Notes under the pieces: generated by a model
Seen by the model: only the letters and a program-made list of their open reading frames with translations
Told to the model about the DNA's origin: nothing
Database searches by the model: none
Shown here: positions 1-39,646 of the stretch, in pieces
How the letters are laid out: every line of letters begins with the position of its first letter
How positions within the stretch are numbered: position 1 is the stretch's first letter
Virus record (IMG/VR): IMGVR_UViG_3300020410_000003
Span: 1 to 39,646 of that record
Strand: one strand, 5' to 3'
Source of the DNA: a virus
Length of the DNA: 39,646 nt
Position numbers and translations under genes: made by a program

Positions 1-77
1 ACATGTCAGCACGTTTCCAGGAACAGACGAAAACTAATGGCTAAGCCACTAAGCGGGGGCGTTTTTTTACCAAGCAA
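1..77. repeat. terminal direct repeat, left copy (circular closure)
   Basis: These 77 bases are identical to the last 77 bases of the window (39570-39646). This is what an assembler leaves at the ends of a circular or circularly permuted genome, so the unique length is 39,569 bp. Positions 1-37 are the 3' end of the gene annotated at 39403-39606, whose stop is at 35-37 in this copy. It could instead be a real short terminal redundancy, but 77 bp is more typical of an assembly overlap. Confidence 0.95.
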
Positions 78-162
78 TCCAAAAAAAACCCATCAAGGCA
101 ATGGCACACACTCCAAACCAGCCAAGGGCAAAAAACGATACCGTGGGCAAGGTAAACGTTAA
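37..162 (+). CDS. very small basic protein (41 aa)
   Basis: The ATG overlaps the stop of the preceding gene (TAATG, read across the circular junction), suggesting coupled translation. The product is 41 residues, rich in Lys, Arg, Gly, Pro and Ser, and ends in GKKRYRGQGKR. There is no signal peptide or membrane segment. Short basic glycine/lysine proteins of this kind are common in marine cyanophage genomes; nucleic-acid binding is a guess from charge alone. The gene sits 8 bases before the exported porin-like gene. The oligo-T run at 62-67 encodes Phe and Leu within the ORF and is not preceded by a good hairpin. Confidence 0.6.
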   Translation: MAKPLSGGVFLPSNPKKTHQGNGTHSKPAKGKKRYRGQGKR

Positions 163-170
163 TTTTCCTC

Positions 171-527
171 ATGTTCAAAGCGTTTTTGATAGTTGCCAGT
201 GGTGTGCTCGCTGGAGCGCCTGCCTTGGCCGGCCCCTTTGTGAACGTCGAAAATAACGGCGGCTACTCAGGGGGCGATTATGTCGGCTCAATTACTGATC
301 TTCATGTTGGGTATGAGGGCGGCGATTCAACTTATGGCTACTATGCCCAGCTAGGCCCTGCCATTGTGGCGCCAGATGATGGTGACGCAGAAATGGAGGT
401 TTCGGCCAAAGTTGGCGGCAGCGTTAACGCCACTGAAAAATTAAATTTTTATGGCGAAGTCAGTTTTATTACGACTGATGACGATCCGTCATTTGGCACG
501 AAAATCGGCGCCAAATACAGTTTTTAG
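171..527 (+). CDS. exported porin-like beta-strand protein
   Basis: The 118-residue product starts with a clear Sec-type signal peptide: Lys at position 3, a hydrophobic stretch to about residue 18, and an APALA-G cleavage site near residue 20. The mature part alternates polar and hydrophobic residues in short strands rich in Gly, Tyr and Phe, and ends in KIGAKYSF; a terminal Phe is typical of outer-membrane beta barrels. At about 98 mature residues it is short for a full barrel. I recognise the pattern as a small porin-like protein carried by many marine cyanophages. Its role is unknown; altering the outer membrane during infection is an inference. A terminator follows directly, so it ends the long rightward transcription unit segment. 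Confidence 0.75.
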   Translation: MFKAFLIVASGVLAGAPALAGPFVNVENNGGYSGGDYVGSITDLHVGYEGGDSTYGYYAQLGPAIVAPDDGDAEMEVSAKVGGSVNATEKLNFYGEVSFITTDDDPSFGTKIGAKYSF

Positions 528-553
528 GCTATAACGGAAGCCTCACACGATCC

Positions 554-578
554 AAGCCCCAAACGGGGCTTTTTTTTT
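554..578 (+). terminator. rho-independent terminator
   Basis: A perfect 7-bp stem (AAGCCCC at 554-560 with GGGGCTT at 565-571) closes a 4-base loop and runs into a T tract to 578. It lies between the stop of the porin-like gene (527) and the next start (582), the expected place for an intrinsic terminator of rightward transcription. It is the clearest terminator in the window. Confidence 0.9.
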
Positions 579-581
579 ATT

Positions 582-860
582 ATGCAAAAGCTTTTCAATG
601 TAATTGCAGTTGCTGGCTTTGTGTTGTCTGCAGGATTAACAGCGGCGACGGTTGCAGCTTATTGGTTCATTCCAAAAATAACACAAGAATACATTGAAGG
701 CGTAAAAGGCGACATATTACCTGAGGTTAAACAAATGATGCCTAAAGTAATAGACGAAAAATTACATGAAATAGATGAAACTATCAAAAATCTACCATCT
801 TTGCCGCAAGTGACCGGGCCTGCAATACCTTTGCAAAAAACTAGGGAACTAAAACAATGA
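582..860 (+). CDS. small membrane-anchored protein (92 aa)
   Basis: The N-terminal 30 residues form one hydrophobic segment (VIAVAGFVLSAGLTAATVAA), either a membrane anchor or an uncleaved signal. The remainder is soluble and charged, ending in a proline-containing stretch. It begins 4 bases after the T tract of the upstream terminator, so a promoter would have to lie upstream or expression must come from read-through. Its stop overlaps the next start (ATGA). Similar one-span proteins with proline-rich tails occur in cyanophages; the function is unknown. Confidence 0.7.
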   Translation: MQKLFNVIAVAGFVLSAGLTAATVAAYWFIPKITQEYIEGVKGDILPEVKQMMPKVIDEKLHEIDETIKNLPSLPQVTGPAIPLQKTRELKQ

Positions 861-1075
861 AAAAAGCAATCAAATTCTTGCAAGAGCGGCACCCGTGGTT
901 GTCTTATTCTGATGCAAAAATATTAATTATTGATAGCTATGAACGGCATAAATCGCAAAATCGTTACGGCGCAATGGCTAAAGCTTTAATTGGCATTGAC
1001 ATTGGCATTTTTGCAAGAGAAAGTGAAAGTGAAATCAAAGGTCGTTTAGCTGTAATTAAAGAATGGCAACCTTAA
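857..1075 (+). CDS. hypothetical protein (72 aa)
   Basis: The start overlaps the previous stop by 4 bases (ATGA), arguing for a real, coupled gene. The 72-residue product is helical and soluble, with mixed charge (FLQERHPWLSYSDAKILII near the N terminus). No domain is recognised and there is no signal peptide. It precedes the proline-rich gene by 15 bases in the same direction. Confidence 0.65.
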   Translation: MKKAIKFLQERHPWLSYSDAKILIIDSYERHKSQNRYGAMAKALIGIDIGIFARESESEIKGRLAVIKEWQP

Positions 1076-1090
1076 ACAGGTTTTTAAGTC

Positions 1091-1879
1091 GTGCCTGAAA
1101 TCCCAAATATTCCTGAAATTGGCGTTGGAAGCGTTTATATCCCACCAGTTCCCGTGTGGCAATCTCTGCCGCTTCAAAGCCTTCCAAGTGCACCGCCAAT
1201 AACTTCAGGCTTAGGCTTTCCAATTATTCAGATGCCAGGGTGTGTGAAAACTCGAAAGATACAACCTGGGAATAATGATGCATATGACAACGATCCAAAA
1301 GGCAACTATGTCTTGTGTGATGGTACCGCCCCATACTATGAACCATTAAATTTTACTCCCGGTACATTAATTTATGGGACAGCAAAACCACCGGCGATAG
1401 AGCCAAAAAATGAAGCAAAAAATGAAGCAAAACCGGCTGATTCAAAAAACCAACCGGCTTCGCCCCCCCTTCCGTCAGTTAGTGCCGGGCCAACTGACAT
1501 GCCTATTTTAACCAAAGATTTGCCATGTCCGCCACCAGATGCAATTCCAATCGGCGCCAAGAATAAATCACAAACGGCAATAATTGTTGCATATAACACA
1601 ATTAATGGCGATTGCGTGCCCGAAACGGAAACTCTCCCAGTTATTAATATTATTGATAATTATTTGCCAGGGGCGCCAGTGGTCATAACAACAGCCACAA
1701 TTACATCTGTTGCAACTACTGTTGCCATTTTTGTCAAACCATTAGGCGATTTTGCACTGAGGGCAGTTAAACCAATTGTGAAAAAAACGATTAAAAAAAT
1801 TAAAGAGAAATTAACAAGGAAAAAAATTATTGAATCTGTTTTTCAGCGTCAAGTGTCTCAACGTCGCCTGAGGAAATAG
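1091..1879 (+). CDS. proline-rich protein with C-terminal membrane segment and basic tail (cyanophage family)
   Basis: GTG start. The N-terminal ~60 residues are proline-rich (MPEIPNIPEIG, VYIPPVPVW). A cysteine-containing block follows (PGCVKTRKI, VLCDGTAPYYEP), then an EAKNEAKPA linker. Near residues 193-217 there is a hydrophobic stretch (VVITTATITSVATTVAIFV), and the last ~45 residues are strongly basic (KKTIKKIKEKLTRKK). I recognise this layout from proline-rich proteins of marine cyanophages, often near fibre or lysis genes; the function is not established. The 3' end overlaps the convergent gene 1827-2534 by 53 bp. No frame break is visible. Confidence 0.75.
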   Translation: MPEIPNIPEIGVGSVYIPPVPVWQSLPLQSLPSAPPITSGLGFPIIQMPGCVKTRKIQPGNNDAYDNDPKGNYVLCDGTAPYYEPLNFTPGTLIYGTAKPPAIEPKNEAKNEAKPADSKNQPASPPLPSVSAGPTDMPILTKDLPCPPPDAIPIGAKNKSQTAIIVAYNTINGDCVPETETLPVINIIDNYLPGAPVVITTATITSVATTVAIFVKPLGDFALRAVKPIVKKTIKKIKEKLTRKKIIESVFQRQVSQRRLRK

Positions 1880-2534
1880 GGATTTTATGGACATGTGGAG
1901 GGATCACACCGGGGGGATTAACTAGAACTACATCCGCGCAAATTGCTGCATATGGCGATTTGGGATGGAAAATTATCCCTGCTTTCATTAATTCGCCGCA
2001 ATTTTTTACTCTAGCAAGTTCATAATTTAATCGTTTATCGGCTAAAGTTGCTTCTAATAGTTCGACTCTTTTTTGCGCGGCGCGCCGACATGCTTTAATA
2101 AGAGAATTGTCCAAAGGGATTGAAAATGTTGCAGTGATACCGCCATTAATTGAGAAATTTGTTTTCTGCCCGGTTCTAATAGGCCGATAATACAAAATGT
2201 TTCCAGGGTTATCAGGTACGCCGTCAGGGATTGGGTTGCCCTCAGGATCAAAAGCACCAACTAAATCTAAAGTATCGTAAACGGGTTCATTGTAAAACCC
2301 CTCATATGGATTAGCCCAACTGGTTGTCGTGCTAATAAAAGGGTTTATGTTTAAGGTTGCGCCTTGGCAACTTACGCCGTTGCCGTATAAATAACTGAAT
2401 TGTCTAGAGGGCACAACTTGCACAGCTTGATTGGTTACACTGCCTGAGCTATTTGCAACTGGTGCAGCAGTGCCACTAACTTGTGCATTTACAGGAGCGG
2501 CAAGTAAAAAAAAAGCTGCCAAAAACTTTCTCAT
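1827..2534 (-). CDS. exported cyanophage protein (235 aa)
   Basis: The product opens with a signal peptide (MRKFLAAFFLLAAPVNA, cleavage near residue 17). The mature part contains SSGSVTNQAVQV and YGNGVSCQGATL, a pattern I associate with exported proteins carried by many marine cyanophages. Four cysteines in the mature chain could form disulphides in the periplasm. It is the last gene of a leftward four-gene block with 4-base overlaps upstream (2531-2534). Its last 53 bp overlap the 3' end of the rightward gene at 1091-1879. The role is unknown: virion component or periplasmic effector are both possible. Confidence 0.75.
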   Translation of the reverse strand: MRKFLAAFFLLAAPVNAQVSGTAAPVANSSGSVTNQAVQVVPSRQFSYLYGNGVSCQGATLNINPFISTTTSWANPYEGFYNEPVYDTLDLVGAFDPEGNPIPDGVPDNPGNILYYRPIRTGQKTNFSINGGITATFSIPLDNSLIKACRRAAQKRVELLEATLADKRLNYELARVKNCGELMKAGIIFHPKSPYAAICADVVLVNPPGVIPPHVHKIPISSGDVETLDAEKQIQ

Positions 2535-2962
2535 TGAGTAAAAGTGCTAGTCGTTTCTGTCAAAGATTCAATGTCAGTTGTCCTTTCGATTAAAGTATGA
2601 TTGACTAAACCAGGCCCGTTTAAAGTTTCTACAAATTGAAAACTAGCGCCTTCGTTAACAAGATTCCATGTTGGACGGCTTGACGCATCAAGCCCAACCC
2701 ATCGGCTAGAAATGCCATTTATCGTGTTAGTTGTAATATCTAAATTTTTAGGGGCGAGCTTACCATTCATTGATTGAATATTTGTGCCAGAAACGCTATA
2801 CTCATAGCCTGTCCTGTATTCGTAGCTATTAATAATTTCTTTTACTTGTGTTTTTGTTTTTGTTGTCGAATTCATAAGACCTTGCTGGAAATTCGGCACG
2901 ACTGGAACAGCTTCTGAAGCAGTTGGAAACAGGCCAAGCACTATCAAAAGTAACAATATCAT
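2531..2962 (-). CDS. exported cyanophage protein (143 aa)
   Basis: The N-terminal hydrophobic stretch MILLLLIVLGLFPTASEA looks like a signal peptide cleaved near residue 18, although it lacks an early Lys/Arg. The mature protein is Thr/Ser/Asn-rich and ends in a repeated threonine pattern (TERTTDIESLTETTSTFTQ-like), which I recognise from cyanophage secreted or structural proteins that always seem to travel as a set. Starts and stops overlap neighbours by 4 bases on both sides, so it is translationally coupled in the leftward block. The function is unknown; a beta-rich surface or periplasmic protein is the best reading. Confidence 0.75.
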   Translation of the reverse strand: MILLLLIVLGLFPTASEAVPVVPNFQQGLMNSTTKTKTQVKEIINSYEYRTGYEYSVSGTNIQSMNGKLAPKNLDITTNTINGISSRWVGLDASSRPTWNLVNEGASFQFVETLNGPGLVNHTLIERTTDIESLTETTSTFTQ

Positions 2963-3453
2963 CTTATAGTAAGCTCTTGTATAACTTGACCAATTGCAGA
3001 TGTGCCAGAGCTTCCGGCTGTAATTTGTAAAGCACCATCAGTTGCAATTGTTCCAGCAAGTGACCCCGGAACACCACCGGAAGTTGTCGTATTTTGTCCA
3101 AATATTGGCAACGCAGGCACGACTCCTGATGTAACTGTTGTTGATAACACTGTTGGGGTTGCGTCACCTTCAATATAAGATTCAGTCAAACTAAATGCAT
3201 CGCCAGCAGTAGTAATAGAGTAATCAGCGGGAGTAAAGCCAACAGCGGCGCCAGGTGTAAGGGTGCCAAGCCCACCAGCAGTGCCCAAAGTGACGTTATT
3301 GCCACTAACAGCATAAACCGAAGGAACTCGCGTCGATACAGACCCGGCACCATCAACTTGCAGTTGAATACTTGATGAAATTCTATGTGTGATGTCAGCG
3401 CGAGCACAGGGTGCTAGCAAAGCAAGTGCAAACAACAATGCAAATGGTTTCAT
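2959..3453 (-). CDS. exported beta-rich cyanophage protein (164 aa)
   Basis: A signal peptide is clear (MKPFALLFALALLAPCARA, cleavage near residue 19). The mature chain is low in charge and rich in Gly, Ser, Thr and Val. It carries SIQLQVDGAGS near its start and ends in SGTSAIGQVIQELTIR, a pattern I know from a protein family of marine cyanophages found next to the two downstream genes here. The composition suggests a beta-strand protein. It overlaps its upstream and downstream partners by 4 bases each, so the three exported proteins are probably made in fixed ratio. The function is unproven. Confidence 0.75.
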   Translation of the reverse strand: MKPFALLFALALLAPCARADITHRISSSIQLQVDGAGSVSTRVPSVYAVSGNNVTLGTAGGLGTLTPGAAVGFTPADYSITTAGDAFSLTESYIEGDATPTVLSTTVTSGVVPALPIFGQNTTTSGGVPGSLAGTIATDGALQITAGSSGTSAIGQVIQELTIR

Positions 3454-3707
3454 TTTTTTAATGGTGTTTGTTCCAGTCTAGTGCCATCCTCTTTTTTCTT
3501 AGTGTTAGCGCGACCCACGTTGACGCCAAACGATGCCATTGTGCCAGTTAGAAGACTGGCGGGAAAGGTTGGATCCATTGCCTTCACGTAGCCTAAATAA
3601 TTCAGGCTTAGCATTGCAATTGACCACGTCAAAACTGCAAGTCGGACAAAATCAGCAAGTGGCGTAAAATCTTTGTCTTGGTCTTGGTTTTCGGTGGGAT
3701 CTGTCAT
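3450..3707 (-). CDS. small membrane protein heading the leftward block (85 aa)
   Basis: A charged N terminus (TENQDQDKD) is followed by a hydrophobic segment at about residues 21-42 (FVRLAVLTWSIAMLSLNYLG), a second moderately hydrophobic stretch at about 48-65, and a Lys-rich C terminus. One or two membrane spans with charged ends would fit a holin-like or membrane accessory protein, but there is no specific motif. It is the first gene of the leftward block and starts only 25 bp from the divergent start at 3733, so its promoter must overlap the neighbouring gene. Confidence 0.65.
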   Translation of the reverse strand: MTDPTENQDQDKDFTPLADFVRLAVLTWSIAMLSLNYLGYVKAMDPTFPASLLTGTMASFGVNVGRANTKKKEDGTRLEQTPLKK

Positions 3708-3732
3708 GATGAATTAACGCAAGCGGCTAACC

Positions 3733-3984
3733 ATGGTTGAAGTTTGGGCTGCTGTTGCAGGGGCATCAATCACAGTCGCAGGCATTGGCGTATCTGGTCT
3801 TAGCCACCAGAACCGTCATGCTAGGGATTCATTGGTGCGGCTGACGATTGCTGTTGACAATCTTGCAAATAGGTTGGATGTACTACATGGCGACATAAAA
3901 ACAAAGGATGTTGAGGTGTTTGCCCGTATTGGAGAGCTAGAAAGGGCTGTAGCCAGGTTAGAGGGTCACAGCGATCGGCACTAG
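3733..3984 (+). CDS. holin-like small protein with N-terminal membrane segment and coiled coil
   Basis: The first ~22 residues are hydrophobic (EVWAAVAGASITVAGIGVSG). The rest is an amphipathic helical region with heptad-like leucines (LTIAVDNLANRLDVLHGD, IGELERAVARLEGH), probably a coiled coil. Single-span plus coiled-coil proteins of about 80 residues beside an endolysin-like gene are common in cyanophages and resemble class III or haemolysin-type holins. Here a peptidase gene lies two genes downstream. The holin role is inferred from size, topology and place only. Confidence 0.6.
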   Translation: MVEVWAAVAGASITVAGIGVSGLSHQNRHARDSLVRLTIAVDNLANRLDVLHGDIKTKDVEVFARIGELERAVARLEGHSDRH

Positions 3985-4008
3985 AATTGCTGAAATCGAG
4001 GCCTCGTC

Positions 4009-4197
4009 ATGCTTTTGCTCATCAAGCCAATTCTTTTTAAATTCTTAAAAACTCAGGGTGTAAAAAATTTGGTTATCGAAATGCTAGAGGCTTATTGCAA
4101 AATGACTGACAATACCGTTGACGACAAAGTTGTTGATTTTGTAAAGGCAAATTTGTTCCTACCAAAAAAACAAATCAAATTGCCAAACCAAAATTGA
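4009..4197 (+). CDS. small cyanophage protein (62 aa)
   Basis: A hydrophobic N terminus (MLLLIKPILFKFLKTQ) is followed by an acidic-to-basic helical stretch that includes TDNTVDDKVVDFVKANLF. I recognise this layout (MLLL-KP start, then a TDN-DD block) from short proteins next to lysis or peptidase genes of marine cyanophages. The function is unknown. The hydrophobic start is interrupted by lysines, so it may be an amphipathic membrane-surface helix and not a true span. Confidence 0.65.
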   Translation: MLLLIKPILFKFLKTQGVKNLVIEMLEAYCKMTDNTVDDKVVDFVKANLFLPKKQIKLPNQN

Positions 4198-4230
4198 AAA
4201 ATACAAGCAAAGGCTTTCATTGTTTTATTA

Positions 4231-4959
4231 GTGAAACTTAGGATATTCATCGTGTCTCTTAATTTGCTCAGTTTTTTCCATTTTTTTCGTGGCTCGCCCC
4301 ATCAATTGGCTGCAATTGCAGAACTTGAAAGCTCCTTGCCGAAGGAATTACTTGATGAAAACGCGGCTTGGTTTGAGGCTTGGCGCGCAAGCGGCATCGA
4401 CCAAGAAATTTTTATGCCCTACTTCAGTCAGCACGATAACGCTTCCGGTTATGGATATAGGGAGTGCTTCAGCTCCTCCGCTGCCATGGTGGCGGCTTTT
4501 TGGGGAAAAATTAAAACAGATGATGAATATAATGAAATAAGGCGCAAATATGGCGATACAACATCGGTTTGGGCTCATTTGCAAACTTTGCGGTCTTTAG
4601 GCCTAAATGCAAATTTCAGGCAAGATGGTGACGGCACATTATTAGAATTAGAAATCGAACGCGGTCGCCCTGTTTTGGTGGGATGGCTACATCAAGGCAA
4701 TTTAACAAAAGGCCAAGCGCCACGATGCAACCGTCTTAACTGTGGCCATTGGAGCGTAATCACGGGTTACACCGGCAAAAATAGCGATGATCAAAATTGG
4801 ATAATGTCCGACCCCGCTGGTTTCCCTTTGGTTGATGTTGGCGGACATGATCATAAAAAAACAGGCTATCAAATTCGCGTGCGTAAATCATATTTTAAAC
4901 AACGATTTGAGGTTGAGGGGGCTAGAACTGGTTGGGTAATTTTGGTTGATGATGGCTGA
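4231..4959 (+). CDS. C39-like cysteine peptidase, putative endolysin
   Basis: GTG start; the first ~20 residues are hydrophobic (IFIVSLNLLSFFHFF) and could be a signal or anchor. The core has the papain-like C39 arrangement: a likely catalytic Cys79 in YGYRECFSSSAAM, His173 in NCGHWSVITGY and Asp194 in IMSDPAG. This matches the Peptidase_C39_2 family, which occurs in cyanophages where other phages have a lysozyme. The 242-residue length fits. Its position downstream of holin-like genes suggests cleavage of peptide cross-links in host peptidoglycan during lysis; protein processing is the alternative. If the GTG is correct, the N-terminal segment could export it without a holin. Confidence 0.8.
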   Translation: MKLRIFIVSLNLLSFFHFFRGSPHQLAAIAELESSLPKELLDENAAWFEAWRASGIDQEIFMPYFSQHDNASGYGYRECFSSSAAMVAAFWGKIKTDDEYNEIRRKYGDTTSVWAHLQTLRSLGLNANFRQDGDGTLLELEIERGRPVLVGWLHQGNLTKGQAPRCNRLNCGHWSVITGYTGKNSDDQNWIMSDPAGFPLVDVGGHDHKKTGYQIRVRKSYFKQRFEVEGARTGWVILVDDG

Positions 4960-5185
4960 TTTTTATTGGCTGTGGAGTTTTTTGACGGCATTTTGGACGT
5001 CTGTTATTTTAAATTGTGCTCACCCTGACAATTGGCAAAATTGCTTTCCAGTTCATGCGTGGCTTATCCCTTGGGTGCATGATGCTATTCACATACAGCA
5101 AAACGGACCTTACCATTCAGAAAAATGCACCTTAGGGGGCTCTCATGGGATGGGCAGATTGGATGATCGTCAATCAAAGCCTTGA
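4949..5185 (+). CDS. small Trp-rich hypothetical protein
   Basis: The ATG at 4949 (or 4952) lies inside the peptidase 3' end (peptidase stop 4957-4959), and a TTG in frame at 4946 is also possible. The product is about 78 residues with a Trp-rich hydrophobic start (FYWLWSFLTAFWTSVIL) that could span the membrane, then a His/Cys-containing tail. It overlaps the next, better supported gene by 41 bp, so the last dozen residues are doubtful. It could be a lysis accessory protein by position, but nothing else supports that. Confidence 0.5.
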   Translation: MMADFYWLWSFLTAFWTSVILNCAHPDNWQNCFPVHAWLIPWVHDAIHIQQNGPYHSEKCTLGGSHGMGRLDDRQSKP

Positions 5186-5363
5186 AGAGGAATTAGAGCT
5201 AGAGCGCAGTGTAAGGGAAGTTGAGGGCTGTGCAGATGTTGAAATTCTAAAAGGCCTCACCGTGGCCCTGGTTCGCCAGCATTGGCATCAAACGAGATTA
5301 TTAAAACAAGCTGTTGGCCGGGTTGCTGAGCTAGATGCTGGAATGCTTGATGACGCGCCTTAA
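5145..5363 (+). CDS. conserved small helical protein (72 aa)
   Basis: The start is preceded by a purine-rich TTAGGGGG stretch that can serve as a ribosome binding site about 8 bases upstream. The product begins MGWADWMIVNQSLEEELEL and continues as an amphipathic helix with LVRQHWHQTRLLKQAVGR. I recognise this opening from small proteins found in many cyanosiphoviruses. No enzymatic motif is present. The 3' end overlaps the leftward reading frame 5331-5528 by 33 bp, so the two transcription units converge here. Confidence 0.7.
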   Translation: MGWADWMIVNQSLEEELELERSVREVEGCADVEILKGLTVALVRQHWHQTRLLKQAVGRVAELDAGMLDDAP

Positions 5364-5528
5364 GCCGCTGCATCGAGTGTGCATAAAATATTCGTGCTGG
5401 TGTTGAGCTTGCCAGTCTTGGCGATGGCAACGTTTCATGCCCGCATATTCGACACACCATTGCCAATTGCCATCATGGAACGCATAGGTAACGCCAAGAT
5501 TTTTCATGAGTAAAATCAGCAACAACAT
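5331..5528 (-). CDS. possible small Cys/Trp/His-rich protein, last gene of leftward block
   Basis: The frame gives 65 residues from ATG 5528, or 58 from the in-frame ATG at 5507. The composition is unlike random sequence: WQWCVEYAGMKRCHRQDWQ contains paired Cys, Trp and His, which resembles tiny cyanobacterial and cyanophage proteins of unknown role. No ribosome binding site is evident. It would be the distal gene of the recombination block, separated from ssb by the inverted-repeat element at 5548-5640. The overlap with the rightward gene end at 5363 lowers confidence. Confidence 0.4.
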   Translation of the reverse strand: MLLLILLMKNLGVTYAFHDGNWQWCVEYAGMKRCHRQDWQAQHQHEYFMHTRCSGLRRVIKHSSI

Positions 5529-5547
5529 TTATTTTAGGGAAAGGGGA

Positions 5548-5640
5548 CAAAACAAGACAACTCAAAAAAACTTGTTTTGCAACTTACACAAAGCGCACAC
5601 TGAGGGCATGTACTAAACCCACAGCACGGGTTGTGCGCTT
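5548..5640. other. two consecutive perfect inverted repeats in the convergent intergenic region
   Basis: The stretch from 5529 to 5654 has no convincing gene. It holds two 9-bp perfect inverted repeats: CAAAACAAG at 5548-5556 with CTTGTTTTG at 5571-5579 (14-base loop containing an A run), and AAGCGCACA at 5591-5599 with TGTGCGCTT at 5632-5640, enclosing a smaller AACCC/GGGTT stem (5616-5620, 5628-5632). GGGCAT at 5604-5609 can also pair with ATGCCC at 5642-5647, crossing the second stem. It lies just past the ssb stop in the leftward direction, so a terminator or processing site is the plainest role; an origin or regulatory RNA is possible. Confidence 0.55.
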
Positions 5641-5654
5641 GATGCCCCCCTATG

Positions 5655-6020
5655 TCAAAATCGGCGACGCTGTATAGGCGCTACAGGAATTGTGTCATCA
5701 GATTCAGAATTGTCATTAGTTTTAGAATTTAAAAATGTAAAATTTTGAACATTTAGGTTTAAATATGTGTTTGCATCTTCATCATTGCTTTTAGTTAATT
5801 GTGCCTCTCCATTCACACATAATTTGTCGCCTTTTTTAACAAAACGCATAATAGTTTCGCCGCGTGCCCCCCAAATAGAACAATTAATCCAACTAACAGT
5901 ATCTTCGCCTTTGTTTTTGTGATTAACAGCAAGCGTAAAATTTACGACTGTTCTCCCTGACTCAAATGTTTTTTGCTGTGGGGAAATGCCAACGTGGCCA
6001 ATGGCTGTGAGATTAAGCAT
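5655..6020 (-). CDS. ssb: single-stranded DNA-binding protein
   Basis: The 121-residue product has the bacterial SSB OB-fold pattern: MLNLTAIGHVG, then ESGRTVVNFTLAVNH, then TVSWINCSIWGARGETI and KKGDKLCVNGEAQL. The C-terminal linker is short and acidic (ESDDTIPVAP) but ends in QRRRF, not the usual DDDIPF tip that recruits host partners, so interaction with host helicases may be reduced or replaced. It coats ssDNA during replication and recombination and sits with the ERF annealase, RusA and a nuclease in the leftward block. Its start overlaps the upstream gene by 8 bases. Confidence 0.9.
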   Translation of the reverse strand: MLNLTAIGHVGISPQQKTFESGRTVVNFTLAVNHKNKGEDTVSWINCSIWGARGETIMRFVKKGDKLCVNGEAQLTKSNDEDANTYLNLNVQNFTFLNSKTNDNSESDDTIPVAPIQRRRF

Positions 6021-6222
6021 GGGGGTTTCCTCTGAAGAATTGAGAAATGATGACGTTGAGAGCTTGGTTAACGTTGTAATCTCTTTTTTCCATAAAATGC
6101 CGTAAGCTTGCAGCCAAATCTGGTTCTAAACGGACTTGAAAATGACGATCACGGCGTTTTTTATCAGCATTTAATTGCGCATCATTTAAACGTTTTGCTT
6201 TTGAAATCCATTTTTCTTCCAA
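6013..6222 (-). CDS. small ribbon-helix-helix-like protein (69 aa)
   Basis: The start is a TTG directly at the end of the ERF gene (TAATTG-type junction); no ATG is available before the conserved part. The N-terminal third is very basic (KAKRLNDAQLNADKKRRDRH). It is followed by FQVRLEPDLAASLRHFM, a strand-helix pattern like ribbon-helix-helix DNA-binding domains, and a second helix (NVNQALNVIISQFF). It may regulate the recombination block or act with the SSB. The fold is inferred from pattern only. Confidence 0.6.
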   Translation of the reverse strand: MEEKWISKAKRLNDAQLNADKKRRDRHFQVRLEPDLAASLRHFMEKRDYNVNQALNVIISQFFRGNPHA

Positions 6223-7047
6223 TTAATCAAGCTCCAAAGGGACTGCTAGGTTAGTTTTATCAAATTTTTTGTCTTTATGCCAGTGGTTAATAAAAGCCAA
6301 ATGTTCGTAAGTCTGAATTTCATCTGAAACAATAATTGAGCCTGGGAATGCTTCCCTGAAAGATTCACAAAAATCGTCGAGTGTTTTGTCATCTAATTCG
6401 TCAAGCACCGCTAAACATAATTCGCGTTCTTTTTGATTTAAAATGTCATTTGGTGCTTTGTTAGCATCAGATTTAGGCAATGAACCGGGAATCTGACCTT
6501 TTTTTACGGTAGTTTTTTTTGCTTTAGGTCCTTCAGCGTTTTCGCGGGAAGGATTTTCAATTTGTTCTTTTGCTGTTTTGGCCTCTACGGAATCGGCAAA
6601 GTCACCATCAACATCCATGTCGGCTGTAAGGCCAAGGATGGCGAGTAGGCTATAACGCCTTGAATAAGTGCAGCTTCCACCAAAGTCGTGAAGTGGATTT
6701 TTCCCCCGACCACCGACGACCATGGGCAAACGGCTGATGAGTTGACCACCGCTGACATGAAGCAACTGTGTGACAAGCACAGGGTTGTTGTCATGGGTGC
6801 TTGGCTCAAAACTCTGAGAGACAGCCAGCCCGTTTATGATTAGATGCGGGGTGACAGTTGAAAGGACAGTTTCGAGATCAGCAAAGTTTCCGTACTGTGC
6901 TTTTGCTGTTTTGTTAATTGCTGGAACGGTTTTGTGAAAGGTAATTAAAGCTTCAATTAATGGCTGTAATGGTGATGATTGCGGAGGGTTGTTCGTGTTC
7001 GGTTGCATAGCGTCGAATAGCGTTGATGCGGATAATTTGCGAGTCAT
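6223..7047 (-). CDS. erf: ERF-family single-strand annealing protein
   Basis: Residues 50-80 carry AQYGNFADLETVLSTVTPHL and GLAVSQ, and residues 123-147 carry GGSCTYSRRYSLLAILGL followed by DMDVDGD. These are the two hallmark blocks of the ERF superfamily (P22 Erf-like annealases). The C-terminal half is a Lys-rich linker and a helical tail. The enzyme anneals complementary ssDNA in phage recombination and would work with the PD-(D/E)XK nuclease and SSB of the same block. The start region overlaps the 3' end of the RusA-like gene by 95 bp (56 bp if the ATG at 7008 is used), unusually long for this phage. Confidence 0.9.
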   Translation of the reverse strand: MTRKLSASTLFDAMQPNTNNPPQSSPLQPLIEALITFHKTVPAINKTAKAQYGNFADLETVLSTVTPHLIINGLAVSQSFEPSTHDNNPVLVTQLLHVSGGQLISRLPMVVGGRGKNPLHDFGGSCTYSRRYSLLAILGLTADMDVDGDFADSVEAKTAKEQIENPSRENAEGPKAKKTTVKKGQIPGSLPKSDANKAPNDILNQKERELCLAVLDELDDKTLDDFCESFREAFPGSIIVSDEIQTYEHLAFINHWHKDKKFDKTNLAVPLELD

Positions 7048-7408
7048 CGTGATAGCAAAGGCCAGTTAAAGCGTCGCACAAAGCCCTGGTTAACTTGTCT
7101 AAGTCGCCAACTCGTTTTGTGCAGTGTTTTAGGGCCGATGGTTTCAGTTGACCATTTGAGCGAAAATCAGACTGAGGACGAGGGAATAAAAATTCAACAT
7201 CAATCTGCATAGGCAGTATGGCATGCCACTTGCTAGGTAGCAACCCCTCGGCCTTAGCTCTTATATCAGACCGCCATGATGGCAAACGGTCTGACGCTTC
7301 TTTCATGCCATGGCCCAAGTAAGTTTTGCTTCCCTGCGGTGCGGGCTTGCCCAAAACAGTAAAAGAAAAGCTATTTGTTGAGTGCATCGCAGGCTTTTTG
7401 GATTCCAT
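6953..7408 (-). CDS. rusA: RusA-type Holliday junction resolvase
   Basis: The frame gives 151 residues, or 144 from the ATG at 7387, which would shorten its overlap with the upstream gene. After FTVLGKPAPQGSKTYLG near the N terminus come the metal-binding acidic positions: GDLDKL (Asp102, Asp104), CDALTG (Asp112) and HDDSQI (Asp121/122). This matches the RusA family, which cuts four-way junctions symmetrically as a dimer. It would resolve recombination or replication intermediates before packaging. The block order nuclease - RusA - ERF - SSB is a coherent recombination set. Confidence 0.88.
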   Translation of the reverse strand: MESKKPAMHSTNSFSFTVLGKPAPQGSKTYLGHGMKEASDRLPSWRSDIRAKAEGLLPSKWHAILPMQIDVEFLFPRPQSDFRSNGQLKPSALKHCTKRVGDLDKLTRALCDALTGLCYHDDSQIIRINAIRRYATEHEQPSAIITITAIN

Positions 7409-7601
7409 ACAGACAGTCGCGCAAAGTCATATCGTGCAATGTAGTTGTCAACGCATGCCAAAACCCCATTGATAACATGACCCAAATTATAATAGAAATG
7501 GATGCATTTTTTAAAGTGCTTGACTTTTTGCCATAAAAGTTTTTTTGACTGAAAGGCTTGCGTGTTTTGGCAGGGATCATGGGTTTAAGTCGTGGATTCA
7601 T
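7371..7601 (-). CDS. small membrane protein (76 aa)
   Basis: A very basic N terminus (about residues 3-29) precedes one hydrophobic segment at about residues 34-50 (ISIIIWVMLSMGFWHALT) and a short soluble tail with a Cys. The start overlaps the upstream stop by 4 bases, while its 3' end overlaps the RusA-like gene by 17-38 bp depending on that start. One-span membrane protein of unknown role; its place between DNA-processing genes gives no functional hint. Confidence 0.5.
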   Translation of the reverse strand: MNPRLKPMIPAKTRKPFSQKNFYGKKSSTLKNASISIIIWVMLSMGFWHALTTTLHDMTLRDCLYGIQKACDALNK

Positions 7602-7810
7602 GATAAAAGCGAAGTTAGTTTGTTGTCAATAGAGCGAATAGTTTTAAGTTTTTCTTCGTCTACACTGTCGTAAGCATCACAAACTAAAGACACAAGTAGT
7701 GATATTTCGTCTTTAGTTAAACGCAATGGGTAACAGTCATAACGCTGACATTGTGACGTAAAAAATTCGTCTAAAGGCTCTGGAAGAAAATGTGAATTCA
7801 TAATATGCAA
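7598..7810 (-). CDS. hypothetical acidic protein (70 aa)
   Basis: An ATG at 7810 and an in-frame ATG at 7801 are possible starts. The product is acidic and helical (LPEPLDEFFTSQCQ, SLVCDAYDSVDEEKLK) without a recognisable domain. It lies 9 bases after the 309-residue gene and overlaps the next start by 4 bases, so it is part of the leftward coupled series. Confidence 0.6.
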   Translation of the reverse strand: MHIMNSHFLPEPLDEFFTSQCQRYDCYPLRLTKDEISLLVSLVCDAYDSVDEEKLKTIRSIDNKLTSLLS

Positions 7811-7819
7811 ATTGAAGAA

Positions 7820-8749
7820 TTAAATGTTTTGTTTTTTGCAATAATCTAATGCGTTGTCACCATTTCTATAGTTTTTGTCAAGCAAATTCTTAAGTTCATT
7901 AAGACTTATTCTTAATGAATCTAACTTGCTTGCGTTCTCATCAGAATTGGCTTCTAAAAAATTAATCTTGTCTAAATGCCAATTATATTCTTTCCACAAG
8001 TTAGAACCTTTGATATAATTATCAACAAATTGTTCTTTTCTCTCTTGTCGCCAAGATTTTCTAAAATCATAATTTTCAAAATTCAAATACTCAGGTTCTT
8101 TTATTTTAACATTTTTAATAAATGAGTTTATCATTTTTAACTCTTTGTCGTTAAATTCTTGCTGAAATACACCTTGCATATTTCCACTCTCCGATTGTTT
8201 TGGGTATCGATAGTATATGAATGGCTCCCAATTTTCCCCCTTTTTGCTCATTTCAAGACAAAATTCAAATGATGGCAAGATTAATTTAGAATTGTTTTTT
8301 TCACGGTTTAAATTTAAACACTCCACAAATTCTTTAATCAATTTATTCTTTTCTAAGTTAATGTTATTAGCCCAAATTCGTACTTCACATGTTTTTGTTA
8401 AATTATCTGGACTTTCAAAAAGGCTCATTTTGCCACGAAGTAAAATGCCATAGCTTTTATTTTCCTCCGAATATTTTAAACCTAAAACCTCATAGTTTTG
8501 AATTGTAAGTGGCAGATATGGCCCTCTTGCTCTGCCTTCCTTTACTATATTGGTGTTCGGTTGGGCAATTCTTCCAATTGCCCATTTTGTAATTTCATCA
8601 ATTGCTGCTTTTGAATTTTTTAACAAATAAAATTCTTCACTTTGTTTTATGTTGGTTGATGTGTTACCAAATTTAAGTTGAGTTTCTTGTGTCGTTGCGA
8701 CACCATTTGTTGTTGTCATTTGAAGTAAGCTTGCGCGGGTTGCTGCCAT
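7820..8749 (-). CDS. uncharacterised 309-residue protein in the recombination block
   Basis: I do not recognise this protein. From the ATG at 8749 it has 309 residues; an ATG at 8719 would remove ten. It is rich in Lys, Asn, Glu and Leu and markedly more AT-rich than its neighbours. Visible features are an aromatic mid-region (FIYYRYPKQSES) and a C-terminal helical, coiled-coil-like stretch (about residues 250-300, KLDSLRISLNELKNLLDKN). There is no signal peptide or membrane span. It sits between the PD-(D/E)XK nuclease and small genes leading to rusA, so a DNA-transaction partner or an anti-defence protein are both possible. A different short frame (8673-8771) overlaps its start. Confidence 0.7.
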   Translation of the reverse strand: MAATRASLLQMTTTNGVATTQETQLKFGNTSTNIKQSEEFYLLKNSKAAIDEITKWAIGRIAQPNTNIVKEGRARGPYLPLTIQNYEVLGLKYSEENKSYGILLRGKMSLFESPDNLTKTCEVRIWANNINLEKNKLIKEFVECLNLNREKNNSKLILPSFEFCLEMSKKGENWEPFIYYRYPKQSESGNMQGVFQQEFNDKELKMINSFIKNVKIKEPEYLNFENYDFRKSWRQERKEQFVDNYIKGSNLWKEYNWHLDKINFLEANSDENASKLDSLRISLNELKNLLDKNYRNGDNALDYCKKQNI

Positions 8750-8771
8750 AGCATGGCATGCCGTAAGGCAT
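8673..8771 (-). CDS. possible 32-residue peptide starting MPYGMPCYGSN
   Basis: This short frame opens with ATG at 8771 and reads MPYGMPCYGSNPRKLTSND before ending at 8673. It overlaps the start of the 309-residue gene in another frame. The opening is nearly the same as that of the micro-ORF at 12475-12519 and resembles the start of the gene at 11915 (MPFGMPYSYQ), which suggests a recurring peptide or leader. No ribosome binding site is seen, so translation is uncertain. Confidence 0.25.
   Translation of the reverse strand: MPYGMPCYGSNPRKLTSNDNNKWCRNDTRNST
8739..8766 (-). repeat. 28-bp dispersed repeat, copy A (inverted relative to 12480-12507)
   Basis: Read on the minus strand this segment matches 12480-12507 at 26 of 28 positions; the two differences are both transitions. 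It covers the first codons of the 309-residue gene. It also forms part of a strong hairpin in the leftward RNA: positions 8774-8767 (GGTATGCC) pair with 8762-8755 (GGCATGCC) with one G-U pair around a 4-base loop. Confidence 0.7.
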
Positions 8772-8785
8772 ACCGCAACCCCTAC

Positions 8786-9415
8786 CTACCAGCGTCTCCT
8801 CGTCAAATGATATTTGTCCCATTTTTCTTCCCAATTTGATACACATATATCAACATCATCATAAATAGTTCTTGTTTTTCCAGGCCCTGCAACAATGGTT
8901 GCACATTGATGAATGTATAGGTTGGGATGGATTTTATTTAGCATTTGTGCATATGACCCTAATTGTGCCGTGGCAGACTCTCTAGAATTAACATAACTGC
9001 ATTTACTAACAGATTTTAAATCCCCTAAAACCAAGGTGCCATCAGGCTTTTTTAATAAAAAATCAAATGATCCTCCCATTGATTTTTGCTTGTCACAAAG
9101 TCGATATTCTGCAGCAATTAAACTAGATGTTTTTAAAAGTTCATTGTCTGCAATTGCTTCAGTCCACTCACGCCAATGATCATCAACTGTGAATGATTGC
9201 TTCCTTAAAAAGTTCTCCAAAAAATCATGAACTGCATCTCCTCGCCTTTTCCAACCATTCGGGCCATCTTTTGATTTGGTAATATAATATTTTTTTTCTT
9301 CTGGCATGTCAAAGTTTATAACCTCTGTTGTAGAACGGGCAAGCCATTTTTTATTTAATTGATATTTATGGTATTCAGGGTAAAAAATTAAGTTTGGAAC
9401 AGGCTCTAAAGTCAT
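8786..9415 (-). CDS. PD-(D/E)XK nuclease (RecB/Cas4-like phage exonuclease)
   Basis: The active-site pattern is clear: an acidic position in IAAEYRL, then GGSFDFLLKKPDG (Asp of motif II) and LVLGDLKSVS (D-x-K of motif III), followed by a QLGSYAQML helix with the conserved Gln/Tyr. The N-terminal YPEYHKYQLN and the STTEVI block are typical of phage RecB-like exonucleases. The frame is open back to 9490, but I prefer ATG 9415 (MTLEPVPNLIFYPEY) because the longer form would overlap the divergent start at 9440. With ERF and SSB it makes a Red-like recombination system, the nuclease making the 3' overhangs that the annealase uses. Confidence 0.82.
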   Translation of the reverse strand: MTLEPVPNLIFYPEYHKYQLNKKWLARSTTEVINFDMPEEKKYYITKSKDGPNGWKRRGDAVHDFLENFLRKQSFTVDDHWREWTEAIADNELLKTSSLIAAEYRLCDKQKSMGGSFDFLLKKPDGTLVLGDLKSVSKCSYVNSRESATAQLGSYAQMLNKIHPNLYIHQCATIVAGPGKTRTIYDDVDICVSNWEEKWDKYHLTRRRW

Positions 9416-9439
9416 GAAAGGCTTGACAAGGTTGGTTGC

Positions 9440-9643
9440 ATGCCGCATCGTAGCAAAGCCTGCAAGTCTTTCATGCACTCTCAACATCACCGACTAGCTG
9501 AATCTGATTACATTTTATTAGACCCTCGCGTAAAAAAACTTTTGCAGCAAAAAAAACCTATTGGAGTGCCAACTTTAACGGCTTACGTTAACATTTTATT
9601 ACAGCAGTATTTACCATCACAACCCGACAAAATTCATGATTAA
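9440..9643 (+). CDS. small ribbon-helix-helix-like protein, first gene of rightward block
   Basis: The frame gives 67 residues from ATG 9440 or 56 from ATG 9473. The second half (ESDYILLDPRVKKLLQQKK then VPTLTAYVNILLQQYL) has the strand-helix-helix look of a small DNA-binding protein. A perfect TTGACA at 9423-9428 lies upstream, but only a weak -10 (CATCGT) stands 17 bases further on; if it is real, the mRNA would start after 9440 and the 9473 start would be used. The end overlaps the next gene by 8 bases. Confidence 0.55.
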   Translation: MPHRSKACKSFMHSQHHRLAESDYILLDPRVKKLLQQKKPIGVPTLTAYVNILLQQYLPSQPDKIHD

Positions 9644-10004
9644 TATAGATAAAGAAAAACGAGCATTCTCTATGCTGCTTTGGGTTCCCTATTGTCTGCC
9701 TGTAGAGTATGACGATGCTTTGGCCGCCGCTGGTGTTTACACAAAACAACAAAGGCGGCGCTCTGATGATGCGTTGCTTAAGTTCGAGCAACATAATCAA
9801 TACGAATCGAGCACAGAATTAAAAGCATTCAAATATTTAATTAAAACAGGACACTTTCCCGAATCTCAACTTTTTTCCCCTGCAAAAGCAAAGTGTGGCT
9901 ACTACTCAAAACAGCTCAAACAATCCCGACGCTCAAAACCAGATAATAAAGAATCTAGACGCGAATATAGAAGAATTAGAGCAATCAGTAAGGCAAATAT
10001 GTAA
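9636..10004 (+). CDS. hypothetical basic protein (122 aa)
   Basis: The start overlaps the upstream stop by 8 bases. The N-terminal half is mixed (FSMLLWVPYCLPVEYDDALA) and the C-terminal third is strongly basic (KQSRRSKPDNKESRREYRR), suggesting nucleic-acid contact. The last 110 bp overlap the helicase frame if that gene begins at GTG 9895. No known domain is seen; its place just before the ATPase suggests a replication accessory or loader role, an inference only. Confidence 0.6.
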   Translation: MINIDKEKRAFSMLLWVPYCLPVEYDDALAAAGVYTKQQRRRSDDALLKFEQHNQYESSTELKAFKYLIKTGHFPESQLFSPAKAKCGYYSKQLKQSRRSKPDNKESRREYRRIRAISKANM

Positions 10005-11613
10005 TCATACAAAAGATACGTTTGTACGTATGCAAATGGTTAGAGAAATTGCAATTGATATAGGGCTAACTATGTCTAGAGCTGAAATTTCTGGGATTAT
10101 TGCTAGAGCTGAGGGGCGGAATTTTATACTCCCTGATCCTAAAAAAGGTGGTGATTTTTTAAACGTTGTTCCTCAGCCTTTTTTGTGGGATGGAATCATC
10201 ATGAGCGGACGTCAAAACCTTTTAGTGGCCCCTCCAAAAGTTGGCAAAAGTGCTTTAATGGTTGCGTTGGCTGGGGCATCAATTCGTTGCCAAAAAAGTT
10301 TTTTAGGGCTTGACATAAAGCAGCACATTAATAAATTGATCATTGTTGGAACTGATCAAAACGAATCAGATTGGTGGACACTTTTAAAAAGAGAGGGTTT
10401 AGGCTCAGATTTTATTGATGAAAGTGGGTCGCTTAAACATGTTTTGCACGAAAAAGTTTTGCTTTGGAGCTTAGAGGATCGACTACAGTTGAATGATGAA
10501 GGAATTGAAGCGATATGCGGCCAAGCAATTTGCAACCCAGGATCTTTAATTTTGATTGATACATATCATGCTTGCATGGGTTTACTAGGCATTGAAGAAT
10601 CTAGCAGTGAATTTGACATACCTGCAAGACAATTGGAACAAGCTTTAGCGGGCACTAATTCAACAACTGTCTTAATTCACCATACAAATAAAAGTGTTAG
10701 CGGTGGAAACCCAATAACAGCATCAAGAGGCAACAACAGTTTGGCTGCTGCGGTTAGTTGGTCTGTGTTGCTTAACTGGTTAAACGTGCCTGCAGAAGGG
10801 CAATTACAAGTTGACCACAGAATTGCCGTAAAGCCTATGGGTCGTGGTCAAGCTCAATCGCTTGTCATTGAGCTTAATGACGCTGGTTGGGTTAGCCACG
10901 GCGCTGGTGATGCTGCATTTGCCTTAGAGGCCATAGAGAACGCTGAAGCCGACCTAACAGAGCAGCTGTCTAAGGTCTATGACTGTGCGCTTATGCGCTG
11001 GTCTAATAATTTGACGACAACGGCACCATTAATTGCAAACACTTACGAATGGTCACAGCAAAAGGCTTTACGTTCTCTGCAACAGCTTGTAAAGCGTGGC
11101 TTAATGACAAAGAAAATACAAAGTGGAGGCGCTCTTGCCAATGCCGCCAACCGTCCTGGCACTGCCGGACGACCAGCTGTCGAATTCAGACCAGTTAAAC
11201 CAAATGATTATGAGGGTACCCCCGAAAACGTGTGTTTAATGAATGAAATGACTTTAAACCCCCCTAAAACCTCTCTCGCACATAAAAAAAACCATTTAAG
11301 TCATTTTATTCATAATAAACCACCCCAGGAGGGGACCCCATTAAACCACCCCTGTGCGGGGCTTCCGGTTGAGCGTCTTATTAATGCAGGAAAACCTACT
11401 GAATGTTGGCAAAATGGTTGGATTATTGATGATGCAAGCAATTTACATGCAATTACAATTTCAAAAATTGGTCAAATACATTATAAGATAAAAAATATGC
11501 GTTGGCCGGTTGACATAAGACCGTGCGAGCGCTCACCCTTTGAATCCTCTGAAAGTCCAAATATTGAACCAACAGAGAATTCAAAACCCAACAAACGTAA
11601 ACTTCGTTTTTAA
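9895..11613 (+). CDS. RepA/DnaB-like RecA-fold replicative ATPase
   Basis: Walker A is APPKVGKS (residues 112-119 from the GTG start) and Walker B is SLILIDTY (Asp222). IHHTNK and the SRGNNSLAAAVSW stretch follow, as in the AAA_25/RepA hexameric helicase group. Residues ~350-420 look like a winged-helix region (TAPLIANTYEWSQQKALRSL). The C-terminal ~150 residues are low-complexity and proline-rich. It probably unwinds DNA or loads the replisome; no polymerase or primase is seen, so host enzymes must complete the fork. The start is uncertain: GTG 9895 overlaps the upstream gene by 110 bp, whereas ATG 10030 lies 25 bp after its stop but cuts off a helical N-terminal region. Confidence 0.82.
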   Translation: MATTQNSSNNPDAQNQIIKNLDANIEELEQSVRQICNHTKDTFVRMQMVREIAIDIGLTMSRAEISGIIARAEGRNFILPDPKKGGDFLNVVPQPFLWDGIIMSGRQNLLVAPPKVGKSALMVALAGASIRCQKSFLGLDIKQHINKLIIVGTDQNESDWWTLLKREGLGSDFIDESGSLKHVLHEKVLLWSLEDRLQLNDEGIEAICGQAICNPGSLILIDTYHACMGLLGIEESSSEFDIPARQLEQALAGTNSTTVLIHHTNKSVSGGNPITASRGNNSLAAAVSWSVLLNWLNVPAEGQLQVDHRIAVKPMGRGQAQSLVIELNDAGWVSHGAGDAAFALEAIENAEADLTEQLSKVYDCALMRWSNNLTTTAPLIANTYEWSQQKALRSLQQLVKRGLMTKKIQSGGALANAANRPGTAGRPAVEFRPVKPNDYEGTPENVCLMNEMTLNPPKTSLAHKKNHLSHFIHNKPPQEGTPLNHPCAGLPVERLINAGKPTECWQNGWIIDDASNLHAITISKIGQIHYKIKNMRWPVDIRPCERSPFESSESPNIEPTENSKPNKRKLRF

Positions 11614-11906
11614 TGAAAAATTCAGCTCAGTTTAAAAAAGAACGTGTTTCGGTTTCACTTTCTCAAGATGAATTATTAATGGTTGAACTACAAGCCTCTG
11701 AACGCAACACAACACGAAATGAATTGCTCCGTATTTCTGCTTTAAATTATTTGAAAGGTGTTTGCCCGGTTGACACGTCAATCCCACTTGGCAGGGCTGT
11801 TGTCGCTGAATGTGTAGAGGATGTTGCCAGAAAATATAGCGGGATTCCTAGAAATGAGCTTGTAGGCATGGTTTCCGCAATAATTGTTAAGCTCAACAGC
11901 TTGTAG
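11613..11906 (+). CDS. ribbon-helix-helix-like protein (97 aa)
   Basis: The ATG overlaps the helicase stop (TAATG). The N-terminal part KKERVSVSLSQDELLMVEL followed by TTRNELLRISALNYLK fits a ribbon-helix-helix DNA-binding domain (strand, helix, helix). A C-terminal helical part (RNELVGMVSAIIVKL) may mediate oligomerisation. Such proteins often regulate their own operon; here it could control the early rightward genes. Confidence 0.65.
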   Translation: MKNSAQFKKERVSVSLSQDELLMVELQASERNTTRNELLRISALNYLKGVCPVDTSIPLGRAVVAECVEDVARKYSGIPRNELVGMVSAIIVKLNSL

Positions 11907-11914
11907 GTTGCGCT

Positions 11915-12202
11915 TTGCCCTTTGGTATGCCATACTCTTACCAGGGGGCGACCCCAAACCTCAACAATGTTTTCTCAATGCTCTCAATCACTCGCGTTGA
12001 AACCGGTATCTACATCGCTGAATACGCTGGCAGACAGGTTGGTTCAATTTTTGCAGACCAGCCTTCCGGTGGTATTGCCCAAGGCTCGACTCGCCACTAC
12101 ACAGCCAGTTTCAAGGTCAATCCTGAGTCCGAAGGTTTCCATCATTGCGGCACACTTGCTTCTTGCAAAAGATGGCTAAATGATTTTTCCTCCCTCCTTT
12201 GA
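11915..12202 (+). CDS. hypothetical protein (95 aa) with MPFGMP start
   Basis: TTG 11915 gives MPFGMPYSYQGATPN; ATG 11927 is the alternative. The rest shows alternating strands and ends in CGTLASCKRWLND, resembling the tail of small phage domains that end in a helix with a Cys and a Trp. The opening is a third, weaker member of the MPYGMP-type start found at 8771 and 12475. It overlaps the next gene by 23 bp. The function is unknown. Confidence 0.6.
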   Translation: MPFGMPYSYQGATPNLNNVFSMLSITRVETGIYIAEYAGRQVGSIFADQPSGGIAQGSTRHYTASFKVNPESEGFHHCGTLASCKRWLNDFSSLL

Positions 12203-12422
12203 TATGAACATTATTGATCCTGCAGACCAATTGCCTGAACTTTTGACCCCGCTTCAGCAAGAATATCAAGAGTATTGCCAACGCGAAAACAAGGCAGGTT
12301 GCAAGCCTGACCCAATTAAGCAATGGGCCAAAAACATGCACATTGCGGGAAGCTATGACCCCTTAAACCCTGATCTTCAACCTGTTCCGTTTGAGGAAAC
12401 ACCTGATTACGAGGAACTTTAA
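12180..12422 (+). CDS. hypothetical acidic protein (80 aa)
   Basis: The ATG at 12180 begins MIFPPSFDMNIIDP; an in-frame ATG follows at 12204. The product is acidic with two half-similar Pro/Glu-rich segments and no recognisable domain. The first 21 coding bases are repeated with three differences at 12422, where they start a 15-codon micro-ORF. The segment 12187-12200 is pyrimidine-only (TTCCTCCCTCCTTT) and resembles the 3' end of bacterial 16S rRNA. Its stop overlaps the micro-ORF start (TAATG). Confidence 0.6.
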   Translation: MIFPPSFDMNIIDPADQLPELLTPLQQEYQEYCQRENKAGCKPDPIKQWAKNMHIAGSYDPLNPDLQPVPFEETPDYEEL

Positions 12423-12469
12423 TGACTTTTTCTCCCTCCTTTACCGCACCTTTCTATGAAACCAACTAA
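12422..12469 (+). CDS. 15-residue micro-ORF, paralogue of the start of the preceding gene
   Basis: The ATG overlaps the upstream stop (TAATG) and encodes MTFSPSFTAPFYETN before a stop. The first seven codons match those of the preceding gene at 18 of 21 bases, so this is either a truncated duplicate or a coupling leader that carries ribosomes onto ATG 12456, which lies inside it. The pyrimidine-rich CCCTCCTTT is repeated too. Confidence 0.4.
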   Translation: MTFSPSFTAPFYETN

Positions 12470-12710
12470 ATCTGATGCTTTACGGTATGCCATGCTACGG
12501 CAGCAACACCTTTCTATGAAACCAACTAAATTTGCTGGATCAGACCAGCAGCGTTTAGAAAAAGCTTTGCAAATTCGTAAAGCTTTATACGATCTTATGA
12601 CCAATGATGAACATAAATATCATGAGGATTTAATCGAGTCTTTCAATGATTATGTTCATCGTTTAACAGTTAATTTTTCAAATTCATTGCATCCATTGGA
12701 GCTTTCTTAA
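12456..12710 (+). CDS. hypothetical protein with duplicated N terminus (84 aa)
   Basis: Two equivalent starts exist because of the 60-bp repeat: ATG 12456 (84 residues) and ATG 12516 (64 residues), each opening MKPTK. The body is helical and basic (QQRLEKALQIRKALYDLM) followed by an acidic stretch and an amphipathic helix. No known domain is recognised. The shorter form may be the original gene, with the extra 20 residues gained by duplication. Confidence 0.6.
   Translation: MKPTKSDALRYAMLRQQHLSMKPTKFAGSDQQRLEKALQIRKALYDLMTNDEHKYHEDLIESFNDYVHRLTVNFSNSLHPLELS
12475..12519 (+). CDS. possible 14-residue peptide MLYGMPCYGSN...
   Basis: ATG 12475 opens a second frame within the duplicated segment that reads MLYGMPCYGSNTFL and stops at 12519, overlapping ATG 12516 of the longer gene (ATGA). 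It shares eight consecutive residues (YGMPCYGS) and more with the peptide at 8673-8771, and the DNA is conserved as well. The stop/start overlap would suit a coupling leader; translation is unproven. Confidence 0.25.
   Translation: MLYGMPCYGSNTFL
12480..12507 (+). repeat. 28-bp dispersed repeat, copy B
   Basis: This copy matches the minus strand of 8739-8766 at 26 of 28 bases. It lies between the two 25-bp direct repeats at 12447 and 12507 and encodes YGMPCYGSN in one frame and the duplicated part of the 84-residue protein in another. Confidence 0.7.
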
Positions 12711-12711
12711 A

Positions 12712-12897
12712 ATGACTACTTCTTTTTTTGTTGTTCTTTTAATGGTTCTTTTTCTGCCACTTTTAATTCTGTTTTGGGCAACAGAAAGTCGCCACACACG
12801 TATTAAGCGCCTTAAACGCACTGGCTACACTTGGAAGCAAATCGCCAGCCGTTACGGTTGTTGTGAAAGAACTGCTCAACGCTGGGCTGTCAAATGA
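12712..12897 (+). CDS. membrane-anchored helix-turn-helix protein (61 aa)
   Basis: Residues 4-22 are a strong membrane segment (SFFVVLLMVLFLPLLILFW). Residues 28-60 read as a compact helix-turn-helix of the resolvase/transposase type (IKRLKRTGYTWKQIASRYG, then ERTAQRWAV). A 61-residue protein joining one membrane span directly to a DNA-binding helix pair is unusual. It may tether DNA to the membrane or act as a membrane-bound regulator; neither is shown. It overlaps the next start by 4 bases (ATGA). Confidence 0.65.
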   Translation: MTTSFFVVLLMVLFLPLLILFWATESRHTRIKRLKRTGYTWKQIASRYGCCERTAQRWAVK

Positions 12898-13100
12898 AAT
12901 ACTCATTCCTGAAAAAGCTCAGGCAGCTAAATCCAATGCCTGACATTTACAATCCTGGCGAAGTATTGGCTCCCGGCACTAAATACGCCATTACGACAGA
13001 AGACAATTGGGATCAAATGCTGATTGACTGGTATAACGCTTACAAAGCTGGATATACAAAAGCTGTTCTTAAGGCCAACCCTAATTTCAAGCTTCCATGA
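12894..13100 (+). CDS. hypothetical protein (68 aa)
   Basis: ATGA overlaps on both sides place it firmly in the coupled small-gene series. The product is soluble, with a basic start (YSFLKKLRQLNPMP) and an aromatic mid-part (NWDQMLIDWYNAYKAGYTK). No domain or catalytic motif is recognised. Confidence 0.6.
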   Translation: MKYSFLKKLRQLNPMPDIYNPGEVLAPGTKYAITTEDNWDQMLIDWYNAYKAGYTKAVLKANPNFKLP

Positions 13101-13342
13101 AAAAACCACGCACGCTTGCTCAGCTCAAGGCTCACCCTTTAGTCAGTGGTTGGGATGACGAAACTGACCAAGACAATGGCTATTGGATTTATCTGCAGAA
13201 TGGTTATTGGTCCCCAGAGATGGAAACTACTACCCTTCACGAAATGACGGTAAAAGATCTTCTAGATGTTTTCTCCCGTGTTGAAAAAGCACCACCTGAC
13301 TGTGCAGTCTCCGGGAGTTCCTTGAATTCAATGATGTACTAA
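13097..13342 (+). CDS. hypothetical protein (81 aa)
   Basis: The start overlaps the preceding stop by 4 bases and its stop overlaps the next start (TAATG). The product has a basic N-terminal dozen residues, then an acidic and aromatic stretch (GWDDETDQDNGYWIYLQNG) and a helix (VKDLLDVFSRVEKA). I recognise no family; its small size and position mark it as an early accessory protein. Confidence 0.6.
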   Translation: MKKPRTLAQLKAHPLVSGWDDETDQDNGYWIYLQNGYWSPEMETTTLHEMTVKDLLDVFSRVEKAPPDCAVSGSSLNSMMY

Positions 13343-13590
13343 TGGAAAATCATTATTACATGCTTAATCTTTTTGAACAATTTGAAAAAGCTGCAGAACA
13401 AATGCACACAAAATTTTTTGAAGCAATTAAAGAGCCGGCAACTACTTATTATATTGAGGCATTTTTTGACGGTAACCTTGAATGGACTGAATGGGCATAT
13501 GATAAGGATGAGCTTCAAAGGCTTATAAATGATGCTATTGAATCTGGCTGCACTTTTGCCGTTAAGGAGTATGGATCAGATGAAATTTAA
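13342..13590 (+). CDS. hypothetical acidic protein (82 aa)
   Basis: TAATG coupling to the upstream gene supports the start. The product is acidic and rich in Phe, Tyr and Glu: a helical N terminus (LFEQFEKAAEQMHTKFFEA) followed by an alpha/beta-like tail (YYIEAFFDGNLEWTEWAY). No known motif is seen. Small acidic phage proteins can mimic DNA or bind host enzymes, but nothing here identifies a target. Confidence 0.6.
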   Translation: MENHYYMLNLFEQFEKAAEQMHTKFFEAIKEPATTYYIEAFFDGNLEWTEWAYDKDELQRLINDAIESGCTFAVKEYGSDEI

Positions 13591-13918
13591 AAAACAAAAT
13601 TGTCTGACAATGGCAGATCTGCATTTATTCGTGCGTTCTCAATCAATTCGAGATAAACATAATTATGATCTAAATTCTTGGCAAAAAGAATCAAATCAGA
13701 TCAGAAGACAAAGATATGCTGTCTATAATTCTTTTCCGATTAGATGGCAAACTAAATCAGAACTTTTAGTTAAAGGCGTTTATGGTAACAGGCTGACAAT
13801 TGCGGAAAATGTTATTGATTTTATCCCATGCCAATATTCTGCAACTGAAATTTGGGATTATGTTTTGATCTATTTACGCCAAACAGATAATTTGATACAC
13901 TTAAATCGTTATTCTTGA
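13580..13918 (+). CDS. hypothetical protein (112 aa) with strong ribosome binding site
   Basis: An AAGGAG at 13564-13569 stands 10 bases before ATG 13580, which decides the start (MKFKKQNCLTMADLHLFV) over the upstream in-frame codons at 13529 and 13571. Clear Shine-Dalgarno sites are rare in this window. The product is basic and aromatic without a recognised domain. It overlaps the preceding gene by 11 bp and is the last gene before the structured region at 13923-14036. Confidence 0.65.
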   Translation: MKFKKQNCLTMADLHLFVRSQSIRDKHNYDLNSWQKESNQIRRQRYAVYNSFPIRWQTKSELLVKGVYGNRLTIAENVIDFIPCQYSATEIWDYVLIYLRQTDNLIHLNRYS

Positions 13919-13922
13919 ATTT

Positions 13923-14036
13923 TGTCGGGAGGCCTGATGCCTTGTGCTGATACACAAGGCTGAAAGCTATACAACACCCTTTTAGGTGTACGAGGGAAAG
14001 GCAGGGCACGTTTGAGGCGTGATCTATCTCCTGACA
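13923..14036 (+). ncRNA. candidate structured RNA (about 114 nt) between accessory and packaging genes
   Basis: A closing stem pairs TGTCGGGAG (13923-13931) with CTCCTGACA (14028-14036): nine pairs, one G-U, across about 100 bases. Inside are GCCT (13932-13935) with AGGC (13999-14002), a perfect 8-bp hairpin (13939-13946 with 13953-13960, loop CTGATA), a 5-bp hairpin (13974-13978 with 13985-13989), and a 4-bp hairpin (14007-14010 with 14018-14021). The loop CTTTT (13979-13983) can also pair with GAAAG at 13962-13966. No gene covers the stretch. It matches no RNA class I could recognise, being neither tRNA, hammerhead nor fluoride or glutamine riboswitch. It could be a 5' leader controlling 14072-14248 and terminase, a processing site, or a trans-acting RNA. 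Confidence 0.5.
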
Positions 14037-14071
14037 CCATAATTTTGCATTTCAACATTATTGCTTAAAAA

Positions 14072-14248
14072 ATGGAATCAAACCTAAACCCTCCGCCAGC
14101 TCGTTTGCGCAATCTCTCGGATGGTTGTGTGCTTGTGACCGTTGGTGAATTTCGTGGCATGGTCTCATCACATCATCTCATTGAGCAAAAAATTGTTCAA
14201 CTTCGCGAACTTTGGGCAAAATTTCATGACTCTCACGAAAACTGTTAA
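14072..14248 (+). CDS. small conserved-looking protein (58 aa) upstream of terminase
   Basis: A 58-codon frame starts at ATG 14072, 35 bases after the candidate RNA. The product has a proline-rich start (NLNPPPARLRNLSDGCVLV) then TVGEFRGMVSSHHLI and a helix (EQKIVQLRELWAKFHD). Its composition is that of a real protein, and it resembles small proteins I have seen next to terminase genes in cyanophages. The ATG follows an A-run, not a Shine-Dalgarno site. The function is unknown. Confidence 0.65.
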   Translation: MESNLNPPPARLRNLSDGCVLVTVGEFRGMVSSHHLIEQKIVQLRELWAKFHDSHENC

Positions 14249-14272
14249 CATATGCCGTATATCCTGTAAATT
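14245..14272 (+). promoter_or_regulatory. weak candidate promoter before terminase
   Basis: TTAACA (14245-14250) and TAAATT (14267-14272) are 16 bases apart, matching a sigma-70-like promoter at 5 of 6 and 4 of 6 positions. Transcription would begin around the terS start codon, which argues against it unless the mRNA is leaderless. Confidence 0.2.
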
Positions 14273-14278
14273 CAGGGC

Positions 14279-14599
14279 ATGGCACAGAAATCAACCAATA
14301 CTGAGGTGGACGCCCGTATTCATGCGGTTTATGATCTGCTTTTGAAAAGTTACAGCCGTTCGCAAATTGTGCGGCACTGTGCGGAAAATTGGGATATTCA
14401 TGAGCGGCAGGCTGAGAACTACATTGCCCGCGCCCGCAAGCTCATACACTTAGACGCTGAGATGGAGCGTTCCCAGTGGCTAGCACAAGCGGTTGCAAGG
14501 CTTGCAAACTATGAACGCCAGGGGGTAGACGCTTCGCAGCTTCAAGTCGCTATACGGGCCTTAGAGCTTCAAGCCAAACTTTTGCAGTTTGACATTTAA
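14279..14599 (+). CDS. terS: small terminase subunit
   Basis: The 106-residue product has an N-terminal helix-turn-helix region (AVYDLLLKSYSRSQIVRHCA then RQAENYIARARKL) and a helical C-terminal part suited to ring formation. It lies directly upstream of the large terminase with a 1-base stop/start overlap (TAATG), the usual arrangement. It would recognise the packaging site and activate the large subunit. It is short for the family but complete. Confidence 0.8.
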   Translation: MAQKSTNTEVDARIHAVYDLLLKSYSRSQIVRHCAENWDIHERQAENYIARARKLIHLDAEMERSQWLAQAVARLANYERQGVDASQLQVAIRALELQAKLLQFDI

Positions 14600-15951
14600 T
14601 GACATTACTAACAGGATTAACTAATTCTGAACCGTTGCTAGCGTTTGCAACGCCTCCAACGCAATTACATGCAGAATCAATAATTAAAAAAATTAAATCT
14701 GATTTACATCCAGGGCAATTAGATTTTGTAGAGGATCAAACAACTGAAATCATTGGCTTGTCTGCAGGTTATGGAGCCGGCAAGACAAGGTCGCTAGTAA
14801 GCAAAGCTGTTTCATTGGCAATAGCAAACCAAGGTTTCATTGGAATTGTTATGGAACCAACAGGGCCGCTAATACGTGATATTTTTCAAACTGATTTTGA
14901 TAATTTTTTAGAGCATTATGAAGTCCCTTACACCTTTAGAGCGTCTCCGTTGCCAGAATATGTTTTGCATTTACCTGGCGGCAACACAAAGATTCTTTGT
15001 CGTAGTTTTGAAAATTGGACACGCTGCATTGGCATAAATGCAGCTTGGTGTTTAGCTGATGAAATTGATACAGTGCCGCCATCAATTGCAAATAAAGCAT
15101 TTCCTAAAATTTTAGGTCGTTTACGCGCTGGCAATGTGCGTCAATTTGCTGCAGCATCAACTCCTGAGGGGTTTCGCTGGATGTGGAACACATTTGGAAC
15201 AGAAGAGGCGCAGCAACGCATTGACAGGCGATTAATAAGGATGAAAACGTCAGATAATCCGCACTTGCCACCAGATTTTTTAGAACGTCTTAAGGCTAAT
15301 TATGATCCATCTTTATTGCAGGCATATTTAGAAGGGCAATTTTGCAATCTTACAACTGGTCAGGTTTATGATCGTTTTAATAGAGAAAAACATATTCAAA
15401 CTTTGCTTTTATCAAAATATAGTAATGAACCTTTTAGAGTTGGAGTTGATTTCAACATTGGCAATATGAGCGCGGTTATTGGTGTTCGGTTGGGTAATGC
15501 TTTGCATATTGTTGATGAAATTACCAAGGCGCATGACACAGATGATCTTGCAAAAGAAATTAAACGTAAAGCTGACGGACGTATTGTTTACGTTTACCCT
15601 GATGCGTCTGGCTCTGCCAGGTCAACAAATGCATCTAGAACAGACATACAAATTCTTGAATCTTATGGATTTAGCAATCAATCACCTAAAGCAAATCCTC
15701 CAATTCGTGATCGTGTGGCTAGTGTGCAAGCTCTTTTGGAGAATGGCAAAGGCCAAACAAGGTTGCATGTTGCGCCTAATTGTAAAAGGTTAATTGAATG
15801 TTTAGAACTGCAAAGTTACACAGACAAAGGTGAGCCTGACAAGGATGCAGGTAACGACCACATGGTTGATGCCTTGGGCTACCTTGTTTATAGGGAGTTT
15901 TCAATGCTTTATGCCCGTGCGGGCAGGGGCACCGGGATACGTTTATATTGA
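14599..15951 (+). CDS. terL: large terminase subunit
   Basis: The ATPase domain shows Walker A SAGYGAGKT (residues 55-63) and Walker B WCLADEID (Asp154, Glu155), followed by a coupling motif region AAASTPEG. The RNase H-like nuclease domain has its acidic triad at VGVDFNIG (Asp284), YPDASG (Asp335) and DHMVDALGY (Asp424). The 450-residue length is normal. It powers DNA translocation into the prohead and cuts concatemers. The nuclease centre is intact. Confidence 0.95.
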   Translation: MTLLTGLTNSEPLLAFATPPTQLHAESIIKKIKSDLHPGQLDFVEDQTTEIIGLSAGYGAGKTRSLVSKAVSLAIANQGFIGIVMEPTGPLIRDIFQTDFDNFLEHYEVPYTFRASPLPEYVLHLPGGNTKILCRSFENWTRCIGINAAWCLADEIDTVPPSIANKAFPKILGRLRAGNVRQFAAASTPEGFRWMWNTFGTEEAQQRIDRRLIRMKTSDNPHLPPDFLERLKANYDPSLLQAYLEGQFCNLTTGQVYDRFNREKHIQTLLLSKYSNEPFRVGVDFNIGNMSAVIGVRLGNALHIVDEITKAHDTDDLAKEIKRKADGRIVYVYPDASGSARSTNASRTDIQILESYGFSNQSPKANPPIRDRVASVQALLENGKGQTRLHVAPNCKRLIECLELQSYTDKGEPDKDAGNDHMVDALGYLVYREFSMLYARAGRGTGIRLY

Positions 15952-15972
15952 TGGTATTAGGCGGGCATCATT

Positions 15973-17421
15973 GTGTATTCAAATCTTTCCAGCGGTCGCA
16001 AGCGTGTTGGCACTACTACGGCAGTTAATGACGCTAGTACGGCATGGGTCAACATGGAACCTCATTGGGGTTTGATTGAAACGCTTCTAGGCGGAACCTA
16101 CAAAATCAGAAAAGGGCACAGAAAATTTTTACCACAAGAGCCTAGAGAACAGGATTTTAGTTATGACAACAGATTGCAGCGGTCTGTTTTGTCGCCCTAT
16201 TACGTCAGGCTGGAGCGAATGCTTGCGGGAATGCTTACACGTAAGCCTGTGCGTTTAAATGATGTGAGTGATGTTATTCGCGAGCAATTATTTGACGTTG
16301 ATTTGCAGGGAAATGATTTACAGACTTTTTTATATGATACAAGCCGCATTTGTTTACGTTATGGGCACGTTGGCGTTTTGGTTGATGCGCCAACGGCGGG
16401 TGAGAATGGCCGCCCATATTGGGTAAGTTATTCGCCAAGAGATATTTTAGGCTGGAGAACCCAAATTATTGACGGGCAGCAAAAACTTATGCAATTGCGA
16501 TTGTCTGAGACAATTATTGCGCCTGACGGTTTATATGGTGAAAAACAAATAGAACAAGTTAGAGTTTTAACGCCTGGCGCGTTTGAAATTCATCAGAAAA
16601 ACGAAAAGGGAGATTTCCAAATTGTTAATGAGGGCAGAACTAGCCTTAGCGACATTCCTTTTAGTGTCGCTTATTCTAATCGTATGGGTGTGCTCGAATC
16701 TATTCCGCCTTTAGGGGATATTGCTGAGTTGAATTTGCAGCATTATCGAGTTCAATCTGATCTAGCCAATCAGCTTCATATTAGTGCAGTGCCGATGCTT
16801 GCAATTTTTGGATTTCCACAATCAGCGGAAGAGATTAGTGCAGGGCCAGGCGAGGCAATGGCTTTACCTGAGGGGAGTGAAGCAAAGTATATTGAACCGG
16901 CTGGCAATAGTTACGAAGCGCAATTTAAGCAATTAGACCGAATAGCTGATCAAATAAATGCTTTGGGTTTGGCAAGTGTAATTGGTGCAAAGCTTGTAGG
17001 AGAGACGGCAGAAGCTAAAAGGATTGATCGTAGCCAAGGTGACTCTACTATGATGGTTGTTAGCCAACAAATGCAAGATATGATTGATAATTGCTTGCGA
17101 TTTCATGCCGAATATATGCAAGAGAATAACCCAGGCAGCTGCTTAGTAAATCGTGATTTTATGGGCATGCGCTTGACGCCGCAAGACATCCAAGCATTGT
17201 TGCAGCTTTACACAGCTGGGACAATCACTCAAGAAACATTGCTATTGCAATTAGAAGCCGGCGAAATCTTAGGCGACGAATTTAACGTTGAATCAGAAAT
17301 TGATGCAACTATGGCGGGCGGCTTGCTGGACAGTGAGTCATTGCAGCCAGCACCCGAGCCGCAAGCCGTAGACAATGCCACAATGCCAACAGAATCAAAT
17401 GATGCTGATGGGTTGGCTTAA
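15973..17421 (+). CDS. portal protein (DUF4055 type)
   Basis: GTG start, 482 residues. The sequence has the pattern of DUF4055 siphovirus portals: an early WGLIETLLGGTYKIRKGHRK and FLPQEP block, YDNRLQRSVLSPYYVRLERM, LRYGHVGVLVDAP, and WVSYSPRDILGW. The C terminus is acidic. As a dodecameric ring it forms the packaging channel and tail docking site. It directly follows terL and precedes the minor head gene, the standard order. No signs of disruption. Confidence 0.88.
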   Translation: MYSNLSSGRKRVGTTTAVNDASTAWVNMEPHWGLIETLLGGTYKIRKGHRKFLPQEPREQDFSYDNRLQRSVLSPYYVRLERMLAGMLTRKPVRLNDVSDVIREQLFDVDLQGNDLQTFLYDTSRICLRYGHVGVLVDAPTAGENGRPYWVSYSPRDILGWRTQIIDGQQKLMQLRLSETIIAPDGLYGEKQIEQVRVLTPGAFEIHQKNEKGDFQIVNEGRTSLSDIPFSVAYSNRMGVLESIPPLGDIAELNLQHYRVQSDLANQLHISAVPMLAIFGFPQSAEEISAGPGEAMALPEGSEAKYIEPAGNSYEAQFKQLDRIADQINALGLASVIGAKLVGETAEAKRIDRSQGDSTMMVVSQQMQDMIDNCLRFHAEYMQENNPGSCLVNRDFMGMRLTPQDIQALLQLYTAGTITQETLLLQLEAGEILGDEFNVESEIDATMAGGLLDSESLQPAPEPQAVDNATMPTESNDADGLA

Positions 17422-17698
17422 TAATTTACGCCGTTCAAAGGGCAAAGACCGCAGGCGCCGCAGTTTGTATTATTCACGGCAAAGTTTTTGCAGTGAGGCA
17501 AATGTTTTTGCAGTAATTAGATTAACTTGGTTTCATGATGGCAAAATTGTTTGCGTTGAAGAAACTGTTTTGCCAAATTATATTATTGATGATTTAAAAT
17601 ACGAGTTTACTTCATGCATTAGCGATGCCCTAACGTCTGGCGCTGATGTGTCGGTCTGCTGCCCTTTAGCGCCTGAAGATCTTGGTTTAGACGAATGA
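17408..17698 (+). CDS. hypothetical protein between portal and minor head genes (96 aa)
   Basis: I use ATG 17408, giving a 14-bp overlap with the portal gene. The N terminus is very basic (NNLRRSKGKDRRRRSLYY) and the rest is mixed, ending acidic (LAPEDLGLDE), with cysteines in CCPL. It overlaps the next gene by 4 bases (ATGA). It may be a head accessory protein by position only. Confidence 0.6.
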   Translation: MGWLNNLRRSKGKDRRRRSLYYSRQSFCSEANVFAVIRLTWFHDGKIVCVEETVLPNYIIDDLKYEFTSCISDALTSGADVSVCCPLAPEDLGLDE

Positions 17699-18960
17699 CA
17701 ACACCATCAAACTTGTTTAAAAATGCAGTGGATCTAAACAGGTTTAGCAATGGGACTGCACGGAGAATTGCTGTTGCATATAATGATCTTATTTTGGATG
17801 CTGTTGATCAGCTTCGCGGCATTGATGAGCTTGCAGCGCCTGCAAAGGCTGCACGGCTTCGGGCGATCATCGCGCAATTAAAGGAGTCGTTGAATGGTTG
17901 GGCTGGCACAAGCACGTTGTTGATGACAGAAGAGCTTCAAGGCTTGGCGATTCTGCAGTCTGAATTTGTTATTGAGGAGCTAAAAAAAGCATTACCATTA
18001 GAATTTGCAGACCAAATTCGTAGCATTCAAATCAGCCCACAATTTGCACAATTTGTAGCAACTGTTGATCCAACTGCACTAAATGTAGTAGTGTTAAGCG
18101 ATGATTTACAAGCTGCTGTCACTGGCGCTCCTGCAAGATTTCAACTTACGGCAACGCAAGGAACAGCAATTACGCTGCCAAATGGCAAAGTTTTAAATAA
18201 ATCGTTTCGTGGTTTAGCTGAATCGCAGGCTGATTTGTTTGCAAAAACTGTGCGCAATGGTCTTTTGACTGGTGAATCAACAGATAAACTAGCCAGACGT
18301 TTAAAAGGTCGATTGCGTTTTGGTGACCTGGGACCATTGTCAACAGGCCAAGCCCGTGCGGCAGGTTTATCAATGCGGCAGCTTGTCCAGGCAGGTGGCG
18401 AGTTAACAGCGGTTGCAAATCATCAAATTATGGCCTTGGTGCGCACAAGCGTAAACCAAGTGGCCAACGCGGCTAGCCAAAAGAGCTACGAAGCGAATCA
18501 GAATGTTACGAAATCTTACAGATACGTTTCGACATTGGATTCCAGGACAAGCCCCATTTGCAGATCATTAGATGGCCAAATTTTTAAATATGGCAAAGGA
18601 CCAGTGCCCCCTCAGCACTTTAATTGTCGTTCAACAACCGTTCCAATCATTGATTATGAGGGTTTAGGTATCCCGCCACCAAGGGAAAGCCGCTTAAAAC
18701 GGTCGAATACCACGTTTGGGCCATCTCAAACTACGCGGACAGACACTGTGCCAAGCAATCAAACCTATGGCGAATGGCTTGACAAACAAACCTCTGATGT
18801 CCAGGCTGATGTCCTTGGCCCCAAGAAAGTGCCTTATTTCAACCGCCTTGTCAAAAAATTTGGCCCAACTGATGCCATTAGAAAATTTGTTAGTCAAGAC
18901 GGATCAGAGCTAACCTTAGAACAGTTAAAACGTCGGTATCCAAATGGCTCAGCTTCATAA
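17695..18960 (+). CDS. minor head / head morphogenesis protein (SPP1 gp7 / Mu F-like)
   Basis: The 421-residue product contains the C-terminal domain typical of Phage_Mu_F (PF04233): ALVRTSVNQVANAASQKSY, then YRYVSTLDSRTSPICRSLDG, and the PPQHFNCRSTTVPI motif with conserved His, Cys and Arg. The N-terminal two-thirds is helical. It usually binds the portal and is present in a few copies per head. The order terminase - portal - minor head is canonical. Confidence 0.9.
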   Translation: MTTPSNLFKNAVDLNRFSNGTARRIAVAYNDLILDAVDQLRGIDELAAPAKAARLRAIIAQLKESLNGWAGTSTLLMTEELQGLAILQSEFVIEELKKALPLEFADQIRSIQISPQFAQFVATVDPTALNVVVLSDDLQAAVTGAPARFQLTATQGTAITLPNGKVLNKSFRGLAESQADLFAKTVRNGLLTGESTDKLARRLKGRLRFGDLGPLSTGQARAAGLSMRQLVQAGGELTAVANHQIMALVRTSVNQVANAASQKSYEANQNVTKSYRYVSTLDSRTSPICRSLDGQIFKYGKGPVPPQHFNCRSTTVPIIDYEGLGIPPPRESRLKRSNTTFGPSQTTRTDTVPSNQTYGEWLDKQTSDVQADVLGPKKVPYFNRLVKKFGPTDAIRKFVSQDGSELTLEQLKRRYPNGSAS

Positions 18961-19063
18961 CAAGTTCAAATTTACTATTCAGGGCGAATCCCCAAAACAG
19001 AAACCCAAGGCCACAGCTAAGAAAAAATCTGCTAAAACTGAAGAGACAAAGGAGTCTTCCTGA
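18944..19063 (+). CDS. very small lysine-rich protein (39 aa)
   Basis: ATG 18944 overlaps the end of the minor head gene by 17 bp. The product begins MAQLHNKFKFTIQGESP and becomes Lys/Ala-rich (KPKATAKKKSAKTEETK). Its stop overlaps the next ATG (TGATG), supporting translation. A basic Lys/Ala tail suggests DNA contact inside the head, an inference. Confidence 0.6.
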   Translation: MAQLHNKFKFTIQGESPKQKPKATAKKKSAKTEETKESS

Positions 19064-19137
19064 TGCCTAGCCACTATGGGCCAAAGAAACCACAAAAACC
19101 AATGGGCAAAAAAAAGAAAGGTGGTAAGAAAAAATGA
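19063..19137 (+). CDS. 24-residue poly-lysine protein
   Basis: The frame is closed by TGATG upstream and ATGA downstream overlaps, strong signs of coupled translation. The peptide opens MPSHYGPKKPQKPMG and ends in a KKKKGGKKK tract; tiny proteins of this style are a recurring feature of marine phage head modules. Charge neutralisation of packaged DNA is a plausible but untested role. Confidence 0.6.
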   Translation: MPSHYGPKKPQKPMGKKKKGGKKK

Positions 19138-19361
19138 AAAAAGGTTCCCGTGTTAGTTGGGTTTACCAAGGTAAACGCACTTTTGGCGTTGTAACAAGCG
19201 TTAAGGGTGAGGGTTCTTATAGCATTAAAGGACCAACTGGTGGCACTGTTACTCGGCGCGGTGCAAAGGGTGATCCTGTTGTAGCAATTAAATCTGAAAG
19301 CACGGGCAACCCTGTATTAAAAAAACGTTCTCAGTTGTCCAGTGCGCCAAAGCGCAAATGA
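19134..19361 (+). CDS. HVA1/TUDOR-like small domain protein (75 aa)
   Basis: The sequence matches the pattern of the hypervirulence-associated TUDOR (HVA1) domain: GSRVSWVYQGKRTFGVVTSV, then GTVTRRGAKGDPVVAIKSES and a closing PVLKKRSQL. The length (75) is the usual full domain. The biochemical role of this domain is not well known. It sits between tiny basic proteins and the scaffold, so it may be a virion component. ATGA overlap upstream and a 4-base overlap downstream. Confidence 0.7.
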   Translation: MKKGSRVSWVYQGKRTFGVVTSVKGEGSYSIKGPTGGTVTRRGAKGDPVVAIKSESTGNPVLKKRSQLSSAPKRK

Positions 19362-19639
19362 GCATTAAACGTGGCGGCCATGTTTTTGCAAGATATAATA
19401 AGCCGATTAGCACACCAAGCCATAGCAGCGGAAAGTCTCATGCTGTAGTCATCAAAGATAAAGGCAAAGATAAATTAATTAGATTTGGCCAGCAAGGTGC
19501 TAAAACAAAACGGCCCCGAAAGGGTGAAAGCTCTAGCGATAAAGCCAAACGGGCAGCGTTTAAAGCACGACATGCAAAAAACATTGCCAAGGGGAAAACG
19601 TCTGCCGCATATTGGGCAGATAAGATAAAATGGAGCTGA
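19358..19639 (+). CDS. basic virion-module protein of cyanophage type (93 aa)
   Basis: Strongly basic, with the block IRFGQQGAKTKRPRKGES followed by KAKRAAFKARHAKNIAKGK and AAYWADKIKWS. I recognise this Phe-Gly-Gln-Gln-Gly plus RHAKNIAKGK pattern as a common cyanophage and marine phage protein found between portal and capsid genes. Its role is not established; DNA binding or head assembly is likely from charge and position. It overlaps the previous stop by 4 bases. Confidence 0.75.
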   Translation: MSIKRGGHVFARYNKPISTPSHSSGKSHAVVIKDKGKDKLIRFGQQGAKTKRPRKGESSSDKAKRAAFKARHAKNIAKGKTSAAYWADKIKWS

Positions 19640-19660
19640 AAACAACCCTACGGGTTAAAA

Positions 19661-20347
19661 ATGACAGAAGAACGCCTCAATGAGGCTACGCCTCAACAAA
19701 CCGGTAGCAATGCCTCAGAGATCGAAACACTTAAAAATAGTGTTGCCGCACTTGAGCGAAAAAATTATGAGTTAATTGGCAAGCTTAAAAAAAATGAGTC
19801 AACTGATAAAGTCCCAGATGATTATAAGGAACTTAGAGAATTTAAGCGTCAGGCTGAACAGGACAAACTCGAATCAGAAGGCAAGTACACTGAAGCCCGT
19901 CAGGCTCTTGAACAGCAATATCGTGAGGCGACCTCTCAAAAAGATGCCCGCATTGCTGAGCTTGAAGCACGAATTCGTGAATTGGAGTTGATTGCGCCTG
20001 CAAACACTGCATTAGCTGACGTGGTTCATGACCCTAGTATTGTATTTAAAGCAGATTTGCTCAAACCAAATCAAATCGAAAGAGAGCCTGACGGCACTGT
20101 TGTTGTAGTCAATGGCTACGAAAGAAAGCCTATTGCTGACTGGGCTAAGACTCTTCCTGCTTATATGCAAAAAGCACCAAAACCGCAAGGCAGTGGCGCC
20201 CCTTTAGGTCGTGCAGGTGTTTCAGACATCCCACCTGGGACAAAAAACCCGTTTTTGCCTGACAGTTTCAACCTAACAGAGCAATCTAGGTTGTTCCGCA
20301 CGGATCGTGATTTATATGAAAGGTTAAAAACGGCGGCAAGGCGTTAA
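19661..20347 (+). CDS. capsid scaffolding protein
   Basis: The 228-residue product is dominated by a charged coiled coil (about residues 18-115, with ETLKNSVAALERKNYELIG and DARIAELEARIRELEL). A Gly/Pro-rich segment (PKPQGSGAPLGRAG) and a basic end (ERLKTAARR) follow. Immediate location before the major capsid gene, acidic-to-basic polarity and coiled coil are all typical of scaffold proteins. No protease gene or protease motif is seen, so scaffold removal may not need proteolysis. Confidence 0.85.
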   Translation: MTEERLNEATPQQTGSNASEIETLKNSVAALERKNYELIGKLKKNESTDKVPDDYKELREFKRQAEQDKLESEGKYTEARQALEQQYREATSQKDARIAELEARIRELELIAPANTALADVVHDPSIVFKADLLKPNQIEREPDGTVVVVNGYERKPIADWAKTLPAYMQKAPKPQGSGAPLGRAGVSDIPPGTKNPFLPDSFNLTEQSRLFRTDRDLYERLKTAARR

Positions 20348-20423
20348 GATATGGCATAAGGCAAAGCTACGCAGAGCCAAACGGGCTACGCCCAAAACGT
20401 AAACACTACTTTGGTTTTCTGTC

Positions 20424-21446
20424 ATGGCGACACTTCGCTCTGACATCATCATTCCAGAAGTATTTACGCCTTATGTCATTGAGCAGACGACACAACGTGA
20501 TGCCTTTTTGGCTAGCGGTGTCGTTCAGCCAATGGCAGAGCTAAATGCTTCCGAGGATGCTGGTGATTTCATTCAAGTGCCTTTTTACAAGGCCAATTTG
20601 TCAGGCGACTTTGAGCGTTTGACTGATAGCTCATCTTTGACACCTGGCAAGATCGAAGCCGACAAGCAAGTGGGAGTTGTACTCCACCGTGGGAGAGCTT
20701 TTGAAAGCAGAGATCTCGCGGCTTTGGCTGCTGGATCTGACCCAATGGCAGCTATCGGCTCAAAAATTGCTGATTACATCGCTAACCAGCGGCAGAAAGA
20801 TTTGCTTTCCTGTCTTGCTGGGGTGTTTGGTGCTGTTGGTGACACAAGTTCCGCAGCGTATGCGGCGCTAGCTGTTGATGGCACAACCGGCGACACGCCA
20901 ACAATTCTTGGACCTCGCCAAATTGTTGAGGGCCAATCAATTCTTGGCGATCAAGGGGAAAAATTGGCTGCAATTGCGATGCATCCAAAAGTCTATTATG
21001 ACTTGAAGGAGCGTAAAGCAATCGATATGATCTACGACAACACTGGAGCGCCTGACACTGCAGCGGCTCAAGGTTCAACTGCCCCGGCTTTTGGCAGCGT
21101 GCAAGTTCCAACCTTTATGGGTTTGCGTGTCATTGTTTCGGCTGATTTGCAAACGGCTGGATCTGGTTCATCGACAGAATATGTGAGCTATCTGTTTACA
21201 CAAGGGGCCATTGGTTCCGGTGAACAACTAGGCTTGCAAACTGAAACTGACAGAGACATCCTTGCAAAAAGTGATGCAATGTCCATCGATTTGCACTATG
21301 TTTATCATCCGATTGGTTCTAAATTCTCAACATCTGTTAGCAACCCAACTAGGGCACAGCTAGAGACTGTTGGCAATTGGACTAAGGTTTACGAAACCAA
21401 TAACATTGGTATCGTTCGGATTACCACAACTAGCAACCTTGATTAA
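20424..21446 (+). CDS. major capsid protein
   Basis: 340 residues with the pattern of siphovirus coat proteins of HK97-like fold: VFTPYVIEQTTQRDAFLASG at the start, then FIQVPFYKANLSGDFERLTD, SLTPGKIEADKQVGVVLHRG and DPMAAIGSKIADYIANQRQ. It follows the scaffold with a 76-base gap that holds only two 4-bp hairpins. No N-terminal delta domain is present, in keeping with the separate scaffold gene. The shell is presumably stabilised by the product of the next gene. Confidence 0.9.
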   Translation: MATLRSDIIIPEVFTPYVIEQTTQRDAFLASGVVQPMAELNASEDAGDFIQVPFYKANLSGDFERLTDSSSLTPGKIEADKQVGVVLHRGRAFESRDLAALAAGSDPMAAIGSKIADYIANQRQKDLLSCLAGVFGAVGDTSSAAYAALAVDGTTGDTPTILGPRQIVEGQSILGDQGEKLAAIAMHPKVYYDLKERKAIDMIYDNTGAPDTAAAQGSTAPAFGSVQVPTFMGLRVIVSADLQTAGSGSSTEYVSYLFTQGAIGSGEQLGLQTETDRDILAKSDAMSIDLHYVYHPIGSKFSTSVSNPTRAQLETVGNWTKVYETNNIGIVRITTTSNLD

Positions 21447-21460
21447 GGAAGGTAATCATT

Positions 21461-21826
21461 ATGTCATCCATTTTTGAGGCAACAGCGGGCACACTTATTG
21501 GCCCAACGGCTGGTGGTTCAGTCACTCAAACAACCAGCAAGGCAACAGGGGTAACCTTGAATGCTGCAACGGGCGTTATTACTTGTGATGACGCAACACT
21601 AAATGCAGGGGTTGAGGTTTCATTTGCTGTCACAAATAGCACGATTGCAGCTACTGATGTTGTGGTTGTTAACCATGCTTCTGGCGGCACTGCTGGCAGT
21701 TATTTGGTGCAAGCCAACACCATTGCGGCAGGATCTTTTGCTATCACAATTAGCAATGTTTCTGCTGGCAACTTAGGTGAGGCAATTGTTCTCAACTTTG
21801 TTGCTCTAAAAGGTGCAAGCTCCTAA
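21461..21826 (+). CDS. putative head decoration / virion protein (121 aa)
   Basis: Low-charge, Ala/Thr/Val/Ser-rich beta-strand sequence: QTTSKATGVTLNAATGVITC, AGVEVSFAVTNSTIAATDVV and FAITISNVSAGNLGEAIVLN. This family occurs both as separate virion proteins and inside fibre proteins of marine phages. Position directly after the capsid gene suggests a decoration protein on the shell. It overlaps the next start (TAATG). Confidence 0.65.
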   Translation: MSSIFEATAGTLIGPTAGGSVTQTTSKATGVTLNAATGVITCDDATLNAGVEVSFAVTNSTIAATDVVVVNHASGGTAGSYLVQANTIAAGSFAITISNVSAGNLGEAIVLNFVALKGASS

Positions 21827-22002
21827 TGGGTTTGTTTGCCTTTAGGCGAATGAAAGAACGTGAGGCAGCTGTTAACGCAGCTGCTCTCGCCTCTTCAAAG
21901 CCAATTAAAAAAAATCAATCTACGACTTTAAAGGCTGATGGCAGTAACGATCGACGCAACAGCGGGCGGCGCAAGCGCCAACAGCTATCTGACCCTAGCT
22001 GA
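21826..22002 (+). CDS. small basic protein (58 aa) in head-tail module
   Basis: The ATG overlaps the previous stop (TAATG). The product begins MGLFAFRRMKEREAAVNAAA and becomes Lys/Arg-rich. It overlaps the next gene (21938) by 65 bp, so its C-terminal third may be fortuitous. Short basic proteins at this place occur in related phages, but there is no functional clue. Confidence 0.5.
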   Translation: MGLFAFRRMKEREAAVNAAALASSKPIKKNQSTTLKADGSNDRRNSGRRKRQQLSDPS

Positions 22003-22498
22003 TGCAAATACATTGGTTGAGGCGATGATTTCAAGCACAGACGTTGGGCAATGGCTAGTCGGCACTGATGACACACGCAATCGTGCGCTTACTGCTGCAG
22101 CGCAAAGGCTTGACCGGGAAAGATTTATTGGCGCCAAAGCAACCGATACACAGGCGATGCAATGGCCCCGTACTGGTGTAAGAAAGCCGGACACATATGT
22201 AAACACGTATGCAACGGGGTTTCCATTTCGCATTTCAGAGGATTATTTTACAGATACAGAATTGCCAGACCAAATTAAGCGAGCACAAGTCGAATTAGCT
22301 GTTTATTTAAAAAACAACACTGATGGCATAAGCCTTGGCGGGCTAGAAGATTTTAAGTCAATTCAAATTGGCAGTATTAATTTGACGCCAGATAAATCTG
22401 GTGCGATCGGTGCCGACAGGGTGCCGCCAATGTTTGAAAGGTACCTGACAGGCATTAGAATCAGCGGACCAGGCAACATTGCTATTCGCAGGAGCTGA
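21938..22498 (+). CDS. head-tail connector protein (often labelled DnaT-like)
   Basis: 186 residues opening TAGGASANSYLTLADANTLV, then RNRALTAAAQRLDRERFIG and a Trp-containing MQWPRTGV block. This is the family often annotated as DnaT-like ssDNA-binding protein, but in phage head-tail modules it behaves by position as the gp6/gp15-like adaptor that joins portal and tail. I take the structural role because it lies after the capsid gene and before closure and tail genes. Confidence 0.78.
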   Translation: MAVTIDATAGGASANSYLTLADANTLVEAMISSTDVGQWLVGTDDTRNRALTAAAQRLDRERFIGAKATDTQAMQWPRTGVRKPDTYVNTYATGFPFRISEDYFTDTELPDQIKRAQVELAVYLKNNTDGISLGGLEDFKSIQIGSINLTPDKSGAIGADRVPPMFERYLTGIRISGPGNIAIRRS

Positions 22499-22501
22499 AT
22501 C

Positions 22502-22747
22502 ATGGGCTATGGATACGAGCCAACAAAGGCAACCATCATTACGAACACTGCTGCCCATACTGGGCGTTTCGTAAAAATCATGGCTTTAGAGGATTCTGTT
22601 ATTGCTTCGATTACGTCGGCTGCAATCACTGAAAACGGGTCATCAACAATCGAAGGCATTGAATTTGACACGTCAGCTTGCATTGAGGGGTTAGAAATAA
22701 CAAGCATTACATTGACAAGCGGCACAGTTATTGCATATGCAGTCTGA
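22502..22747 (+). CDS. small conserved head-tail module protein (81 aa)
   Basis: A beta-rich 81-residue protein with AAHTGRFVKIMALEDSVIAS and a closing LTSGTVIAYAV. I recognise this pattern from marine phages, where it sits in the connector cluster. It may be a decoration or stopper component; the role is not known. It abuts its neighbours with a 3-base gap upstream and a 1-base overlap downstream. Confidence 0.65.
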   Translation: MGYGYEPTKATIITNTAAHTGRFVKIMALEDSVIASITSAAITENGSSTIEGIEFDTSACIEGLEITSITLTSGTVIAYAV

Positions 22748-23127
22748 TGGGCATTGCTAGTTCAGTTCGCAAGGCTGTTAAAAACGCAATGGCCAAGGTT
22801 GGCGGGGATGTGACGATTCGTTACGTTTCTGCTGGTAGCTATAACGCAACAACCGGCGTAATCACGGAAAGCGAAAGTGATACGACAGTTCCAGGTGTGT
22901 TGGAAAATGTTAGCAGTCGGCTCACCAAATCCCTTACAGGATCAGCGATAAACGAATTAATTCAATCGGGCGATAAAAGCCTAACAATTGCCGCTGCTGA
23001 CCTTACAACCGCACCCGAAACAAAAGACCGGGTTGTCATTGGTGGCATAGTTCATCAAATTATTATTGTAAAAACAATTGAACAAGATAATATTGCTTTA
23101 TCATATCAATTGCTACTGAGGCTCTAA
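22747..23127 (+). CDS. putative head closure protein (126 aa)
   Basis: The sequence GGDVTIRYVSAGSYNATTGV followed by a beta-rich half (VVIGGIVHQIIIVKTIEQDN) fits the gpFII / SPP1 gp16-like stopper proteins that seal the portal after packaging. Length and place between the connector and the tail-completion gene agree. The assignment rests mainly on synteny and strand pattern. Confidence 0.65.
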   Translation: MGIASSVRKAVKNAMAKVGGDVTIRYVSAGSYNATTGVITESESDTTVPGVLENVSSRLTKSLTGSAINELIQSGDKSLTIAAADLTTAPETKDRVVIGGIVHQIIIVKTIEQDNIALSYQLLLRL

Positions 23128-23129
23128 TT

Positions 23130-23489
23130 ATGCCAACAAGAAGAAACATTAAAATTACTGACATAGCCGGCTTAATGGCTGAAGAGATTGAATTTATTGT
23201 AAAAACGGTTACGACTGAAATCATACAGGAGGTTAAAGATGCCACCCCAGTTGATAAAGGAGGTTTGCGCAATGCTTGGGAAATGAAAATAGAAAAATAC
23301 ACAGGAGAGGTTACTAATAATATTGAATATGCTGAACCTGTATTATATGGCAAAAATTTACCTGAAAGCTGGGGTGGCCAATATAGAACACGTGTTAACA
23401 CTATCCCAGGGTTTCCTGACTTAATTCTCAAGGAAAAACGTACTAAACGAATTCCACAACTTATAAGACATTTTCGGAGGCGTAACTAA
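23130..23489 (+). CDS. tail completion protein (HK97 gp10-like)
   Basis: 119 residues with the HK97 gp10 / lambda gpZ pattern: KDATPVDKGGLRNAWEMKI in the middle, then an INxxxYAxxx-like stretch (NNIEYAEPVLYG) and a C-terminal PGFPDLILKE. These proteins complete the tail end that joins the head. It follows the closure gene and overlaps the tail terminator by 1 base. Confidence 0.82.
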   Translation: MPTRRNIKITDIAGLMAEEIEFIVKTVTTEIIQEVKDATPVDKGGLRNAWEMKIEKYTGEVTNNIEYAEPVLYGKNLPESWGGQYRTRVNTIPGFPDLILKEKRTKRIPQLIRHFRRRN

Positions 23490-23914
23490 TGGCGGCTGCT
23501 GATTTAAACGCAATTAGGGCGACTGTCGAAGGACGTTTAGCAACAGAGTTGGCCAGCAGTCCTGTTATTCCAGTCGTTTTTCATAATATGGCATATGAGC
23601 CAACCCCTAGTTCCTCATGGGTGCAATGTTTAACAACCTTTGGAGATAGTGAATTTTTAAGCCATGGTTCGACAACTAATTCTCAAAACAGAATTATTGG
23701 CTTGCTTGTGATTAACATTTTTTCAGCCAAGGGTGTTGGCCCTGGCGCAAATTTGACTATTGGTAAACGGGTGCGAGACTTATACAATAGAGTGATCGCG
23801 TCAGGGGTTTTCTTTGACGCTCCCACTGGCCCGCAAGCATTGGCTACGCCGTCGCCTGAGGGTTATTTCCAATCCCAGGTCCGTGTGACCTTTGAATTCA
23901 TTGAGGATCTTTAA
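23489..23914 (+). CDS. tail terminator protein (DUF4128-like)
   Basis: 141 residues matching the gpU/DUF4128 layout: LNAIRATVEGRLATELAS at the start, a central beta region (NRIIGLLVINIFSAKGVGPG) and a C-terminal QSQVRVTFEFIEDL. It caps the tail tube at fixed length and docks to the head-completion proteins. Position directly before the tail-tube gene agrees. Confidence 0.75.
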   Translation: MAAADLNAIRATVEGRLATELASSPVIPVVFHNMAYEPTPSSSWVQCLTTFGDSEFLSHGSTTNSQNRIIGLLVINIFSAKGVGPGANLTIGKRVRDLYNRVIASGVFFDAPTGPQALATPSPEGYFQSQVRVTFEFIEDL

Positions 23915-23917
23915 CCC

Positions 23918-24340
23918 ATGGCAACACTAAGAGGAGAACAAGGCGCAGTCCAATTTGAGACTGGCGGCGGATCGTTGGCAACTGTGGTTGGCACCCGCAG
24001 CTGGTCAATCACAATTGATAAAGAAACTTACGAGGTTACCAAGCATGGCGACACCTTCAGAAATTATGTTGGTGGTCTAATTTCAGGCAGTGGCACGGTT
24101 GAGCTTATCTATGATCCTGATGCAACTGGCCAAGCCGGTTTGATTGAGGATATTGTAAAAGCCAATGATGCCGCTGATGCTTCTTTTGAATTGTTTACTA
24201 CTGGCACCAGCGCCGGCACTGATTCACTTTCATTTGGCGCAATTATCACCAATATGGAAATTTCCGCTACTGTCGGGGAATTGAACGTAGCCTCTTGCAA
24301 TTTCCAAACTTGCGGAACAATTACGTCCAACCTGCAGTAA
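23918..24340 (+). CDS. major tail tube protein
   Basis: 140 residues of beta-strand character: TRSWSITIDKETYEVTKHGD, YVGGLISGSGTVELIYDP and AIITNMEISATVGELNV. This matches the tail-tube fold used by non-contractile tails (a DUF-type gpV relative). It is followed at once by the tail assembly chaperone pair and tape measure. No Ig-like C-terminal extension is present. Confidence 0.82.
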   Translation: MATLRGEQGAVQFETGGGSLATVVGTRSWSITIDKETYEVTKHGDTFRNYVGGLISGSGTVELIYDPDATGQAGLIEDIVKANDAADASFELFTTGTSAGTDSLSFGAIITNMEISATVGELNVASCNFQTCGTITSNLQ

Positions 24341-24375
24341 GTAACGTATAATTTAAAAGATTAGCAACCCATTTA

Positions 24376-24738
24376 ATGGCAGCATCACAACGACCAGTTG
24401 ACTTGTTGGTTGAGGCGTTTGACCTTAACCAACGTCGTAAGTTTGTGTTGAAAAACGAAGAAGGCGGCAAAGTGCTTGATTTGTATTTCACACCGATCAC
24501 AAGGGCTGATCGCAAAAAAGCTCAATCTTATGTCTCAAATGACGAAGCGCTAGATATAAGCACTCAAATTTTGTGCTTAAAAGCAGAGTTAGAGGATGGC
24601 ACCAAAGCTTTTGCGTCCGCTGATAGTATTAAGCTGCAAAAAAGATTGCCTGAAAAGGTATTGAATGAACTTGAACTCTTTTTATTTGAAATAGGTGATA
24701 TATCAGAAACTAGCTTAGATGAAGCAAAAAACGATTAA
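24376..24738 (+). CDS. tail assembly chaperone, short form (gpG-like)
   Basis: The zero-frame product is 120 residues (RPVDLLVEAFDLNQRRKFVL at the start, LKAELEDGTKAFASADSI in the middle) and stops at 24736-24738. Place between tail tube and tape measure identifies the chaperone slot. The end of this frame carries an A-AAA-AAC heptamer that lets some ribosomes enter the -1 frame and make the longer form. The short form keeps the tape measure soluble during assembly. Confidence 0.85.
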   Translation: MAASQRPVDLLVEAFDLNQRRKFVLKNEEGGKVLDLYFTPITRADRKKAQSYVSNDEALDISTQILCLKAELEDGTKAFASADSIKLQKRLPEKVLNELELFLFEIGDISETSLDEAKND

Positions 24739-24914
24739 GGCAGGATAAATGGACTTTATTCGAATTCTATTTAGCCTGCGAGTTAAGCATGACAGTCAGT
24801 CGATTGCGACAAGAGCTTACAGATAAAGAGCTTTTATATTTTGCGGCATATTTTGAAATAAAACAGGAGGAGGAGGAAAAAGCAATGGATCACGCAAAGG
24901 CAAAGCGGCGGTAA
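24376..24914 (+). CDS. tail assembly chaperone, long form by programmed -1 frameshift (gpGT-like)
   Basis: Translation as join(24376-24732, 24732-24914) yields 179 residues: the first 119 are shared with the short form. After the shift come RLRQDKWTLFEFYLACEL, SMTVSRLRQELTDKELL and an acidic then basic end (KQEEEEKAMDHAKAKRR). The F-Y-x-A-C-E-L-S-M-T-x-x-x-L-R-x-x-L motif is the usual T-domain signature of siphovirus chaperones. The -1 frame has no start codon of its own before this conserved part. In lambda the long form binds both tape measure and tube protein and is made at a few percent. Confidence 0.88.
24726..24779 (+). promoter_or_regulatory. -1 programmed frameshift signal: slippery heptamer plus hairpin
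   Basis: A-AAA-AAC lies at 24726-24732 with codons AAA (24727-24729) and AAC (24730-24732) in the zero frame, so both tRNAs can re-pair one base back. After a 7-base spacer a 40-base stem-loop runs from 24740 to 24779: GCAGG pairs with CCTGC, TAAAT with ATTTA, then GGA with TCT (one G-U) and TT with AA around a 6-base loop; 15 pairs with two single mismatches. Spacer and stem fit known -1 signals. Confidence 0.9.
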
Positions 24915-24937
24915 GATAAGGCAAAAGCGGCGATGTC

Positions 24938-26902
24938 ATGGCAACCTCTAACGTCAAATTAATCGTTGACGCGGCGTCCGCCACAAAGGCATTGACGAAA
25001 GTCAATAGTGAGACACAAAAGCTAGGGAAAACAGTTAAAGATTTAAACGGTAGATTGCATGATTCAAAAGGTCGATTTGTCGCTATGGGCAAAGAAGCCA
25101 CCAGGGCGAAAAAAGGGGTTCAAGGGTTTGGTGGTGCATTAAAACAGCTTATTGCAGCGGCAGCAGCGTTTCAGGCTTTAAAATTTATTGTTGTAAAGAC
25201 GGCTGAGTTAGAAACTCAAACCCGCAGTTTAACAGTTTTAACAGGTAGTCTTGAAACTGCAAAAAATGTTATTCAAGAGCTACAAGAATTTGGTTCAGTA
25301 ACGCCGTTTACAAGCACTGAGCTAATTGAAACCGCAAAACGCTTAAAAGCTTTTGGCGTTGAGACAAACAAAATTGTTGAAACGACAAAGCGATTAGGTG
25401 ATATAGCTGGAGCGACTGGTTCAGATTTGACGGGCATTGCCACAGCATATGGGCAAATCCAGGCAAAAGGCAGATTGCAAGGCGAGGAGCTTTTGCAATT
25501 GCAAGAAAGGGGAATTAATTTACAAGGTGAATTGCAAGATATGTACAAAATGACCGGCGAAGAATTTAGAAAAGCATTAGAGGGCGGTAAATTCTCAGCA
25601 AAAGCGGTTGAGGTGGCTTTAAACAATTTAACTAGCACTGGCGGAACTTATGCAAATGGCGCCATAGCGCAATCTGACACTTTGGCGGGCAAATTCAGTA
25701 CATTAACGGATAATATTACGCGCTTAGCTCAAATTATTGGCAACGTGTTAAAGCCTGTAATTTCAGATATTTTAGATCTTGCTAATGCTGCTTTAAATGA
25801 AATCCGGGCAATGATGGAGGGCGCAAGCATGGCGCAAAAACTTGGTCTTAACCAAAAACAATTAAATGCTGTCGATGCTGAGGCTTACAAAAGAGCAAGT
25901 CAAATTGCGGATTTGAGGGGATATGGCCCATTAGATTCAATTAAACAAGCTTTACTTCAGCAGCAAATTGCACAAGATATTTTGAAATTGCAAGGCTATG
26001 AATCAGGGTTATTACAACTTCCAGCAGATAAACCAAAAACATCTAGTCTTGCAACTGAAGTGCCGGAATTATTGGGCAAAACCTCTAGCGGAACTGGCGG
26101 CACTACTGCAAAAATAAAAGAGCAAAAAGACATTACGGCTGAGATGCTTCAATTAAATTACGATATAAATGCAGCAAAAATCGACGGGTTAGAACATGTT
26201 AAAATTGCAAAAAGCTTAGAATTAGACATTTTAAAAATTCAAGAGAAAGCCTTACCTGCAAACAAAGAAGCTGCTGCAATTGACAATGCAAGAACAGCAC
26301 GCCTTATGGAATTTCAGAAACTATTGTCTCCTATTATTGATGGCGCCGTTGAGTTACAAGAAGCAGCGAGAGATGCAGGCGAAGCATTTGCGCAACTGTA
26401 TATTGATGCTGACGATGCAAAAATAAAAGAATTAGGCGAAAAAATGAACACTCTTTATGCAAGCATTGGTCAAACAATTCAAACCGGCATTGTGGATTCA
26501 TTGACAGCCGCAGTTGACGGCACTAAAGAGCTTGCTGATGTGGCCTCAGACACTTTACGGCAAGTTGCAAATATTTTGCTTCAATTTGGTGTAAGCACTG
26601 CATTAGGTGCAATCCCAGGCTTAGACAAATTTTTTCCTGGGAGGGCAAAGGGGGGCAGCGTGATGGGCGGCAAATCTTATTTGGTTGGTGAAAAAGGGCC
26701 TGAGTTGTTTACGCCAGGTCGTTCAGGTAGCATTGCGCCATCAGGCAGTTTTAACGGCTCTAACATGACCATAAACGTTGATGCATCTGGTTCTAGCGTG
26801 CAAGGCGACCAGCCCAGCGCAAAGGCGCTAGGCGCGGCCATTGGTGCTGCTGTGCAATCTGAGCTTGTCAAACAAAAAAGACCCGGAGGACTTTTAAGCT
26901 AA
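24938..26902 (+). CDS. tape measure protein
   Basis: 654 residues, mostly helical. The N-terminal region resembles the tape-measure domain (ETQTRSLTVLTGSLETAKNV, EFGSVTPFTSTELIETAKRL, GTASGSDLTGIATAYGQ-like). A hydrophobic stretch lies near residue 70-85 (QLIAAAAAFQALKFIVV), and the C terminus has the recurring GGSVMGGKSYLVGEKGPELF motif. Using about 0.15 nm per residue as in other siphoviruses, the tail should be near 100 nm. It sets tail length and is helped by the frameshifted chaperone upstream. Confidence 0.9.
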   Translation: MATSNVKLIVDAASATKALTKVNSETQKLGKTVKDLNGRLHDSKGRFVAMGKEATRAKKGVQGFGGALKQLIAAAAAFQALKFIVVKTAELETQTRSLTVLTGSLETAKNVIQELQEFGSVTPFTSTELIETAKRLKAFGVETNKIVETTKRLGDIAGATGSDLTGIATAYGQIQAKGRLQGEELLQLQERGINLQGELQDMYKMTGEEFRKALEGGKFSAKAVEVALNNLTSTGGTYANGAIAQSDTLAGKFSTLTDNITRLAQIIGNVLKPVISDILDLANAALNEIRAMMEGASMAQKLGLNQKQLNAVDAEAYKRASQIADLRGYGPLDSIKQALLQQQIAQDILKLQGYESGLLQLPADKPKTSSLATEVPELLGKTSSGTGGTTAKIKEQKDITAEMLQLNYDINAAKIDGLEHVKIAKSLELDILKIQEKALPANKEAAAIDNARTARLMEFQKLLSPIIDGAVELQEAARDAGEAFAQLYIDADDAKIKELGEKMNTLYASIGQTIQTGIVDSLTAAVDGTKELADVASDTLRQVANILLQFGVSTALGAIPGLDKFFPGRAKGGSVMGGKSYLVGEKGPELFTPGRSGSIAPSGSFNGSNMTINVDASGSSVQGDQPSAKALGAAIGAAVQSELVKQKRPGGLLS

Positions 26903-27240
26903 TGGCAACTTTCCCGTCAATCACACCAACCTATGGCATTGTGAAAGCGAGCAGGCCTAATGTAAGGGGAATCAGATTTGGTTCCGGCTATGAGCAACGC
27001 ATTCAATTTGGGATAAACCAAAATCCAAAGGTTTATCAGTTAACGTTTGAAGTTTCAGAAACAGATTCTGACACCATTGAAACATTTTTAGACGCTAGAG
27101 CCGCTGTGGAAAGCTTTACATTTACGCCGCCCGGCGAAAGCTCTAGCAGTAAATTCGTATGCAGAGAATGGAGCAAAACTATCCCATATTTAAACAGGGC
27201 AACGGTTAACGCTACATTTGAACAAGTATTTGAACCTTAA
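26902..27240 (+). CDS. minor tail protein, lambda gpM-like
   Basis: 112 residues with the PF05939-type pattern: RFGSGYEQRIQFGINQNPK, then a helix in DSDTIETFLDARAAVESFTF and a C-terminal WSKTIPYLNRATVNATFEQ. It follows the tape measure as in lambda (H-M-L-K-I-J) and would be part of the distal tail tip. One-base overlap with the tape-measure stop. Confidence 0.85.
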   Translation: MATFPSITPTYGIVKASRPNVRGIRFGSGYEQRIQFGINQNPKVYQLTFEVSETDSDTIETFLDARAAVESFTFTPPGESSSSKFVCREWSKTIPYLNRATVNATFEQVFEP

Positions 27241-27243
27241 ATA

Positions 27244-28266
27244 ATGGCTTTTCCGCATTCGTTACATGCATGGCAGGCTAGCCGCACTTATAAGGTTGGC
27301 GAGGTTGTTCGCGCAAGTAGAGGAGAGCACCACACTCTTGCCTTTAAATGCATTGTTGCAGGCTTGTCAGGCAGTAGTGAGCCGGAGTTTCCGCGTCAAA
27401 TTACATCAACTGCAATTGACAATACAATCACTTGGGAGGCATTTGAGCCTTTAGCAGAGCAACTCCAAGCACTTGCTCCAACTGCTGTTATTGATTTGTT
27501 TGAAATAAAGCTAACAAAAGACGTTAACGGTTTGGCTGACACTTTGCGTTATCACCCTGGCACAAATGGCTTAATCTCAACAATTGTGTTTGACGGTAAA
27601 TCTTACCCTGCTGTTCCTGTTGAGGCCGATGGCTTTAGCGCGTCATCTAAAGGAACGTTGCCCCGGCCAACTATTAAAATAGCAAATACCAACAACGCGA
27701 TTAGCGCACTTTTGTTATCAAGTGATCCTAGTGACGGCGAAAAAGTTAATATTTTAAACGCTAGGGTTAGACGCATTCGGACTTTTGCAAAATTTTTGGA
27801 CATTTCAAATTTTAACCAAAACCAGCTTTCGCAAACCGAAGGAGACGATGACGTTATAACGCAGGGGGGTGATAATATAATTTACCAAACGTTTAATGAC
27901 ACCGCCGATCCTGATGCAAAAATTGTTGAAACATGGTATATCGATAGGATTGCATCCGAAAATTTGCAATTTGTGGAGTTTGAATTAACTGCAAAGCTAG
28001 ACTTGACTAACTTGCAATTACCTAGACGAACCGTCACTGAATTTTGCCAATGGGAGTATAGGAGCCGAGAATGCACATATAATGGAGATAGGTGTTTTAC
28101 TATTAATGACACATTGTTAACAAGTGGTACATTAAGCGAAAAAAAGAAAAATGATGTTTGCGGCAAAAGGTTAAGCAGTTGTGAGGCAAGGTTCCCTAAA
28201 GGTAGCTCAAAAAATCATGACGCCTTGCCATTCGGAGGTTTTCCAGGTGCACGGCTTCAAATCTGA
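27244..28266 (+). CDS. minor tail protein, lambda gpL-like iron-sulphur type, with N-terminal CBM-like module
   Basis: Residues ~75-340 match gpL: DLFEIKLTKDVNG near the start of the domain and four cysteines spaced C268-x8-C277 and C306-x6-C313 with PFGGFPGARL at the end. The spacings are those of the lambda gpL cysteines that hold an iron-sulphur cluster. The first ~70 residues (AWQASRTYKVGEVVRAS, AGLSGSSEPEFP, DNTITWEAFE) resemble a small carbohydrate-binding module (CBM5/12-like), which would help the tip touch surface glycans. An additional C284 is present. Confidence 0.85.
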   Translation: MAFPHSLHAWQASRTYKVGEVVRASRGEHHTLAFKCIVAGLSGSSEPEFPRQITSTAIDNTITWEAFEPLAEQLQALAPTAVIDLFEIKLTKDVNGLADTLRYHPGTNGLISTIVFDGKSYPAVPVEADGFSASSKGTLPRPTIKIANTNNAISALLLSSDPSDGEKVNILNARVRRIRTFAKFLDISNFNQNQLSQTEGDDDVITQGGDNIIYQTFNDTADPDAKIVETWYIDRIASENLQFVEFELTAKLDLTNLQLPRRTVTEFCQWEYRSRECTYNGDRCFTINDTLLTSGTLSEKKKNDVCGKRLSSCEARFPKGSSKNHDALPFGGFPGARLQI

Positions 28267-28555
28267 GGCTGAATGGCACGCCAATAAAACGCTGCCTAAT
28301 GAATGTTGCGGTCTTGTTGTTAATGGCAGTTATTGGCCTTGTCGCAATATTGCCGATAATCCTACAGAGGCATTTGCAATAAATCCTTATGATTATGCAA
28401 TGGCTATGAATAGCGGAAATATTCAAGCCGTTGTTCATTCGCACCCTAAAGGCGGCGCGCCTAGCAAAAATGATCAAAAAGCTTGTAAGTACACTAATAT
28501 TCCGTGGTATATTTATGACGTGCTGAATCAAAAATGGTTTACTATCAATCCTTAA
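28217..28555 (+). CDS. tail tip JAMM/MPN metallopeptidase, N-terminal half of lambda gpK
   Basis: I use ATG 28217 (112 residues); the frame also extends upstream to a GTG at 28181. The JAMM metal site is visible: Glu in LPNECCGLVV, then HSHP with KGGAPSKNDQKACK supplying the conserved Ser and Asp. In lambda this domain is joined to an NlpC/P60 domain in one gpK chain; here the second domain is a separate gene overlapping by 22 bp. It may help cross or remodel the peptidoglycan during infection or mature the tail tip. Confidence 0.85.
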   Translation: MTPCHSEVFQVHGFKSEAEWHANKTLPNECCGLVVNGSYWPCRNIADNPTEAFAINPYDYAMAMNSGNIQAVVHSHPKGGAPSKNDQKACKYTNIPWYIYDVLNQKWFTINP

Positions 28556-28923
28556 CTGGAAAACAATGGAAATATGGGCAGCAAGATTGCTATACCATTG
28601 TGCGAGATTATTATAAATTGTTGGGAATTAGCCTGCCGGATTTTCCAAGACCTGACGACTTAAATCTATGTAAAAGTGTTTTTATGAGACACGCAAGGGA
28701 GCTTGGCTTTCAACGAATTAATTTTAACTGTCGCCGGCAACACGATGTTTTAATTATGAATTTAGGCACAGCATCGCCCATGCATGGAGCAATTTATTTA
28801 AAAGGTGACCGGCTTTTGCATCAGCGGATGAGCAGTCTTAGTGCTGTAGAGCCTTTGGGACGTTATTATAGAAGTAGTGTAGTTGCCGTTTATCGCTATG
28901 CAACGGGTTTTGCTGGCCGGTGA
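28534..28923 (+). CDS. NlpC/P60-type tail tip peptidase, C-terminal half of lambda gpK
   Basis: 129 residues with the catalytic Cys19 in GQQDCYTIVRDYY, His84 in SPMHGAIYL and a polar third residue near His96. This is the NlpC/P60 cysteine peptidase fold, which cuts peptidoglycan peptides. It overlaps the JAMM gene by 22 bp in a different frame, and the two together equal lambda gpK. Its 3' end overlaps the gpI-like gene by 26 bp. Confidence 0.85.
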   Translation: MVYYQSLTGKQWKYGQQDCYTIVRDYYKLLGISLPDFPRPDDLNLCKSVFMRHARELGFQRINFNCRRQHDVLIMNLGTASPMHGAIYLKGDRLLHQRMSSLSAVEPLGRYYRSSVVAVYRYATGFAGR

Positions 28924-30166
28924 TCTGGGCGAAAAGTATGGAGCAGAGCATTTATATTGTGGTCTGAGAACACCTGCTGATGCGATAAAATTACTTTGCG
29001 TAAATTATCCTGCATTTAAAAAGGAATTAGTCACGGCTCATTTAAACGGTGTTGGCTATAAAGTTATACAAGGTGGGGCCTCTATGAATTATGAGGAAAT
29101 GTTCCTGCCTATTGGCAGCAAGACATTAACGGTTGTTCCGGTCATTATGGGCAGTGGCAGCGATGCCGGAACAATCGCTATAGGGGTTGCTTTGGTTGCG
29201 GGTGCTATTATCCTCGGCCCGGCTACCGGTGGATTTGCTGGGTTAGGTTTGGGATTAGCAGGTGGGGGTGCAGGAATTATTGGTGGGGTTGCTGCAACAG
29301 CTGCTGGTTCAATCGGCGCAGGCTTAGTTTTGGCAGGCACTGCAAATTTAATATCACCACAACCCGAAACCCCCCGCTTGTCTGGTTCTAATCGAATGAA
29401 CAGCACTAATGCGCGAGGCACTGGCCCTCAAAGCGTTCAACGCGGTGCATCTGGGCAACAGTCATATGCATTTCAAGGCCCTGCAAATACTGTTGGCACG
29501 GGTGCGACAATTCCTGTTGTATATGGAAAAGTCATTATCGGCGGACATTTGTTAGCTGTAAATCTTGAAATTAGCGATGAGTCTGATCCTCTTTTAAAAT
29601 CTATCAAGCCAATTAGTCGAAAAACAATTAGGATTAATGGCGAAAGACCAGAGAGAGAGCTTAATTCAGCTGGCGGTCTTGAAACTGCTACGATCGGCAG
29701 AAATAAACAAATTCGTGACACTAGCAGTAATAGGCGTGAAAAGGTTGACTTCGTTTTTTCTAACCCAACAGACAACATAGGGGAAACCAAAGACAATAAC
29801 GGGTTGGCTTATGTCTCAGCCGATGTTAACGCTTTAGATGTTATTTTTGAAGTTGATAGACCTTTTTATAGTCATGTCGGCGACACAACAACTACAAAAA
29901 TCGATGGATTTATCACTTATGAAATTGAAATTAGCGTTGATCAAAGCGGTGTGGATCCTATAGTCGGCAGAGCTTCCGCAACTTTGCAGGGTTTATTTCA
30001 TGCAACGGATAACTTTCCTTACAGATATGGGCATAGGTTAGAAATACCAGAAAGCATTGACGATGCTACGAGAGTCAAATTACAAGTTAAAATTACTGAT
30101 GCAGACGTCCGCGAACAAGCCCGCCTTAAAGTAATCGGTTATGGTTACAATATTTTAAAGGGTTGA
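28898..30166 (+). CDS. tail assembly protein, lambda gpI-like (long form)
   Basis: From ATG 28898 the product has 422 residues (a TTG at 28883 is the alternative). The N-terminal ~85 residues are the gpI ubiquitin-like domain (RVLLAGDLGEKYGAEHLYC, ADAIKLLCVNYPAFKKEL). A long Gly/Ala-rich hydrophobic stretch (about residues 90-150, GGFAGLGLGLAGGGAGIIGG) then follows, of the kind thought to enter the host membrane. The C-terminal ~250 residues (ATIPVVYGKVIIGGHLLAV) resemble the start of gpJ-like proteins, so it may be an I-J N-terminal fusion. Confidence 0.8.
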   Translation: MQRVLLAGDLGEKYGAEHLYCGLRTPADAIKLLCVNYPAFKKELVTAHLNGVGYKVIQGGASMNYEEMFLPIGSKTLTVVPVIMGSGSDAGTIAIGVALVAGAIILGPATGGFAGLGLGLAGGGAGIIGGVAATAAGSIGAGLVLAGTANLISPQPETPRLSGSNRMNSTNARGTGPQSVQRGASGQQSYAFQGPANTVGTGATIPVVYGKVIIGGHLLAVNLEISDESDPLLKSIKPISRKTIRINGERPERELNSAGGLETATIGRNKQIRDTSSNRREKVDFVFSNPTDNIGETKDNNGLAYVSADVNALDVIFEVDRPFYSHVGDTTTTKIDGFITYEIEISVDQSGVDPIVGRASATLQGLFHATDNFPYRYGHRLEIPESIDDATRVKLQVKITDADVREQARLKVIGYGYNILKG

Positions 30167-30167
30167 C

Positions 30168-33100
30168 ATGGCTTTAAATTCAAAAACTGTTATTAAGCTT
30201 GTTGACCTAATTTGCGAGGGTCCAATTGAGGGCATTGTCGGAAAGCGGGATGGCGTTTTTTTAAACGAAACACCTGCAACTAGCAAAGATCTGCGAAAGG
30301 TTGATTTTGAAGAACGGCTTGGGACTTTACGCCAACCAATGCTTAGCGATCGCAGCGGTTTTGCCACAACAACAACATCAATTATAAATGTTGAGCAACA
30401 AGTTGGCGAAAATTACAGCGAAACACCAGATGCCAATAATGTTGTTAATCCTGATGATCGCAAATATGGCGTTGGCAAGGTAATTCAACAGGTAAACGAT
30501 CCTGAAGCTGATTATGTGCAATTGATTTTTACAATACCGCGATTATTTAGCACTGCCGTTGAAGGCTTAGCCCGTGGTCAATTGTTTCCCGCAAAAATTA
30601 GACTAGAAATTAAAATTGCTGAAGAGGGGCAAGGTTTTGTTGATGTTAGTGATAATTTGGAAAGTCAAATTATTGAAGGGATTGCAACGTCTGCCTATCA
30701 ATTCAAGACAAGTCCGATCGATCTTGAGTGTGAGTTAGGCGGCAAACGCCCCCCTTGGCGAATTAAAGTTAAAAAATTAAATTTCAGATCTGTAACTGGT
30801 GATCGAGAAGATGCTTTTGAAATTAAGACATCTGATCTTGTAGAGCTACCGTCAACAACCCCATTAGCAGACGGGAGAGCTGATACAATTGTTTGGAATT
30901 CAATTATTGTTGGTAAGTATGTAAAAACTAATTATTCAGGAACCGCCATTGCTGCGCTGTCTTTAGATGCAGAGGAATACTCTTCTTTACCATCAAGATC
31001 TTATGAAGTTAAGGGCAGGAAGCTTGCAATCCCTCATAACTCTTGTGCAGGCATAGACGGCGCTTTAATTTACAATGACAATATTCCATTTAATGGCAGC
31101 TTAAAAACAAACAAAGAGTGGACAACGTGTCCAGTCTGCTGTTTTTACGATATGCTTATCAACAAACGATATGGCGCCGGCAATTTTATCAATGCCGATA
31201 ATGTCAGCTGGGTTGATTTAATAGAAATTTCAAAATATTGCAATCAACAGATAGATTTAGGCAATGGTCAAACTGAGCCACGGTTTGCAATTAACACAGC
31301 AATTTCAACGCAGGCTGACGCATATAGTGTTATCCAGGATTTAGCAAGTGTATTTCGAGGGATTGTTTATTGGCGATCAAATACAGTGCAGCTTGCGGCG
31401 GATCACGGTAATTTAGACGGAACTACGCTAGACGCAATTCATATATTTTCTAATTCTAATGTTGTCGAAGGTGGCTTTTCTTATAGTGGCTCATCTTTAA
31501 AGACTCGCAGCACTCGCGTGGTTGCAAGATATAATGACCCAAATAATTTCTATAAACCTGATCATATAATTGTTGAGGATCGTGCGGCCATAGATAAATA
31601 TGGGCTGCAAACAAGAGAGATTGTTGCTTTCGGTTGCACGTCACGAACGCAAGCGCAGAGAATGGCTAAATGGGTTTTAACTTCAGAGCAATTAGAGGGC
31701 GAAACAGTTAGTTTTGCTGTGGGGTTAGAGGGCCTTAACGTACTGCCAGGCCAAATCTTTGCAGTCTCTGACGCAATGCGGCAAGGCTCACGCTTGTCTG
31801 GTCGCATTATTGGTGCGACTAGAAAAAAAATCATTGCAGATCAAAACGTTTCTTCCCTGCCAGGGAGCAATGATGAAATAACGGTGCGACTGCCAGATGG
31901 TCGGGTGCAAACACGTTCTGCAACCTTAGATGGTTCTAATACAATTATTGTGAGCACTAAATTTGATGATCCCCCTGAAGATGGGGCGATTTGGTCTATA
32001 ACAGATAGCAGCGTTGCCAATCAAAAATTTAGGTGTTTAGCTGTTGCTGAAGGGGAAGATGGGGTATATGCAGTCACAGGGGTAATTCATAATGACAGCA
32101 TTTATAGCGTTGTTGAAAGTGCAAACTCTCAGCTTATTTTCCCTGACGTAACATTATTTGATGACAGACCATCGACTCCAACAAATTTAAAAATTCAATT
32201 TTATGAGATCACACGTAATGCTAATAAGTTTAAACGTATTAATGTTTCATGGTCAAGAGGCACAGACAACCGAGCTATAAATTATGAGGTTCAATATAAA
32301 ATTTCTGGATCAGGCAATTTTAAATCAATTACAACCATAAACACAAGCGTTGATATTGATCAATCAATACTTGTTGGCCAAAAAATTGTTATTCGTGTTT
32401 TTGCTATTGGGCCAGAGCCAAACCGGCTGCGATCAAAGCCAGCAAAGGCTAATGACGTAGCCCCTCCCGATGGCGTAGAAAGGGATGAATCAGGAGCTAC
32501 GACCCAAACATTGCCCCCTGACCCAACAGGGGTAACGCTTGAGCCTGTTGGGACTGATCAAGTTCTAGTTGGTTGGGATTCAAAAATTGATGGCCAAAAT
32601 TTAAGAGATTTTACGGCAATTATTCGTCATTCTGGCAATGTAGACGGGACTGGTGTTTGGTATAAATCAGTTTTTCTAAGGCGTAGAGGCGCGCACCATG
32701 GTTCAGCGTTGTGTCCATTACTTGAAGGGGAGTATTTTGTTAAATTTGAAAACAGAGAAAAATTAAAAAGCAACGTTGCGGCAAGCGCTGTTATAAATTT
32801 GCCTGATATATTACCAAAATTTAATTTTGAGAGTATTAACGAGGCAGCAAATGGTTTCCCAGGGCAGCGTGATGGTGTCTATTTTGATGATAGTTTTGAC
32901 GGTTTAGTTTTGGATGGTGATGCATCCTTTGATCACGAAGTAACAAGTTTAGACGGATTAAGCGCTAATATCGACACTATTTTTGGGACACAACGCACGA
33001 CAGGCACATATTATTTTGGTTCATTAATTGATTTTGGCAATGGTTCTTCTAGCGATGGCTTTAAATTCAGTCCATTATTTAAACGAATATTAGACGCAAC

Positions 33101-33707
33101 AGGCATTTACAGAACAAACACTTTTGATGATCGTGTTGATTTGTGCGATACATGGAGTGATTTTGATGGGGATATTGCTGATGATGTTGACGTTCAACTT
33201 TACTTAAGAAGCAGTAATGATATTCCGACAGATAATGCAATAGGTTTACAAGATGCTGACGCATTGACAGGAGAAGACGGCTTTATATTTGGTACGGCGT
33301 CAAATATTACTTATGGCGATTGGGTACCACTCGAAAACACAAGCTTTACAGGGCGGCACTTTCAATTTAAAGCGGTTTTGACAACTACCCAATCTGATCA
33401 ATCGCCTGTCTGTGAGTCACTTGGCGTGGATATAAAATTTGAAACACGCACTGAGACAAGTGACGTCATTCGATCAGGGCTAGGGACGAGAACTGTGACA
33501 TTTAAAAATGCATTTTATACTGATGCCGACACAGATTGTTCGGTTGGAATTATTGCCTATGACATGGAGCCTGGCGATTATTTTATTTTAAGCAAGCCAA
33601 CATCAACAGGGTTTAGCGTCACGTTTAAATCTAGTTTTGACGGCACAGAGTTGATAAGTCGAGAGTTTCGCTATACTGCGATAGGATACGGAACAATTCA
33701 GGCTTAA
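30168..33707 (+). CDS. tail tip / host specificity protein, lambda gpJ-like
   Basis: 1179 residues. The opening LICEGPIEGIVGKRDGVFLN is a clear gpJ start. The middle has the tail-hub region: NKRYGAGNFINADNVSWVDL and LASVFRGIVYWRSNTVQLAA, then SRTQAQRMAKWVLTSEQLEG. Fibronectin-like stretches follow (TPTNLKIQFYEIT, PDPTGVTLEPVGTDQVLVGW), and the last ~300 residues are a beta-rich receptor-binding-like part. It forms the central tail tip and initiates tail assembly together with I, K and L. Confidence 0.9.
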   Translation: MALNSKTVIKLVDLICEGPIEGIVGKRDGVFLNETPATSKDLRKVDFEERLGTLRQPMLSDRSGFATTTTSIINVEQQVGENYSETPDANNVVNPDDRKYGVGKVIQQVNDPEADYVQLIFTIPRLFSTAVEGLARGQLFPAKIRLEIKIAEEGQGFVDVSDNLESQIIEGIATSAYQFKTSPIDLECELGGKRPPWRIKVKKLNFRSVTGDREDAFEIKTSDLVELPSTTPLADGRADTIVWNSIIVGKYVKTNYSGTAIAALSLDAEEYSSLPSRSYEVKGRKLAIPHNSCAGIDGALIYNDNIPFNGSLKTNKEWTTCPVCCFYDMLINKRYGAGNFINADNVSWVDLIEISKYCNQQIDLGNGQTEPRFAINTAISTQADAYSVIQDLASVFRGIVYWRSNTVQLAADHGNLDGTTLDAIHIFSNSNVVEGGFSYSGSSLKTRSTRVVARYNDPNNFYKPDHIIVEDRAAIDKYGLQTREIVAFGCTSRTQAQRMAKWVLTSEQLEGETVSFAVGLEGLNVLPGQIFAVSDAMRQGSRLSGRIIGATRKKIIADQNVSSLPGSNDEITVRLPDGRVQTRSATLDGSNTIIVSTKFDDPPEDGAIWSITDSSVANQKFRCLAVAEGEDGVYAVTGVIHNDSIYSVVESANSQLIFPDVTLFDDRPSTPTNLKIQFYEITRNANKFKRINVSWSRGTDNRAINYEVQYKISGSGNFKSITTINTSVDIDQSILVGQKIVIRVFAIGPEPNRLRSKPAKANDVAPPDGVERDESGATTQTLPPDPTGVTLEPVGTDQVLVGWDSKIDGQNLRDFTAIIRHSGNVDGTGVWYKSVFLRRRGAHHGSALCPLLEGEYFVKFENREKLKSNVAASAVINLPDILPKFNFESINEAANGFPGQRDGVYFDDSFDGLVLDGDASFDHEVTSLDGLSANIDTIFGTQRTTGTYYFGSLIDFGNGSSSDGFKFSPLFKRILDATGIYRTNTFDDRVDLCDTWSDFDGDIADDVDVQLYLRSSNDIPTDNAIGLQDADALTGEDGFIFGTASNITYGDWVPLENTSFTGRHFQFKAVLTTTQSDQSPVCESLGVDIKFETRTETSDVIRSGLGTRTVTFKNAFYTDADTDCSVGIIAYDMEPGDYFILSKPTSTGFSVTFKSSFDGTELISREFRYTAIGYGTIQA

Positions 33708-33711
33708 TAAA

Positions 33712-34686
33712 ATGCCACAGGCCCCTGATCATGACGTTGACAACGGTACGGGCGCCGCTGTGCGTTCCGATATGAATACTAGGTTTCACGCGCTGTTTAC
33801 AAACCACAGCGGGGCAACCGATACAGCAATAAGCACAAAATATGTATATCAAACGTGGGCTGATACAACGGCAGGTCAACTTAAATTTAGAACGGCTTCA
33901 AACACTTGGGTTCCACTTAGATCTTTAACGGGTGATGTAATTATTCCTAATGGCTCAGAAGCTGCGCCGTCAATTAGTTTTGGCAGCGATGGCCCTAATC
34001 ATGGTTTTTATAGGGTTAGCGGCACTGAGGCTAACGCAGCAGGGTTTGGTTTTGTTACTCAAGACAGTGGCTCTGATCATACTTTATTTACAGTTGGCAA
34101 AAATCTTGGCACTTCTGGCGGAGATGATGGCCCGTCTTTATATTGGAATTTTCAAACAAACCCAACGGCGACCAGCAATACAACAAACGAAGGCATGATT
34201 ATACAAAAGCGAGGGCGGATGAGAATATCTATGAATAATGCACATCAGTTGACTTTAAACAGAGTTGGATCAGGAGGACAAGAACTTGGTTCGCATGTTT
34301 TGTTTATGGTTAATGGCAGTCAATCGGGAAGGATTGGCAGTGTTAGCACAACTGACGTAACCTTATTTGATTCATCTGACAGAAGATTAAAAGATAATAT
34401 TACCGATATGCCTGCGGCGAAAACGCGAATTAATCAAATCAAAATGCGTCGTTTCCGTTTGATTGCGGCTGATAATTACGAAGAGGGTTTTATCGCGCAA
34501 GAATTAAAAGAAATTTGCCCTGAAGCTGTTTTAAATGATGAGAACACACTTGATGAAAACGGAAACATTGATTATATGGGTGTTGGCAAGGCTTCATTGG
34601 TGCCGTTGCTTATGAAAGGTTTGCAAGAGGCATACGCTGAGATTGAAGCATTAACTACTCGCGTTGCTGCTTTGGAGGCTAGCTAA
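33712..34686 (+). CDS. tail fibre with C-terminal S74 self-cleaving chaperone
   Basis: 324 residues. The C-terminal ~110 residues are an S74 intramolecular chaperone: DSSDRRLKDNITDMP with the Ser-Lys dyad, then YEEGFIAQELKEICPEAVLN and a C-terminal coiled coil (LQEAYAEIEALTTRVAALEA). The middle contains APSISFGSDGPNHGFYRVS, a module repeated in the next two fibre genes. The S74 part folds the trimer and then cleaves itself off. It follows gpJ by 4 bases. Confidence 0.88.
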   Translation: MPQAPDHDVDNGTGAAVRSDMNTRFHALFTNHSGATDTAISTKYVYQTWADTTAGQLKFRTASNTWVPLRSLTGDVIIPNGSEAAPSISFGSDGPNHGFYRVSGTEANAAGFGFVTQDSGSDHTLFTVGKNLGTSGGDDGPSLYWNFQTNPTATSNTTNEGMIIQKRGRMRISMNNAHQLTLNRVGSGGQELGSHVLFMVNGSQSGRIGSVSTTDVTLFDSSDRRLKDNITDMPAAKTRINQIKMRRFRLIAADNYEEGFIAQELKEICPEAVLNDENTLDENGNIDYMGVGKASLVPLLMKGLQEAYAEIEALTTRVAALEAS

Positions 34687-34690
34687 ATCA

Positions 34691-35788
34691 ATGGCAAACA
34701 AAAAAATTACTGAGCTTACAGAGCTTACGGCGCCAGCTGTTAATGATTTATTGCCTATAGTTGATGTTAGTGAAGCATCAAGCGCTAATCAAAACAAAAA
34801 GATTAGATTTGATAACTTGCATAGCAAGTTGCCTGACGGCACTGCATCGGCGCCAAGCTTGAGTTTTAGCTCAGATGGTAGTGATACCGGGCTTTATAGG
34901 GCTGCAGCTGATCAAATCGGCTTTACAGCAAATGGCTCAAATATTGCAACAATTACTGCTGCTGGGCTACAAGTAGGCACCGGGACTGCAGCAGCGCAGC
35001 TGCACTTGTTTAGCACAGATACAACGGACCAAGTAATTATTGAAAACACTGATGCAGGCGTAGATACTGCTCCAGATCTTGTTTTATATCGCAACTCAAG
35101 TTCACCTGCCGATAGTGACAATTTAGCCAATATTGAATTTAGAGGAAGAAATGACAACACTCAAGATCACGTATATGCCCAAATAACTGCAAAAATATCA
35201 GACGCATCTGATGGCACTGAGGATGGAATTGTTGATATTATGACAAGCAATGCAGGCTCTGTTTCAAGCCGTATTCGTGTTTCAGGCCAATTTATAGGAA
35301 TTAATCAACCGACGCCATTATATCCATTGCATGTTACAGAATCAGTAGAGGATATTGCTTTATTTGTTGAATCCGCCGAAAACGTTAGCACAACTGCCGG
35401 AAATATTGTTTTATATCATCATCGCAATACTGCAGCCGGGCAAGATTCAGACCAAATCAATTCGATTTCGTTCCGATCAAATAATGATGCCGGCACCCCA
35501 GCGGAAAAAGACTATGCGTCTTTGCTGGCCTCCATTGTCGATGCAAGCGACACAACAGAAGACGGAAAGCTAGACCTAAAAGTCATGGCTGCAGGCACTT
35601 TGACAAGCATGGCGGCGATCACAGCGGCCAATGTGACGCTAGGTGCAAGGCCCATCATTCCAACCCATACACCGTCATCTGCTTCGGCAACGGGCACGGC
35701 TGGTGAAATTGCTTGGGATGCAAGCTATATCTACGTTTGCGTGGCCTCAAACACTTGGAAGCGTGTTGCTGTTAGCACTTGGTCTTAA
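34691..35788 (+). CDS. tail fibre without S74 domain (365 aa)
   Basis: I use ATG 34691; the frame is open back to 34664 inside the previous gene. The N terminus KKITELTELTAPAVNDLLP then IVDVSEASSANQNKKIRF closely resembles the start of the next fibre gene, so both are probably docked to the same tail part. The APSLSFSSDGSDTGLYRAA module follows. The end IAWDASYIYVCVASNTWKRV is a cap often seen at fibre C termini in marine phages. No S74 signature is present, so it must fold without that chaperone. Confidence 0.82.
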   Translation: MANKKITELTELTAPAVNDLLPIVDVSEASSANQNKKIRFDNLHSKLPDGTASAPSLSFSSDGSDTGLYRAAADQIGFTANGSNIATITAAGLQVGTGTAAAQLHLFSTDTTDQVIIENTDAGVDTAPDLVLYRNSSSPADSDNLANIEFRGRNDNTQDHVYAQITAKISDASDGTEDGIVDIMTSNAGSVSSRIRVSGQFIGINQPTPLYPLHVTESVEDIALFVESAENVSTTAGNIVLYHHRNTAAGQDSDQINSISFRSNNDAGTPAEKDYASLLASIVDASDTTEDGKLDLKVMAAGTLTSMAAITAANVTLGARPIIPTHTPSSASATGTAGEIAWDASYIYVCVASNTWKRVAVSTWS

Positions 35789-35827
35789 AGGTTAAAATAA
35801 TGCCAACAGACGCCGCATAACGAGGCA

Positions 35828-38800
35828 ATGGCAAACGTCAAGATTTCCGCGCTTACGGCCTACACCGACCCGGTTTTAACTGACGTTCTGCCAATTGTCG
35901 ATCTAGTTAATGATCAAACCAAAAAAGTAAAGGTTGAGGATTTACTTAAGAATTTTGGTTTAGGTTCTGTCGGCGCTCCATCCTTAAGTTTTGATGGCGA
36001 TAGTGACACGGGAATTTATAGCCCTGGCGCAAACCAATTTGCTGTAGCAACTGGCGGTGCTCAGCGGTTTTTAATTGATGCTTCAGGAAATACAACAATC
36101 CAAGGAAATTTAACTGTAAATGGAACAAGCACAATTATTGAAAGTACAACGTTGCAAGTTGACGACAAAAATATAGAATTAGGGGTTGTTTCTACGCCTA
36201 GCGATACAACTGCAGATGGTGGCGGAATAACTCTTAAAGGAGCAACCGACAAGACTTTATTATGGGTTAATTCAACCGATTGTTGGACGTTTAATCAATC
36301 TCTAAATTTAACAGCCGGTTCAGCATCTGCGCCATCTTTAATTTTAAACGGTGACGTAAATTCAGGAATTTTTCAACCTGGCGCTGATGAATTTGCTGTA
36401 GCAACTGGCGGTTCTGAGCGATTAAAAATAAACAGCAGCGGGCTAACTGTGGCCAATGGCGGCGATTTAACGCTTTCTGATAAGATAATTCATGCTGGTG
36501 ATACTAATACAGCGATTAGATTTCCTGCTGCAGATACGGTTTCTGTTGAAACTGCGGGCATAGAGCGATTTCGTGTCACAAGCAGTGGAAATTTTGGGAT
36601 AGGCGACAGCAATCCAGATCAAAAGTTAATCGTATCTGGTTCTGGAGAAACTAATGCCAAGCTCTCTGGTGCAGCTTCTACTGTTGGTGGATATTTGTAC
36701 CTGCAGAATACAAATACCACTGATAATAACTCAATGGTTATCGAGGGTGTTGATGCTCAAGGGCAAGGTACAAGCCAAGTTCAATTTATTAATGTAAGTC
36801 ACACTAATAACGAAGGTGCAATTGCTTTTAATACTAGGCCTTCTGGTGGAAGTATGGCTCAGCGGATACGAATAGATAGCTCAGGAAATCTTGGCGTGGG
36901 GACAACATCTCCTTCATATAAGATTGATGCCTATCGTTCTGGTAGCGGTATTGTTAGCAGGTTTGGTAAAGAAACCATTTATGGTGAATTTCACGTTTCC
37001 GGTGAAGCAGTTGGTTTTCAAGGTACCAGAAGTAGTGACAGTGCTGTTACAGGATTTTTTATCAATAATCCGGGCAACACAGGTACTTCTAATTTTGATA
37101 ACGTAAGTATCAAAACTGCAGGTACGGAAAAATTTAAGATCTTATCAGATGGTCAAATTTATCATTATTTATATGATCGTTGGTTTGCAAGTAATGGGAC
37201 AACAACTGTAGGATATGTAGGGCGTGCTAATCAAATGACTGCCGGAGGCAGTGACACCGATTTTAGTATCGCAAGTGCTGCTAATAACTTGACATTTGTT
37301 ACTAATGGTGGCGAGAGACTGCGAATAGATAGCGATGGTCACTTGATGATTGGGACTACGACTAAGGGATTTAATAACGTAGCTGATCAATTTACTATTG
37401 CTAACAGTAGTCATTGTGGAATGACTATTAGAAGTGGAAGCACAAGTAGTAGCTCAATTTATTTTGCAGATGGCACCTCTGGAGCTGCTGAGTATGACGG
37501 TTATATTGATTATTCACATAACGATCAACACCTAAGGTTTGGCACCGCAGGTGGTACCGAGAGACTGCGAATAGATAGCTCGGGCAGGATCTTAGTAGGA
37601 ACTTCTGTTTCCAGAATTGTTGAAGACCATGTAGGCAATGGACCTCAGGGCAAAATTCAAATAGAGGCAACGAACAGTGATGCAATTATGAGCATTATCT
37701 CTGCTGGAACAGCAGACGCCAATCGTTGTGGGACATTGTCGTTAGGCCGTCATAGAAATAGCACTGTGGGTGGGACTCCAACCATTGTGCAAAATGGTGA
37801 TTCTTTAGGCGCTCTTATTTTTTCTGCTGGTGATGGCACTGACATGCGAACAGCAGGAGCAAAAATTACTGCATCGGTAGACGGTACTCCTGGCTCTAAC
37901 GATATGCCTGGCCGCCTAATGTTTGCCACTACTGCTGATGGCAGTGCTAATGCTACCGAGCGGCTGCGAATCCTATCCGATGGGACAATTACAACTGCAG
38001 GACTTGCTGCAACTCCAGGCACTGTTGCAGCAGGAAGCATTGTAAATGCTAATGCAAATGCTGGATTCTTTACTAGCGGCTATGACGGTAAGTTTGGATC
38101 TGCCACTAATCATCCTGTTTATTTGCAAGTTAATGGTAGCGCTAAGCTTGGAATAGATACTTCGGGCAATGCAACTTTTGATTTAGCTGTTACTGCTGCT
38201 GGAACCGTAAAAGGTAATAGCGGTTACGTTGCTGGCAGAATCGGCGCTGAGTTTTATGGTAACAGTACAAGCGGCACTTACCCCGCACTAGTAGCTCAGA
38301 ACTTCCAGTCTGGAGTTGCCTTCCAAGGTAAAAACAACGCTGGAACCGCCACCACTCAGCTCATGGCTAACGGCTCTGCGCAGTTTGCTACAGGATCTTT
38401 CTTGATTGAAAGCAGTGGTAACTCTTACACAGCTGGATTTATTAGAGGAGATTCTACTGGCGCATTTGATGGTTCTAATGACAAGTTTATCTTAAATCCT
38501 ACAAGCGGCACGATACAGGCTGGACCAATTAATATAAGTTCAAGCACTGGGTATGGTGTGGTAAATGATGTAACCGCAAATGCAGGTATGATATATGCGC
38601 AGTGCCAAGGAACTGCCAGTCAATATACTGGTCTTTATAATGCTTATTTTGGTTCGACCCAGACTTTTCATGTTTTAGCTAACGGTAACGTTGCGAATAC
38701 TAACAATTCCTACGGTGCTATTTCTGACATTAAACTAAAAGAGAATATTGTCGATGCAAATTCACAGTGGGATGATATTAAAGGTATCCGCGTTCGTAAC

Positions 38801-39043
38801 TATAATTTTATTGAAGGACAAACACATACTCAGATTGGTGTTATTGCTCAAGAAATTGAAACGATATCTCCCGGTCTTGTTAATGAAGTGCCTGACACTG
38901 ACACAGAAGGAAAAGATCTTGGAACCACTACCAAATCCGTAAGTTATTCCGTGCTCTATATGAAAGCTATCAAAGCACTTCAAGAAGCAATGGAACGTAT
39001 TGAAGCCTTAGAAACAGAAGTTGCAACATTGAAGGGCTCTTAG
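35828..39043 (+). CDS. long tail fibre with C-terminal S74 self-cleaving chaperone (1071 aa)
   Basis: The N-terminal attachment module (NVKISALTAYTDPVLTDVLP) is paralogous to that of the upstream fibre. The shaft is built from repeated GG-x-ERLRIDSSG-like units and two copies of the APSL...GIY/F...FAVATGG module. The C-terminal S74 chaperone has SDIKLKENIVDANSQWDDI, HTQIGVIAQEIETISPGLV and the coiled coil KALQEAMERIEALETEVAT. This is the main side or central fibre and the most likely site of host-range change. The intact Ser-Lys pair (SDIKLKEN) predicts self-cleavage. Confidence 0.9.
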   Translation: MANVKISALTAYTDPVLTDVLPIVDLVNDQTKKVKVEDLLKNFGLGSVGAPSLSFDGDSDTGIYSPGANQFAVATGGAQRFLIDASGNTTIQGNLTVNGTSTIIESTTLQVDDKNIELGVVSTPSDTTADGGGITLKGATDKTLLWVNSTDCWTFNQSLNLTAGSASAPSLILNGDVNSGIFQPGADEFAVATGGSERLKINSSGLTVANGGDLTLSDKIIHAGDTNTAIRFPAADTVSVETAGIERFRVTSSGNFGIGDSNPDQKLIVSGSGETNAKLSGAASTVGGYLYLQNTNTTDNNSMVIEGVDAQGQGTSQVQFINVSHTNNEGAIAFNTRPSGGSMAQRIRIDSSGNLGVGTTSPSYKIDAYRSGSGIVSRFGKETIYGEFHVSGEAVGFQGTRSSDSAVTGFFINNPGNTGTSNFDNVSIKTAGTEKFKILSDGQIYHYLYDRWFASNGTTTVGYVGRANQMTAGGSDTDFSIASAANNLTFVTNGGERLRIDSDGHLMIGTTTKGFNNVADQFTIANSSHCGMTIRSGSTSSSSIYFADGTSGAAEYDGYIDYSHNDQHLRFGTAGGTERLRIDSSGRILVGTSVSRIVEDHVGNGPQGKIQIEATNSDAIMSIISAGTADANRCGTLSLGRHRNSTVGGTPTIVQNGDSLGALIFSAGDGTDMRTAGAKITASVDGTPGSNDMPGRLMFATTADGSANATERLRILSDGTITTAGLAATPGTVAAGSIVNANANAGFFTSGYDGKFGSATNHPVYLQVNGSAKLGIDTSGNATFDLAVTAAGTVKGNSGYVAGRIGAEFYGNSTSGTYPALVAQNFQSGVAFQGKNNAGTATTQLMANGSAQFATGSFLIESSGNSYTAGFIRGDSTGAFDGSNDKFILNPTSGTIQAGPINISSSTGYGVVNDVTANAGMIYAQCQGTASQYTGLYNAYFGSTQTFHVLANGNVANTNNSYGAISDIKLKENIVDANSQWDDIKGIRVRNYNFIEGQTHTQIGVIAQEIETISPGLVNEVPDTDTEGKDLGTTTKSVSYSVLYMKAIKALQEAMERIEALETEVATLKGS
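37313..37333 (+). repeat. 21-bp direct repeat within the long fibre gene (second copy 37559-37579)
   Basis: The same 21 bases encoding the ERLRIDS unit occur at 37313-37333 and 37559-37579, 246 bp apart and in frame. The near-copy at 36868 (ACGAATAGATAGC) is a third, degenerate unit. In-frame identity at DNA level suggests recent duplication or gene conversion between shaft units. Confidence 0.7.
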
Positions 39044-39076
39044 ATATAATGATGAAGACTGCCTAAACCTCGCCCC

Positions 39077-39412
39077 ATGGCCGACCCCGTTACGACTTTT
39101 AAATGGATTATTAACGAACTGGAACGCAAGCTTTCAAACGGTGCCGTCACTACAGTTCATTATTCAATTGATGCCTCTGATGGCACTTATCAAAGCGGTG
39201 CATATGGCTCAACGGCACTTGACCAGCCAGAATCTGATAGTGATTTAACGCCTTACGCTGATTTGACAGAAGATTGGGCGATTTCGGCAACTAAAGCAAA
39301 ACTTACTAAAGACAATGGAGACACTTATATTACGAAATTAGAGCAAACTTTGCAAAGTCATCTTGATGAGCAACGCACACCAACAATGGGGAAGGGCAAG
39401 CCTTGGACTTGA
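39077..39412 (+). CDS. small beta-rich protein of cyanophage type (111 aa)
   Basis: A 111-residue product: TFKWIINELERKLSNGAVTT then VHYSIDASDGTYQSGAYGST, a strand pattern I associate with small proteins of cyanophages and T4-like phages placed after fibre genes. The C-terminal helix (ITKLEQTLQSHLDEQRTP) and the end GKGKPWT complete it. It may be a fibre-associated or baseplate-edge protein; not proven. It overlaps the next gene by 10 bp. Confidence 0.7.
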   Translation: MADPVTTFKWIINELERKLSNGAVTTVHYSIDASDGTYQSGAYGSTALDQPESDSDLTPYADLTEDWAISATKAKLTKDNGDTYITKLEQTLQSHLDEQRTPTMGKGKPWT

Positions 39413-39606
39413 AAAAACGTTTGCATCCTCTGATCCCTTTATTGCCAAAGGCAGAGGACGTTGAATGCATGAGAAATCGTGTTGAATGGCTTGAAATGCT
39501 TTACATGTTGGAAGGACGAGACCGGCAAACACACCCGTTGCACGGCCTTTATACCGGTTTACATAAAAAACATGTCAGCACGTTTCCAGGAACAGACGAA
39601 AACTAA
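39403..39606 (+). CDS. small hypothetical protein spanning the contig junction (67 aa)
   Basis: TTG start giving MDLKKRLHPLIPLLPKAEDV, a mid-part CMRNRVEWLEMLYMLEGRDR and a His-rich end (THPLHGLYTGLHKKH). I recognise this opening and layout from small proteins in cyanobacterial phages. Its 3' end lies in the 77-bp terminal repeat, so the final codons are also found at positions 1-37. The stop overlaps the next ATG (TAATG). Confidence 0.65.
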   Translation: MDLKKRLHPLIPLLPKAEDVECMRNRVEWLEMLYMLEGRDRQTHPLHGLYTGLHKKHVSTFPGTDEN

Positions 39607-39646
39607 TGGCTAAGCCACTAAGCGGGGGCGTTTTTTTACCAAGCAA
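39570..39646. repeat. terminal direct repeat, right copy (circular closure)
   Basis: Identical to 1-77. It contains the end of the 39403-39606 gene and the start of the 41-residue gene at 37-162, so both genes are complete when the contig is closed. Confidence 0.95.

Follow-up and report, generated by a model that had tools for sequence, protein, structure and literature searches.

The window analysed here, by which we mean the whole stretch of 39,646 bases, is a virus record with PHROGs family matches for its terminase, portal, head-morphogenesis and major head proteins, and the large terminases nearest to its own are those of Synechococcus phages S-H1 and KBS-S-2A and Prochlorococcus phages MED4-117 and MED4-184. 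A first-pass annotation had singled out positions 13923-14036 as a gene-free stretch with a multi-branched fold, and the stretch does lie free of genes, between an ORF that ends at 13918 and a 58-aa ORF that starts at 14072. The element begins 5 nt past the TGA stop codon of the upstream ORF, for which no PHROGs or Pfam family was found; the window holds no detectable tRNA or tmRNA. The features, all on the plus strand, are as follows.

13529..13918, +: upstream ORF, 129 aa counted from its first start codon, stop codon TGA
13923..14036, +: whole RNA element; covariance model match 13924-14035, 90.4 bits, E 7.4e-21
13923..13931, +: closing stem P1, 5' strand, opposite 14028-14036; two of its pairs covary, U-A/C-G and A-U/G-C
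13933..13935, +: inner stem P1b, short, CCU opposite RGG at 14004-14006; nearly invariant, with one-sided changes only in phages
13939..13960, +: P2 hairpin, 8 bp (13939-13946 with 13953-13960); covariation A-U/G-C, C-G/G-C and C-G/U-A
13961..13965, +: conserved junction UGAAA, from P2 to P3a
13966..14002, +: P3a (13966-13967 with 14001-14002), internal loop and P3 (13977-13980 with 13993-13996)
14004..14006, +: P1b, 3' strand
14007..14021, +: P4 hairpin (14007-14010 with 14018-14021); covariation at all four pairs
14022..14027, +: highly conserved junction AUCNAU, from P4 to P1
14028..14036, +: P1 closing stem, 3' strand
14072..14248, +: downstream small ORF, 58 aa

Fold and covariation

The RNA of the window copy has a predicted folding energy of -42.2 kcal/mol, where dinucleotide shuffles average -31.8 (sd 3.3), which gives z = -3.15; only one of 200 shuffles was as stable, so that the fold stands in a comparison which the annotation itself had named as able to refute it. 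The structure adopted here is nevertheless a different one, worth only -29.7 kcal/mol on the window sequence, and was accepted because covariation, rather than energy, supports it. It was derived from an alignment of 34 representatives, which gave P1 (7 bp), P1b (CCU/RGG), P2, P3a (GC/GC), P3 and P4, arranged as two nested junctions in which P1 encloses P1b and P4, and P1b encloses P2 and P3a/P3. The 9-bp closing stem and the 8-bp hairpin of the original proposal are both present and conserved across the family. An inner stem also exists, but in its comparative version it is the CCU/RGG pairing of P1b and not the minimum-energy stem of 4 bp, while the suggested loop pseudoknot gained no comparative support. 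Beyond that proposal, the short GC/GC stem P3a, with C-G/U-A covariation, closes the third hairpin and with it a conserved internal loop, YAUACAA.../...AAA. The element ends are of the form GYCGGGR...YCCCGRC, and its length ranges from 77 to >190 nt, usually about 90-115 nt. P2 is very variable in length among relatives; natural variants include copies lacking P3, with P3a capped by GAAA (L372, L382), copies lacking P2 (L394, L395, L410, L429), and others with large insertions in P2 or P3.

A covariance model of 106 positions and 22 pairs (R1) was used to collect further copies. Paired cells amounted to 99.6% in 83 viral matches (12 of 22 pairs changed on both sides), 99.9% in 73 further viral matches (13 of 22) and 95.2% in 103 matches mostly from hosts (19 of 22), figures to be read with the caution that model-made alignments lean towards the model's own structure and that related sequences are not independent. 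The covariation score was reached by none of 500 shuffles, and control structures slid along the alignment collapsed; in the set of 73, one of five measures (further pair types) was no higher than in shuffles. Compensatory changes occur in P1, P3a, P3 and P4 in all four counted sets (34, 83, 103 and 73) and in P2 in every set save the 34 representatives, whereas the support for the nearly invariant P1b consists mainly of one-sided changes. At the base of host P4 stems, G-U is the most frequent pair, which points to RNA rather than DNA. An alternative pairing offered by RNAalifold (9-53/10-52) was dropped, since column 53 covaries with column 88 (C-G to U-A, in 11 host and 23 viral rows). The annotation had asked for covariation in a dozen homologues; compensatory changes were found in hundreds of copies. 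Sequence comparison thus strongly supports a conserved structured RNA, with all helices but the short P1b backed by compensatory changes.

The claim that the fold belongs to no known RNA class is strongly supported by the same covariation and by searches of Rfam 15, which gave no match in the window at the gathering threshold; at E <= 10 the best match in the stretch scored 15.7 bits where the cut-off is 62, and at E <= 2 no match overlapped four other copies examined (L140, L243, L248, L254). No earlier description was found in those parts consulted of the openly accessible literature on bacterial and metagenomic structured RNAs and on marine cyanobacterial non-coding RNAs. Judged by these comparisons, 13923-14036 is one copy of an undescribed family of structured RNAs.

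Distribution in phages and cyanobacteria

The covariance model finds the element in 46 of the 80 viral loci that have a related terminase, one of the 46 copies being truncated at a contig end. Two degenerate DNA patterns brought in further viral contigs, on which R1 gave the sets of 83 and 73 matches, some contigs recurring between scans; the covariance model total is about 150 copies in viral contigs. Cultured Prochlorococcus phages MED4-184 and MED4-117 hold one copy each. Presence is patchy among close phage relatives, and one empty site was found, with the element in one phage (L208) and absent from a related phage (L028) in which both flanks are homologous.

A scan of bacterial genomes by pattern matched 11 contigs, 10 of them titled Synechococcus. 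The element was present in 36 of 251 sampled Cyanobiaceae genomes and in 26 of 31 genomes of one Synechococcus genus, and a phylum-wide sample of 339 genomes yielded 14 positives, all already among the genomes of the family search. Positive cyanobacterial genomes hold from 1 to 20 copies each (R1), and copies inside one genome are diverse; a genome of 2,366,980 bases with three copies (G247) is one we take to be Synechococcus WH7803. A separate 15-mer scan returned mostly chance matches and contributes to no count. In one genome (G006), four equal-scoring copies lie at contig ends (L330, L331 and the ends of C9 and C18); the upstream gene ends of L330 and L331 are also nearly identical, which suggests a recent duplication of gene plus element.

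Marine Synechococcus and Prochlorococcus, together with the viruses that infect them, rank among Earth's most abundant biological entities, and to our knowledge few structured RNAs have been known from them. An RNA common to hosts and phages, apparently undescribed, numbering up to about 20 copies per host genome and obeying a clear positional rule, is therefore of some consequence: viruses and hosts appear to share a gene-end RNA device. Its occurrence in cultured material (MED4-184, MED4-117 and G247) makes it open to experiment, and it marks genes of the flexible genome, many apparently secreted, that can now be found by their ends.

Placement behind genes

For viral copies, the upstream gene was taken as the longest ORF ending within 130 nt upstream; these are plain ORF calls, and some of the resulting families are possibly spurious. 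Where such an ORF was called, 122 of 152 copies begin 4-9 nt past its stop codon. BLASTP linkage sorts these ORFs into 59 unrelated families, of which 37 show a median spacing of 4-9 nt. UGA, UAA and UAG all serve as stop codons, and the element often follows at 5 nt (44 copies), 6 nt (48 copies) or 7 nt (20 copies), which argues against a lock to one frame. A stimulator of readthrough or frameshifting was rejected on this ground, together with the wide range of element lengths.

The idea that the element serves an early/late switch ahead of the packaging genes does not hold in general. The MED4-184 copy precedes terL by about 4.3 kb; it starts at the stop codon of CPAG_00029 and extends into the end of a convergent RusA-like gene. 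In some other viruses the element sits between convergent genes or directly behind a terminator; the host copies contradict the idea as well. A terminator separates the upstream gene from the element at L135, L136, L149, L161, L179, L187, L405 and L435.

Of 73 host copies, 62 share the strand of the nearest upstream ORF, and most begin 6-17 nt past the upstream stop; of 76 nearest downstream ORFs, 49 run the same way as the element and 27 the opposite way. Many host copies, roughly 45-50 of 78 as counted by reading, are followed by an A-rich linker and an intrinsic terminator, the latter usually within about 10-24 nt of the element. The recurrent rule across copies is location directly behind a gene end. 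Host genes ahead of the element often look secreted, as judged from their sequences by eye: RTX calcium-binding repeats (PF00353) were found in 2 of 6 upstream proteins scanned with Pfam, and other products appear to be small proteins with Sec-type signal peptides or, in one case, a peptide of the double-glycine type. Two orthologue pairs, 86% and 94% identical, keep the element (2 of 2 for each gene); among the more distant paralogues listed, L356 alone has an element nearby.

Interpretation and rival readings

Position right behind the gene end is the feature that viruses and hosts have in common, and it favours a cis-acting element of the 3' UTR over the rival explanations; copies lie behind the stop codon of a gene, and the exceptions sit behind terminators. 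We tentatively prefer the reading, which may well be correct, that this structured RNA is bound by a putative factor of the picocyanobacteria, controls the fate of mRNA 3' ends, and has been borrowed by phages. While structure and location are observed, function is what we infer. The element would be co-transcribed with the upstream gene and would fold once the ribosome has terminated; a candidate factor of marine picocyanobacteria would recognise the folded form, and the 3' end of the mRNA would thereby be protected, processed or localised. Phages may have acquired the same module for accessory genes, bringing the host factor to bear on phage mRNA, and the window copy would act on RNA transcribed from the accessory gene cluster that ends at 13918. 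The compensatory changes in the fold, the G-U pairs at the base of P4, the spacing rule, the strand bias of host upstream ORFs, the closeness of host terminators and the retention in orthologues all support this reading. Its main difficulty is the terminator that precedes the element in several viruses, and the patchy presence among close phage relatives and the empty site also count against it. A broader proposal, which we consider possible although rather doubtful, is that these sequences represent a new class of stop-codon-anchored RNA that links the termination of translation to what becomes of the mRNA 3' end, employed first with cyanobacterial genes for secreted proteins and then by phages.

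Several known systems resemble the element in part. REP/BIME sequences are folded units near the stop codons of many unrelated transcripts that affect mRNA 3' stability and terminating ribosomes. Both kinds of sequence are folded and lie close behind the stop codons of unrelated genes; however, REPs are short imperfect palindromes, whereas the present element is built around two junctions, and many of its unpaired bases are invariant. The L17 downstream element (PMC2864571) is likewise structured and probably lies in the 3' UTR of bacterial genes, but is tied to genes for ribosomal protein L17, in contrast to the unrelated genes, many copies per genome and presence in both phages and hosts seen here. 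The same source, with Rfam, lists the manA, wcaG and PhotoRC-II RNAs, which like our element are structured RNAs from marine samples and cyanophages; manA RNAs are placed there in 5' UTRs, and no Rfam model matches the present element. Yfr103 (PMC5069720) is also a conserved, multi-copy structured RNA of marine Synechococcus and Prochlorococcus, of unknown function; it is a separate non-coding RNA of 290-328 nt with mapped start sites, as against about 90-115 nt behind stop codons, a distinction drawn by description only.

The likeliest of the rivals, though still an unlikely one, is a trans-acting small RNA, which would either be cut from mRNA 3' ends as a unit of about 140 nt that includes the terminator or have a transcript of its own, with the phage copy mimicking the host RNA or titrating its partner. 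The host unit has the size of a typical 3'-end-derived small RNA, with an A-rich single-stranded linker, there are many copies per genome, and the viral copies behind a terminator fit separate transcription. Against this, no promoter-like excess was detected near the window copy, GC-rich phages have no consistent -10-like sequence upstream when judged by eye, and duplexes pairing the 3' linker of a host gene with that gene's own conserved 5' leader were no better than those with shuffled partners (p = 0.38).

Less likely again is the riboswitch-like role proposed at the outset, in which a ligand-sensing RNA controls read-through downstream or the stability of the upstream mRNA. Unpaired junction bases that are nearly invariant, as in aptamers, and a host terminator that often follows directly would suit a sensor; yet the host downstream genes lie on either strand, and viral variants dispense with the whole P3 internal loop or with P2. 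Nor do the flanking gene families show an evident common pathway of the kind that riboswitches precede, the viral upstream and downstream families being unrelated.

We consider improbable a self-cleaving or RNase-processed site separating upstream from downstream RNA, for although a compact multi-junction core with invariant bases, placed between genes, would be in keeping with it, no Rfam ribozyme family matches even at relaxed thresholds, and with a host terminator close behind the element cleavage would be redundant.

Just as improbable is a mobile or cassette-type DNA element, whether comparable to an integron attC site or to a selfish insertion favouring gene ends. The short, constant spacing behind many unrelated genes, the patchy presence, the empty site and the placement also behind terminators could be so explained, but the element ends are unlike attC R boxes (the attC consensus being taken from general knowledge), copies within a genome are diverse, and both the frequency of G-U pairs and the conservation of the loops point to RNA. 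The attC variant was rejected: a full integrase (TIGR02249 over cut-off) was found only in G110, G177 and G560, all without the element. These three are among the five element-free genomes of the genus, a coincidence with a chance of about 0.002 if genomes were independent, and one that may only reflect relatedness.

The host regions offered some further observations. A T7-like single-subunit RNA polymerase (L248:1545-3977, minus strand) lies about 1.1 kb downstream of a copy in Synechococcus sp. UW140; a link to the element was rejected, related sequences occurring in 6 of 31 congeners with no tie to it. One region (L345) has two Rfam Cyano-2 RNAs (6665-6864 and 9892-10092) between two element copies. 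Finally, a conserved leader of about 90 nt, which gave no significant match in viral loci, often stands ahead of host ORFs that bear the 3' element (regions L312-L351; for example L332:10087-10172 and L334:14609-14698). Of 54 leader matches, 44 have a same-strand element downstream, a fraction biased by the choice of loci for the element. The leader reads GATGGTG... followed by GGAGGG..CCTCC, a hairpin that could mask the GGAGG resembling a ribosome-binding site.
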